NCBI GenBank assembly: GCA_003283745.1
Contig: QBWA01000005.1
Coordinates: 1 to 52,797, forward strand
Source: Prochlorococcus sp. AG-315-B03
GTDB taxonomy: Bacteria; Cyanobacteriota; Cyanobacteriia; PCC-6307; Cyanobiaceae
Reading direction: 5' to 3'
Length of the DNA: 52,797 bases
Shown: positions 1 through 52,797 of the stretch, in pieces
Position numbering within the stretch: the stretch's first letter is position 1
Layout: the number at the start of each line of letters is the position of its first letter
The notes under the pieces: model-generated
Database searches by the model: none
Seen by the model: only the letters and a program-made list of their open reading frames with translations
What the model was told of the DNA's origin: nothing
Program-made: the position numbers and the translations under genes

Positions 1-582
1 ATCTTTAGGCTGTTCAATTCCATTCTTGAAAATTAAATCAAGTATCAAATTTCCTTGATCTGTAACTACTGGGCCAGCTTTTTTTTTTGCCATCCTTAAC
101 TCACTAATTCCACCAATATCTTCTAAGGATCTACGAACTTGTTTCCAAGCCGCAGGAAGAACCTCTACAGGCAATTTAAAATCTAAATTCAACTTTTCAA
201 CAATTTTAGATGAATCAACAACTACTAAAAACTTTTTAGAAATAGCAGCAACAAGCTTTTCCTGAACGTGACAAGCACCTCCACCTTTAATGAGTTGAAA
301 GTTTGGATCCACTTCATCTGCCCCATCAATTGCTAAATCAATCTTTGAAACAGCAGAAAGTGAAGTCAAAGGAATTCCCAATTCACCCGCCAAAACTTCA
401 CCTTGAAAAGATGTCGGTATACCAACAACATCCTGGATTTCTCCATTCTTAATTTTTTGACCTAAAGCTTCAATCATTAAAGCCGCCGTTGAACCCGAAC
501 CGAGTCCAAGAATCATCCCATTATCTATCTGATCAACAGCAGCCTGAGCAACTGCTTTTTTCATCTGGGTTTGTAGATCCAC
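1..582 (-). CDS. rpiA: Ribose-5-phosphate isomerase A (3' end outside window)
   Basis: Interconverts ribose-5-phosphate and ribulose-5-phosphate in the Calvin cycle and pentose phosphate pathway. The reading frame shows the family signatures in order: LGLGSGSTA near the N-terminus, the DGADEV active-site motif, then KGGGACH. I chose a GTG at 582-580, because it gives the [11 protein letters not shown] opening usual for picocyanobacterial RpiA; an in-frame ATG at 564-562 is the alternative. The C-terminus (roughly the last 40 residues) lies beyond position 1. It follows the HtrA gene on the same strand after about 38 bases, so the two are probably co-transcribed. Confidence 0.93.
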
Positions 583-620
583 TTTCTGAAATATCACCTT
601 GAGTGACAGTAGCAAGATAT

Positions 621-1829
<1,209 letters not shown>

Positions 1830-1868
1830 TTATAGTTAATGAAACCTTTATCGAGTAAGCTTAAATTG

Positions 1869-1941
1869 CCTGACGGTTACCTCCTAAATGAGGAGGCAGG
1901 TCAAAACTAAAACCGCTCGGGCTAAATAGCTCGACTTTGAC
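1869..1941 (+). promoter_or_regulatory. Two-stem leader RNA candidate before rimP
   Basis: Two adjacent inverted repeats lie in the rimP leader. Stem 1 pairs CCTCCT (1880-1885) with AGGAGG (1891-1896) around a 5-base loop and is extended by CCTG (1869-1872) with CAGG (1897-1900). Stem 2 pairs GTCAAA (1900-1905) with TTTGAC (1936-1941) and encloses CGGGCT (1918-1923) with AGCTCG (1928-1933, one G-U pair). Stem 2 ends eight bases before the TTG start. The pairing is seen directly; a regulatory role is inferred. Confidence 0.5.
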
Positions 1942-1949
1942 ACTGCCTT

Positions 1950-2420
1950 TTGTCTAATCCAACCGCTTCAGAACTAAAAGAAATTGCATCAAATGCCGCC
2001 ATTATTAACGGCTTTGAGGTGGTTGATATAGAAATGGTAAATCATTCAATACCATTATCAATTCAAGTTAATGTCAGACATAGAGATCCTGAAAAGGAAG
2101 TAACTGTTGATGATTGCGCATTTTTAAGTCAACCTATTGATGAAGCCTTTCAAAACTCATCTACTATCAATCAACCTTTTACTTTAGAAATAAGCAGCGA
2201 AGGTATTGGCGAGTTTTTAACTAAAGATAGAGACTTTCAAACTTTCAAAGGCTTTCCAGTTGAAGTGACTTATCTGGATTTTAAAAAAGTTGAACAACAG
2301 AAAAAAGGTTTACTTCTTGGAAAATCCGAAGATGATCTACAAATAAACCAAAAAGGAAGGATTAATCAAATCCCCATAAAAGATGTCCTAAGAGTTCGCC
2401 TCACCACATCTTCTGGTTAA
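1950..2420 (+). CDS. rimP: Ribosome maturation factor RimP
   Basis: Cytoplasmic factor needed for 30S subunit maturation. The 156 residues match the family in length and layout: an N-terminal alpha/beta domain (IASNAAIINGFEVVDIEM), the central VTVDDCAFLSQPIDEAF and LEISSEG stretch, and a C-terminal SH3-like barrel ending in the KDVLRVRL segment. The frame begins with TTG, and no ATG lies nearby that would keep the conserved N-terminus. No good Shine-Dalgarno sits right before it; instead the start is preceded by a stable hairpin. It heads the conserved rimP-nusA-ylxR-infB operon, 56 bases before nusA. Confidence 0.93.
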   Translation: MSNPTASELKEIASNAAIINGFEVVDIEMVNHSIPLSIQVNVRHRDPEKEVTVDDCAFLSQPIDEAFQNSSTINQPFTLEISSEGIGEFLTKDRDFQTFKGFPVEVTYLDFKKVEQQKKGLLLGKSEDDLQINQKGRINQIPIKDVLRVRLTTSSG

Positions 2421-2476
2421 ATTCTAGATATATCAATATCTAAACCCATCATTCTCCTCTATATATCCCATCATCG

Positions 2477-3910
2477 ATGGCTCTTGTTCTACTCCCAGGC
2501 TTAAATAACTTAATTGAAGACATCAGTGAGGAAAAAAAACTTCCTTCGCAAGTTGTCGAAGCCGCTCTAAGAGAAGCTCTACTTAAAGGCTATGAAAGAT
2601 ATAGAAGAACTCTTTATCTAGGGATTAGCGAAGATCCATTTGAGGAAGACTATTTTAGTAATTTTGACGTAGGTCTAGATCTCGAGGAAGAAGGCTACAG
2701 GGTTTTAGCAAGCAAAATAATTGTAGAAGAGGTTGAAAGCGATGATCATCAAATTGCTATAGCGGAAGTAATGCAAGTCGCTGATGATGCTCAAGTTGGA
2801 GACACTGTTGTTCTTGATGTCACACCAGAGAAAGAAGAATTTGGAAGAATGGCAGCTGCAACAACTAAGCAAGTTTTAGCTCAAAAATTACGTGACCAGC
2901 AAAGGAGAATGATTCAAGAGGAATTTGCCGATTTAGAGGATCCAGTATTAACAGCCAGAGTTATCAGATTTGAACGTCAATCGATAATTATGGCTGTAAG
3001 TTCAGGTCTTGGCAGACCAGAAGTTGAGGCAGAACTTCCAAGGAGAGACCAACTACCAAATGACAATTATAGAGCTAATGCAACTTTTAAAGTATTCCTC
3101 AAAGAAGTTAGCGAGGTCCCTAGACGAGGTCCTCAACTTTTTGTAAGCAGGTCCAATGCTGGTCTCGTTGTTTATTTATTTGAAAATGAAGTACCTGAAA
3201 TCCAAGAAGGATCAGTAAGAATTGTTGCAGTATCGCGTGAAGCCAATCCTCCCTCAAAAGCAGTAGGACCTAGAACAAAAGTTGCTGTTGACAGTATTGA
3301 AAGAGAAGTAGATCCGGTCGGCGCTTGCATAGGAGCTAGAGGAGCACGAATTCAACAAGTAGTAAATGAACTTCGCGGAGAAAAAATTGATGTTATCCGC
3401 TGGTCATCTGATCCCGTTCAATACATATGCAATTCCTTAAGTCCTGCAAGAGTTGAGGTGGTAAGGCTTGTGGACCCTGAAGGTCAGCATGCACATGTTT
3501 TAGTACCTCCTGACCAACTAAGTCTTGCTATTGGAAGAGAAGGGCAGAATGTAAGACTTGCTGCCAGACTTACCGGATGGAAAATAGATATAAAAAATTC
3601 TCAAGAATATGATCAATCTTCTGAAGATTCTGAAGTAGCTGAATTAATTGCCCAAAGAGAAGAAGAAGAATCTCTCCAAAGAGAAGCAGAACAAAGACTT
3701 GAAGCAGAACAAACTGCAAGAGCTCAAGAAGATGCAAGATTAAGAGAGCTTTATCCTCTGCCTGAGGATGAAGAAGAATTTCCAGAAGATCAATTAACAG
3801 AACTAAATTCCAACGAAAAAGAATTAAGTTTAAATGAAACAGAAACAATCGATGATCAAATCGAAAACAATCAAAATGATGAAGTAAAAGAAGAGGAAAG
3901 AGCCCGGTGA
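2477..3910 (+). CDS. nusA: Transcription termination/antitermination factor NusA
   Basis: Binds RNA polymerase and nascent RNA to modulate pausing, termination and antitermination. The N-terminal polymerase-binding domain covers about residues 1-125, followed by an S1 domain and two KH domains. KH signatures include [18 protein letters not shown] and [16 protein letters not shown]. After residue 375 comes a strongly acidic, Glu/Gln-rich tail to residue 477; it replaces the acidic repeats of enterobacterial NusA and is probably disordered. The ATG at 2477 gives the usual MALVLLPGL start. The stop overlaps the ylxR GTG by four bases (GTGA), a sign of translational coupling. Confidence 0.97.
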
Positions 3911-4182
3911 GTCAACGTCCCGTTCTGCGTCGCTGTGTAACCTGTAGAAAAGTACTGGATCGCCAGCAACTGTTAAGGGTTACCAGGGACTTCCAGGATG
4001 GAGTAGTTCTCGACGGAGGGATGGGAAGATCTGCCTATCTTTGTCCAAACGAGAAATGCCTTGAAGAAGCTTGGAAAAGAAAAAGGCTACAAAAAGCCCT
4101 GAAATGTGAAATTCAATACAGTATTATCAATGTGCTCCAAAAGCGACTTAATACCTGCATTGATTCAGATACTGAGGCATGA
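3907..4182 (+). CDS. YlxR-family RNA-binding protein (DUF448)
   Basis: Small basic protein of the YlxR family, found almost always between nusA and infB. The 91 residues hold the family marks: RRCVTCRK near the N-terminus, a central GMGRSAYLCP segment and a downstream Cys, then a basic helix rich in Lys/Arg. YlxR proteins are thought to bind RNA, and RNase P modulation or a nucleoid-associated role has been proposed; neither can be read from the sequence. The start is a GTG that overlaps the nusA stop. infB follows after 56 bases. Confidence 0.92.
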   Translation: MSQRPVLRRCVTCRKVLDRQQLLRVTRDFQDGVVLDGGMGRSAYLCPNEKCLEEAWKRKRLQKALKCEIQYSIINVLQKRLNTCIDSDTEA

Positions 4183-4238
4183 TGAATGATATAAATCAAT
4201 TAGCTCACTAACCAATCCTTGAAGCAAGCGAAACATTA

Positions 4239-7200
4239 ATGACCAGCAGCGGAAAAATCAGGATTTACGAGTTGTCAAAGGACTTAAACCTTGACAACAA
4301 AGATGTGCTTAATGCAGCTCGAAAACTTGCCATTGCAGCAAAGAGCCATAGCAGTTCAATAAGCACTCTTGAAGCCAATCAAATTAAGAATTTTCTTAAA
4401 GAGGGATCTCCACCCCCCCAAGATCAAAAACCTAGTCAAAAGAAAGGTAAAGAAATCCTTGCAGTAAAAAAAAGCCCTGCAAAGCTTCAAAAGAATGTTA
4501 GTGATACAAAAAAAACACCAAAGATAGAGAAAAACCAAAATTCACCTTCTAACTTGCCTTCATCAAATCAAAATCTGAAGGTCCCTTCTAAGCCCAAACA
4601 AACTTTAATTACACCAAAAGAAATATCCTCTTCCCACAAGCATCAACAAGCAACAAATAAAACCTCTGCGAAAGTAATAAAAGCTCCTTCTCAGCCAAAT
4701 AAACCATCACCTCCTAAACCAAGACAAGAAATAAGCACTTCAGTTCCAAAACAGCCAAATAAAATTGTTGTTCAACAGAAGATTAATAATCAGAAAAAAG
4801 AAACCCATTTAAAACCTCACCAAACAAACTCTCAAGCAGCTAAAACACCATTATCAAAAACTCAATTAACAAGTAAGCCTGAGCCAAAGAGACCATTAGC
4901 CCCTCCAAGCAGGCCTCAAATAAATCGTCCAGAGAACCAGCCAGCTTCAAACATTAGTCAAAGAAATAAACCCTTAACAAATCAACGTAGAGTACCCCCT
5001 CAAAAATCAGTTCCTAGTAATCTTCAAAGGAGCAATAATCAAAACAGACAGAACCAGAGCCCTCCTCCCAGAACAGGTCAACCACCCTCAAAGGGTAATT
5101 CTCTTGAGTTAGTTGGAGCACCCATAAGAAGAGATAAACCTATCAACAAGCTCCCCGCAAGAGACATTAGTAATAAGCCAGCAAGGCCCGGGGCCCCAAA
5201 TCGACCTGGGACTGCAAATAGACCTGTTCCCAATAATCGTGGGGGTAATAATCGCCCTGGTTCTCCTAATCGACAAGGTTCTAACAACCGTAGCGGAGTT
5301 CCAAGTCGTCCTGTTGCTGGTCAAAATCGCCCTGGTTCTCCTAATCGACAAGGTTCTTTTAATCGTCCAGGTGGACAAAATAGACCTGGCGCCCCTGTTA
5401 GATCTGCTGGAGCTCCTAATCCTAATCGTCCTACGAATCGTCCAGGGATACCTGCTGGCATGAGGAAACCAGTTGCACCAAGTGAATTAATGCAACTGCA
5501 AAAACCAAATAGTCGACCTGGCACTCCACCGCCAAGAAAAATTGATAGCACAACGAGTCCGAAGCCAAGAAGAGAAGGCTCAGATGGTGCAAAGCCACCT
5601 GTTAACAGACCAACCCCTGCAGCTGCTCCAAAACGTCCTGCTCATAGGCCTGGTGGATCACCTGCGCCTAGAAGAACAGGAAGACCTGACTGGGATGACA
5701 GCGCAAAACTTGATGCCTTAAGAAATAAATCCCCTCAAAAACAACGTCAAAAAGTTCATATAATTGGAGAAAATGATGATGCCTTAACCACTGAAACAAG
5801 TGGATTTGCCGGAGAACAACAAGCAGTTGTTCTTTCCGCAAGTTTAGCTAGACCATCAAAACCCAAAGCAAGTAAGAAAAATACAGGTAAACCACTAGCA
5901 GCAATAAGAAAACGCAAGAAAGAAACCACACGTCAAAGACAAAGAAGACGGGCTATGGAATTAAGAGCTGCAAGAGAAGCAAAGCTTGTCAGACCCGAAA
6001 TGATAATTGTTCCAGAAGACAATCTGACAGTGCAAGAACTTGCTGACATGCTTAGTCTCGAAAGTTCTGAAATTATCAAATCATTATTTTTTAAAGGTAT
6101 TACTGCAACAGTTACCCAATCCTTAGACCTAGCAACCATAGAGACAGTTGCAGAAGAATTTGGTGTTCCGGTTCTTCAAGATGATATTGAAGAAGCAGCT
6201 GCAAAAACTGTTGAAATGATTGAAGAGGCAGATTTAAAGCACTTAATAAAAAGGCCCCCTGTAGTAACAGTTATGGGGCACGTAGATCACGGAAAAACAA
6301 GTTTACTTGATGCAATTAGAAAAGCTAGAGTTGCAGCAGGTGAAGCGGGCGGAATAACTCAACACATAGGTGCCTATCAAGTAGAGACGGAACACGATGG
6401 TTCAACCAGAAAACTAACTTTTTTAGATACCCCTGGCCATGAAGCCTTCACAGCTATGAGAGCTAGAGGAACAAGAGTTACAGATGTAGCAATTTTAGTT
6501 GTAGCAGCTGATGATGGTGTTAGGCCTCAAACCCTTGAAGCAATAAGTCATGCTCGAGCAGCAAAAGTTCCAATAGTCGTAGCTATTAACAAAATTGATA
6601 AAGAAGGTTCATCTTCCGACAGGGTTAAAAAAGAGTTATCAGAGCAAAATTTATTGTCCGAAGAATGGGGAGGGGACGTGGTTATGGTCCCAGTGAGTGC
6701 AATAAAAGGAGAAAATATAGATAAACTTCTAGAAATGATTTTGCTGGTAACAGAAGTAGAGGATCTTCAAGCTAACCCAAAGAGGTTAGCCAAAGGCACT
6801 GTTATTGAAGCTCATCTTGATAAAGCAAAAGGACCTGTCGCCACTCTATTAGTACAAAATGGAACTCTCAAGTCAGGAGATGTAGTCGCAGCTGGTCCAG
6901 TACTTGGAAAAGTTCGCGCAATGGTTGATGAGAATGGATCCAGGCTTAAGACAGCAGGACCATCTTGTCCTGTAGAAGCGCTCGGTTTTAGCGAGGTACC
7001 AACTGCTGGAGATGAATTTGAGGTTTATCCAGATGAAAAATCAGCAAGATCAGTTGTAGGAGACCGAGCGACTGATGCCCGTGCGGCAAGACTTGCCCAA
7101 CAAATGGCCTCAAGACGCGTTTCTCTTTCTGCAATGTCAGGTCAAGCAAGTGAAGGAGAATTAAAAGAATTGAATATTATTCTTAAAGCTGATGTTCAGG

Positions 7201-7778
7201 GTAGTTTAGAAGCCATTCTTGGATCATTAGAACAATTACCAAAAGACGAAGTTCAAGTAAGAGTATTGTTGTCAGCACCTGGAGAAATCACAGAAACAGA
7301 TGTTGATTTAGCAGCAGCTTCAGGAGCAGTAATTGTAGGATTCAACACTTCAATGGCTTCTGGAGCGAAAAGAGCAGCTGATTCAAATGGAGTAGATGTT
7401 AGAGAATATGAGGTTATTTATAAACTGCTAGAAGATATTCAATTAGCTATGGAAGGACTTCTAGAACCAGAAATGGTCGAGGAAGGTCTAGGCACTGCTG
7501 AAGTGAGAGCAATCTTCTCAATTGGGAAAAGTGCCGTAGCAGGATGTTATATAACTAATGGAAAACTACAACGGAATTGTAAAGTCCGTGTCAAACGTGA
7601 AAGTCAAATCGTTTTCGAAGGTGACTTGGATTCTCTAAAGAGAAATAAAGATGATGTTAAAGATGTTTCAACAGGTTTCGAATGTGGAATTGGTTGTGAT
7701 CGTTTTGCGAATTGGGCAGAAGGAGATCAAATAGAAGCTTATAAACTGGTTACACAAAGAAGAAAGCTAACCACTTAG
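4239..7778 (+). CDS. infB: Translation initiation factor IF-2
   Basis: GTPase that delivers initiator tRNA to the 30S subunit and promotes subunit joining. At 1179 residues it is long for the family because of a large disordered N-terminal extension (about residues 60-520) rich in Pro, Asn, Gln, Lys and Arg with repeated NRPG/NRQG units. The conserved core then follows: an IF2-N motif near residues 590-640, the G domain from GHVDHGKTS (Gly680) through [12 protein letters not shown] and NKID, then domains II-IV. The ATG at 4239 gives a start ([14 protein letters not shown]) typical of the family. It is the last gene of the rimP operon in this window; rbfA does not follow. Confidence 0.98.
5250..5357 (+). 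repeat. 33-bp direct repeat inside infB
   Basis: An identical 33-base unit occurs at 5250-5282 and again at 5325-5357, a 75-base period. It starts AATCGCCCTGG and encodes the [11 protein letters not shown] unit of the disordered IF-2 extension. Degenerate NRPG units continue on both sides (about 5160-5480). This is a coding repeat, a likely site of length change by slippage or recombination. Confidence 0.9.
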
Positions 7779-7835
7779 CTATATTTATTAAAATACATTT
7801 ATAAATAGATCTTTTAAATAAAGATAATAATCTAA

Positions 7836-8108
7836 TCAATCATTCTCTTTATTTCTATCTTTTAATAATAAAAAACCAAGGATCATTAATGCAGAAATTT
7901 GGATAGCTAAATCGTTAATTGAAACACCCTCTCCAGCAACTATATTACTAAGCATGATAAAAAAACCTAAAGCAGCAGACCCGAAAAGAGCTATCCAAAC
8001 AGCTCTTCTCAACCCTCTATAGGGAGATTTAGATTCCCTTAAAAGTCGTTCGCGAAGGTTTGGATCCAAATTAGATTCTGGCTTATTAGAATTGCTCAAG
8101 AAAATCAA
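7836..8108 (-). CDS. DUF3493-type small membrane protein
   Basis: A 90-residue protein with a charged N-terminal half containing LRERLLRESKSPYRGLRR and two hydrophobic segments (about residues 38-58 and 66-82). The layout and the SPYRGLRR element fit the DUF3493 family of cyanobacteria and chloroplasts, some members of which are tied to photosystem II accumulation; that assignment is from memory. No ATG exists in frame: the start is TTG at 8108 or, more likely by length, the TTG nine bases further in. It is convergent with infB and its start lies just 22 bases from tRNA-Thr. Confidence 0.75.
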   Translation of the reverse strand: MIFLSNSNKPESNLDPNLRERLLRESKSPYRGLRRAVWIALFGSAALGFFIMLSNIVAGEGVSINDLAIQISALMILGFLLLKDRNKEND

Positions 8109-8130
8109 ATATATATAGTTTAATTCTACT

Positions 8131-8202
8131 GCCGGTGTAGCTCAGAGGTAGAGCAACTGATTCGTAACCAGTAGGTCAGCGGTTCAATTCCGCTCACCGG
8201 CA
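8131..8202 (+). tRNA. tRNA-Thr (anticodon CGT)
   Basis: A complete 72-base cloverleaf without encoded CCA. Acceptor arms are GCCGGTG and CACCGGC, the D arm is GCTC/GAGC, the anticodon stem is ACTGA/CCAGT with an A-C mismatch next to the loop, the loop is TTCGTAA, and the T arm is AGCGG/CCGCT around TTCAATT. The anticodon CGT reads the Thr codon ACG. No direct repeat of its 3' end was seen nearby, so there is no sign of an integration site. Confidence 0.95.
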
Positions 8203-8260
8203 TTAATTAACTGGAAGGTTTAAAAGATTCTGTGACACTTAAGGGAACAAATTTTTAGTT

Positions 8261-8467
8261 TTACTTACCTGATAGACATAAGTAACGGGGCATACCTGAA
8301 CTCTTTAAATATTTCTCTCCTTGATCCTTACATTGATCCATATTGTTCATTTCTATTTTTTCTATTCCATAATTACTGTTCTGAAGAATTAACCAATAAC
8401 TTTCAGCCTTAGCATGAAGAGAATATAAAATACCAGCACTTAGGGCAATTAGTAAAAAGCGTTGCAT
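8261..8467 (-). CDS. Small secreted protein, function unknown
   Basis: A 68-residue protein I do not recognise by family. Residues 1-21 form a clear signal peptide (MQRFLLIALSAGILYSLHAKA, cleavage after AKA predicted), leaving a mature chain of about 47 residues with two cysteines (in DQCKDQ and YLCLSG) that could form one disulfide in the periplasm. The start has a good ribosome site (GGGAG, seven bases before ATG). A possible 11-codon reading frame ends two bases upstream. Short exported proteins like this are common in Prochlorococcus and are rarely characterised. Confidence 0.75.
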   Translation of the reverse strand: MQRFLLIALSAGILYSLHAKAESYWLILQNSNYGIEKIEMNNMDQCKDQGEKYLKSSGMPRYLCLSGK

Positions 8468-8505
8468 GGTTAACTCCCTTCATTACAACTTTGAACTGCC
8501 AGCAT

Positions 8506-8869
8506 ATTTGCCTCCGAATAATTCATTTTGCTTTTGCCATATCTTTATCTTTTTTAAAATTTGACCAATGTATGCAACCTAAGAGGTACTTTTTAATAAC
8601 AACTGGCACCTGAGTTAGAGCTAAGACCATCAAGGAAAACCTCTACCAGGAGAATGAATACTTAACCTTAAACCCTGAAGCCCATTTATTTTGAAATATA
8701 TTAAAGCACTATATTTGATTTATAAAAGGAAATAAAGTTCCACCAACAATGCTATAAAAGCATTAAAAAAATTGGATCCTTCTCATTTTTAATGGAATGA
8801 TTAATTTATAGGCTATTAATAAAATAATCCTTACCAGTTAAGAATTAAGAAACTAAAAATAAACAAAAA
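8506..8869. other. Non-coding spacer, about 360 bases
   Basis: Between the psbA terminator and the small secreted protein I find no reading frame with a plausible start on either strand; all ATG-initiated frames stop within about a dozen codons. It must hold the promoter of the minus-strand secreted protein gene. The only structure I see is AATGCT (8748-8753) pairing with AGCATT (8759-8764). An unannotated small RNA is possible but not supported by anything specific. Confidence 0.6.
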
Positions 8870-8894
8870 AAAAGCCCTCTTATAGAGGGCTTTT
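8870..8894 (-). terminator. Rho-independent terminator of psbA
   Basis: A perfect 11-base inverted repeat, AAAAGCCCTCT (8870-8880) and AGAGGGCTTTT (8884-8894) with a three-base loop. Read on the minus strand it follows psbA by 19 bases and ends in a run of U. Confidence 0.95.
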
Positions 8895-8913
8895 GAAAAA
8901 TCAATTAAAAGAC

Positions 8914-9996
8914 TTAACCAATTGCAGGTGCTTGTAGAGCTACAGAAGTAGACTCAGCTGCTGCTAGGTCAAGTGGGAAGTTGTGAGCATTACGCTCATG
9001 CATTACTTCCATTCCAAGGTTTGCACGGTTAAGTACGTCACCCCAGGTTGGTACAACCTTGCCTGATGCATCAACTACAGACTGGTTGAAGTTGAAACCG
9101 TTCAAGTTGAATGCCATGGTGCAGATTCCCATAGATGTCAACCAAACACAAATCACTGGCCATGAAGCCAAGAAGAAGTGAAGGCTGCGACTATTGTTGA
9201 AACTTGCATATTGGAAGATCAAACGACCGAAGTAGCCATGAGCTGCAACGATGTTATAAGTCTCTTCTTCTTGTCCAAACTTGTAACCGTAGTTTTGTGA
9301 ATCAAGTCCTGTGGTCTCACGGATTAGTGATGAAGTAACCAAAGAACCATGCATTGCAGAGAACAAAGCACCACCGAACATACCTGCTACACCAAGCATG
9401 TGGAATGGGTGCATCAAGATGTTGTGCTCAGCCTGGAAAACGAACATGAAGTTAAATGTTCCAGAAATTCCTAGAGGCATACCATCAGAGAAAGAACCCT
9501 GACCAAATGGGTATACAAGGAATACAGCGAAAGCTGCTGATACAGGAGCTGAATAAGCAACACAGATCCATGGGCGCATACCTAAACGGTATGAAAGCTC
9601 CCACTGACGTCCCATGTATGCACAGATACCAATAAGGAAGTGGAAGATTACAAGCTGGTAAGGGCCTCCGTTATATAGCCACTCATCAAGAGTTGCTGCT
9701 TCCCAGATTGGGTAGAAATGAAGACCAATAGCATTACTTGAAGGAACAACAGCACCAGAAATGATATTGTTTCCATACATGAATGAACCAGCTACTGGCT
9801 CACGAATTCCATCGATATCAACTGGTGGAGCAGCGATAAATGCAACGATGAAACATATTGTTGCCGCAAGAAGGCAAGGGACCATCAACACACCAAACCA
9901 ACCTACATAAATGCGGTTGCTGGTGGAAGTAACCCACTCACAGAATTGTGGCCAACCTTTTAGCAGCGAAGAACGCTGCTGCCGAATGGTGGTCAT
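8914..9996 (-). CDS. psbA: Photosystem II reaction-centre protein D1
   Basis: Core thylakoid subunit of photosystem II that binds the special-pair chlorophylls, pheophytin, plastoquinone QB and the Mn cluster. It is 360 residues with five membrane helices and the standard landmarks [33 protein letters not shown] and [17 protein letters not shown]. The residue equivalent to canonical position 130 is Gln (GRQWE), the form associated with low-light D1 in Synechococcus; the chain is offset by +1 near its N-terminus. The C-terminal extension ending in QAPAIG should be removed by CtpA. It is monocistronic, with its own promoter region and strong terminator. Confidence 0.99.
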
Positions 9997-10012
9997 GAGG
10001 ACGAATGTATAT

Positions 10013-10025
10013 GTCCCAAAGGGAC
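10013..10025 (-). promoter_or_regulatory. Hairpin in psbA 5' UTR
   Basis: GTCCC (10013-10017) and GGGAC (10021-10025) form a five-pair stem with a three-base loop, ending 17 bases before the psbA start codon. It would lie near the 5' end of the messenger if the proposed promoter is right. A role in message stability or ribosome access is inference. Confidence 0.45.
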
Positions 10026-10042
10026 GAATAAATAAGAGCAGA

Positions 10043-10071
10043 AATATACTGCCAGCAATGATAATAAAACA
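10043..10071 (-). promoter_or_regulatory. psbA: Candidate psbA promoter
   Basis: Read on the minus strand, TATATT (10048-10043) is a good -10 element about 47 bases before the psbA start codon; the -35 position (about 10071-10066, TGTTTT) is weak, as is common in this genus. A second inverted repeat just upstream, ATCCC (10077-10081) with GGGAT (10088-10092), could be part of the control region. The start site is not known from sequence. Confidence 0.4.
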
Positions 10072-10179
10072 GAATGATCCCTTTCGTGGGATTTATGTTG
10101 GACTACTTATTAAGACAATTCGCAAATGAGAGCGCTTACGGGCTTAAGATTCTCTTAAGAATTTCGAAGAGGCTCGAAA

Positions 10180-10317
10180 GTGGTTCTCATTAAATGGCTA
10201 ATAGATGGCCATAGACTTGAGGAGAGAGTTCCTCTATCTGATGCAAGACACAGAAAATACGAATTGGAGATGCAAGGTGCAACTGTTTACTGGAGCGAAA
10301 GAACTAATCATTTTTGA
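10180..10317 (+). CDS. Small protein of 45 residues, function unknown
   Basis: A short reading frame that looks coding: GTG start at 10180, then a charged, non-repetitive chain (VVLIKWLIDGHRLEERVPLS followed by DARHRKYELEMQGATVYWSE and RTNHF) ending in TGA at 10315-10317. The composition is that of a folded soluble protein, with two Trp and balanced charges, quite unlike a random AT-rich frame. An in-frame TAA sits 22 bases upstream, so GTG is the only usual start. Its 3' end overlaps the convergent aspartoacylase gene by ten bases. I do not know a function; no signal or membrane segment is visible. Confidence 0.7.
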   Translation: MVLIKWLIDGHRLEERVPLSDARHRKYELEMQGATVYWSERTNHF

Positions 10318-11222
10318 ACCAAATCAAATAATGCCTTTTTCCATTCACTTTTAAATTCCCAAACTTCCCTTTTTGTAAGACTCATAGCAATATTTTTCTC
10401 CATATAAGCAGCCTCATTAATAAAGACAGGTATAAATGTCTCCTTTTCTTCAAATTTGATAGTTTTACCCTCAGGTATTAAAAACAACTCATCATTTAAT
10501 TGTAAAGGATACCAATCCTTTGATTGCTGTAATGGATGAACACAACCATTAATAAAGCCTTTAGAATCCCTTGGAAAATCTATGCTTTTAATATGTCTAT
10601 GAACAATTAATTTATCAGGGAAAAACACATCATCATTTTCAACTAATTTAATTTGTTCTAAACAGGACTCTAGAATTATTTTTGTCTGTGAAATAATCCT
10701 TGAATCAAACAAACCTTGAGCAACTGGGCCTATTTCGATGACTAGTCCGCATTTCCATGATTCTACTAAAAATCCTGTTTGAGCATCATCGGACTCATGA
10801 AGATAAATAGGAAGTCCAAGTTTGCTCTGAAGAAGAGAAGCCAAAGCTAAATCACTTGCCCTTCTACCGTAAACAACCAAACAACTACCCATAGAAGAAG
10901 TAGTGGTATGAAAATCAAGTGCAATCTGGCAGGGATTTTCTCCATTCTCGCCATAAATTTGCAATAAATCTGCAGCTCTTGTTATCTCAAAATTAGAATG
11001 ATTAGTTTTTGAAAATGACTGTTTTACAAAACTTCGATTCAAATCATTATTGATATATCTTTTACCAGACTTATAAGCCTTAGGATTTCCAATTACTTTA
11101 TGAGTTGCGATACCATAAGTATTTATTAAAACTGCTAATTTGTCCCATTGCTCGAAAAGCCAGATAGGATTTATTTCATTACCATGTGTGCCAGCTACTA
11201 ACAGCACCTGGATCTCAGACAT
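10308..11222 (-). CDS. Probable aspartoacylase (AstE/AspA zinc hydrolase family)
   Basis: Zinc-dependent deacylase, predicted to release acetate from N-acetyl-aspartate or a related N-acyl amino acid. Zinc ligands His13 and Glu16 lie in GTHGNE at the N-terminus, with the third in LDFHTTTSSMG; NDLNRSF supplies the substrate-binding Asn-Arg pair. At 304 residues it is typical of cyanobacterial members annotated as aspartoacylase. The physiological substrate in cyanobacteria is unclear. It is divergent from the GST-like gene, 42 bases away, and convergent with the 45-residue gene. Confidence 0.88.
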   Translation of the reverse strand: MSEIQVLLVAGTHGNEINPIWLFEQWDKLAVLINTYGIATHKVIGNPKAYKSGKRYINNDLNRSFVKQSFSKTNHSNFEITRAADLLQIYGENGENPCQIALDFHTTTSSMGSCLVVYGRRASDLALASLLQSKLGLPIYLHESDDAQTGFLVESWKCGLVIEIGPVAQGLFDSRIISQTKIILESCLEQIKLVENDDVFFPDKLIVHRHIKSIDFPRDSKGFINGCVHPLQQSKDWYPLQLNDELFLIPEGKTIKFEEKETFIPVFINEAAYMEKNIAMSLTKREVWEFKSEWKKALFDLVQK

Positions 11223-11264
11223 AAAAACTCATTAAATAACACAAATTAATCTTAAAAGAATTTC

Positions 11265-12239
11265 ATGGCGACACCACCAATACTTGTAAAAACAGCCAAG
11301 TGGATATGGAATTTTCAATGGAAGCTTCTGATGAACGGGCTTGGTCCCTCTGATAAAAAAGGTAATTACAAAAGACCAGCCAACAAGCAAATCAAAACAA
11401 TTATCCCTAGCAAAGAAGATTTAAAAGAAAGAGATATTGATCAATATCCATGTTTAATTGTTGGTAAAAGTTGTCCCTGGGCTCATCGCGCATGGATGGT
11501 TTATGAAATGAAAGGTCTAAAAAACTCAATCAATCTTCATATCGCTCAGGTTGACAATGAAAATGGTAGATGGATTTTCAATCCTCCTTTAAAAGGTTCC
11601 AGAACGCTTATGGAGGTTTATCGTAGTTTCGGAAATAAAAAGATTGAAAGAGCAACTGTACCAATATTATTTGATCCAGGGAAAGAACTCAATTCAAAAC
11701 CAAGATTAATAAATAATGAAAGTGCTCAAATAGTAGAAATACTGGATAGTTGGCCTTTATCTAATGAAAGTTTTGAACTAAATCCAAAGTCTTATCAAGA
11801 AGAAATAGCAAAATGGCAAGAATTAATTCAAGAAAATATTAATAATGGAGTTTATAAATGTGGCTTTGCAAGGAATCAAACTGCTTACGAAAATGCATCC
11901 AAAGATTTATTCTCAAGCCTAAACATTATTGAAGAAAGCCTTAATTTGAAAGGACCTTGGCTCTGCGGTCAAGATTTAACAATTGCTGATATAAGACTTT
12001 TCCCTACTCTAATCAGATGGGAATCTGTTTATGAACCTCTATTCAAATGCAGCAAGAGACCAATTCAATCATTTCCAAATATAATTAAATGGAGAAAAAT
12101 GATTTTTAATTTATATAGTATTAAAGAAACATGTGATGCTGATGCTTGGAGAAAAGATTATTTCGGAGCTTTGTTTCCATTAAATCCAAGTAGTATTATT
12201 CCAAAAGGTGAAAATATAAGCAAAATCGTAAATCAGTAA
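11265..12239 (+). CDS. Glutathionyl-hydroquinone reductase-like glutathione S-transferase
   Basis: Xi-class GST. The thioredoxin-fold N-terminal domain has the catalytic SCPWAHRAW motif; the all-alpha C-terminal domain includes LCGQDLTIADIRLFPTLIRW. Members reduce glutathionyl-hydroquinones and related S-conjugates using GSH, and in a phototroph may help keep quinones in order; that role is inferred. The 324 residues match the family. The ATG at 11265 fits the start. The next gene follows after nine bases, so they are likely co-transcribed. Confidence 0.88.
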   Translation: MATPPILVKTAKWIWNFQWKLLMNGLGPSDKKGNYKRPANKQIKTIIPSKEDLKERDIDQYPCLIVGKSCPWAHRAWMVYEMKGLKNSINLHIAQVDNENGRWIFNPPLKGSRTLMEVYRSFGNKKIERATVPILFDPGKELNSKPRLINNESAQIVEILDSWPLSNESFELNPKSYQEEIAKWQELIQENINNGVYKCGFARNQTAYENASKDLFSSLNIIEESLNLKGPWLCGQDLTIADIRLFPTLIRWESVYEPLFKCSKRPIQSFPNIIKWRKMIFNLYSIKETCDADAWRKDYFGALFPLNPSSIIPKGENISKIVNQ

Positions 12240-12248
12240 TTATCAAAA

Positions 12249-12911
12249 ATGAAAAAAGCAAATTCCTACTTTCAATCTTCCAATTCAATTAAAGGAGTCT
12301 ATGGTGATTTCATAGTAACTTCTAATGATAAAGAAGAAGTTCTCTTTTACCGCTTATCAATTCTTTTCTGCGGCTTATTCTTTTCAATAGGAATAGCTCA
12401 ATGGTTTACTAATGGATCTCATCAAATATGGATTTGGATACTTGGAATGTCAATCAGTATGGGTTTAAGCCTTAAGTGGATACATATATATTTAAGACCT
12501 TTACATCAAGCATTAACAATTTTCTGGGTAACTGGTTGTATTGGCTTTGCAATACTTGCCTATCAATTTGGATTAACAAATATAATCTATGGCCTTAAAG
12601 AAAATCCAAAATATATATTACTTATCGGCCCACTTTTTGCTGCTTTAACAGGGATTGGTTTCAAAGAGTTTTTTTGCTTTAGGAGAATTGAAGCAATAGG
12701 AATAACGATTTTTATTCCTATTGCTTTAATTGGATATTTAACTGAATTAGCGAATGCAAGATTTACGTTTGCAATGCTAGTGGTGTCATCCTTACTTTTA
12801 CTACTAATGGGAATAAGGAAATTCAACCTGCCAGCAGAAGCAGATATAGGAGATAAGAGCGTTTTTGATTTTATCGAAAGGCAAAGGAAGCTAAAAACAT
12901 CTGATAGTTGA
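12249..12911 (+). CDS. DUF2301-type integral membrane protein
   Basis: A 220-residue membrane protein with about six hydrophobic segments between residues 30 and 195 and a short charged C-terminal tail ending near DFIERQRKLK. The N-terminal VYGDFIVTSNDKEEVLFYR and the FFCFRRIEA loop resemble the DUF2301 family (uncharacterised, found in cyanobacteria and plastids); the label is from pattern recall. No catalytic motif is visible. It lies nine bases after the GST-like gene, probably in the same transcript. Confidence 0.75.
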   Translation: MKKANSYFQSSNSIKGVYGDFIVTSNDKEEVLFYRLSILFCGLFFSIGIAQWFTNGSHQIWIWILGMSISMGLSLKWIHIYLRPLHQALTIFWVTGCIGFAILAYQFGLTNIIYGLKENPKYILLIGPLFAALTGIGFKEFFCFRRIEAIGITIFIPIALIGYLTELANARFTFAMLVVSSLLLLLMGIRKFNLPAEADIGDKSVFDFIERQRKLKTSDS

Positions 12912-12963
12912 ATAAATCCACCAATTATAAATTCTAAAATTCAAGGAGAAAACTTACAAAAGA

Positions 12964-12987
12964 TGACTTTTGGAGGTCTAAAAGTCA
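12964..12987 (+). promoter_or_regulatory. Hairpin upstream of CP12
   Basis: TGACTTTT (12964-12971) and AAAAGTCA (12980-12987) form a perfect eight-base stem; the eight-base loop contains GGAGG, an exposed Shine-Dalgarno-like sequence. It lies about 104 bases before the CP12 start I favour. It also falls within a short frame (ATG at 12963, 11 codons). Function not known. Confidence 0.4.
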
Positions 12988-13090
12988 GGAAATGGTGAGG
13001 AAATCCAACCAAATTCACAAACCACGTGCAATTTCCCCCCGTCATAATTATGTTGTTATTAGTCAAAAGATCCTGCTCTTACAAGACGCT

Positions 13091-13309
13091 ATGAAAACCA
13101 TTGACGAGCATATTCAAAAGGATGAATCTGAGATTCAAGAAGCAAAAGCTCAGGGCAATGAATCTAAGCTCCATCACTTAGAAGATGAACTTAATTCTCT
13201 TAAGGAATATAAGGAACATCATCCTGAAGACAAACATGATCCAAATGCACTGGAACTTTTCTGTGATGCAAATCCAGATGAACCAGAATGTTTGGTATAC
13301 GACGATTAA
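13091..13309 (+). CDS. CP12, redox regulator of the Calvin cycle
   Basis: CP12 ties GAPDH and phosphoribulokinase into an inactive complex when its disulfide is oxidised in the dark. The 72-residue chain ends in the diagnostic CP12 C-terminus: Cys58 and Cys67 flank DANPDEPE, followed by LVYDD, which inserts in the GAPDH active site. No N-terminal cysteine pair is present, as in other marine picocyanobacterial CP12s. The frame is open back to an ATG at 12992 (105 residues), but that extension has no CP12 similarity and probably covers the promoter; ATG 13091 gives the familiar MKTIDEHIQKD start. A strong terminator follows. Confidence 0.88.
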   Translation: MKTIDEHIQKDESEIQEAKAQGNESKLHHLEDELNSLKEYKEHHPEDKHDPNALELFCDANPDEPECLVYDD

Positions 13310-13319
13310 ATTATCAAAC

Positions 13320-13353
13320 AAAAAAGGGAGCAGATTTAACTACTCCCTTTTTT
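13320..13353 (+). terminator. Terminator after CP12 (possibly bidirectional)
   Basis: Eleven-base perfect arms AAAAAAGGGAG (13320-13330) and CTCCCTTTTTT (13343-13353), ten bases after the CP12 stop. The A-run and T-run on both sides would let it also serve the convergent gene at 13365-13547. Confidence 0.93.
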
Positions 13354-13364
13354 AATGCTCTTCA

Positions 13365-13547
13365 TTAATAGTCCATATTAAAATCTGAAGGACTACTAAC
13401 TAACGAACACACTACTGCTTCCTCCTTTTTCATTTGGCGAATTTCAGCTATGGGTCGCCCCATTCTTTCTAGAACTTTAATTTCCTGATCAGTCTGACAC
13501 CGAGCAATAACTTTTCCTTTCCCATCAAAACAACTGTAGAATTTCAT
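13365..13547 (-). CDS. Small conserved-looking protein of 60 residues, function unknown
   Basis: A 60-residue soluble protein beginning MKFYSCFDGKGKVIARCQTD and containing three cysteines (two in the first 17 residues, one in VVCSLV) and the segment VLERMGRPIAEIRQM. I recall similar short proteins in marine picocyanobacteria but not a named family. The ATG at 13547 is the only plausible start. It is convergent with CP12 and shares the terminator between them; its own promoter is in the 77-base gap before obg. Confidence 0.7.
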   Translation of the reverse strand: MKFYSCFDGKGKVIARCQTDQEIKVLERMGRPIAEIRQMKKEEAVVCSLVSSPSDFNMDY

Positions 13548-13624
13548 AATTAAATAGTGTCTCTCTATTTATGACCAAGAATTTCATTTAGCACAAGTAC
13601 TTTTATTCCACTCATAACAATTAA

Positions 13625-14614
13625 TTAATAACCAAGTTCATTCCAAACAGAGCTCAATAATTCATCTAATCCAATATTCATAGCAGCAGATATGGTATAA
13701 ATTTTTTCTTCTGTAAATTTCTCCATATCTAATAAAATCTGATTCAATTCATTTTTATCTAAAAGTTCTTTCTTATTTAGCACCAAAATTCTAGGGCGAG
13801 CAATTAACCCTTGGCCATAAGATTTTAATTCCTTCTCAATGATCCTTACGTCTTTTAATGGATCTGGAGAGCCTGCATCAATAAGATGGATCAAAAGCTT
13901 TGTTCTTTGAATATGCCTCAGAAAGTCATGCCCCAAGCCTATTCCTTTTGACGCACCAGAAATCAAACCAGGAATATCTGCAAAAACTGTTCCATCGCCA
14001 GAAGGTCTTCTAACGACTCCTAAATTAGGAATTAAAGTTGTAAAAGGATAATCAGCAATTTTTGGTCTTGCTGAGGAAAGAACAGAAATTAAAGTGCTTT
14101 TTCCTGCATTTGGTAACCCAATAATTCCAACTTCTGCCAATAATTTCAATTCTAATTGCAAAGACCATTCCTCTCCTTCTGTACCTTCAGTAAATTTTTC
14201 AGGAGCTCTATTGCTGTTAGATAAATAGCGAGCATTCCCAAATCCTCCTTTACCTCCAAAAGCAACAACAAGTTGCTCCCCTTTGGCAGTTAAATCACCA
14301 AGAATAATATTTGTCGCCCAATCTCTTACCTCTGTCCCACAAGGAACCTTTAATATGGTGTCTTTCCCTGAGGCTCCAGTACATTTATTTGGGCCACCTC
14401 TAAAACCATTCTCTGCAGAAATTAATTTCTGAAATTTAAAATCCAAAAGTGTTTGCAAATTATCATCTGCTTCCAAAATGACATTTCCCCCTTGACCGCC
14501 ATCTCCACCTGAAGGCCCCCCTGCTGGAACATATTTTTCTCTTCGAAAAGCAGAAATACCATCGCCACCCGAGCCTGCTTTGACAGAAATAAGAGCCTGA
14601 TCAATAAATTGCAC
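13625..14614 (-). CDS. obg: Obg-family GTPase (ribosome assembly)
   Basis: GTPase of late 50S assembly and stress control. The N-terminal Obg fold (about residues 1-158) has the glycine-rich stretches [20 protein letters not shown] and [11 protein letters not shown]; the G domain follows, with P-loop GLPNAGKST (166-174), DIPGLISGA and NKKE. At 329 residues it lacks the C-terminal OCT domain, as usual in cyanobacteria. The start is GTG at 14614. It lies about 100 bases after mutS2 on the same strand. Confidence 0.96.
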
Positions 14615-14713
14615 TTAATAATATTAAATCGTCCTTACTCTGATATTAATTCTTAGGAGAAAAGATTGCTAAAAAAAAGTAAAATCACTTTTTATTTTTT
14701 TCCTAAACTTAAA

Positions 14714-17131
14714 TTAATTAATAATCCAAATTACAGTACAACCTAAGCCACCGTCATGAGGCTCTGCATCCAGAATCTTGTCGATATAAGGCAGAGTTTC
14801 AAACCATGTCCTCAAACCTTTTTTCAATTTTCCAGAACCAATACCATGAATAATCCACAAAGCCCCACCACAATTTCTAAGTTTTTCTTCAATAACTCCC
14901 TCAGCTTCATGTACTCGTAAGCCTCTTACGTCAACTGTATTCTTTTTAGTTCGAATAGTAGAAAAGTTTTTCTTAATTTGAGAGGAATTTATCTTAACGA
15001 CCTGACTTACTTGTACTTTCTTGCCATCAAGACTTTCTACTTCAGTTAAATCAACTGTGCTGCGAAAGATTCCGCACAAAACCGTTAATTGCACACCATC
15101 ATCTGAAAAAGATAGTATTTCTCCTGCCTTACCAATAGAAGTCAATCTAACTTTCTCACCAATGGTTGGTTTCCATCCTTGATTAAATTCATTTTTTGTT
15201 TTATTTCGATCACCCTTTTCCATTTGACGTAATCGTTGGCCAGCAAGTCTTGCTGTTTCACCACTAGCATTTTGATCCCGCAAACGCTTAATCAAATGAC
15301 GAACTTCTTTTTGTCCATCGCGAATTGATGCTTCTAATTTTATCCTTCCTTTTTTATTGAACTCGTCAGTTTCTTGACGTTGTTTCTGCCATCCTTGAAG
15401 TAATTCTTCGTGCAGCAATTCAGTTCTAGCTAATAAAACAGCAGCATCTTCAGCAGCTGACTGTTGACGTTCTCTTTGCTCTTCTAATCCTCTAATTACT
15501 TGATTAACATTCTCAACACCTTTTGGATTTATCAATTTTTGGGCACTATTAATAACTTCTATATCTAGACCAAGTCTTTGAGAAATTTCTAATGCATTGC
15601 TTCTACCAGGGATACCCCATTGCAAGTGAAAAGTTGGCTTGATAGTTACGCTGTCAAAAGAAACTGATGCGTTTTCAAATCTTGAGTCATTATATTTCAA
15701 GGCTTTTAGCTCTCCAAAATGAGTTGTTGCTATTGTTAGTCGTGCTCTATCTGCCATTGTCTTTAAAAGAGCAATAGCTAATGCAGTACCTTCAGAAGGG
15801 TCAGTTCCCGCACCTACTTCATCTAAAAGAACAAGAGATGTTCCAGACGAATCTGAAATAGCGGTAAGTATTCGACCTATACGAAGTATATGTCCACTAA
15901 ATGTAGACAAATTCTGTTGCAATGATTGCTCATCTCCGATATCAGCCAAAATGTTTTCACACCATGGCATTCTTGGATGACCAGTACATGGCAAAAGCAA
16001 CCCTGTTTTAGCCATCAAGACTGCCAGTCCAATACTTTTCAAAGCAACGGTTTTCCCTCCAGTATTAGGGCCTGTAATAGCTACAACTTTCAAATCAGAT
16101 GAGACATCAAAGCTTATAGGCACAACTTGTTGCTTTTTATTATGAAAATCACTCCACACTAATAATGGGTGACGAAAATTCTTGATATCAAATGGAGAGT
16201 TTTGTGCATCCTCAAGAATGGGTGGAACACCATTAAGCCATTTTGAATAACGTGCTCTTGCTAGAGAAAATTCAATCTTGAGAAGAACCTCACTTAAAAA
16301 TTCTATTGAATTAACATTTTTTCCAACTTCTCTACTCCAATCAGCTAAAAGCCTCCTCTCTTCATTTAAGATTTCCGAACCTATTTTAGCTAAACGATTT
16401 CCTATTGATATAACAGCTTGAGGTTCAACATAAGTAGTATTTCCAGAAGCTGAACTATCATGGACCATTCCCTTAACCTGGCTAGCAGTTCCTGATTTGA
16501 ATGCCAACACAGGGCGACCGTATCGCTCAGAGATGACATTATCCTGAAGTAATGGAGCAAAATCCCTAATTATATCGTGAAGAATGTCTCTTCTCTGTAG
16601 CCGTAAGGCATGCCAGTGACTACGCAATTCAGCTAATCGAGTACTCGCTCGATCAGCAATTCGGCCTCCTTCATCCAACCCATATTCCAGTAGTTTTTGC
16701 AAGTCAGGTAAAGTTGCTATATCTTCAAGTAAAAAAGAAAGTTTCGGGCGAGTATCTTGATCAAATATTAGTTTGCGTAATTTTCTGCCTGCTCTTAACG
16801 TTTCTGCTACTTTCAACAAGTCTTCGCCAGTAGAAACTCCTCCCCTAGAGCATATAAAAAGAATGTTTTGCAAATCATGCACACCTTTAAAACTGATTCC
16901 ACTATCAAGAGAAACATCTAAAGAACCAATTTCCAATGTTTGACATAATTGATCTTCGCTTAAATGCTTACTAGATGGCAAAGTAAACTCTTTACATCTT
17001 CTACGACCCTGTTCAGTTACTGCAAAAGTAGACAAATGACTGCAGACGGTTGGCCACTCCAGCAGCTCCAATGTCTCTAAAGAAATTTCCAAACTATCAG
17101 AATTATTCAAATGTGTTTCAAATACATCCAT
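14714..17131 (-). CDS. mutS2: MutS2 ATPase/endonuclease
   Basis: MutS paralogue without the mismatch-recognition domain; in bacteria it suppresses recombination or splits collided ribosomes. The ATPase shows Walker A GPNTGGKT (about residues 353-360), the LVLLDEVGAGTDPSEG Walker B region and TTHFGELK. A long coiled-coil region follows and the protein ends with an Smr domain (VDVRGLRVHEAEGVI, WIIHGIGSGKLKKGL). The frame is open to an ATG at 17200, but that start overlaps the preceding gene by 52 bases; ATG 17131 leaves a 17-base gap and matches usual length (805 residues). Confidence 0.95.
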   Translation of the reverse strand: MDVFETHLNNSDSLEISLETLELLEWPTVCSHLSTFAVTEQGRRRCKEFTLPSSKHLSEDQLCQTLEIGSLDVSLDSGISFKGVHDLQNILFICSRGGVSTGEDLLKVAETLRAGRKLRKLIFDQDTRPKLSFLLEDIATLPDLQKLLEYGLDEGGRIADRASTRLAELRSHWHALRLQRRDILHDIIRDFAPLLQDNVISERYGRPVLAFKSGTASQVKGMVHDSSASGNTTYVEPQAVISIGNRLAKIGSEILNEERRLLADWSREVGKNVNSIEFLSEVLLKIEFSLARARYSKWLNGVPPILEDAQNSPFDIKNFRHPLLVWSDFHNKKQQVVPISFDVSSDLKVVAITGPNTGGKTVALKSIGLAVLMAKTGLLLPCTGHPRMPWCENILADIGDEQSLQQNLSTFSGHILRIGRILTAISDSSGTSLVLLDEVGAGTDPSEGTALAIALLKTMADRARLTIATTHFGELKALKYNDSRFENASVSFDSVTIKPTFHLQWGIPGRSNALEISQRLGLDIEVINSAQKLINPKGVENVNQVIRGLEEQRERQQSAAEDAAVLLARTELLHEELLQGWQKQRQETDEFNKKGRIKLEASIRDGQKEVRHLIKRLRDQNASGETARLAGQRLRQMEKGDRNKTKNEFNQGWKPTIGEKVRLTSIGKAGEILSFSDDGVQLTVLCGIFRSTVDLTEVESLDGKKVQVSQVVKINSSQIKKNFSTIRTKKNTVDVRGLRVHEAEGVIEEKLRNCGGALWIIHGIGSGKLKKGLRTWFETLPYIDKILDAEPHDGGLGCTVIWIIN

Positions 17132-17148
17132 ACGACTACTATTAGTAT

Positions 17149-17553
17149 CTATTGATTTGTTGGTATTCCTGTTGATGGATGATAAAGCATTTCCAACCAA
17201 TTACCTTCAGTATCTCTCAAATAAAAAGACGAAGTTCCATCACGATGATCATGCAAAGAACCTACCTTGATACCTTGTTTTTTTAAAGACTTATGTATTG
17301 TCTCTATTTGCTCTCTATCAGTAAAATGAAATGCAAAATGAGGGCCAGCTGCCTTGTAACTAGGTCCTAGTAAAGCCAGACCATCCCTACCCTCACCAGC
17401 CTCCAGATAACACCAATCAGGGTCATCCCAGACAAGTTTCATCCCTAAACTCAAATAAAAGCATTTAGCACGGTCAACGTCATCCACCCTTATCGCCACA
17501 TGACCAAGACGATGGACAATCTCAGTGTTTTTTGAGGATTGGTTTTCAATCAT
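17149..17553 (-). CDS. Glyoxalase/VOC-superfamily protein
   Basis: A single-domain VOC protein of 134 residues with two beta-alpha-beta-beta-beta repeats. It has the usual metal-site pattern: HVAIRVDDVDRAKCFY at the N-terminus, HFAFHF in the middle and YLRDTEGNWLEMLYH at the end, giving His and Glu ligands. Lactoylglutathione lyase activity is possible, but substrate cannot be called from the fold alone. It sits between hemB and mutS2 on the same strand with short gaps. Confidence 0.88.
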   Translation of the reverse strand: MIENQSSKNTEIVHRLGHVAIRVDDVDRAKCFYLSLGMKLVWDDPDWCYLEAGEGRDGLALLGPSYKAAGPHFAFHFTDREQIETIHKSLKKQGIKVGSLHDHRDGTSSFYLRDTEGNWLEMLYHPSTGIPTNQ

Positions 17554-17601
17554 TAGCTCTGACTCACAAAAGCGAAAATCAAAAATTCTAATTCATCAAC
17601 T

Positions 17602-18603
17602 TTATTCTTTTTGCAACCACTCTGCAGCATCACATGCATGATATGTCAGTATCAAATTCGCTCCAGCCCTTTTGAAACTTAATAAAGTCTCTAAAACAAT
17701 GGCTTTTTCATTAATCCAACCTTTCTGAGCCGCGGCTTTGACCATTGAGTACTCTCCACTGACGTTATAAGCAGCGATAGGCAATTCTGATTCTTCTCTT
17801 AGTCGATAAATAATATCCAAATAAGCCAACCCTGGCTTAACCATCAAAATATCTGATCCTTCTTGTTCATCTAATTGAGCTTCAGTTATTGCCTCTCTAG
17901 AATTAGCCGGATCCATTTGATAAGTATTTTTATTTTTAGGAATTGGTTTATTCGATAAAGATCTAGGAGCTGAATCTAGAGCCTCCCTAAATGGTCCATA
18001 ATAAGCAGACGAATATTTTGCTGTATAGCTAATTATCCCAACATGTTCAAAACCTTCATCATCTAGAGCCTCTCTAATAGCTCCAACTCTTCCATCCATC
18101 ATGTCACTAGGTCCTATCAAATCTGCCCCAGATTGAGCTTGAACAATTGCTTGTCGACATAAAAAATTAACAGTCTCATCATTCAAAATTATTCCTTCAT
18201 TACTCACAATTCCATCATGTCCATCACAAGAGTAAGGATCTAAAGCAACATCAGTCATTACAGACATTTCTGGTATCTCCTTTTTCAATCTTGATATAAC
18301 CCTTGGTATCAGACCGTTCTCATTAAAACATTCAGATCCATCTTCTGTTTTCTCATCATCAGGTACTTTCGGAAAAAGAACAACACATCTAATACCAAGA
18401 TTCCAAGCTCGTTTAACTTCATCAATCAAACCATCAATTGACCAACGATATGAACCTGGCATCGCAGCTATTTCTTGAATTTCTGAACTGTCATGTACAA
18501 AAAGTGGATATATAAAGTCAGAAGCCGAGACAGAATTCTCTCTAACCATTTCCCTTAAGGAATTTGTTCTGCGGAGACGACGTGGCCGATAAGTGAGATC
18601 CAT
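17602..18603 (-). CDS. hemB: Porphobilinogen synthase (delta-aminolevulinate dehydratase)
   Basis: Condenses two 5-aminolevulinate molecules to porphobilinogen, feeding heme and chlorophyll synthesis. The 333 residues show both Schiff-base lysine regions, YTAKYSSAYYGPFREA and MVKPGLAYLD. The metal site reads DVALDPYSCDGHDG: Asp and Ala occupy the positions that are Cys in zinc enzymes, so this is the magnesium-dependent plant/cyanobacterial type. The ATG at 18603 is clear. Part of the minus-strand run from dnaJ-like to obg. Confidence 0.97.
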   Translation of the reverse strand: MDLTYRPRRLRRTNSLREMVRENSVSASDFIYPLFVHDSSEIQEIAAMPGSYRWSIDGLIDEVKRAWNLGIRCVVLFPKVPDDEKTEDGSECFNENGLIPRVISRLKKEIPEMSVMTDVALDPYSCDGHDGIVSNEGIILNDETVNFLCRQAIVQAQSGADLIGPSDMMDGRVGAIREALDDEGFEHVGIISYTAKYSSAYYGPFREALDSAPRSLSNKPIPKNKNTYQMDPANSREAITEAQLDEQEGSDILMVKPGLAYLDIIYRLREESELPIAAYNVSGEYSMVKAAAQKGWINEKAIVLETLLSFKRAGANLILTYHACDAAEWLQKE

Positions 18604-18637
18604 ATAGACAAAAAAGATAAATTAACTTTACTTCTTT

Positions 18638-19564
18638 TTATGTACGCGCTTCATCGAACCATTTTAATCGAGGTTCCTCCATTCGAAGACCTCTCAATTC
18701 TTCAAAAAGTTCTTGTTCTTTAATAGACCATTTACTCGGTACTTGTAATTTTAAATTAAAAAATAAATCTCCAGAACCATCTGGATATGGCCATCCTTTT
18801 CCTTTTAATTTTAATTTTTGGCCTGATGAAGTACCAGGTGGAATCAATAAATATGTTTTACCTTCAGGTGTCATGACAGGAACATTTGCTCCTAAAACCA
18901 ATTCATCTATAGCCACAGGTAGTTCTGCGAAGATATTTCTACCTTCTACTTGCCAAATAGGATGAGACTTAACATTAATTAAAAGATATAAATCTCCTCG
19001 CTTACCCCTCCCAGGTTGAATATTACCTTTATTCTTAACCCGTATTTTCAACCCAGACTTAACCCCTTTAGGGATTTTGAGATCAATTCTTTCATTGTTT
19101 ACCAAAAGACTCTTAGTTACTCCATTAAAAGCTTCTGAAAAAGTAATTTTCAAGTTAAAATCTACATCAAGATTTAAACTTTTATTTGAGTAGTTCCATG
19201 ACTGAAGATTCTGTTCCGAGGAGAATCTAGACACAACATCTTGACCAACACCCTTAAATCTTCCTAAGAAATCTTTTAAAAATTCATCAAATTCCTGTCT
19301 TGAAAAATCACTTAAATTGAATCCTTTTAATTTAGCCCAGTAATGAGCGTATTCTTCATAATTCTTTTTTTTCTCTGGATCAGATAAAACCTCATAAGCT
19401 TCATTAATTTCTTTAAAATTTGCTTCTGATTTATTTTCTGAGGGATTTAAATCTGGATGAAATTTCCGAGCAAGTTTTCTAAATGCAAACTTAATTTCCT
19501 TATCCGTGGCATTTTTGGAAATACCAAGAATTTTGAAATAATCCTTAAAACCTTCAATACCCAT
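18638..19564 (-). CDS. DnaJ/CbpA-type co-chaperone (no zinc finger)
   Basis: Hsp40 partner of DnaK. The J domain fills residues 6-70 with the HPD triad in KFHPDLNP. There is no glycine-rich segment and no CxxCxGxG zinc fingers; after a linker with a LKDFLGRF stretch come the two beta-barrel client-binding domains (LDVDFNLKITFSEAFNG to LKLQVPSKW). That makes it a type II (CbpA-like) protein of 308 residues. It is the first gene of the minus-strand block and divergent from bicA, so the 144-base spacer carries both promoters. Confidence 0.92.
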   Translation of the reverse strand: MGIEGFKDYFKILGISKNATDKEIKFAFRKLARKFHPDLNPSENKSEANFKEINEAYEVLSDPEKKKNYEEYAHYWAKLKGFNLSDFSRQEFDEFLKDFLGRFKGVGQDVVSRFSSEQNLQSWNYSNKSLNLDVDFNLKITFSEAFNGVTKSLLVNNERIDLKIPKGVKSGLKIRVKNKGNIQPGRGKRGDLYLLINVKSHPIWQVEGRNIFAELPVAIDELVLGANVPVMTPEGKTYLLIPPGTSSGQKLKLKGKGWPYPDGSGDLFFNLKLQVPSKWSIKEQELFEELRGLRMEEPRLKWFDEART

Positions 19565-19652
19565 GAATGCAACCAGAAGTCACTAGGGAAAAACAATCTA
19601 CTAAAGAACTCAAATTTAATCCAAGTATTTAAAAGTAAAAAAGCCAAGCATA

Positions 19653-19679
19653 ATTGAGCCTTGAAGATATAGGCTCAAT
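19653..19679 (+). promoter_or_regulatory. 9-bp inverted repeat before bicA
   Basis: ATTGAGCCT (19653-19661) and AGGCTCAAT (19671-19679) are perfect complements across a nine-base spacer, 29 bases before the bicA start and upstream of its Shine-Dalgarno AAGGAGAGG. It could be an operator for a regulator of carbon-uptake genes or a stem-loop in the leader. There is no U-run after it, so it is not a terminator. Confidence 0.5.
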
Positions 19680-19708
19680 AACATTAAAATTCATTTAAGG
19701 AGAGGCGA

Positions 19709-21388
19709 TTGGCGTTAATTAATGGCTTTCACCTGAAAAATATTAGAGGTGATGTTTTAGGTGGTCTAACTGCAGCGGTTGTAGCACTTCCACTAGCTCT
19801 AGCATTTGGGAATGCTGCATTAGGCCCTGGGGGTGCAATCTATGGACTATATGGAGCCGTAGTGGTTGGTTTCCTTGCTGCTTTGTTTGGCGGCACACCT
19901 GCTCAAGTAAGCGGTCCAACTGGACCAATGAGCGTAACAGTTGCTGGTGTTATAGCTGGTCTTGCTTCAGCAGGAGTTCCAAAAAACCTATCAATTGAAG
20001 AGATTTTGCCATTTGTAATGGCAGCTGTAGTTTTTGGAGGCTTATTCCAAATATTATTTGGAATTTTGAGGCTTGGTAAATATATAACTCTGGTTCCTTA
20101 TTCCGTCGTTTCAGGTTTTATGTCTGGAATAGGTGTAATCATAATTGCTCTTCAAATTGGACCACTACTTGGAATAAAAACACAAGGAGGAGTAATAAGT
20201 TCACTCTCAACAGTTATTTCGGAATTTTCTATTAATGGAGCCGCAATTAGTGTTGCTCTAATGACTCTTGCAATAGTTTTTCTAACTCCAAGACGAATAA
20301 GTCAATGGGTCCCATCACCTCTTTTAGCTTTACTAGTAGTAACTCCTCTATCACTTCTTTTTAAAGAGAGTGGCCTAGACAGAATAGGAACTCCTGGGCC
20401 AATACCTGAAGGTCTTCCTTCTTTGAATATCCCCTCAGGTCTATATACCATTAATGAATTTTTTCCAATAATTCTAAAAGCAGGCCTAGTACTTGCAGTT
20501 TTAGGTGCAATTGATTCATTACTCACTTCTCTTGTCGCGGATAATATTTCTGAAACACGTCATAATTCCGACCGAGAATTAATTGGACAAGGAATTGGTA
20601 ATGCTGTAGCTGGTTTATTTTCAGGCCTTCCTGGTGCTGGTGCGACCATGAGAACAGTCATAAATGTCAAGTCAGGTGGATCCACTCCTGTTTCTGGGAT
20701 GGTCCATTCAATTGTACTTTTGATTGTTTTATTGGGAGCAGGTGGTGCAGCGGAGCAAATTCCAACAGCCCTTCTAGCAGGAATTCTCATAAAAGTTGGT
20801 TTAGACATTATTGATTGGGGATTTCTTTTAAGAGCTCATCGACTTTCACTTAAAACTGCAAGTGTGATGTATGGGGTACTTTTAATGACTGTTTTCTGGG
20901 ATTTGATTTGGGCAGTCCTTGTTGGGGTATTTATTGCAAATATGCTTACAATTGATTCCATTACAGAAACTCAATTGGAGGGGATGGAAGCAGACAACCC
21001 CTTAGATGCTTCTTCAAATATTAACCCTGCCAATGCACAATTACCTTCTGATGAAAAAGCCCTTTTAGATCGCTGTGGTGGAGAAGTAATGCTTTTCCGG
21101 TTAAAAGGACCACTTAGTTTTGGAGCAGCAAAGGGAATAACAGAAAGGATGATGCTTATAAGAAACTATCAAGTATTAATTCTTGATATAACTGATGTTC
21201 CAAGGCTTGGTGTAACTGCCACTTTAGCTATTGAGGATATGGTACAAGAAGCATCTAACAACTCAAGGAAAGCTTATGTTGCAGGTGCAAATCAGAAAGT
21301 AAAAGAAAGACTATCTAAATTTGGAGTGGATGTTATTGGCTCTAGAAAAGAGGCTCTTACAGCTGCAATTAATGATATTAACCTTTAA
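19709..21388 (+). CDS. bicA: BicA-type SulP bicarbonate transporter
   Basis: Plasma-membrane SulP-family carrier; the cyanobacterial BicA members import bicarbonate with Na+ for the carbon-concentrating mechanism. The first 400 or so residues make the membrane domain (ALPLALAFGNAALGPGG, FGGTPAQVSGPTGPMSV, ADNISETRHNSDRELIGQG, GLPGAGATMRT), followed by a cytoplasmic STAS domain (residues about 445-555, ending in an ILDITDVPRLG-type core). The start is TTG at 19709 behind a strong AAGGAGAGG. 559 residues is normal. SulP proteins can also carry sulfate; the neighbouring sbtA-sbtB supports bicarbonate. Confidence 0.92.
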   Translation: MALINGFHLKNIRGDVLGGLTAAVVALPLALAFGNAALGPGGAIYGLYGAVVVGFLAALFGGTPAQVSGPTGPMSVTVAGVIAGLASAGVPKNLSIEEILPFVMAAVVFGGLFQILFGILRLGKYITLVPYSVVSGFMSGIGVIIIALQIGPLLGIKTQGGVISSLSTVISEFSINGAAISVALMTLAIVFLTPRRISQWVPSPLLALLVVTPLSLLFKESGLDRIGTPGPIPEGLPSLNIPSGLYTINEFFPIILKAGLVLAVLGAIDSLLTSLVADNISETRHNSDRELIGQGIGNAVAGLFSGLPGAGATMRTVINVKSGGSTPVSGMVHSIVLLIVLLGAGGAAEQIPTALLAGILIKVGLDIIDWGFLLRAHRLSLKTASVMYGVLLMTVFWDLIWAVLVGVFIANMLTIDSITETQLEGMEADNPLDASSNINPANAQLPSDEKALLDRCGGEVMLFRLKGPLSFGAAKGITERMMLIRNYQVLILDITDVPRLGVTATLAIEDMVQEASNNSRKAYVAGANQKVKERLSKFGVDVIGSRKEALTAAINDINL

Positions 21389-21437
21389 AAATTTATATCA
21401 TTAATAATGACTGAATTTTATTCTTGAATAACTATCA

Positions 21438-22433
21438 ATGTATCATAATCTTGTCATACAAAATGCTTTAAGTCCTCCAATACTTTTTTTCTTTTTGGGG
21501 GCACTAGCATATGCTTTACGCTCTGACTTCGAGATTCCAGCTCCACTACCAAAGTTATTTTCACTATATTTATTGCTGGCAATAGGGTTTAAAGGAGGTA
21601 TTGAACTTCAGAAAAGTGGCTTTGGATATCCAGTTCTTCCAACTGTGATAGCCGCAATATTAATGTCTCTATTTATTCCACTTATTTGCTTCGTAATACT
21701 AAAATTTAAATTCGATGTTTTTAATGCAGCTGCAATATCTGCAGCATATGGATCAATAAGTGCAGTGACATTTATCACTGCTGAAAGTTTTCTCGAAAGT
21801 CAAAATATACCCTTTGATGGTTTTATGGTTGCAGCATTAGCACTAATGGAGTCTCCAGCGATAATAATTGGTCTTGTTTTAGTTAAATTTGGATCACCAA
21901 AAGATAGACCTATCAAAAGAGAAATTAAATGGGGTTCTATCCTGCATGAATCAATGCTTAATGGTTCAGTTTATTTATTACTAGGAAGCTTACTAATAGG
22001 TTTCTTAACTTCAGCTTTTGATCCTGCCGACATACAAAAAATGGAACCCTTTACTGGGGAACTATTTTATGGGGCTGAGTGTTTCTTTCTATTAGACATG
22101 GGAATCGTAGCTGCACAAAGACTAGCTCGACTTAATAAAACAGGCGCTTTTCTAATTATGTTTTCTATAATTATGCCTATAATTAATGCAATTTTAGGCT
22201 CAGTTGTAGCTAGATTACTAAGTTTAGATCCTGGCAATGCACTTTTATTTGTTGTTCTTTGTGCAAGTGCTTCTTATTTAGCTGTCCCAACCGCTATGAG
22301 AATGACCGTGCCTGAAGCAAGACCAAGTTATTACATATCAACAACTCTTGGGCTAACATTTCCTTTTAACATCATCATTGGAATACCTGTATATATGAGC
22401 TTAGTAAATAAAATGATCCCTCAAATGAGTTAA
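21438..22433 (+). CDS. sbtA: SbtA-type sodium-dependent bicarbonate transporter
   Basis: High-affinity inner-membrane Na+/bicarbonate symporter family. The 331-residue protein has about ten hydrophobic segments in two inverted halves, with family features such as LSPPILFFFLGALAYALRSD at the N-terminus, AAISAAYGSISAVTFITAE (first substrate motif) and CASASYLAVPTAMRM in the second half. The cytoplasmic loop between halves is short (about residues 155-170). It follows bicA by 49 bases and precedes its regulator sbtB by nine. Marine members are shorter and less studied than the freshwater SbtA. Confidence 0.92.
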   Translation: MYHNLVIQNALSPPILFFFLGALAYALRSDFEIPAPLPKLFSLYLLLAIGFKGGIELQKSGFGYPVLPTVIAAILMSLFIPLICFVILKFKFDVFNAAAISAAYGSISAVTFITAESFLESQNIPFDGFMVAALALMESPAIIIGLVLVKFGSPKDRPIKREIKWGSILHESMLNGSVYLLLGSLLIGFLTSAFDPADIQKMEPFTGELFYGAECFFLLDMGIVAAQRLARLNKTGAFLIMFSIIMPIINAILGSVVARLLSLDPGNALLFVVLCASASYLAVPTAMRMTVPEARPSYYISTTLGLTFPFNIIIGIPVYMSLVNKMIPQMS

Positions 22434-22442
22434 GGTAATTTC

Positions 22443-22724
22443 ATGAAAAGATTAGATCTAATTTTTAGCGAAAGGGAGTTAAATGATGTTCTATCAGTAT
22501 TAGAAAAAGCTGAGGTTCCTGGCTATACTATTTTGAAACATGCAACTGGAAGAGGGCCAGAGAGAATTGTTTCAGAGGATATGGAATTCACTGGATTTGG
22601 TGCAAATGCTCATGTAATTATTTTCTGTGAGCAAGAAATAATTGAAAATATTAGAGAAAATATCAAATCAGTCCTTAATTATTATGGGGGAGTTGCATTT
22701 GTTTCTGAAGCGACCCCACTATAA
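22443..22724 (+). CDS. sbtB: SbtB, PII-like regulator of SbtA
   Basis: Trimeric PII-like protein that binds adenyl nucleotides (cAMP, AMP, ADP, ATP) and controls SbtA. The 93 residues keep the ferredoxin-like fold, with PGYTILKHATGRGPER leading to the T-loop and an AHVIIFC strand. It ends at VAFVSEATPL and lacks the C-terminal CGPxGC R-loop extension known in freshwater SbtB, so redox-controlled nucleotide hydrolysis through that loop is not expected. It is nine bases after sbtA and clearly in its operon; the opposing gene ends ten bases on. Confidence 0.9.
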   Translation: MKRLDLIFSERELNDVLSVLEKAEVPGYTILKHATGRGPERIVSEDMEFTGFGANAHVIIFCEQEIIENIRENIKSVLNYYGGVAFVSEATPL

Positions 22725-22734
22725 AAATAAATAT

Positions 22735-23691
22735 TTATGCGTGTACCCAATCAACTCGAATTGATTTACGGCTATTAAGGAACCTATCAATTGCCATTGC
22801 AGCAATACAACCATCAGAAGCTGCTACTACAGCCTGTTTAAAAGGAGTATTTCTAATATCACCGATTGCCCAAACTCCTTCAACTGTTGTAGACATAAAA
22901 TCATCAACTAAAACGCCTCCATCTTCTTTAAATGCAACCTGATCACCAAGGAAATCTGTAATTGGTTTAGAGCCACTCATATAGACAAACACACCATCCA
23001 AACGCAAATCTTCTTGGGTTTCACTAGAGCGACTTTTCACCTTAATACCACTAACACCGGATTCATTTCCCTCTATCAGCATTAATCTTGTTTTGCTCCA
23101 GTGCTTAACGTTTGATTTCGCCAATAGATCTTGTGCATGAACATCATCTGGCTTTGGATCATTAGTTGTAATCCAATGAACTGTTGAAGCAAATTTGGTC
23201 AAAACATTTGCCTCTTCAATTGCTTCTTTATTAATACCCACAACTGCAACTTCACGATTTCTGTAAAAAGCACCATCACATGTTGCGCAATAACTAACTC
23301 CTTTACCAAGAAACTCCGCCTCTCCTTTGAATGATGCTGGCCTTCCCATTGCTCCACTAGCAACAACTAAAGCTTTAGCTTTAAAAGTCCCCTCTGGGGT
23401 ATAAACAGTTTTCATATCCCCACTAGCATCAATGCCAAAAACCTGAGCTCTTCGATAATCTGATCCATATTCAATTGCTTGATCTCTCATTAATTTCAAT
23501 AAGGCTTCTCCACTCATTTCACTCGAAACACCTGGATAATTAGCAATTTGATGGGTTATGGCTAGAGCACCTACATCTGGATTTTTATCCAGAATTACTG
23601 TTTTCAAATCTGCTCTAGAAGTGTAAAGGGCACAACTGCAACCAGCAGGGCCACCTCCAACTATTACGACATCAGTTTCAATGGTTTCCAA
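22735..23691 (-). CDS. Thioredoxin reductase-like flavoprotein, probably not NADPH-dependent
   Basis: A 318-residue pyridine-nucleotide-disulfide oxidoreductase-type flavoprotein. FAD binding is clear (VVIVGGGPAG at 8-17; WAIGDIRN near the end) and the redox pair Cys135-Cys138 lies in CATC. The NADPH domain is altered: where thioredoxin reductase has GGGDSA followed by the HRR-type phosphate-binding arginines, this has VVGINKEAIEEA and then WITTNDPKPDD. That resembles the cyanobacterial diflavin-linked disulfide oxidoreductase (DDOR) group, which uses a second flavin there. Start is TTG 23691. It converges with sbtB. Confidence 0.82.
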   Translation of the reverse strand: METIETDVVIVGGGPAGCSCALYTSRADLKTVILDKNPDVGALAITHQIANYPGVSSEMSGEALLKLMRDQAIEYGSDYRRAQVFGIDASGDMKTVYTPEGTFKAKALVVASGAMGRPASFKGEAEFLGKGVSYCATCDGAFYRNREVAVVGINKEAIEEANVLTKFASTVHWITTNDPKPDDVHAQDLLAKSNVKHWSKTRLMLIEGNESGVSGIKVKSRSSETQEDLRLDGVFVYMSGSKPITDFLGDQVAFKEDGGVLVDDFMSTTVEGVWAIGDIRNTPFKQAVVAASDGCIAAMAIDRFLNSRKSIRVDWVHA

Positions 23692-23733
23692 TGGAAGATT
23701 CTCTTAGTAGTTTTTTATCTCTTTCGAGAAGAA

Positions 23734-23883
23734 AAGTTTTGATTTGACTTGATATAAAAGATAAGACTTTCAATCCAAGTGCAATCAAATCAAACTTGTT
23801 TTATCTAACTGTAGTTAAGATAGTGTCAATTTCGAGGGATCTAACAAGCTTTTAAATAGATTTACTTGAAAAAGAGTAAATCT
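23734..23883. other. Three successive stem-loops in an intergenic spacer (ncRNA candidate)
   Basis: The 238-base spacer between two divergent genes holds three inverted repeats. First: AAGTTTTGATTTGA (23734-23747) against TCAAATCAAACTT (23785-23797), one bulge, with ACTTG/CAAGT and AAAG/CTTT nested inside. Second: TATCTAACT (23802-23810) against AGTTAAGATA (23813-23822), one bulge. Third: AGATTTACT (23858-23866) against AGTAAATCT (23875-23883), perfect. None ends in a clean U-run. A small RNA, or a structured leader of the gene at 23930, is possible; strand is undetermined. Confidence 0.4.
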
Positions 23884-23929
23884 GCCTAGGTCCAACACAC
23901 AATTTTAAAAATAAATACATCTAAATCCA

Positions 23930-24457
23930 ATGACAAAGAAAAAACTCAATTTTCAGGATCTATTAGGATTTCGTTCAAGAAAATGGTTTTGGCCTTTTTT
24001 TACAGGAGCCTTTTTAGGGCTTGGATATTCGTCAACGAAGAATATCTTGTTATCACAAATTGAGACAGAACAATCAAATCCAGAAAAACTGAATAGATTT
24101 TCATCTAAGGAAGAATCCATAAGTTTTAAGAATTCGTCTCCTAAAAGAAAAGAAGACAAGATCTCAAAAATTAATAGCACAAGCAATATTGACAATAAAA
24201 ATTCCCTGACTCAGTTAAAAGAAAATAAATATCAATCCCTTAATGAAGAATTACAATTTCCAAAGAAAATAAATATAATTATTTCGGACAATTCTTATCT
24301 AAGTTTTACCATATATTTTTCTGAAAAAATAAACAATAGGAACCAAGCAGCTTACAAAACAAATCTTGCTTTTTTCCAAGAACAAGATATCGATAGCCTA
24401 CTGAAAAGTCTTAACAACCCAAAAATTACTAAATATTCTAGAGTAAGAGCTGAGTAA
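23930..24457 (+). CDS. Unrecognised protein with one N-terminal hydrophobic segment
   Basis: A 175-residue protein I cannot place. After a basic start (MTKKKLNFQDLLGFRSRK) there is one hydrophobic stretch, WFWPFFTGAFLGLGYSS (about residues 19-36), fitting a membrane anchor. Residues 40-105 are hydrophilic, Lys/Ser/Asn-rich and probably disordered. The C-terminal part (about residues 110-175) looks folded, with LSFTIYFSEKI and DIDSLLKSLNNPKI. Its stop is eight bases before the next gene, which overlaps an ABC1 kinase gene, so the three form one unit. That suggests, but does not show, a shared membrane role. Confidence 0.7.
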   Translation: MTKKKLNFQDLLGFRSRKWFWPFFTGAFLGLGYSSTKNILLSQIETEQSNPEKLNRFSSKEESISFKNSSPKRKEDKISKINSTSNIDNKNSLTQLKENKYQSLNEELQFPKKINIIISDNSYLSFTIYFSEKINNRNQAAYKTNLAFFQEQDIDSLLKSLNNPKITKYSRVRAE

Positions 24458-24465
24458 ATAAATTA

Positions 24466-24786
24466 TTGAGCGATTCAGAAACCCTACTTAAAGCAACACT
24501 GAATAGAGTGGCAGCTCGGATAGGAAAGAAAATGATCAATTCCGCTGAAGAATTGGCAGATATAGCTAAAGATGCACCTCGAAGAATCCAAGAAGAATGG
24601 AGCCAATTTAAAGAAGAAGTAATCGAAGAATCAATACGTATAGAAAAAGACTCAAAAACAAAAGACTCAGAAGATGTAGAAAAGACCAAGCGAAATCAAT
24701 CACATGAAGAGCTAATTCAAAGTAAAATTGACAACCTTAGATCAAAAGTTATAAATATTAATCGCAATCTTGAGGAGAAAAATTGA
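24466..24786 (+). CDS. Unrecognised helical protein, 106 residues
   Basis: Small, highly charged, mostly helical protein. An N-terminal region (LLKATLNRVAARIGKKMINSAEELADI) could be amphipathic; the middle EEWSQFKEEVIEESIRIEKD and the last 25 residues look like coiled coil. It recalls the small thylakoid-associated proteins annotated as DUF6825 in cyanobacteria, but I am not sure. The start is TTG at 24466. Its TGA overlaps the TTG of the next gene in the tetranucleotide TTGA, so the two are probably translated together. Confidence 0.72.
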   Translation: MSDSETLLKATLNRVAARIGKKMINSAEELADIAKDAPRRIQEEWSQFKEEVIEESIRIEKDSKTKDSEDVEKTKRNQSHEELIQSKIDNLRSKVININRNLEEKN

Positions 24787-26471
24787 AATTTATATTTTCT
24801 CAGTTAATAAAAATAGAAAGGGCATTAAGAATCTGGATCAGATTAATATCTCTTTTGTTTTTTCTTTGGATTGATTCTAGGCATTGGACTTATCTATGGG
24901 GATTCAGTAAGCAAAAAAAAGAATCAAGGCAAAGGCTAAGAGCTAAATGGCTTACAAAAGAATTAGTAAATTTAGGATCAGCTTTTATCAAATTAGGTCA
25001 ACTCTTATCTGCAAGAGCAGATGTAATTCCTTCTTCATGGGTGAATGAACTTTCTTCTTTGCAAGATGAAGTGCCTCCTTTTGCTTATAAGGATGTCGAA
25101 GAAGTTCTAACCAGCGAGCTAGGAGATTCTAATAATAAGATTAAAAGTATTGATAAGGATCCAATCGGTGCAGCATCTCTTGCACAGGTTCATAAAGCAA
25201 TATTAATTAATCAGAGGGAAGTAGTTTTAAAAATTCAAAGGCCAGGTCTAGAAAATCTTTTCAGACTTGACTTGGAGGTCATGCAACAAGTTGCTGGATT
25301 AGTACAAAGAAATAGAAGTTTAAGTCAGGGGAAAGATTGGGTAGGCATAGCAAAAGAATGCAAAAGAGTATTACTTAGAGAATTAGATTTTCGAATAGAG
25401 GCTCAATATGCAGCAAGATTCAAACAACAATTTTTAGATGATAAAACAATACGAATACCAGGTGTTATTTGGGATTTGAGCACAAAAAAAGTTCTATGTC
25501 TTGAATACATGCCAGGTATAAAAATCAATGATATAGAATCACTTAAGAAGAAAGATATTGATACTTCATTAATAGCTAAAATTGGTGCCACAAGTTATTT
25601 AGAGCAACTAGTAAAATATGGCTTTTTTCATGCAGATCCTCATCCTGGAAATCTAGCTGTATCAGAGGATAGTTCTCTTATTTATTATGATTTTGGAATG
25701 ATGGGTTTTGTTTCCGAACGCATTAGGAGAAGATTAAGTTCAATGATAAAGGCTGCGGCATTAGCAGATGTTAATGGCTTAGTTAAGGAGTTACAAATTG
25801 CTGGTTTATTAGAGACAGGTATTGAGATAGGTCCCGTAAGAAGATTAATAAGAGTTATGCTTAAAGAAGCTCTAACACCGCCTTTTAATGCTCAAATCTT
25901 AGAAAAGCTTTCTGGAGATATTTCTGAACTAGCCTATGGAAAAGCTTTCAGAATACCAATAGAGTTAATATTTGTTTTTAGAGCATTATCAACTTTTGAA
26001 GGAGTAGGTCGTAATCTTGATCCAAATTTTAATTTAATAGCAATTGCCAAACCTTTTCTTTTACCTCTAATGACTTCAAACAATTCAAATTCAAATGATT
26101 TATTTAATGAATTAGGCCGGCAAGTGAGCGAAATTGGCAGTAAAGCAGTTGGCTTGCCAAAAAGATTAGATGAAAATCTTGATAGATTAGAACAGGGAGA
26201 TTTACAACTTCAAGTGCGAATGGGAGAATCAGATAGACAATTACGTCGCATGATTAATGTTCACCAAACACTTGGTAATTCTGTTCTATTAGGCTCTCTA
26301 TCAATTTCTTCTGCTTTATTAGCATCAACTAATAAACCTTTTTTATTGTTTATACCCTTATTTTTTGCTATTCCAATAAGCTTAAGTTGGATTAAATTGC
26401 AATTTAAGATGAGAGGTGACGCACGACTTGATAATCTTCAGAGAAAAAGAATGCAAGAGAACAAAAACTAA
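24783..26471 (+). CDS. ABC1/UbiB (ADCK) family atypical kinase
   Basis: Atypical kinase-like ATPase family linked to quinone and prenyl-lipid metabolism in bacteria, mitochondria and plastids. The 562 residues include KLGQLLSARADVIP at the family-specific N-terminal helix, the alanine-rich nucleotide loop IGAASLAQVHKA, the catalytic HADPHPGN and the metal-binding YYDFGMMG. Two hydrophobic segments near the C-terminus (about residues 497-540) suggest membrane anchoring. Start is TTG, overlapping the upstream stop by four bases. Cyanobacteria have several such kinases; substrate unknown. It is convergent with eno, two bases apart. Confidence 0.92.
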   Translation: MKFIFSQLIKIERALRIWIRLISLLFFLWIDSRHWTYLWGFSKQKKESRQRLRAKWLTKELVNLGSAFIKLGQLLSARADVIPSSWVNELSSLQDEVPPFAYKDVEEVLTSELGDSNNKIKSIDKDPIGAASLAQVHKAILINQREVVLKIQRPGLENLFRLDLEVMQQVAGLVQRNRSLSQGKDWVGIAKECKRVLLRELDFRIEAQYAARFKQQFLDDKTIRIPGVIWDLSTKKVLCLEYMPGIKINDIESLKKKDIDTSLIAKIGATSYLEQLVKYGFFHADPHPGNLAVSEDSSLIYYDFGMMGFVSERIRRRLSSMIKAAALADVNGLVKELQIAGLLETGIEIGPVRRLIRVMLKEALTPPFNAQILEKLSGDISELAYGKAFRIPIELIFVFRALSTFEGVGRNLDPNFNLIAIAKPFLLPLMTSNNSNSNDLFNELGRQVSEIGSKAVGLPKRLDENLDRLEQGDLQLQVRMGESDRQLRRMINVHQTLGNSVLLGSLSISSALLASTNKPFLLFIPLFFAIPISLSWIKLQFKMRGDARLDNLQRKRMQENKN

Positions 26472-26473
26472 AC

Positions 26474-27799
<1,326 letters not shown>

Positions 27800-27933
27800 T
27801 TATGGACCACAATATTCCTATAAGTTGCTTAATTGTTAATCCAACTTGCTTTCCAAGACCTAAATAAAGGAACTTGGAAATCATAAAAAGAAACATTTCT
27901 CCTAAAAAGTCTCAAAATGAATTCAACAGGAAA

Positions 27934-30786
27934 ATGACCACTTTGAATCAAAACACTTCCAGCAAGGAAAGAAGTCTTACTTCAGAACCAGAATTCTTTA
28001 GCGATGAGGCCTGGAATCTTTTATTAACGTCTGAGCAAGCAGCCAGAAGATGGAGACATGAAAATTTAGACGTAGAGCATCTTATACAAGTCCTTTTTAG
28101 AAATAAACAATTTCAGAGATTTACAAACCCTTTACCTATAAACCATCAAGAACTCAATGAAAACTTAGAAAACTTTCTCGCTGAATTACCAATAAATAAT
28201 CAACAAGATCTATTTATTGGAGAAGATTTGGAAAATCTACTAGAAACCGCTGATCACTTTCGTTCTAGATGGGGATCAAACCTCATCGAAATTGCCCATA
28301 TTCTTATTGCAATTGGAAGAGATAAACGCTTAGGTGAAAATCTTTTTCATCAAGCAGGCTTACCAAGTGAAATTCTCGAAGGAGAACTCAGACGTCTTCC
28401 AGCACCAAAATCTTTCAGAAAGTCAAAAGATAGTCAACTCATCTCAATTGATGATAATTCCCAAATAAATTCAAAATCTTTAAGTTCATCTGAAACTATA
28501 TCAACAAACCTTGTGAAGAAAACGCAAGCGTCCATAACAAAAGACGCAAGTAGTTTAATCGTCAAGAATGAGGAAAGTAATAAGATTATCAAAAGTAATA
28601 GAAACGACAACAATGAGCAAGAAACTTTAAAGCTAACTGAAACACCTAAAGCTTTAGAAGCCTATGGAAAAGATCTAACAGCTGTAGCTGAATCTGGATC
28701 ATTAGATCCTGTCATAGGAAGAGATCCTGAGATAAAAAGTATTATCAAAGTTTTATCTAGAAGAGGAAAAAATAATCCTGTATTAATTGGAGCCCCTGGG
28801 GTGGGGAAAACAGCAATTGCTGAATTATTAGCTCAAAAAATTGTTCTCAACGAAGTTCCCGATTCCTTAAAAGGTCTAAAGCTTATTTCACTAGATATTG
28901 GAGCATTAATCGCCGGGGCAAAATTTCGTGGTCAATTCGAAGAGCGATTAAGATCATTACTTTCTGAGATAAGCGAAAGCGAGCCAGGCGTAATCTTATT
29001 CATTGATGAATTACATACAGTCATAAGTAAAGAGAGGGGCAATTCAGATGCGGGAAGTTTATTGAAGCCATTATTGGCAAGTGGAGATTTACGTTGCATT
29101 GGAGCAACAACTCCTGAAAACTATAGACGTACTATTGAAAAGGACCAAGCATTAGATAGACAATTTCAACAAGTTTTAATTAAGGAACCTAATTTAGAGT
29201 TAAGTCTAGAAATTTTAAAAGGATTAAAAGAGAGATACGAATTCCATCATGGTGTAACTATTACAGATCAAGCTTTAATTACAGCAAACCTATTAGCTGA
29301 TAGATATATCAGTGACAGGTGTCTCCCTGATAAAGCCATTGATCTAATTGATGAAGCTTCAGCTCAGGTCAAAATCGAATCTTCATCTATGCCACAACAA
29401 ATAAAGGAGAAGGAGTTTCAAATAAATGAATTAACAGCATTAATTATAAATGAAAACACAAAATCCTCCTCTGAAAATATTTATAACCTTGAAGAAAAAA
29501 AGGAATTAGCTATTAGCGAATTAACTCAACTCAAGCAAAGGTGGCAAGAAGAACTTGACATTTTTGAGGAACTACAAGAATTAAATCAAAGGGATGAAGA
29601 ATTAAAAATCGAAATCATTGAAGCAGAGGAATCAGGATATCTTGAAGAAGCTGCAAGACTGGAATATGAGCAACTGTATAAAATAAAAGAAAGGAAAGAA
29701 ATAATTGAAGACTCTATCAAAAAAGGCAATATAGAAGGAAAAGCATTAATTAAAGAACAAGTAGACGCAGAGGATATTGCTGATGTTGTTTCTAGATGGA
29801 CTGGAATACCGGTTAATAAAGTTCTAGCAGGAGAACGACAAAAGCTTTTAAATTTAGAAAAAGACTTGGGAACAAAAGTTATTGGCCAGTTTGCTGCTGT
29901 TCAAGCGGTCTCAGCATCAATTCGAAGGGCTAGGGCTGGCATGCAAGATATAAAAAGACCTATAGGATCTTTTTTATTTTTAGGCCCAACAGGTGTTGGG
30001 AAAACAGAACTAGCAAAAACTCTAGCCACTTCCTTATTTGATGAAGAAAATGCTCTTTTGAGACTTGATATGAGTGAATATATGGAAAGGAATGCAGTTT
30101 CAAGACTCTTAGGAGCCCCTCCTGGATATGTGGGCTACGAAGAAGGAGGCCAGTTAACAGAGGCAATAAGAAGAAGGCCATATGCAGTTTTGCTACTTGA
30201 TGAAATAGAGAAAGCTCATCCAGAGGTTTTCAACATCCTTCTGCAAGTATTAGATGATGGACGCCTAACTGATTCTCAAGGCCGAACAGTAGATTTTAGA
30301 AATACAGTAATTGTGATGACAAGTAATTTAGCCAGTAAAGCAATTTTAAATAATGCACTCAACGCAAAAAACAAAGATTTAGATCAAAACGACCTGGCAC
30401 AAGAATTAGATGAAACAATCAATCAAGCTCTAACAAAACAATTTAGACCAGAGTTCCTTAACAGGATTGATGAGATAATAAGATTCAGACCCCTTAAAAT
30501 TGAAGATTTAGAACAGATCGTTCGCCTACAACTTAAGGAATTAACAAAACTTCTTGCACAACAACATTTAGAGCTACAGATTGATGATCAAACCATTCAA
30601 GCTCTTGCTAGAGAGGGACATGAACCTGAATATGGAGCCAGACCACTTAGAAGAGTTATTAGAAGGAGACTAGAAAATCCTTTAGCAACACAAATTTTAG
30701 AAGAATCTTTTCAGGGAGCGAAAACTATTAGAGTAAAAACCTCTGATGATGGATCTGAAAAACTTCTTTTCTTAATAGAGAACTAA
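27934..30786 (+). CDS. ClpB-type AAA+ disaggregase (ClpB2-like)
   Basis: Hsp100 ATPase with two AAA+ domains. The N domain (about residues 15-175) carries SEQAARRWRHENLDVEHLIQ; a hydrophilic linker of about 70 residues follows. The first ATPase has Walker A GAPGVGKT (286-293) and ILFIDELHTV; a coiled-coil middle domain spans about residues 400-550; the second has GPTGVGKTE (684-692) and LLLDEIEKAHP. The sensor-2 part contains YGARPLRRVI. Divergence from the usual ClpB and the long linker suggest the second cyanobacterial paralogue, ClpB2. The frame opens at TTG 27874, but ATG 27934 follows AGGA and gives the expected N-terminus. Confidence 0.88.
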   Translation: MTTLNQNTSSKERSLTSEPEFFSDEAWNLLLTSEQAARRWRHENLDVEHLIQVLFRNKQFQRFTNPLPINHQELNENLENFLAELPINNQQDLFIGEDLENLLETADHFRSRWGSNLIEIAHILIAIGRDKRLGENLFHQAGLPSEILEGELRRLPAPKSFRKSKDSQLISIDDNSQINSKSLSSSETISTNLVKKTQASITKDASSLIVKNEESNKIIKSNRNDNNEQETLKLTETPKALEAYGKDLTAVAESGSLDPVIGRDPEIKSIIKVLSRRGKNNPVLIGAPGVGKTAIAELLAQKIVLNEVPDSLKGLKLISLDIGALIAGAKFRGQFEERLRSLLSEISESEPGVILFIDELHTVISKERGNSDAGSLLKPLLASGDLRCIGATTPENYRRTIEKDQALDRQFQQVLIKEPNLELSLEILKGLKERYEFHHGVTITDQALITANLLADRYISDRCLPDKAIDLIDEASAQVKIESSSMPQQIKEKEFQINELTALIINENTKSSSENIYNLEEKKELAISELTQLKQRWQEELDIFEELQELNQRDEELKIEIIEAEESGYLEEAARLEYEQLYKIKERKEIIEDSIKKGNIEGKALIKEQVDAEDIADVVSRWTGIPVNKVLAGERQKLLNLEKDLGTKVIGQFAAVQAVSASIRRARAGMQDIKRPIGSFLFLGPTGVGKTELAKTLATSLFDEENALLRLDMSEYMERNAVSRLLGAPPGYVGYEEGGQLTEAIRRRPYAVLLLDEIEKAHPEVFNILLQVLDDGRLTDSQGRTVDFRNTVIVMTSNLASKAILNNALNAKNKDLDQNDLAQELDETINQALTKQFRPEFLNRIDEIIRFRPLKIEDLEQIVRLQLKELTKLLAQQHLELQIDDQTIQALAREGHEPEYGARPLRRVIRRRLENPLATQILEESFQGAKTIRVKTSDDGSEKLLFLIEN

Positions 30787-30860
30787 TCAAACAAACATAA
30801 GTTAATGTAGATTTATATTCTTGCCTTTTCACAAAGTAATCTCTACTAATTCTCCCACAA

Positions 30861-31103
30861 GTGACAAGCCCAACATCTAAAGATGACCAAGAGCAAATCA
30901 TTCCTAAAGAAAAGGATAAACAACCCTTAAAAAAAGGTTTTTTGCCCTCTACAATTGACGAATTAAAACTTGTTGTTTGGCCCTCTCGCCAGCAGCTATT
31001 TAGTGAATCTGTTGCTGTGATTCTTATGGTCTCACTATCTGCAGTTTCAATCGCAGTTGTAAGTCGTTTTTATGGATGGGCATCTACTCAGATATTTCGC
31101 TGA
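30861..31103 (+). CDS. secE: Preprotein translocase subunit SecE
   Basis: Essential small subunit of the SecYEG channel. The 80-residue form has a hydrophilic N-terminus, the conserved amphipathic IDELKLVVWPSRQQLFSES segment, and a single membrane helix (about residues 51-70, VAVILMVSLSAVSIAVVS). The start is GTG at 30861. It precedes nusG by 42 bases in the conserved secE-nusG-rplK order. Confidence 0.94.
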   Translation: MTSPTSKDDQEQIIPKEKDKQPLKKGFLPSTIDELKLVVWPSRQQLFSESVAVILMVSLSAVSIAVVSRFYGWASTQIFR

Positions 31104-31145
31104 GCCCTAAAAACAAAACATTCAACCACTCACAATTTTTTACCA

Positions 31146-31814
31146 GTGACAGATCTTGAAACTAATCCAGATAATGAGTCAAAAGTAATTGATATTCCTG
31201 CGCCCAATGAAAGAGAAAAAGACTATTCCTCAGGTCAAATCCCCAAAACGACTATTGCTCGCTGGTATGCAATACAAGTTGCGTCCAGTTGCGAGAAGAA
31301 AGTAAAAGCAACACTCGAACAAAGAGCCATTACACTTGGTGTTAATAATAGAATTATAGAAATTGAAATACCCCAAACCCCAGCAGTAAAATTAAAAAAA
31401 GATGGAAGCAGGCAAACTATAGAAGAAAAGGTTTTTCCAGGTTATGTTCTAGTTCGTATGGTCCTAGACGAGGACACTATGATGGCAGTCAGGAGTACAC
31501 CGAATGTAATCAATTTTGTAGGAGCCGAAGATAGAAAAGCTACAGGTAAATCTCGTGGTCACATAAAACCTCGACCTCTAAGTCGTCAAGAAGTCAATAG
31601 GATATTCAAGAGGGCAGCTGAGAAGAAAACAGTTGTAAAATTAGATTTAGAAGAAGGTGATCAAATAGTAGTTACTTCTGGACCTTTTAAAGATTTCCAA
31701 GGTGAAGTTATTGAAGTTTCAGGAGAAAGAAACAAGCTTAAAGCTCTATTATCAATTTTCGGAAGAGAAACTCCCGTTGAACTCGAGTTTTCTCAAATCA
31801 CCAAACAAAATTAA
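31146..31814 (+). CDS. nusG: Transcription antitermination factor NusG
   Basis: RNA polymerase elongation factor linking transcription to translation. After a 35-residue hydrophilic N-terminal extension come the NGN domain (ARWYAIQVASSCEKKVKATLEQRA, VFPGYVLVRMVLDEDTMMAVR) and a KOW domain (EGDQIVVTSGPFKDFQGEV). 222 residues is within cyanobacterial range. The start is GTG at 31146. It lies between secE and the L11 gene in one transcription unit. Confidence 0.97.
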   Translation: MTDLETNPDNESKVIDIPAPNEREKDYSSGQIPKTTIARWYAIQVASSCEKKVKATLEQRAITLGVNNRIIEIEIPQTPAVKLKKDGSRQTIEEKVFPGYVLVRMVLDEDTMMAVRSTPNVINFVGAEDRKATGKSRGHIKPRPLSRQEVNRIFKRAAEKKTVVKLDLEEGDQIVVTSGPFKDFQGEVIEVSGERNKLKALLSIFGRETPVELEFSQITKQN

Positions 31815-31817
31815 TTT

Positions 31818-31892
31818 GGAAACTCTTTTTGCCGTCTGGTCAGCCTAGGAGTTAGGTTTAGTCAATAGTTCAACCTGATTTATCTTCAGGTT
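31818..31892 (+). promoter_or_regulatory. Structured leader candidate before rplK
   Basis: The 105-base gap between nusG and rplK holds a perfect seven-base hairpin, AACCTGA (31872-31878) with TCAGGTT (31886-31892), and, before it, AACTC pairing with GAGTT around a GC-rich stretch with CCTAGG. The seven-base hairpin is not followed by a clean U-run. It could be an attenuator or protein-binding leader of the L11-L1 genes. Confidence 0.4.
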
Positions 31893-31919
31893 TACGCATT
31901 AGTTTAATTTCATTAGCCG

Positions 31920-32351
31920 ATGGCCCAGTCAAAGAAAATTGTAGCTGTGATCAAGTTGGCCCTACAAGCCGGCAAAGCCAATCCAGCCCCTCCTGTTGGC
32001 CCTGCTCTAGGTCAGCATGGGGTAAACATAATGGCGTTTTGTAAAGAGTACAATTCACGCACCCAAGACAAAGCTGGTTTTGTCATCCCTGTAGAAATAT
32101 CAGTTTTCGAAGATAGAAGTTTTACTTTTATAACTAAAACTCCTCCTGCCTCAGTCCTAATAACGAAAGCTGCTGGGATTCCTAAAGGTTCTGGTGAATC
32201 TGCAAAAGGAACAGCTGGATCAATTAAGAGAAGTCAACTTGAAGAGATTGCTAAAACAAAGCTTCCTGACCTCAATTGCAGCAGCATTGAATCAGCCATG
32301 AAAGTTATTGAAGGAACAGCAAAAAATATGGGGGTTTCAATAAAAGACTAA
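31920..32351 (+). CDS. rplK: 50S ribosomal protein L11
   Basis: Binds the GTPase-associated region of 23S rRNA together with L10-L12 and takes part in factor binding and in RelA activation in other bacteria. The 143 residues have the signature regions [27 protein letters not shown] and [20 protein letters not shown] and a C-terminal RNA-binding domain. ATG at 31920. It leads the pair rplK-rplA. Confidence 0.98.
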
Positions 32352-32388
32352 TTTAATCGTAGAATCAATCCTTAAACCTTTCACTTAA

Positions 32389-32418
32389 TGGGGGAGACCA
32401 AAAGTCGTATGCACCCCT
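32389..32418 (+). promoter_or_regulatory. L1-target-like hairpin before rplA
   Basis: GGGG (32391-32394) pairs with CCCC (32414-32417), and inside GAC (32396-32398) pairs with GTC (32404-32406); the two helices are joined by an asymmetric internal loop with a short side and a seven-base side GTATGCA. This layout recalls the L1-binding site in 23S rRNA and in L1-regulated messengers. It lies eight bases before the rplA start and takes the place of a Shine-Dalgarno. Autoregulation is inferred. Confidence 0.45.
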
Positions 32419-32425
32419 TTTTCTT

Positions 32426-33133
32426 ATGAAACAACTCTCTAAAAGAATGACAAAGCTCGTTTCCAAGTTGGAGGAGCGTGCCTATTCACCAATTGAAGCC
32501 ATCAAATTAGTAAAAGAAAATGCAAATGCTAAATTTGATGAGACAATTGAAGCTCACATTAGACTTGGTATAGATCCCAAATATACAGACCAGCAGTTAA
32601 GAACCACAGTTGCTCTTCCGAAGGGAACTGGTCAAAACATACGTATAGCTGTCATAACTCGTGGAGAAAAAGTTTCTGAAGCAAAGGCTGCAGGGGCAGA
32701 TTTAGCTGGAGAAGAAGAACTAGTTGAGACAATAAATAAAGGTGAAATGGATTTTGATCTTTTAATTTCAACACCAGATATGATGCCAAAAGTGGCGAAA
32801 CTTGGAAGAGTTCTTGGTCCACGAGGTCTTATGCCTAATCCAAAGGCTGGAACAGTCACAACGGATCTAGTGGGAGCCATTCAAGAATTCAAGGCAGGAA
32901 AACTTGAATTCAGAGCGGATAAAGCAGGAATTGTCCATGTTCGTTTTGGTAAAGCAAGTTTTTCTCCTGAAGCACTACTCGAAAACCTCAAAACTTTACA
33001 AGGAACAATAGATAGGAATAAACCAAGTGGATCAAAAGGAAAATACTGGAAAAGCGTTTTTATTACATCTACTATGGGTCCCTCTGTACAAGTAGATATA
33101 AACGAATTACAGGACTTACAAAAAGAAAGTTGA
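32426..33133 (+). CDS. rplA: 50S ribosomal protein L1
   Basis: Builds the mobile L1 stalk of the 50S subunit and, in many bacteria, represses its own messenger. 235 residues with conserved [17 protein letters not shown], the [19 protein letters not shown] core and the [18 protein letters not shown] region. ATG at 32426. A GC-rich hairpin sits directly before it and no usual Shine-Dalgarno is visible. It follows rplK by 74 bases. Confidence 0.98.
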
Positions 33134-33155
33134 CCTTTCTATAGTAAATTAATTA

Positions 33156-33356
33156 CTTGGCTTAAGCCATAGGGCATGCGCCCAGCCCAAGACAGCAGGT
33201 AGGAATATGTTAAGCATTTATGTTTAACATCTCCATAAACCCCGCCGAGGCATTCGCAAAGATTTTTTCTTCTGGATTGAATCAACAGCGGCCTCGACTC
33301 CTAAAAAGAGATTTTGGCCGCATGTCCAGTTCTTCCCCCGATTCGATCCAATTATT
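33156..33356 (+). promoter_or_regulatory. L10-type leader RNA of rplJ-rplL
   Basis: The 223-base gap before rplJ is highly structured. CTTGG (33156-33160) pairs with CCAAG (33187-33191) around the hairpin GGGC/GCCC (33172-33175, 33180-33183). Then comes AAGACAGCAGGTAGG, a hairpin ATGTTAA/TTAACAT (33207-33230), and CCCCGCCGAGG, the order and motifs I associate with the Rfam L10 leader. Further on CGAGGC (33246-33251) can pair with GCCTCG (33291-33296), while GCGGCC (33288-33293) can instead pair with GGCCGC at 33316-33321 or at 33360-33365 over the rplJ start. Confidence 0.7.
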
Positions 33357-33884
33357 ATGGGCCGCACGCTGGAAAGCAAAAAACAGATCGTTAAAAAGTT
33401 AGAGGATTTACTCGACAACTCAGAAATGGCCTTAGTTCTTGATTTCAAGGGCTTATCCATAAAAGAGATGTCTGACTTGCGCTCAAGACTGCGAGAAAAC
33501 AATGGCGTATGCAAGGTTACAAAAAACACCTTGATGCGACAAGCCATTAAAGGAAAAGATTCCTGGAATGGTTTGGATTCTTTGCTGACTGGGACCAACG
33601 CCTTCGTTTTAATCAAAGGAGATGTTGGTAGTGCTGTAAAAGCAGTACAAGCATTTCAAAAGGAAACACAAAAATCTGAAACAAAGGGAGGTCTTTTCGA
33701 AGGCAAACTTTTGTCTTTAGAAGAAATCAAAGCGATTGGAAAACTTCCTAGTAAGGAAGCACTTATGGCTCAGATTGCAGGTGCAATTAATTCCATAACC
33801 ACCAAAATCGCTATTGGTATCAATGAAGTTCCTTCTGGAATGGCAAGATCCCTCAAACAACATTCAGAAAGCGGCGAAAGCTGA
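33357..33884 (+). CDS. rplJ: 50S ribosomal protein L10
   Basis: Anchors the L12 dimers to the ribosomal stalk; the L10-L12 complex represses its own messenger in bacteria. The 175 residues begin [20 protein letters not shown] and contain [30 protein letters not shown] and the C-terminal helix that holds L12. ATG at 33357; the first codons (ATG GGC CGC) include a GGCCGC able to pair with the leader. rplL follows after 54 bases. Confidence 0.97.
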
Positions 33885-33938
33885 TCTTTTTTATCTAACA
33901 ATTTGTTTTCTCCTTACTTAGTTGCTGATTTTTAAATC

Positions 33939-34334
33939 ATGTCTGCAAAAACCGATGAAATTTTAGACTCATTAAAAAGTCTTTCTTTGCTTGAAGCCTC
34001 TGAGCTTGTCAAGCAAATAGAAGAAGCTTTTGGGGTCTCAGCCGCAGCTTCTGCTGGGGTAGTCATGGCAGCTCCTGGAGCTGGTGGTGGTGGTGATAGC
34101 GCCGAAGCTGCTGAAGAAAAAACTGAATTTGACGTTGTTTTAGAGAGCTTTGATGCTTCAGCTAAAATCAAAGTCTTGAAAGAAGTTAGAAACGCCACAG
34201 GCCTTGGTCTTGGCGAAGCAAAAGCCATGGTTGAGGCAGCTCCCAAAACAATCAAAGAAGGAGCATCCAAAGAAGACGCAGAAGCTCTCAAGAAATCGAT
34301 AGAGGCAGTTGGTGGAAAGGTAACTCTGAAATAA
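33939..34334 (+). CDS. rplL: 50S ribosomal protein L7/L12
   Basis: Multicopy stalk protein that recruits translation GTPases. The 131 residues comprise the N-terminal dimer/L10-binding domain ([24 protein letters not shown]), an alanine/glycine hinge, and the C-terminal domain [25 protein letters not shown] with [15 protein letters not shown] at 33939. A strong terminator follows; the rpoB gene found next in many bacteria is absent, as expected for cyanobacteria. Confidence 0.98.
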
Positions 34335-34378
34335 ATTAATTTCGTGTTACTAGAAATAGATCCATTATCTGCTTAGAT

Positions 34379-34410
34379 AAAGCCGGTCAATTACGACCGG
34401 CTTTTTTTTT
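34379..34410 (+). terminator. Terminator after rplL, abutting rnhA
   Basis: AAAGCCGGTC (34379-34388) and GACCGGCTTT (34395-34404) form a perfect ten-base stem followed by a T-run to 34410. The rnhA ATG begins at the very next base, 34411. Confidence 0.95.
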
Positions 34411-34902
34411 ATGTCACAAGAAAAACAAAATTTTGCTGTTGCCGCTGCAACCGATGGCGCTTGCAGTGGAAATCCTGGCCCAGGCGGATGGGGAGCATTA
34501 ATTAGATTCGAAGATGGAAGTGAAGCTGAGTTTGGTGGTTTCAACTTAGAAACAACTAATAATCGGATGGAATTACAAGCTGCTCTATTTCTTTTACAAA
34601 AACTAAAAAACACACCATTTCATCCTTCTCTAACTATCAAAACTGATAGCAAATATCTTATTGATGGCCTAGAAAAATGGATGCCAAACTGGAAAAGAAA
34701 AGGTTGGAAAACTGCAGCAGGAAAACCAGTTCTCAATCAAGACCTGTGGAAAGCTCTTGATGATCCTCAACTACCAAAAATCAAACTTGAGTATGTTAAA
34801 GGTCATAGTGGAGAAAGAGATAATGATAGAGTTGATGAAATAGCCGTTTGTTTTTCTAAAGGCAAGAAAATATATCTAAAATCTTCCAATGATAAGAAAT
34901 AA
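34411..34902 (+). CDS. rnhA: Ribonuclease HI
   Basis: Cleaves RNA in RNA-DNA hybrids (R-loops, Okazaki primers). All catalytic carboxylates are present in order: Asp in [15 protein letters not shown], Glu in NNRMELQA, Asp in [10 protein letters not shown] and Asp in NDRVDE. 163 residues. The ATG lies directly after the T-run of the rplL terminator, leaving no room for a Shine-Dalgarno outside the terminator stem; no upstream in-frame start crosses it. It must rely on read-through or on a promoter placed before the hairpin. Confidence 0.95.
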
Positions 34903-35009
34903 ATCCTTTCTAATCATATAAATTTTAAAATCATATATTTTACTATTGATTGCCTCCTTATTATTTTATTAACCTTAATCAGAATAAAATAATCAATCTG
35001 ATATTCAAT

Positions 35010-36203
35010 ATGAAAAACTTTTCAAAAGATAGTAAAGACGATTTATATGAACTTCTTCTAGGTCCATTACTGTCCCAAGATGATGGAATTGATGCTGAAA
35101 TTCTTTCAAATATAGCTCTTAATACACTTAAATTTGCATCCTTAAAAAGAAATTTACCAATTTTTTCTAATCTACTTTCAAAAGCAACAATCAATCTTCA
35201 AAGAACTGATTCACGGCTAAATCAAAATATTTTTGGTTGTAACTTCAAAAATCCCATTGGACTAGCTGCAGGGTTTGACAAAAATGGAGTCGGGGCAGGA
35301 GTTTGGAATTATTTTGGGTTTGGTTTTGCTGAACTTGGAACAATTACTTGGCACCCACAAGAAGGTAATCCAAAACCAAGACTCTTTAGAATTGCAAAAG
35401 AAAAAGCTGCATTAAATCGTATGGGATTTAATAATTTTGGGGCAGAGAAATTCTTGAAAACTTTAGAAGAGCAAGAATTAGAGCCCCCAGGTCATAGGCC
35501 TATTGTTCTGGGAATCAATTTAGGTAAATCAAAAATAACTAATCTTAATGATGCCCCTAAAGACTATGCATTGTCTCTTGAACTTCTTGCTCCACTATCA
35601 GACTATGCAGTAATCAATGTTAGTTCTCCAAACACACCTGGGCTTCGCTCATTACAAGAGACTGAACAAATGAAAAAACTAATAAGAACACTGAAAAGTC
35701 TACCTAACTGTCCACCTTTGTTAGTAAAAATTTCACCTGATCTTTCAAATGAAGCTATTGATGAAATTGCAATAGTTTCAAAGGAAGAAGGACTTAATGG
35801 AATAATTGCAATCAATACAAGCCTAGATCGCTATGAATTAAAAAATAGAAAAATAAAAACTGGCAAATCACTCTCACAAGAGAGTGGGGGAATGAGCGGA
35901 TTACCTCTTCAGAAAAGAGGGCTTGAAGTTATAAATAGATTAAGAATGACTATGAATAATGATCTCCCTCTAATTGGCGTTGGCGGAATAAACTCAGCAA
36001 AATCTGCATGGGAAAGAATTACAGCAGGTGCATCGCTAATCCAGATTTATACTGGGTGGATTTTCGAAGGGCCAAGTTTAGTGCCTGATATTTTAGATGG
36101 CCTACTCCATCAAATGGAACTCAATGGATTCAAAAGTATCAAAGAAGCAATAGGATCTCAAGAACCATGGAAAGAAATATATGATGCTCCTATGAATAAA
36201 TAA
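35010..36203 (+). CDS. pyrD: Dihydroorotate dehydrogenase (quinone), class 2
   Basis: Membrane-associated flavoprotein that oxidises dihydroorotate to orotate with quinone in pyrimidine synthesis. FMN and active-site motifs are [38 protein letters not shown] (catalytic Ser of class 2), INTSLDR and LIGVGGI, with [10 protein letters not shown] near the C-terminus. The frame is open back to TTG 34950, but ATG 35010 (397 residues, MKNFSKDSK) suits the family better. It is 32 bases before the cobD-like gene. Confidence 0.95.
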
Positions 36204-36235
36204 TTATGTTTACCTTATAATTGTATTAATAAATC

Positions 36236-37330
36236 GTGTCTTTTGATTCACAAAAAAAATTCGACTCTCATGGTGGCAATATTGAGGAAGAAGCAAGACA
36301 ATTAAAAATAGGGCGCAAAAAAATAATAGATGCCAGTGCATCTATTACTCCTTTTAAATTACCAAATAAATTAACAAGATGTCTCTTTAAAACAATAAAA
36401 GATAGCTCAATAAAATTTTATCCAGATAGAAGTTATCACACTATAAAAAATGCAATATCACAATGGCATAATATTGACCCTTCAATGATTTTACCTGGGA
36501 ATGGAGCATCTGAATTATTCACCTGGGTAGCAAGAGAGGCTGGTTTAAATGGTTTGAGTTCCCTACCTTCACCATGTTTTGGTGATTACGAAAGAGCACT
36601 TAAATGCTGGAACGCTCCGTATATTTATACAGATCTTCCATTATCTTGGAGCACTAAGAAAACTCAACATTTCCCTCTCATTCCAAAAACAAATGTCCTA
36701 TGGATTACAAATCCTCATAATCCTACAGGTCAATTATGGAGTCGGATTTCTATAAGAAATTTATTAAATATGTATAAGCTAGTTATATGCGATGAAGCCT
36801 TTATCTCTCTTGTTCCAAACGGAGAAAAACAATCAGTTATAGACTTAACTGAGAAATATAAAAATCTTATAGTTGTTAGAAGTCTTACAAAATTACTCGG
36901 TCTTGCAGGTGTAAGGATGGGATATCTTGTTACTTCTTCAGAAAGGTTATCAAAATGGGAAGAGCTAAGGGACCCATGGCCAATAAATACTTTTGCAATT
37001 AATGCAACTAATGTTATTATGCAAGATAAGAAAATGCATAATAAATGGTTAAATAAAGTCCATAAATGGATAAAGAAGGAAGGCGCATGGTTAGACAATA
37101 ATTTATCTAGTTTTGCAAGTTTTAAACCTTTACCAACTACTACTAATTTCCAATTAATAAAAAGTGATTATCCTCTAACGCCTCTTCTTCAATCACTTAA
37201 AAACAAAGGTATTTTATTGAGAGATTGCAGATCTTTCTTAAACCTAGGAGAAAATTGGCTCAGGATAAGTCTCCAGAAAAGAAAACATAATGTTCACATA
37301 ATTAATTCAATTAAAGAAATCATGTATTAA
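36236..37330 (+). CDS. Threonine-phosphate decarboxylase-like PLP enzyme (cobalamin synthesis)
   Basis: Fold-type I aminotransferase family. The N-terminal SHGGNIEEEARQL ... IDASASITPFKLP is the hallmark of CobD/CobC, L-threonine-O-3-phosphate decarboxylase, which makes the aminopropanol linker of cobalamin; histidinol-phosphate aminotransferases lack it. PLP contacts follow: GNGASELF, ITNPHNPTG, CDEAF, and the Schiff-base lysine in RSLTKLLGLAGVRMGY. 364 residues; GTG start at 36236. It converges with murG, sharing eleven bases at the 3' ends. Confidence 0.85.
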   Translation: MSFDSQKKFDSHGGNIEEEARQLKIGRKKIIDASASITPFKLPNKLTRCLFKTIKDSSIKFYPDRSYHTIKNAISQWHNIDPSMILPGNGASELFTWVAREAGLNGLSSLPSPCFGDYERALKCWNAPYIYTDLPLSWSTKKTQHFPLIPKTNVLWITNPHNPTGQLWSRISIRNLLNMYKLVICDEAFISLVPNGEKQSVIDLTEKYKNLIVVRSLTKLLGLAGVRMGYLVTSSERLSKWEELRDPWPINTFAINATNVIMQDKKMHNKWLNKVHKWIKKEGAWLDNNLSSFASFKPLPTTTNFQLIKSDYPLTPLLQSLKNKGILLRDCRSFLNLGENWLRISLQKRKHNVHIINSIKEIMY

Positions 37331-38381
37331 AGCTATTAATTATTTTAGCTAACTCATATTCAGAATTTATATATAAAAGTTGATTCATATTAGATTTCAT
37401 ATTCTTTAAATGAATAGACCCCATTAAATGATTCAAAACATTTAATAAAATAACTTCCTTAGGAGAATGTTGATTCACGATTACAGCACCACCAAAACTT
37501 GCAAGATAAGCTGCATTTAGCTCCTGATGTTGATCAGTGGCCTGAGGAAAGGGAATTAAAATAGAAGGTGTTCTAGATATAATTATTTCACAAATTGCAC
37601 TTGCACCGGCCCTGCTTATTACAAGATCTGAATGTTGCAGCAAGGCTGGGATTTCAGTACTAAAAGGTATAATTGCAAGATTATCTTGCTGCTTAAATTT
37701 AATTTTATCTTTATAAAATTGATCATTACGACCTGTAAGATGAACCACTCTATATCCTTTCTCAATTAACCAAGGCAAAACATTTCTTACCATTTCGTTC
37801 AACTTTGTTGCACCTTGACTGCCTCCCATTATTAGAATCAATGGTCCACTACCTTTGGGTACCCAATGAGGTAAAGACTGTTCTGAATGGAATTCCTCTC
37901 TAACAGGTGTGCCTGTATAACTTGTTTTACAAAAAGGCAAGTATGTAGATGCCGAAGGTATACCCAGAGCAATATGATCGCAAGATCTACCTAAAAGCCT
38001 AGTTACTCGTCCAGGAATCGCATTCGACTCATGGAGCAATACCGGGATTCCTCTTAATTTAGACGCAATAATAGTAGGTGCTGATATATAGCCACCAGTA
38101 GTAAAAACAACATTTATCTGTTCTCTACGCAATAAATCAAAAACCTCAATAGAAGAAAAAAGTAATTTTAAAAAAGCATATATTTTCCTAAATAGACTTC
38201 CTTGCAAACCTCCTACTTTTAAAGTCGTTAATTTAAACTTTTCAGGAACAAGTTCAATCTCCAGCCGATTAGGAACCCCTAACCATTGAATCTCCCAGGC
38301 ACTTGAGAGTGAATCAGCGAATGCCAATGCAGGATAGATATGTCCACCAGTGCCGCTTGCTGCAATTAAAAGCCTAGGCAT
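37320..38381 (-). CDS. murG: UDP-GlcNAc:undecaprenyl-PP-MurNAc-pentapeptide GlcNAc transferase
   Basis: Makes lipid II on the cytoplasmic face of the membrane for peptidoglycan synthesis. GT-B fold with the glycine-rich N-terminal loop SGTGGHIYPALAFADSL, HESNAIPGRVTRLLG, LIMGGSQGATKLNE in the linker and the donor-site SRAGASAICEIIISRTPSILIPFPQATDQHQELNA. 353 residues, ATG at 38381. It overlaps the convergent cobD-like gene by eleven bases and stands divergent from the secreted protein at 38432 with 50 bases between. Confidence 0.96.
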   Translation of the reverse strand: MPRLLIAASGTGGHIYPALAFADSLSSAWEIQWLGVPNRLEIELVPEKFKLTTLKVGGLQGSLFRKIYAFLKLLFSSIEVFDLLRREQINVVFTTGGYISAPTIIASKLRGIPVLLHESNAIPGRVTRLLGRSCDHIALGIPSASTYLPFCKTSYTGTPVREEFHSEQSLPHWVPKGSGPLILIMGGSQGATKLNEMVRNVLPWLIEKGYRVVHLTGRNDQFYKDKIKFKQQDNLAIIPFSTEIPALLQHSDLVISRAGASAICEIIISRTPSILIPFPQATDQHQELNAAYLASFGGAVIVNQHSPKEVILLNVLNHLMGSIHLKNMKSNMNQLLYINSEYELAKIINSFNT

Positions 38382-38431
38382 AAATCAAAAAAATTTTTGA
38401 TGCTAAATTATAATAATTATAAAAAGTCCAG

Positions 38432-39151
38432 GTGCACTATTCACGAAGACTCCTTTTAATAAGCTTTTTTTTGATATGTACTTTCTATTCAAGCCCTGCA
38501 TCAAGCCAAAACATACACATTGAATCTCTAGGGAAACAATTAGAAAAAGGTCTAAACAAAAAAAACTTATTTTCACTTAAAAAATTATTTATTGAGAAAG
38601 CCTTCAAGAGCTTCGAGAAGCGATACTATGATTTTGAAAAGAATTATAAAGAAATAGAATGGGAAATTAATCCAAAAAATGATTATGAGAACAAAACATA
38701 TTTAGATGTAAGAATCACCTCTAAACGTTATATCGGAAGTTTAAAGTATGACCTTACCTCCAGACAAACTATTAAATTAGAACTTAATAATAATAACAAA
38801 ATAATAGCTTACAGAATCCTAAATGAAGAGTCAATTCTCAAATCCTATAATAAAGACCTCAAAATAAAAGTTAATTCTCCAGACAAGGTTAATACTGGTG
38901 AACGTTATGACTTTGATTTGATTATTGAAAAGCCAATAGATAATTCTTTTATAACAGGAGAAATGATAGCTCTTAAAAGTAGCAACTCCAACAAACAAGT
39001 AAGTGAACCCTTTGGAATGAAGACAAAAGGTTCAGGAGGATTATTTAAATCAATAACAGCGCCTTTAAAGCCAGGCACACAAACACTTTCAGCAATTATT
39101 GCTCATCAGAAAGGTATTTTTACAATTACAAAGAAAATAGAAATAGATTAA
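38432..39151 (+). CDS. Exported protein of 239 residues, function unknown
   Basis: Not a family I recognise. Residues 1-25 (LLLISFFLICTFYSSPASSQ core) are a clear signal peptide with likely cleavage after SSQ or nearby. The mature part has a first half resembling a small alpha+beta barrel (LGKQLEKGLNKKNLFSLKKLF, then alternating strands) that recalls the NTF2-like layout, and a second half rich in beta strands that could be immunoglobulin-like (VNSPDKVNTGERYDFDLIIE to KPGTQTLSAIIAHQKGIF). Start is GTG at 38432. It is convergent with pgk. Lys/Asn-rich composition follows the genome. Confidence 0.75.
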   Translation: MHYSRRLLLISFFLICTFYSSPASSQNIHIESLGKQLEKGLNKKNLFSLKKLFIEKAFKSFEKRYYDFEKNYKEIEWEINPKNDYENKTYLDVRITSKRYIGSLKYDLTSRQTIKLELNNNNKIIAYRILNEESILKSYNKDLKIKVNSPDKVNTGERYDFDLIIEKPIDNSFITGEMIALKSSNSNKQVSEPFGMKTKGSGGLFKSITAPLKPGTQTLSAIIAHQKGIFTITKKIEID

Positions 39152-39187
39152 TATAATAAAATTATTCTAGCGAGAAATAATATTTTT

Positions 39188-40399
39188 TCAGTCTGCAATC
39201 TCATCTAGAGCTGCCACACCTGGCAGAACTTTTCCTTCTAAAAGTTCAAGACTAGCTCCTCCTCCAGTCGAGATATGAGACATATTTTTAGCAAGGCCTG
39301 CTTTCTCCACCGCAGCTACAGAGTCTCCCCCTCCAATAATTGTGCAACATCCCTTTGAACTCAATTCAGCAAGTGTATTAGCAATTTCATTCGTACCAGT
39401 TGCAAATTTCTCAAATTCAAATACTCCCATTGGTCCATTCCAAATTATAGTCTTGCAATCTTTCAAAGCATCCTGAAAAAGTTTAATTGACTCAGATCCT
39501 ATATCTAATCCCATCCAACCTTCACTTATTTCATCTACTTTAGAGACTTTACTATTAGCATCAGGAGAAAATTTATCAGCTAAAATAACATCACTAGGTA
39601 ATAAAAACTCTACTCCTTTTGATTTAGCTTTTTCTTCTAAAGCTTTCGCCAATTCAAGCTTATCTTCTTCAACAAGACTATTACCAACGGAAAGACCTCT
39701 AGCCTTATAAAAAGTAAAAATCATACCTCCACCAACAATAATTTTGTCGCACTTATCAATTAAAGATTCTAGAACACCTATTTTACTGCTTACTTTTGAG
39801 CCTCCTACAATTGCTGCTAAAGGTCTTTTGGGATCATCAATAGCTCCTTGGAGATATTGTAGTTCTTTTTCCATCAAGTACCCTGCCACGCAAGGTTTTA
39901 AAAACTTTGTAACTCCTTCAGTTGAAGCGTGTGCACGATGAGCTGCTCCAAAAGCATCATTAACATAAACTTCTGCTAAAGATGCCAATTCCTTTGCAAA
40001 TTCTGTATCATTTTTCTCTTCTCCAGAAATAAATCTAACATTTTCTAAAAGAACAACCTCACCATTAGCCATATCAAAAACTTTTGACTTAGCTTCGCTA
40101 CCTATACAACTATCTGTTTTTACAACTGTTTTCCCAAGTAATTCACTTAACCTTTGAGCAACAGAAGTTAAACGCATTGTTTCATTGACTTCTCCTTTTG
40201 GTCGTCCAAAATGAGCAACAAGAATAACTCTTGCACTTTTTTCTATAAGATCTTTAATCGTTGGCAATGCAGCGCGAATTCTAGTGTCATCAGTTATTAC
40301 TCCCTGATCACTTAATGGGACATTAAAATCTACTCTTACCAACACACGCTTACCAGACAGGTCTTCAGCGCCTAGAGTTGACAGGGACCTCTTAGCCAT
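39188..40399 (-). CDS. pgk: Phosphoglycerate kinase
   Basis: Phosphorylates 3-phosphoglycerate in the Calvin cycle and acts in glycolysis. Landmarks in order are [61 protein letters not shown] and the nucleotide site [12 protein letters not shown] with [16 protein letters not shown] 40399 ([10 protein letters not shown], 403 residues including start) fits relatives; another in-frame ATG lies three codons upstream at 40408. The gene is monocistronic, with a long empty upstream region. Confidence 0.97.
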
Positions 40400-40408
40400 A
40401 GTGTGCAT

Positions 40409-40872
40409 TAAATAAGGAAACTGAGTGACAATAGCTCTTAGACTGCACGAATTGGTTAATTGCTAAGACAGAAATCTTATCTGGCACCCTTTAAAAAGAT
40501 ATACGTCTTTGTAATTGGCAAAAACTATTCAACTCAGATTTGCTTTAATACTCAGAATTACTAAAAATAGTTAAAAAAAATACCATAACCTTAACTTAGC
40601 TTTTTTCAACAATGATTTTTCTTTAAATCAGCTTCATGCAATAAATGCCCCTCAAGGATATAAAACATTTTAATTCCTTGTGCATAAAATAAACAAGAAA
40701 TACAAGTCTTATCTATCTCTTAAGAATCTGATTGATATCATTAATTTTTAAAGTCTTAATTAAATGAAAAATTAAGTTTAAATTTAGATTGTTTTAAGAG
40801 ACAATGCTAAACATTAATATGAATTACTAAATTTTCAAATTGCCCAATTAACCTTTTCAGTGTTCAAATCCC
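40409..40872. other. Intergenic spacer of about 460 bases
   Basis: Lies between the divergent pgk and rbgA genes and must hold both promoters. No gene of normal size is present. Two things stand out: a 20-codon minus-strand frame at 40606-40668 with an AAGGA placed well before its ATG, and a hairpin TTAGATTGT (40784-40792) against ACAATGCTAA (40801-40810) with one bulge. The rest is very AT-rich, and I see nothing else in it. Confidence 0.6.
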
Positions 40873-41736
40873 GTGACAAAAAAACTAATACAATGGTATC
40901 CAGGTCACATCGCCAAAGCAGAAAAACAATTAAAAGAAAACCTAAATAAAGTTGATCTTATTTTCGAAGTTAGAGATGCTCGAATACCCTTAGCCACATC
41001 TCACCCTTATCTTCAGAAATGGTTAAAAGGAAAAAAACAACTTTTAATAATTAATAGAAAAGATATGATCAATAATGAAGTCCTTCAATCATGGGATAGA
41101 CAATTACGATCAGAAGGAAAAGTTCCTTGGTGGTGTAACGCAAAAGCTGGTACAGGTGTCTTTCAAATCAAACAAGCTGCTATTCGTGCCGGGAAAGAAT
41201 TAAACAAAAGAAGAGAAGACCGAGGAATGAAACATCGAGCAGTAAGAGTTCTTACTCTTGGATTTCCTAACGTAGGGAAATCTGCGCTAATAAATAGATT
41301 GGTGAACAAAAAAGTTGTGTCTAGTTCTAGAAGAGCAGGCGTAACAAGAAGCTTGAGGTGGGTAAGATTAGGACAAGATCTCGATCTTCTTGATGCACCT
41401 GGTGTTTTGCCTCCCAGATTAGAAGATCAAAATGCTGCTCTGAAACTGGCAATATGTGATGACATTGGACAAGCCGCATACGATGTTGAATTAGTAGCCA
41501 TGAACTTTATGAGTCTTCTTAAAAAATTAAATAAAAAGAATGATTCTAGAAAAGAATTAATTTTATTAGAAGAGCGATATGGAATTTTCTTTGATCAAAA
41601 AATCAAAGATGAGACTTCATGGCTTTTATCAGCAGCCAAACGTCACACCTCAGGGGATACTATTCGAATGGCTCAAAGATTACTTGATGATTTTCGTAAA
41701 AATCTCTTAGGTAATATTTCTCTTGAGGTTCCCTAA
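40873..41736 (+). CDS. rbgA: Ribosome biogenesis GTPase RbgA/YlqF
   Basis: Circularly permuted GTPase for late 50S assembly. As expected for the permutation, the G4 motif (INRKD) precedes the P-loop GFPNVGKSAL and the G3 DAPGVLPP. The N-terminal WYPGHIAKAEKQL and FEVRDARIPLATSHP are typical. The C-terminal RNA-binding helical domain completes 287 residues. GTG start at 40873. Its stop shares one base with the rluD-like start (TAATG), a translationally coupled pair. Confidence 0.94.
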   Translation: MTKKLIQWYPGHIAKAEKQLKENLNKVDLIFEVRDARIPLATSHPYLQKWLKGKKQLLIINRKDMINNEVLQSWDRQLRSEGKVPWWCNAKAGTGVFQIKQAAIRAGKELNKRREDRGMKHRAVRVLTLGFPNVGKSALINRLVNKKVVSSSRRAGVTRSLRWVRLGQDLDLLDAPGVLPPRLEDQNAALKLAICDDIGQAAYDVELVAMNFMSLLKKLNKKNDSRKELILLEERYGIFFDQKIKDETSWLLSAAKRHTSGDTIRMAQRLLDDFRKNLLGNISLEVP

Positions 41737-42695
41737 TGCCAGATGAAATTCGACCTGCATTTGGAGAAGGAGAAGGTGAGTTATTTCAGCTAGAATACAA
41801 TAGAGATATGCCAATGAGACTTGATAGATGGTTAGTTAGTCAACGATCAGAACAAAGCAGAGCTCACATTCAGAAATTTATAGAATCAGGATATGCAAAA
41901 GTAAATGGTTTAACTGGGAAAGCAAAAACACCTCTGAGACCTGGTGACAAAATTCACTTATGGGTCCCACCACCTGAACCTTTGCCTTATCTCAAGCCAG
42001 AAAAAATTGATCTAGATATTTTATTTGAAGATGATCATTTGATTGTTATAAATAAAAATGCAGGAATTGCAGTTCATCCTGCACCAGGAAATAAAACAGG
42101 CACCTTGGTAAATGCACTTATCAATCATTGCCCGGATCTTCCAGGGATTGGAGGTAAATTAAGGCCAGGAATAGTACACAGATTAGATAAAGACACAACG
42201 GGGTGTATCGTTATTGCGAAAAGTCAAGAAGCCTTAGTTAAATTACAAATACAAATACAAAAAAGAATTGCCTCACGTAATTATATTGCTGTAGTACATG
42301 GCGCCCCAAAAGATAACGAAGGGCTTATTGTAGGATCAATTGGTAGACATCCAAAAGATAGAAAAAAATATGCAGTAGTCGATGAAGACTTAGGCAGGTA
42401 TGCATGCACACATTGGAAACTAATAGAAAGGTTTGGTAATTTTTCTCTATTAAAATTCAAACTTGATACTGGTCGAACCCACCAGATTCGTGTCCATAGT
42501 GCACACATAGGGCATCCAATAATAGGAGATCAAACTTATAGTAGGTGCAAGAAATTACCTATGAATCTTTCTAGTCAAGCATTACATGCAATTGAACTAG
42601 GTTTAATACATCCAATAACATTAAAAGAAATGAAATTCCATGCCCCAATTCCTAGTATTTTCGAACGGCTTTTAAAACTATTGAGAACTAAATAA
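41736..42695 (+). CDS. RluD-family 23S rRNA pseudouridine synthase
   Basis: RluA-type pseudouridine synthase, most like RluD (positions in helix 69 of 23S rRNA). An N-terminal S4 domain (MRLDRWLVSQRSEQSRAHIQKFIESGYAKVNG) precedes the catalytic domain with the essential Asp in GIVHRLDKDTTG, followed by LKFKLDTGRTHQIRVHSAHIGHPIIGD. 319 residues. It overlaps the rbgA stop by one base. It converges on the ABC ATPase gene, two bases apart. Confidence 0.93.
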   Translation: MPDEIRPAFGEGEGELFQLEYNRDMPMRLDRWLVSQRSEQSRAHIQKFIESGYAKVNGLTGKAKTPLRPGDKIHLWVPPPEPLPYLKPEKIDLDILFEDDHLIVINKNAGIAVHPAPGNKTGTLVNALINHCPDLPGIGGKLRPGIVHRLDKDTTGCIVIAKSQEALVKLQIQIQKRIASRNYIAVVHGAPKDNEGLIVGSIGRHPKDRKKYAVVDEDLGRYACTHWKLIERFGNFSLLKFKLDTGRTHQIRVHSAHIGHPIIGDQTYSRCKKLPMNLSSQALHAIELGLIHPITLKEMKFHAPIPSIFERLLKLLRTK

Positions 42696-42697
42696 AA

Positions 42698-44305
42698 TCA
42701 TTCTATAGGTAACCGGGGAGAAGCTTCAACTAGTTTTTTTGTTAAATCTGATTGAGCATTTTTAAAAATATTTCCACCTGAATTTTCTTCAATAATGCTG
42801 CCCTGATCAAAAACTATAATTCTATGACAAAAACCTGCTGCCACTGATAAATCATGAGTTATGAATAACATAGAAAGTTTAAATTTCTTCTGTAATGAAT
42901 CTAATAATTGCAATACATCAACCTGGACTTCAGCATCCAACATACTTACACTTTCATCACAAATCAGTACACGAGGATCCAAAGTTAGTGCCCTCGCTAT
43001 AACAACTCTTTGCAGTTGTCCACCAGAAAGTTGATTAGGAAAACGTTGTTCATAAAATTCACTGGGGCTTAAACCAACAAGCTCTAAGAGGTCTCGAGCT
43101 TTCTCTTTAGCTTGTGACCTATTCGCCAAATTATGAATAAGAATTGGATCCATAACTGATTCAATTATTGACATTTTAGGATTTAAACATGAGTAAGGAT
43201 CTTGAAAGATTATTTGGATATTTTTACGAAATTTCTTTAAATTAGTTCTATTCATTTTAGAAATATCTGTACCTTGAAAGTTAATAATTCCTCCTCTTAG
43301 AGGTATTAATCCCATCAAAGCTCTACATAAAGTACTTTTACCACAACCAGAAGGGCCAACGACCCCAAGAGTTTCACCTTCATACAAAGAAAAAGTAACT
43401 TCATTAACTGCCTTTATCCAAATAGAACTCAATGGCCAATCACCGATGTTGTGCCAACAACGTAAACTCTGAACCTTAAGTAATTCATTTCTTTCAAATA
43501 AAGTTTTGCCTTCATTTCCTTCTTTAATCCTTGCTGAACCTACTAATCTTTTAGCAATTTCTGTCTTGGGATTGCAAATTATATCCTTACTTTTTGCCAA
43601 CTCAATTATTTTCCCGTTCTCAAGTATTGCAATTTTATTACACCATTTAGCGGCCAGAGATAAATCATGGCTAACTAATAAAAGAGCAGTTCCAATCTCT
43701 TCACACAGTGAGCTTAATTCACTCATTATCTGATTAGAAATTATAGAATCAAGACTAGTGGTTGGCTCGTCGGCAATTATTAATGGAGGATTCAAAGCAA
43801 TTGCTAAAGCAATTGCTACACGTTGTTGCATACCTCCACTCAATTCATGAGGAAAAGAATTAAAGCGACTAGGACTTATTCCAACTTTTTCTAATAATTC
43901 TTGTGCTCTTTTTTTTAATATATAAATTGAGTCAAAAGATCTATGCGCCAGAAGAGTATCAACCAAATGATCTCCTATTGTCATGATTGGATTTAATCGA
44001 GACATTGGATCTTGAAAAATCAATCCAATCTGTTGACCACGAATTGTTTTTAATGAGGTTTCATCTAAACCTAAAATATTTATTTTATTCAATAAAATAA
44101 ATCCTTTACAAATACTTCCCATAGGAAGTATTTGCATTACAGCCTTAGCAACAGTGCTTTTTCCACATCCTGAGCTGCCAATCAAAGCAAGCTTCTCTCC
44201 TTTACTTATCTGAAGATTCAATCCATCTAATACCCAATTAGAACAATTTGGATAAATTACCTTTAGGTTGATTATATTTACGACTTCTTTTGATGAGCTA
44301 CTCAT
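42698..44305 (-). CDS. Two-domain peptide-type ABC transporter ATPase
   Basis: Two complete nucleotide-binding domains in one 535-residue chain, like YejF or a DppD-DppF fusion of oligopeptide/nickel importers. Domain 1: Walker A GSSGCGKST, signature LSGGMQQR, Walker B LIIADEPTTSLD. Domain 2: GPSGCGKST, LSGGQLQR and VLICDESVSMLD. Neither domain has membrane segments. No permease or binding-protein gene lies next to it, so its partners are elsewhere and the substrate is unknown. It is divergent from the spoT-type gene, 55 bases away. Confidence 0.92.
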   Translation of the reverse strand: MSSSSKEVVNIINLKVIYPNCSNWVLDGLNLQISKGEKLALIGSSGCGKSTVAKAVMQILPMGSICKGFILLNKINILGLDETSLKTIRGQQIGLIFQDPMSRLNPIMTIGDHLVDTLLAHRSFDSIYILKKRAQELLEKVGISPSRFNSFPHELSGGMQQRVAIALAIALNPPLIIADEPTTSLDSIISNQIMSELSSLCEEIGTALLLVSHDLSLAAKWCNKIAILENGKIIELAKSKDIICNPKTEIAKRLVGSARIKEGNEGKTLFERNELLKVQSLRCWHNIGDWPLSSIWIKAVNEVTFSLYEGETLGVVGPSGCGKSTLCRALMGLIPLRGGIINFQGTDISKMNRTNLKKFRKNIQIIFQDPYSCLNPKMSIIESVMDPILIHNLANRSQAKEKARDLLELVGLSPSEFYEQRFPNQLSGGQLQRVVIARALTLDPRVLICDESVSMLDAEVQVDVLQLLDSLQKKFKLSMLFITHDLSVAAGFCHRIIVFDQGSIIEENSGGNIFKNAQSDLTKKLVEASPRLPIE

Positions 44306-44360
44306 AAAAAGGTGGCTAGAAACGAAGAGTCTGAATAAAATAAACTAGGCGCCAGTTCTG

Positions 44361-46697
44361 ATGCCAAAGGTCACCTCTGCTCGCAATTCAACCCAGACCA
44401 GCATGGTCAGTGATGATATTTTCGCTGGCGAACCTCGACTCAGATCGACAGCAATAAAGCATTTTGATGATTATGAAATCATCTTGCCAGATTGGCTAAG
44501 AAATTGCATTGAAAATATTCCGCCAGGAGTGGGGGCAAGCTGCCCAAGAGATTCAGAAGCATTATTAGTTGCTGCTTTTGACCTAGCTTTCCAATTACAT
44601 GAAGGCCAATATAGAAAAAGTGGTGAACCTTACATAACTCATCCAGTTGCGGTAGCAGATTTATTAAGAGAGATCGGTGCAAGTGCCAGCGTCATTGCTG
44701 CTGGTTTTCTACACGATGTGGTTGAAGATACAAACATAAGTCCTGAACAACTAGAAGGTTTTTTCGGAAGCGAAGTTAGATACTTAGTTGAAGGCGTAAC
44801 AAAATTAGGTGGAATTCATTTTAATAATCGAACTGAGGCACAAGCTGAAAATTTACGTAAAATGTTTCTTGCTATGGCCAGTGATATTCGAGTTGTACTA
44901 GTAAAACTTGCAGATAGGCTTCACAATATGCGTACCATTGGCTCATTAGATCCCGAAAGACAAACTAGAATTGCAAAAGAAACACGTGAAATATATGCGC
45001 CATTGGCAAATCGCCTAGGGATAGGACGTTTCAAGTGGGAGCTAGAAGACTTAGCATTCAAGCTTTTAGAACCTGGTCCATATAAAGAAATTCAACAACA
45101 AATATCAAGTAAACGAAGCGAACGTGAAAAGAGACTAAATACAACCGTTCAATTATTGAAAGACCGCTTGAGTTCAGCAGGTCTTGAAAATTGCGAAGTC
45201 AGTGGTCGGCCAAAGCATTTATATGGTATTTGGAGCAAAATGCAACGACAACAAAAAGAGTTTCATGAGATTTTTGATATAGCTGCACTCAGAATTCTTG
45301 TACCAAACGTAGAAACTTGCTATCGAGCTCTTGCTGTTGTTCATGACACTTTCAGGCCCATACCCGGAAGATTTAAGGATTATATAGGCCTACCAAAAGC
45401 AAATGGTTATCAATCTCTTCATACTGCTGTGATTGGTAAACATAGACCTGTTGAGGTTCAAATAAGAACACCAGAAATGCACCGGGTTTCAGAATTTGGT
45501 ATCGCTGCTCACTGGAAGTACAAAGAAGGGGGGTCACCAGCTAATACTGATGCTGAGAAATTCAACTGGTTACGTCAATTAGTTGATTGGCAACAAGAAG
45601 AAGGTGATAATGATCACAATGACTATCTAGCATCGATCAAAGAAGATTTATTTGATGAAGAAGTTTTTGTTTTTACTCCAAAAGGCGATGTTTTAGGTTT
45701 AAGGAATGGATCAACTGCTATTGATTTTGCTTATCGAATTCACTCAGAAGTAGGGAATCATTGTAATGGGGCAAGAATTAATGATCGCCTGTGTGTACTC
45801 TCAACACCTCTTAAGAATGGAGACTTTATTGAAATTCTTACAAATCAAACCGCGCACCCAAGTCTAGATTGGTTAAATTATGTCGCTACGCCTACTGCTA
45901 GAAATCGTATTAGACAATGGTATAAAAAAAGTCATAGAGAAGACACTATCATCCGAGGTAAAGAATTATTAGAACAAGAACTAGGACGCAAGGGAATTGA
46001 TGCTTTACTCAAAGGCGAGGCTCTAATAAAAGTCGCCAAAAGATGCAATCTTAAGTCTACTGAAGACTTGTTGGCAGCACTAGGATTTGGGGCCCTAACA
46101 TTACATCAAGTACTTAATAGGTTAATGGAAGAGATACACATACAAAATTCAACAACCGAACCAGAGATCAGCAATGCTGAATTAGCCAAGCAAATGGCAA
46201 CTAAAGCTAGCGCAGCTTCAGCAACCACTAAACAGTATCAAGCTAAATATTCACCCATAATTGGATTAGAAGGCCTTAACTACAGGATGGGAGGGTGCTG
46301 CAGCCCTCTGCCAGGGGAAAAAATACTTGGGACAGTAGCGCTTGGGAATCATGGAATAACAATACATCGACAAGACTGTGTCAATATAGGTTCTATACCT
46401 AGTGAAAGAAGATTACCTATCCAATGGAATAACAACAGCTCTAATGACAAAGAAAGTTTTCCTGTTCAATTAAGGATTGAAGTGATAGATCGAGTTGGTA
46501 TTCTTAAAGATATTTTAATGCGTCTATCAGATAGAGGTATAAATGTAATTGATGCAAGAGTTAAAACTTCTCATGGTAAACCTGCAAGTATTGATCTGAG
46601 GGTAGAGTTAAGTAGCGTAAATCAATTAGAAATAACTATCAATCAGATTCGTTCCATGGTAGATGTCCTTAACATTGCAAGAACAGAGTTAAATTAA
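44361..46697 (+). CDS. spoT: RelA/SpoT bifunctional (p)ppGpp synthetase/hydrolase
   Basis: Controls the stringent response. The order is standard for long RSH enzymes: HD hydrolase domain (ITHPVAVADLLRE, the catalytic FLHDVVEDT at about residues 115-123), synthetase domain (GRPKHLYGIWSKMQRQ, GRFKDYIGLPKANGYQSLHT, VEVQIRTPEMH), TGS domain (VFVFTPKGDVLGLRNGSTAIDFAYRIH), a Zn/helical region with GCCSPLPGE, and a C-terminal ACT domain. Intact HD residues indicate that hydrolysis is retained. 778 residues from ATG 44361; a second ATG 14 codons on is possible. Confidence 0.96.
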   Translation: MPKVTSARNSTQTSMVSDDIFAGEPRLRSTAIKHFDDYEIILPDWLRNCIENIPPGVGASCPRDSEALLVAAFDLAFQLHEGQYRKSGEPYITHPVAVADLLREIGASASVIAAGFLHDVVEDTNISPEQLEGFFGSEVRYLVEGVTKLGGIHFNNRTEAQAENLRKMFLAMASDIRVVLVKLADRLHNMRTIGSLDPERQTRIAKETREIYAPLANRLGIGRFKWELEDLAFKLLEPGPYKEIQQQISSKRSEREKRLNTTVQLLKDRLSSAGLENCEVSGRPKHLYGIWSKMQRQQKEFHEIFDIAALRILVPNVETCYRALAVVHDTFRPIPGRFKDYIGLPKANGYQSLHTAVIGKHRPVEVQIRTPEMHRVSEFGIAAHWKYKEGGSPANTDAEKFNWLRQLVDWQQEEGDNDHNDYLASIKEDLFDEEVFVFTPKGDVLGLRNGSTAIDFAYRIHSEVGNHCNGARINDRLCVLSTPLKNGDFIEILTNQTAHPSLDWLNYVATPTARNRIRQWYKKSHREDTIIRGKELLEQELGRKGIDALLKGEALIKVAKRCNLKSTEDLLAALGFGALTLHQVLNRLMEEIHIQNSTTEPEISNAELAKQMATKASAASATTKQYQAKYSPIIGLEGLNYRMGGCCSPLPGEKILGTVALGNHGITIHRQDCVNIGSIPSERRLPIQWNNNSSNDKESFPVQLRIEVIDRVGILKDILMRLSDRGINVIDARVKTSHGKPASIDLRVELSSVNQLEITINQIRSMVDVLNIARTELN

Positions 46698-46764
46698 AAT
46701 TATTAATTGAGCAGAAAAGAAAGTAGCTATTAATCAATAGATTACATCCTTAAAAACTAAAAAA

Positions 46765-47232
46765 TCACCTATGTTTATGTGTATGATTAGAAATAGATTT
46801 CAAGAGCAAATATAAACAAACTGCACTTAAAATACCTGAAATCAAACCAACTACTGTTGATCCAATTAACAACCTTAAGCTTAAGTACCAACCTTGAGAC
46901 CACAAGTCATTTTTAGCTATATGACTTAAGCTCAATGAAGTTTCTTCCTCATCAAGAAAAAACGAACCTATCCGATAGTTAAACCAATACAGAGGCAAGT
47001 AAGTAATTGGATTACTAATCCAAGTGCCTAAAGCTGCTAGTAAACTATTAGCATTAAAAATCTTTGCTAAGAAAATACCTATTAATGTTTGCAGACCAAA
47101 AAAAGGAAAACAAGCACTAAACACACCTAAACCGAAACCACAGGCTCTCTGATAAGGAGAACCTTTCTGATCCCAAACCCAAAAGATAAATTTTCGAATT
47201 TTTTTTATTAAATTGAGGAAGATTGTTCCCAT
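46765..47232 (-). CDS. DUF2062-type membrane protein
   Basis: A 155-residue membrane protein of the DUF2062 family, function unknown. The conserved core is SPYQRACGFGLGVFSACFPFFGLQTLIG followed by LGTWISNPITYLPLYWFNYRIGSFFL; a last hydrophobic stretch (about residues 120-146) precedes a short His-rich tail (NHTHKHR). ATG at 47232. Divergent from mnmE with about 70 bases between. Confidence 0.88.
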   Translation of the reverse strand: MGTIFLNLIKKIRKFIFWVWDQKGSPYQRACGFGLGVFSACFPFFGLQTLIGIFLAKIFNANSLLAALGTWISNPITYLPLYWFNYRIGSFFLDEEETSLSLSHIAKNDLWSQGWYLSLRLLIGSTVVGLISGILSAVCLYLLLKSISNHTHKHR

Positions 47233-47303
47233 AATTTTAAAATCTTGCTTAAAAAGGAACAGACTGCTTTTGAGCTTAGTGAAGATTACTTAACTATTGA
47301 TTG

Positions 47304-48698
47304 ATGACTTTGTTTTCCCCCTCTGAAGATACTATTGCGGCAATTGCAACGGCAATCTCTCCTGGTCAAGGAAGTATCGCTGTAGTTAAAATTTCCGGAT
47401 CATCAGCGATTGAGATAAGCAAGAAAATTGTTCAAATACCTGGAAATCAAAAGTGGAATACTCATACAGTGCTGTATGGACATGTACTCGCAAAAAACAG
47501 CAAAAAATATATAGATGAGGTTTTGGTACTAATTATGAAAGGACCGAGAAGTTTTACAGGAGAAGACATTGTAGAAATTCATTGTCATGGTGGAATCATT
47601 CCTGTTCAGATGATTCTGGAAAGAATATTGGAAGACTCAAATGTTAGAAGAGCTGAACCAGGAGAATTTAGTCAAAGGGCCGTTCTTAATGGGCGTTTAA
47701 CCCTTACTCAAGCTGAAGCAATTAGTGAAATCATTTCGGCAAGGAGCAGAAAAGCGGCAGAACTTGCAATGAATGGAATAGATGGTGACATTCAAAATAC
47801 AATTAAATCCATTAGAAAGCGTTTGCTGGACCAACTAAGTGAAATAGAAGCAAGAATTGATTTTGAAGAAGATCTTCCAATTCTTATAGAAGTAGATGTA
47901 AAAAATGAACTTAGCAAAATCAAAGATGCTCTCAATAAATTAATCGAAGATTCGAAAAGAGGCTCCTTAATAAGATCTGGTTTGAAAATTGCTCTCATAG
48001 GACAACCAAATGTTGGAAAAAGCTCATTAATGAATCGACTATGCAAGAGAGAAAAAGCGATAGTTACAGATCTGCCTGGAACAACAAGAGACCTTTTAGA
48101 AAGTGAATTAGTACTAGAAGGAATACCAGTAATTTTTGTTGATACTGCAGGTATTAGAGATACTGAAAATATTATTGAAAAAATTGGTATTTCTAGAACT
48201 CAAAAAGCATTAAAAAGTGCCGATGTTATTACATTAATTTATGATTATTCAAAAGGATGGACTCCTAATGACCAAATAATAATTGAACAAATACCAAGCA
48301 ATATTCCACTAATTATAGTTGCTAATAAATCTGACCTTAAGAGTAATAAATCAAATAAAACTATTCCTCAATATATATTAGAAAAAGTACAGCAAATAAT
48401 AATTAGTGCTAAAACTGGAGAGGGTGAAGAAACCTATATTAATAATTTACTTAAATTATGCGGAGCCTATCAAATTCAAGGAGTGGAAATAGCTTTGAAT
48501 GAAAGGCAACTAGATCTTACAAAATCAGCAAAAAATTCACTTGAAAACATAGAACAAGTTTTTGAGGGAAAGCTCCCTTGGGATTTCTGGACAATTGACT
48601 TACGTGATGCAATTAATCATTTAGATCAATTGACTGGAGAGGAGCTAACAGAAAGCTTATTAGATAATATATTCTCTAAATTCTGTATTGGCAAATAA
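47304..48698 (+). CDS. mnmE: tRNA modification GTPase MnmE
   Basis: With MnmG makes the 5-carboxymethylaminomethyl group on wobble uridine of certain tRNAs. The N-terminal folate-binding domain shows DTIAAIATAISPGQGSIAVVKISG and EPGEFSQRAVLNGRLTLTQAEAI; the inserted G domain has GQPNVGKSSLMN (from about residue 233) and DTAGIRDT; the C-terminal CIGK is the catalytic cysteine motif. ATG 47304 is preferred over the TTG just before it. The gene stands alone in this direction. Confidence 0.97.
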   Translation: MTLFSPSEDTIAAIATAISPGQGSIAVVKISGSSAIEISKKIVQIPGNQKWNTHTVLYGHVLAKNSKKYIDEVLVLIMKGPRSFTGEDIVEIHCHGGIIPVQMILERILEDSNVRRAEPGEFSQRAVLNGRLTLTQAEAISEIISARSRKAAELAMNGIDGDIQNTIKSIRKRLLDQLSEIEARIDFEEDLPILIEVDVKNELSKIKDALNKLIEDSKRGSLIRSGLKIALIGQPNVGKSSLMNRLCKREKAIVTDLPGTTRDLLESELVLEGIPVIFVDTAGIRDTENIIEKIGISRTQKALKSADVITLIYDYSKGWTPNDQIIIEQIPSNIPLIIVANKSDLKSNKSNKTIPQYILEKVQQIIISAKTGEGEETYINNLLKLCGAYQIQGVEIALNERQLDLTKSAKNSLENIEQVFEGKLPWDFWTIDLRDAINHLDQLTGEELTESLLDNIFSKFCIGK

Positions 48699-48990
48699 TG
48701 ATAATAATACTATTGATTAGTTACTTATCATCAATTTTAAAAATATAGTACAAATAATAACAAACACCGCCTAGTAATATTGCCACCATGATATTTACGC
48801 TATGAACAACTTCCACTTTGTATTCTAAATTTGATTTCTCATTATTACATATAATCTTACAAACTCCAAATGTATTAGGAATTATAAAAACTCTATCTTC
48901 AACTATATAAAATCATACTTCTTAAGACTGAAATATTTTTCTAAATTTGGGTTTTTCGATTGGTATAGTAAATAATGACTTTCTTTTATT
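48699..48990. other. Intergenic spacer with a small broken-looking minus-strand frame
   Basis: About 290 bases between mnmE and nadC. On the minus strand an uninterrupted 60-codon frame runs from 48903 to a TAA at 48721-48723. It contains a hydrophobic helix (VNIMVAILLGGVCYYLYYIF) and two cysteines, but the frame has no ATG, GTG or TTG before residue 30. An ATG at 48916 would join it after a one-base shift. It may be a small gene with a rare start or a decaying one. The nadC promoter must also lie here. Confidence 0.5.
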
Positions 48991-49875
48991 GTGGATCTTC
49001 ACTCACCCAAACTAAATAAAATATTAGATTCTTGGATTGAAGAAGATCTTGGTAATGGAGATCTCACTAGATTTGCAGTCAACCATCAGAACGCATCAGC
49101 TCATTGGATAGCAAAAGAACCAGGGATCTTTTGCGGCGGTGATTTAATAAAACTTTTATTTCAGAAAATTGATCCTCAAGTAGAGGTACAGCTACTTATA
49201 AGAGATGGTGATGGTTTTAGAGCAAATCAAAGAATTTTAGAGGTAAAAGGTCCTGCATATGCATTATTGGCAGGAGAAAGAGTAACCCTAAATATTTCTA
49301 TGCACCTTTCTGGCATTGCGACAGCGACAGCCTTACTTGTCTCAAAGCTGTCCGGTAGTGATGTCAAATTAGCAGATACGCGTAAAACGACTCCAGGTCT
49401 AAGAGTTTTCGAAAAGTATGCTGTTTGTTGCGGAGGAGGAATTAATCATAGGTTTGGATTAGATGACGCAGCAATGTTGAAAGAAAACCATATTGCTTGG
49501 TCTGATGGAATTAGTGAAAGCATAAAAATATTAAAACAAAGTATTCCATGGACAAAAAAAATAATTGTTGAAGCAGAAACAGCTTCGCAAGCTAAAGAAG
49601 CAGTCAAGGCAGGAGCAGATGGTGTTTTACTAGATGAAATGTCAGCTGAAAAGATTAAAGAATTAGTCCCCCAATTGCGACAATTAGTAGAAGAGAGTAA
49701 TTCAAGGAAAGTCTCAAAAAATGTTGTAATTGAAGTTTCTGGAATTAATCCCAAAAATCTATCAGAATATGTTTTTACCGGTATTGATTTAATCTCAACA
49801 AGCTCACCTATCACTAAAAGCAATTGGATAGATTTCAGCATGCGCTTCAATAAAGAGATAGAAAACAATCACTAA
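48991..49875 (+). CDS. nadC: Nicotinate-nucleotide pyrophosphorylase (carboxylating)
   Basis: Quinolinate phosphoribosyltransferase of de novo NAD synthesis. Typical segments are WIEEDLGNGDLTRFAV, KEPGIFCGGDL, LAGERVTLNISMHLSGIAT, the substrate-binding DTRKTTPGLRVFEKYAV with GGGINHRFGLDDAAMLKENHIAW, and VEAETASQAKEAV with LLDEMS. 294 residues with a GTG start at 48991. argS begins six bases after its stop, so the two are co-transcribed. Confidence 0.97.
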   Translation: MDLHSPKLNKILDSWIEEDLGNGDLTRFAVNHQNASAHWIAKEPGIFCGGDLIKLLFQKIDPQVEVQLLIRDGDGFRANQRILEVKGPAYALLAGERVTLNISMHLSGIATATALLVSKLSGSDVKLADTRKTTPGLRVFEKYAVCCGGGINHRFGLDDAAMLKENHIAWSDGISESIKILKQSIPWTKKIIVEAETASQAKEAVKAGADGVLLDEMSAEKIKELVPQLRQLVEESNSRKVSKNVVIEVSGINPKNLSEYVFTGIDLISTSSPITKSNWIDFSMRFNKEIENNH

Positions 49876-49881
49876 ATATTT

Positions 49882-51693
49882 ATGTTTAGCATCTCCACAA
49901 TCTTAGAAAAATCTCTACAGGCAGCTCTAAATGAGGCATTTCCAACAAAAGAAAGAAACTCAAAAAGTGCCTTAATACTTTCAAACACACATTTAATTCC
50001 TGCATCTAAACCAGAATTTGGCGACTTTCAAATCAATTGTGCTTTGGCATTGGCAAAAGAAATTAAAATCCCCCCACATCAAATTGCAAAAAAAATTATC
50101 GATCAACTACAAAAAGATGTTGAATTCTTGAGAATTTGTAATCCACCTAATATTGCAGGTCCAGGTTTTATAAATCTTACCGTTAATTCTCAAACCTTAA
50201 TTACTGAAATTTCCAACCGTCTCAATGATGAGAGATTAGGTGTTGCTCCAAAAGAATTCATAAAAGGTGTAGAGAATAGTAACCGCGTAATAGTTGATTT
50301 TTCCAGCCCAAATATTGCCAAGGAAATGCATGTTGGTCACCTTCGATCAACAATTATTGGAGATTCTCTTGCCAGAGTTCTAGAGTTTTGTGGTTATGAA
50401 GTTTTACGCTTAAATCATGTAGGGGATTGGGGAACTCAATTTGGAATGTTAATCACTCACCTTAAAGAAGTCGCACCTCAGACCCTTAACAAAGAAGATG
50501 TAGTCGAGATAGGTGATCTAGTCAATTTTTATAGAGAAGCAAAAACAAGATTTGATGAGAATAAAGACTTTAAAAATAAATCTCGCAATGAAGTAGTTAA
50601 TTTACAATCAGGTAATAAGAACAGCTTGAATGCATGGAAATTATTATGTAATCAATCAAGGAAAGAATTTCAGAAAATATATGATCGCCTTGATATAGAA
50701 TTAATAGAAAGAGGTGAATCTTTTTACAATAAATTTCTAATAAATATTATAGAAGATTTAAAGAATAAAAATCTACTCGTTAATGATCAAGGCGCTAAAT
50801 GCGTTGTCCTCAAAAGTTTTTTAGGCAAAGATGGTAAGCCTCAACCAATCATTATTCAGAAAAGTGATGGAGGTTTTAACTATGCAACGACTGATTTGGC
50901 AGCAATTAAATATAGATTGACTAAATCTCCTAATGGAGATGGTGCAGGCCGTTTGATTTATGTAACAGATGCAGGGCAATCATCTCATTTTTCAGGGGTT
51001 TTCCAAATAGCAAAATGTGCAAATTGGATACCTGAATATTGTCGGGTAGAGCATGTACCTTTTGGTCTTGTTCAAGGAGAAGATGGTAAGAAGTTAAAGA
51101 CTCGATCAGGAGAAACAATTAGATTAGTAGACCTTCTTAATGAGGCAGTTAAAAGAGCAAAACAAGACCTAACTAGTCGTCTTAAAACTGAAGACAGGGA
51201 TGAAAGTAATAGCTTTATAGAAAAAGTCTCAACAACAGTAGGTATTGCAGCAATAAAATATGCAGATTTAAGTCAAAATAGAGTATCTAACTACCAATTT
51301 AGTTTTGAAAAAATGTTATCACTTCAAGGAAATACAGCTCCATACTTATTATATGCCTTAGTCAGAATAGCTGGTATTGCTAGGAAAGGAGGGAAGTCGG
51401 AGGTATCTAATCAAAATCTAATTTTTAAGGAAATACAGGAATGGGCTCTAATTAGAAAGTTATTACAACTTGACTGTGTAATTGCGGAGGTGGAAGAGGA
51501 ACTTCTTCCTAATCGACTATGTGGATATTTATTTGAATTAAGTCAATTATTTAATAGATTCTATGATCAAGTACCTATTTTAAAAGCTGATGAACCTTCA
51601 CGAAATAGCAGATTATTGTTATGTTCTCTTACCGCAGATACTCTCAAATTAGGTATGAATCTATTAGGAATACCAACTTTAGATAGAATGTAA
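49882..51693 (+). CDS. argS: Arginyl-tRNA synthetase
   Basis: Class I synthetase charging tRNA-Arg. The N-terminal tRNA D-loop-binding domain is followed by [24 protein letters not shown], in which HVGH is the HIGH motif, then [13 protein letters not shown]. The KMSKS position reads KKLKTRSGE, the degenerate form usual in ArgRS. The C-terminal DALR anticodon domain includes [14 protein letters not shown]. 603 residues, ATG 49882. The stop shares one base with the next gene's ATG. Confidence 0.97.
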
Positions 51694-52797
51694 TGAGTAC
51701 TTCAAACAATCCTTTCATAGAAATACCTGCTCCCAGAAAAGAAATCGAGGTTTTAAGACCTTACTCTGCCCCTCTAGAAGGACGAAGAGAATTACTTCGA
51801 CTTGACTTCAATGAAAACACAGTTGGACCAAGTCCAGCTGTGTTTGAGTCTCTAAAAGCAATAACTAGAGAACAAATAGCTATTTATCCGGAATATTCAG
51901 GTTTAAAAGAGAAAGTAGTAGAGAACTTAATGAATCAAAGTTCAACAATAACTATCAATTCCTCTGAGATTGGTATTTTCAATGGCGTAGATGCAGCAAT
52001 TCATGCCGTTTGTCATTCATATGGCGACCACGGTGATCTAATGCTTACAACTTCACCAACTTTTGGGTACTACACTCCTTGTGCACAGATGCAAGGAATG
52101 AAAATAATCTCTATTCCCTATGAAGAAGAAAAATTTAATTATCCATTCAAAAAGATTTGCGAGTTAATAGTTAAAGATAATCCTAAAATTTTACTGATTT
52201 GCAATCCAAATAATCCCACAGGAACAAGATTAAAACCAGAGCTTATTATAGAAATGAGTCAACTCTCATCAACAACATTAATAGTCGTTGATGAGTTATA
52301 TGAAGCTTTTACAGGTGATAGTGTTCTACCATTAGTCAACTTTCAAACGACTCCTAATCTTTTAGTACTAAGATCCCTTTCTAAAACGGCTGGTTTAGCG
52401 GGTCTGAGAATTGGATTCGCAATGGGAAATACTGAAATCATAAATAGAATCCATAGAGTGACAGGCCCATATGATGTCAATAGCTTTGCCGTAACTGCTG
52501 CTTTTGCAGCACTTGAAGACCAATCATATATTGATTCATATGTGAATAAAGTTTTAGAAGCTCGCAATTGGTTGAAAAATGAGCTTGACAATTACAATGT
52601 CAAATATCATCTTGATGGTGGAAACTATTTATTAATATGGCCTAAATTAGATCCATATCATATAGAAAAATCCTTACAAAGCTCTGGGATACTTATTAGG
52701 AATATGGATAAGAAAGATAAGTTAAAAGGCTCTCTAAGGGTTAGTATTGGCACCCTTAATCAGATGAAGGAATTCTGGTCAGTCTTTAAAAGGATTG
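51693..52797 (+). CDS. Histidinol-phosphate aminotransferase-like enzyme (3' end outside window)
   Basis: Fold-type I PLP aminotransferase most like HisC: the N-terminal VLRPYSAPLEGRRELLRLDFNENTVGPSP, FNGVDAAIHAV, CNPNNPTG, DELYEAF and the Schiff-base lysine in RSLSKTAGLAGLRIG, then LRVSIGT near the end. HisC activity (histidinol phosphate with 2-oxoglutarate) is likely, although the family includes other specificities. ATG 51693 overlaps the argS stop by one base (TAATG). 368 codons are visible and the frame is still open at the window edge; only a few residues should be missing. Confidence 0.85.
   Translation, partial: MSTSNNPFIEIPAPRKEIEVLRPYSAPLEGRRELLRLDFNENTVGPSPAVFESLKAITREQIAIYPEYSGLKEKVVENLMNQSSTITINSSEIGIFNGVDAAIHAVCHSYGDHGDLMLTTSPTFGYYTPCAQMQGMKIISIPYEEEKFNYPFKKICELIVKDNPKILLICNPNNPTGTRLKPELIIEMSQLSSTTLIVVDELYEAFTGDSVLPLVNFQTTPNLLVLRSLSKTAGLAGLRIGFAMGNTEIINRIHRVTGPYDVNSFAVTAAFAALEDQSYIDSYVNKVLEARNWLKNELDNYNVKYHLDGGNYLLIWPKLDPYHIEKSLQSSGILIRNMDKKDKLKGSLRVSIGTLNQMKEFWSVFKRI

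Follow-up and report, generated by a model that had tools for sequence, protein, structure and literature searches.

The leader of rplJ, the gene for ribosomal protein L10, appears from comparison of related sequences to carry in picocyanobacteria two competing folds that evolution has kept. In the window (the whole stretch of 52,797 nucleotides analysed here), both folds can be drawn upstream of rplJ, which occupies 33357-33884 on the + strand according to its reading frame and its relatives. Fold A consists of the helices P2 (with a CGC:GCG extension) and P6, nested, and holds both arms of a third helix, P3. Fold B consists of the L10 site (P1) together with P3, which is enclosed by P5 and lies beside the start codon. 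We suggest, with about as much confidence as doubt, that the leader switches between the two folds in response to L10, that it descends from an L10 transcription attenuator, and that its output has moved to translation start.

The rplJ gene follows the end of rplA (33133) and is followed by rplL; both neighbours were named from their translations. The nearest named relatives mark the genome as a Prochlorococcus; in one of them, strain AG-315-C08, L10 is 97% identical. L10 was detected in 350 of 400 genomes of the family, presumably Cyanobiaceae, the picocyanobacteria. Of the 208 family leaders collected, 176 are unique, and a set of 112 remained below 90% identity, with the leader of the window among them. 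The outgroup is made up of 37 cyanobacterial leaders (L033-L039 and L219-L248); 30 of them, found through Rfam, are the top scorers there and therefore biased towards classic leaders, and in one of these, L245, the position of the start codon is approximate. Three rows were excluded, L158 as a partial gene and L040 and L041 as not cyanobacterial. Given 106 rows of the gapped alignment of the family, RNAalifold yielded fragments only (four P3 pairs and short start-side helices), so the named helices were counted one by one instead. Since the percentage of paired cells cannot tell real helices from frozen ones, compensated edges were also counted on a tree of 175 leaders, computed from the rplJ sequence starting at codon 12 (L218, with a short gene, was omitted). 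A compensated edge is a tree edge on which both bases changed and a standard pair was retained, and slid helices served as controls. A further 30 leaders from nine genera, mostly genera already sampled, were held out as a test set, and folding was carried out on 74 leaders preselected for having the helices, nine of 83 having been dropped for too few standard pairs. Further upstream, the space before rplA (32352-32425) contains GGGGGAGACC; L1-binding sites precede the L1 gene in cyanobacteria, according to the available part of PMC10931766.

The elements of the leader are as follows, with the kind of evidence for each.

33158-33169, + strand: TGGC-TTAA-GCCA, a small hairpin close to the probable 5' end of the leader, read in the sequence, with similar ones seen by eye in relatives
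33172-33183, + strand: GGGCATGCGCCC, a local hairpin GGGC:GCCC in fold B; in fold A its bases 1-9 serve as the 5' arm of P6
33189-33199, + strand: 5' arm of the L10 motif, P1 (AAGACAGCAGG); Rfam RF00557 alignment and co-occurrence with the 3' arm
33236-33250, + strand: TAA (33236-33238) and 3' arm of the L10 motif, CCCGCCGAGG (33241-33250); conserved presence
33246-33257, + strand: 5' side of P2, made of CGAGGC (33246-33251), the bulge ATT and CGC (33255-33257); pairing cells, tree, held-out leaders
33274-33283, + strand: 5' arm of P5, GGATTGAATC; tree
33288-33296, + strand: GCGGCCTCG, 5' arm of P3 (33288-33293) and 3' side of P2 (33288-33296); pairing cells, tree
33316-33321, + strand: 3' arm of P3, GGCCGC; tree
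33319-33327, + strand: 3' arm of P6, CGCATGTCC; arm permutation, tree, held-out leaders
33329-33339, + strand: pyrimidine-rich tract in a one-sided bulge between P5 and P3, conserved at 0.88-0.99 except 33332 (0.50) and 33339 (0.78)
33340-33349, + strand: 3' arm of P5, GATTCGATCC, 7 nt before the ATG; pairing cells, tree, conservation
33357-33374, + strand: rplJ codons 1-6, with several synonymous positions conserved too
33360-33365, + strand: second GGCCGC, partner in P4, whose pairing with 33288-33293 is rejected; pairing cells, energy, tree

A first-pass annotation of this DNA had proposed that three GC-rich pairings in the leader exclude one another and that one of them reaches the start of rplJ. 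The letters and coordinates of its segments are correct (CGAGGC 33246-33251, GCCTCG 33291-33296, GCGGCC 33288-33293, GGCCGC 33316-33321 and GGCCGC 33360-33365), except that the last of these, described as covering codons 1-3, is codons 2-3 (GGC CGC), as rplJ starts at 33357. Besides these three pairings, 33134-33371 contains no perfect 6-bp complement with 5 or more G/C. Dinucleotide shuffles of the leader contain 0.62 such complements on average and reach three in 101 of 2000 cases; by sequence alone, three of them are an event of about 5%, which is weak evidence. The comparison across relatives supplies stronger evidence, and it is there that a signal beyond chance is seen. P2 (CGAGGC:GCCTCG) is paired in 92.3% of cells in the 112 leaders (slid controls 19-48%), with changes on both sides in 10 cells, and P3 (GCGGCC:GGCCGC) in 92.7% (slid controls 27-47%), with 19 such cells. 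P4, in which GCGGCC pairs with the second GGCCGC, is paired in 93.2% of cells with only two both-side cells, both at 33291:33362, its percentage being high because both of its sides are nearly invariant. Slid controls for the pairing counts of P2 to P5 span 12-54% in the same leaders. On the tree, P3 has 12 compensated edges (slid 0-3), P2 and its extension four each (slid 0-2 for both) and P4 none (slid 0-1), with 42, 43, 40 and 38 breaks for P3, P2, the extension and P4, respectively. Among the 30 held-out leaders, 94.0% of cells are paired in P2, 98.9% in its extension and 95.6% in P3, with slid controls at or below 61%; P4, being frozen, is paired in 98.9%.

The extension lies beyond the 3-base bulge, where CGC 33255-33257 pairs with GCG 33288-33290, so that P2 occupies the whole 5' arm of P3. 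Of the 100 leaders that could be assessed, 92 have 3 bp or more of it, a count made with no shuffle control after 12 of the 112 leaders were set aside as having no recognisable L10 arm. The three bases that P2 uses and P3 does not, TCG 33294-33296, are conserved at 0.96, 0.95 and 0.79, and 33297-33315 at no more than 0.70. Leaders L159-L188 of genus g18, which we take to be high-light Prochlorococcus, mostly have GAGG with CCTC of P2 when inspected by eye.

The mutual exclusion of P2 and P3, which have 33291-33293 in common, is thus well supported by the comparison of sequences: compensatory changes have preserved each of them in the family, and one strand of P2 is taken from the 3' arm of the L10 site, as had been proposed. 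The capture of codons 2-3 by GCGGCC fares differently. Position 33290 is not G in 20 of the 112 leaders; the P3 partner has co-changed to a standard pair in 10 of these and the P4 partner in none, and 38 of 57 changes on the tree break P4. The annotation had named covariation of the three segments across picocyanobacteria as its check, and relatives in which one segment changes and its partner does not, with regulation unchanged, as evidence against it. P2 and P3 show the former; for P4, judged at the level of sequence, we find the latter, a start segment that stays fixed while its partner changes.

P5 (33274-33283:33340-33349) encloses P3 and is paired in 86.5% of cells in the 112 leaders and in 90.9% in the 30 held-out leaders, with eight compensated edges (slid 0-3) against 103 breaks on the tree. 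It could provide another route to the start, since its 3' arm lies inside the normal 30S footprint. P6 (33172-33180:33319-33327) joins the 5' region to the 3' arm of P3; it was first found by folding the window and then tested in relatives. A segment of the form GGG[CT]NNNN[AG]CCC lies just upstream of the L10 motif in 83 of the 112 leaders and is absent by this pattern in 29, both genus-g18 leaders among them. Three of the 83 are gapped in the 3' arm, and the remaining 80 form on average 8.54 of nine standard pairs. When arms were permuted among leaders, a procedure that ignores kinship, the mean was 8.24 (sd 0.035) and 0 of 2000 permutations reached 8.54. There are seven compensated edges for P6 (slid 0-1) and 21 breaks, and in the 29 held-out leaders with the segment 251 of 261 cells are paired (96.2%; slid 26-61%). 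The pair 33177:33322 is T-A in 35 of the 80 leaders and C-G in 33; in ten held-out leaders of genus g5 it is C-G in seven, T-A in two (L275 and L277) and C.A in one (L278). Inspection by eye of other g18 leaders revealed no P6 5' segment. In L159-L188, also by eye, there is no 5' GGGC hairpin, and a TATAAT-like box lies just after rplA.

Folds A and B compete through shared bases, those common to P2 and P3 and 33319-33321, which both P6 and P3 need; P5 crosses P2 and P6, and it excludes them only if pseudoknots are barred. The fold energies that follow are model values without protein, from leaders selected for having the helices. For the window they are -60.7 kcal/mol for A, -63.4 for B and -54.5 with P4 forced, and P3/P5 is the free minimum. 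A window transcript that ends at 33315 folds into P2, and one that ends at 33352 into P3/P5. Over the 74 leaders, the predicted minimum contains P3+P5 in 26, P2+P6 in 26, P3 alone in 15, P2 alone in four, P6 alone in two and P3+P6 in one, a predicted census that divides evenly between A and B. The energy of A minus that of B has a median of -1.7 kcal/mol (quartiles -5.9 and 2.7), and A is at or below B in 43 of 74. P2 has a probability above 0.5 in 66 of 74 nascent RNAs ending before the 3' arm of P3. In the full-length ensemble that level is exceeded by P5 in 28 of 74 (median 0.04), by P3 in 44 and by P2 in 24. A third fold, of P3 with the outer half of P6, was tried and rejected: its energy exceeds that of fold B by a median of 5.5 kcal/mol, and it comes out lowest of the three in 3 of 74 leaders.

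The kink-turn motif, AGACAGCAGG followed by CCGAGG, has both arms upstream of rplJ in 202 of 208 leaders by our own patterns. Among these 202, CCGAGG is found in 193 and the UAA in 191, the latter a count of presence and not of pairing state. The second pair of the L10 stem covaries, GTAGG occurring with CCTA in 37 rows. RF00557 (L10_leader) is the best Rfam match in the window's leader, in the correct place and on the correct strand, with a score of 22.4 bits that is below the gathering score of 44; a search of the window's own genome at E 0.001 returned no match. In the class as a whole, 142 of 194 genomes score above the cut-off. At E 0.001, RF00557 was matched in seven of the 21 same-family genomes listed (five without a match are not among the 21), all seven of genus g18, with E from 1.7e-4 to 7.8e-4. 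In the window's lineage the middle pair of the L10 stem (33195-33199 with 33241-33245) is mismatched, as A.C at 33197.33243; A.C or A.A is found at this pair in 63 of 202 leaders, and most of the others have A-T (A-U). It is the conserved L10 motif that points to L10 as the ligand, and we infer both L10 binding and the polarity of the leader. A second exact copy of the 11 bases of AAGACAGCAGG, at 6948-6958, has different surrounding sequence and no partner arm by eye, and is probably due to chance.

The start region differs from that of the outgroup. A Shine-Dalgarno core is present in 37 of 37 outgroup leaders (AGGAGG in 33), and a search for GGAG, GAGG or AGGA in -20..-4 found it in 0 of 208 family leaders. 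S1-dependent initiation without a Shine-Dalgarno sequence has reportedly been described in cyanobacteria by Mutsuda and Sugiura in 2006. T-tailed hairpins occur in 25 of the 37 outgroup leaders; in the window, P3 is followed by ATGTCCAG, with no T-run, and a terminator scan of 33080-33420 returned 0 sites. Cyanobacteria are not known to have Rho. A promoter scan of the same range found none, and -10-like boxes after rplA were noticed by eye. Our terminator scan flags 28 of the 208 family leaders, within the P3 hairpin (-72..-54) in L152, L153 and L156, at -91..-70 in L213, and further upstream in the others. The L213 leader (genus g50) has at this place a terminator-like GCCTCGGC hairpin with a weak T-run; the 5' arm of the hairpin could match that of the L10 site, and the leader is possibly an intermediate form. 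After rplL, at 34379-34411, a GC-rich hairpin followed by a T-run looks by eye like an ordinary terminator.

Most columns conserved at 0.9 or above in the computed range 33284-33374 fall in 33326-33374, which includes the first codons of rplJ (GGC in 108, CGC in 105 and CTG in 105 of 111 leaders). These three, codons 2, 3 and 5, make up 13%, 6.1% and 4.4% of the codons for their amino acids in the window's other long reading frames, where third-position GC is 0.22. In 57 later conserved rplJ codons that are at least four-fold degenerate, the commonest codon has a median share of 0.48 and a maximum of 0.89. The block 33326-33374 is near-frozen, with rare GC-rich codons in an AT-rich genome, and no tested pairing, that with GCGGCC included, accounts for its conservation. 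P7, in which TCCAGT 33325-33330 would pair with codons 4-6, was rejected: 21 of 111 leaders have C or T at 33328, where the opposing base is an invariant T. P8, a hairpin at the start, is compatible with the sequences, but neither side varies much and the block taken alone shows no surplus of folding; it is retained only as part of a rival explanation given below. As a repeated element, the block 33310-33380 was also rejected: the rplJ copy is the sole good match in five genomes, with two further weak short matches (E 0.9 and 1.8), and the window has one site.

We suggest that fold A would form first, during RNA synthesis, and that its start region would be loaded by ribosomes without a Shine-Dalgarno sequence. 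A surplus of the L10-L12 complex would clamp the L10 site and block P2, P3/P5 would form, and P5 would occlude the ribosome landing site, in place of transcription termination as the output. That the output is no longer termination we infer from a P3 without a T-run and a gene without a Shine-Dalgarno sequence. Given the B. subtilis precedent, the simplest view is that L10-bound RNA would take fold B here as well. Several of the results above weigh against this reading: the low probability of P5 in full-length RNA, the A.C mismatch in the window's L10 stem, the leaders that lack the P6 5' segment, the C.A pair of P6 in L278, and the many breaks of P5 and P2 on the tree. The more general form of this reading is an ancestral L10 attenuator that became a bistable start-site switch without Shine-Dalgarno sequence or terminator, in which L10, bound more than 100 nt upstream, would shift the folds and P6 would act as a counter-lock. 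This form admits either polarity, and we hold the case for it to be evenly balanced.

Polarity is where the nearest alternative arises. With the same folds, A could be the off state, in which a local hairpin (CGATCCA 33344-33350 with TGGGCCG 33358-33364, and the tract with codons 5-7) sequesters both the start codon and the pyrimidine tract, and P5 could free the start by removing the 3' arm; L10 would then not repress by this route, or the ligand would be a different one. In 69 of 74 leaders, positions -17..-1 have the higher unpaired probability in A, partly by construction because P5 is forced in B, and AUG to +16 is nearly alike in accessibility (0.38 in A and 0.35 in B). The tract (-28..-18) has a median accessibility of 0.31 in A against 0.85 in B and is more open in A in 0 of 74, which would fit the opposite polarity, and the pairs of the start hairpin have average probabilities of 0.58-0.83 in fold A. 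The 3' arm of P5 is also mostly more conserved than the 5' arm, and its start-pairing positions are 0.92-0.99 fixed (0.74 at the mismatched 33346); however, 33340-33342, outside the start hairpin, are 0.93-0.94 fixed as well. The near-invariant sides of this hairpin are beyond the reach of covariation, and the start block, when folded alone, shows no surplus of folding (median z -0.26, with 9 of 106 below -1). Moreover, L10 autoregulation represses in B. subtilis and E. coli, according to the part of PMC4538822 available. With the tract closed in A, the AUG alike and a start hairpin predicted in A, we place the repressive polarity, in which L10-bound RNA takes fold B and is off, at an even chance, and consider the opposite polarity unlikely, if worth keeping in mind.

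Three other explanations seem less probable still. P3/P5 might act on transcription after all, as a pause or a non-canonical terminator, which would make the leader a plain attenuator. The overlap logic is that of B. subtilis, in so far as the available description goes, and in the outgroup the 5' arm of the T-tailed hairpin pairs over at least 5 bp with the L10 arm in 18 of the 23 leaders that have such a hairpin downstream of that arm, a modest excess over the 48% seen with shuffled L10 arms; but P3 lacks a T-run, the terminator scan was empty, and attenuation does not need a hairpin that extends almost to the start codon, so that we regard this as rather improbable. A constitutive structured leader, with P3/P5 serving mRNA stability or processing and P2/P6 as relics that do not switch, is somewhat less credible again. 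It would agree with P3/P5 as the free minimum in the window and with the 29 leaders that lack the P6 5' segment by pattern, but not with P2, its extension and P6 being paired in 94-99% of held-out cells, with compensated changes, nor with P2+P6 as the predicted minimum in 26 of 74. Direct closure of the start by GCGGCC and codons 2-3, as first annotated, we find very hard to believe: the perfect 6-bp complement and the high paired percentages speak for it, but there are no compensated edges, forcing P4 costs 8.9 kcal/mol relative to the best window fold, and among the three forced folds that with P4 comes out lowest in just 1 of 74 leaders.

The switch that we prefer would be a base-level, explicit model for the silencing of rplJ by L10 bound at a distance, in very abundant photosynthetic cells. 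It also suggests a route by which a terminator-based switch could become a start-site switch upon loss of the Shine-Dalgarno sequence and the T-run. Among the matches listed, the titles and opening abstracts of open-access papers describe no alternative folds of the picocyanobacterial rplJ leader. The rplJ operon leader was included in 2005 as cluster 227, a conserved structured element in Prochlorococcus MIT 9313 and Synechococcus WH 8102 that was marked as not tested (PMC1242208, available part); to this we add alternative folds, of which that part describes none.

In the B. subtilis rplJL attenuator, anti-antiterminator, antiterminator and terminator compete and L10 promotes termination (PMC4538822, in the part available). 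As there, the L10 site of the present leader lies upstream of rplJ and has a kink-turn and a UAA, and its 3' arm is common to a second structure that overlaps a third, in the same order along the RNA. The antiterminator, which overlaps both the L10 site and the third hairpin, is matched by P2 (33246-33257 and 33288-33296). Unlike in B. subtilis, the third structure in the window has no T-run and stands against the start codon inside P5, there is no Shine-Dalgarno sequence, and there is an additional long-range helix, P6. For the E. coli rplJ leader, it has been proposed that L10, bound at a distance, makes the RNA refold over the ribosome binding site (PMC4538822 and PMC10931766, available parts), and PMC10931766, as far as available, regards the mechanism of L10 silencing in E. 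coli as unresolved and holds that other phyla should be explored. The present leader resembles that system in an L10 site far upstream and in a proposed refolding towards the start, and differs from it, in a comparison made by description and not base by base, in having no Shine-Dalgarno sequence to hide.
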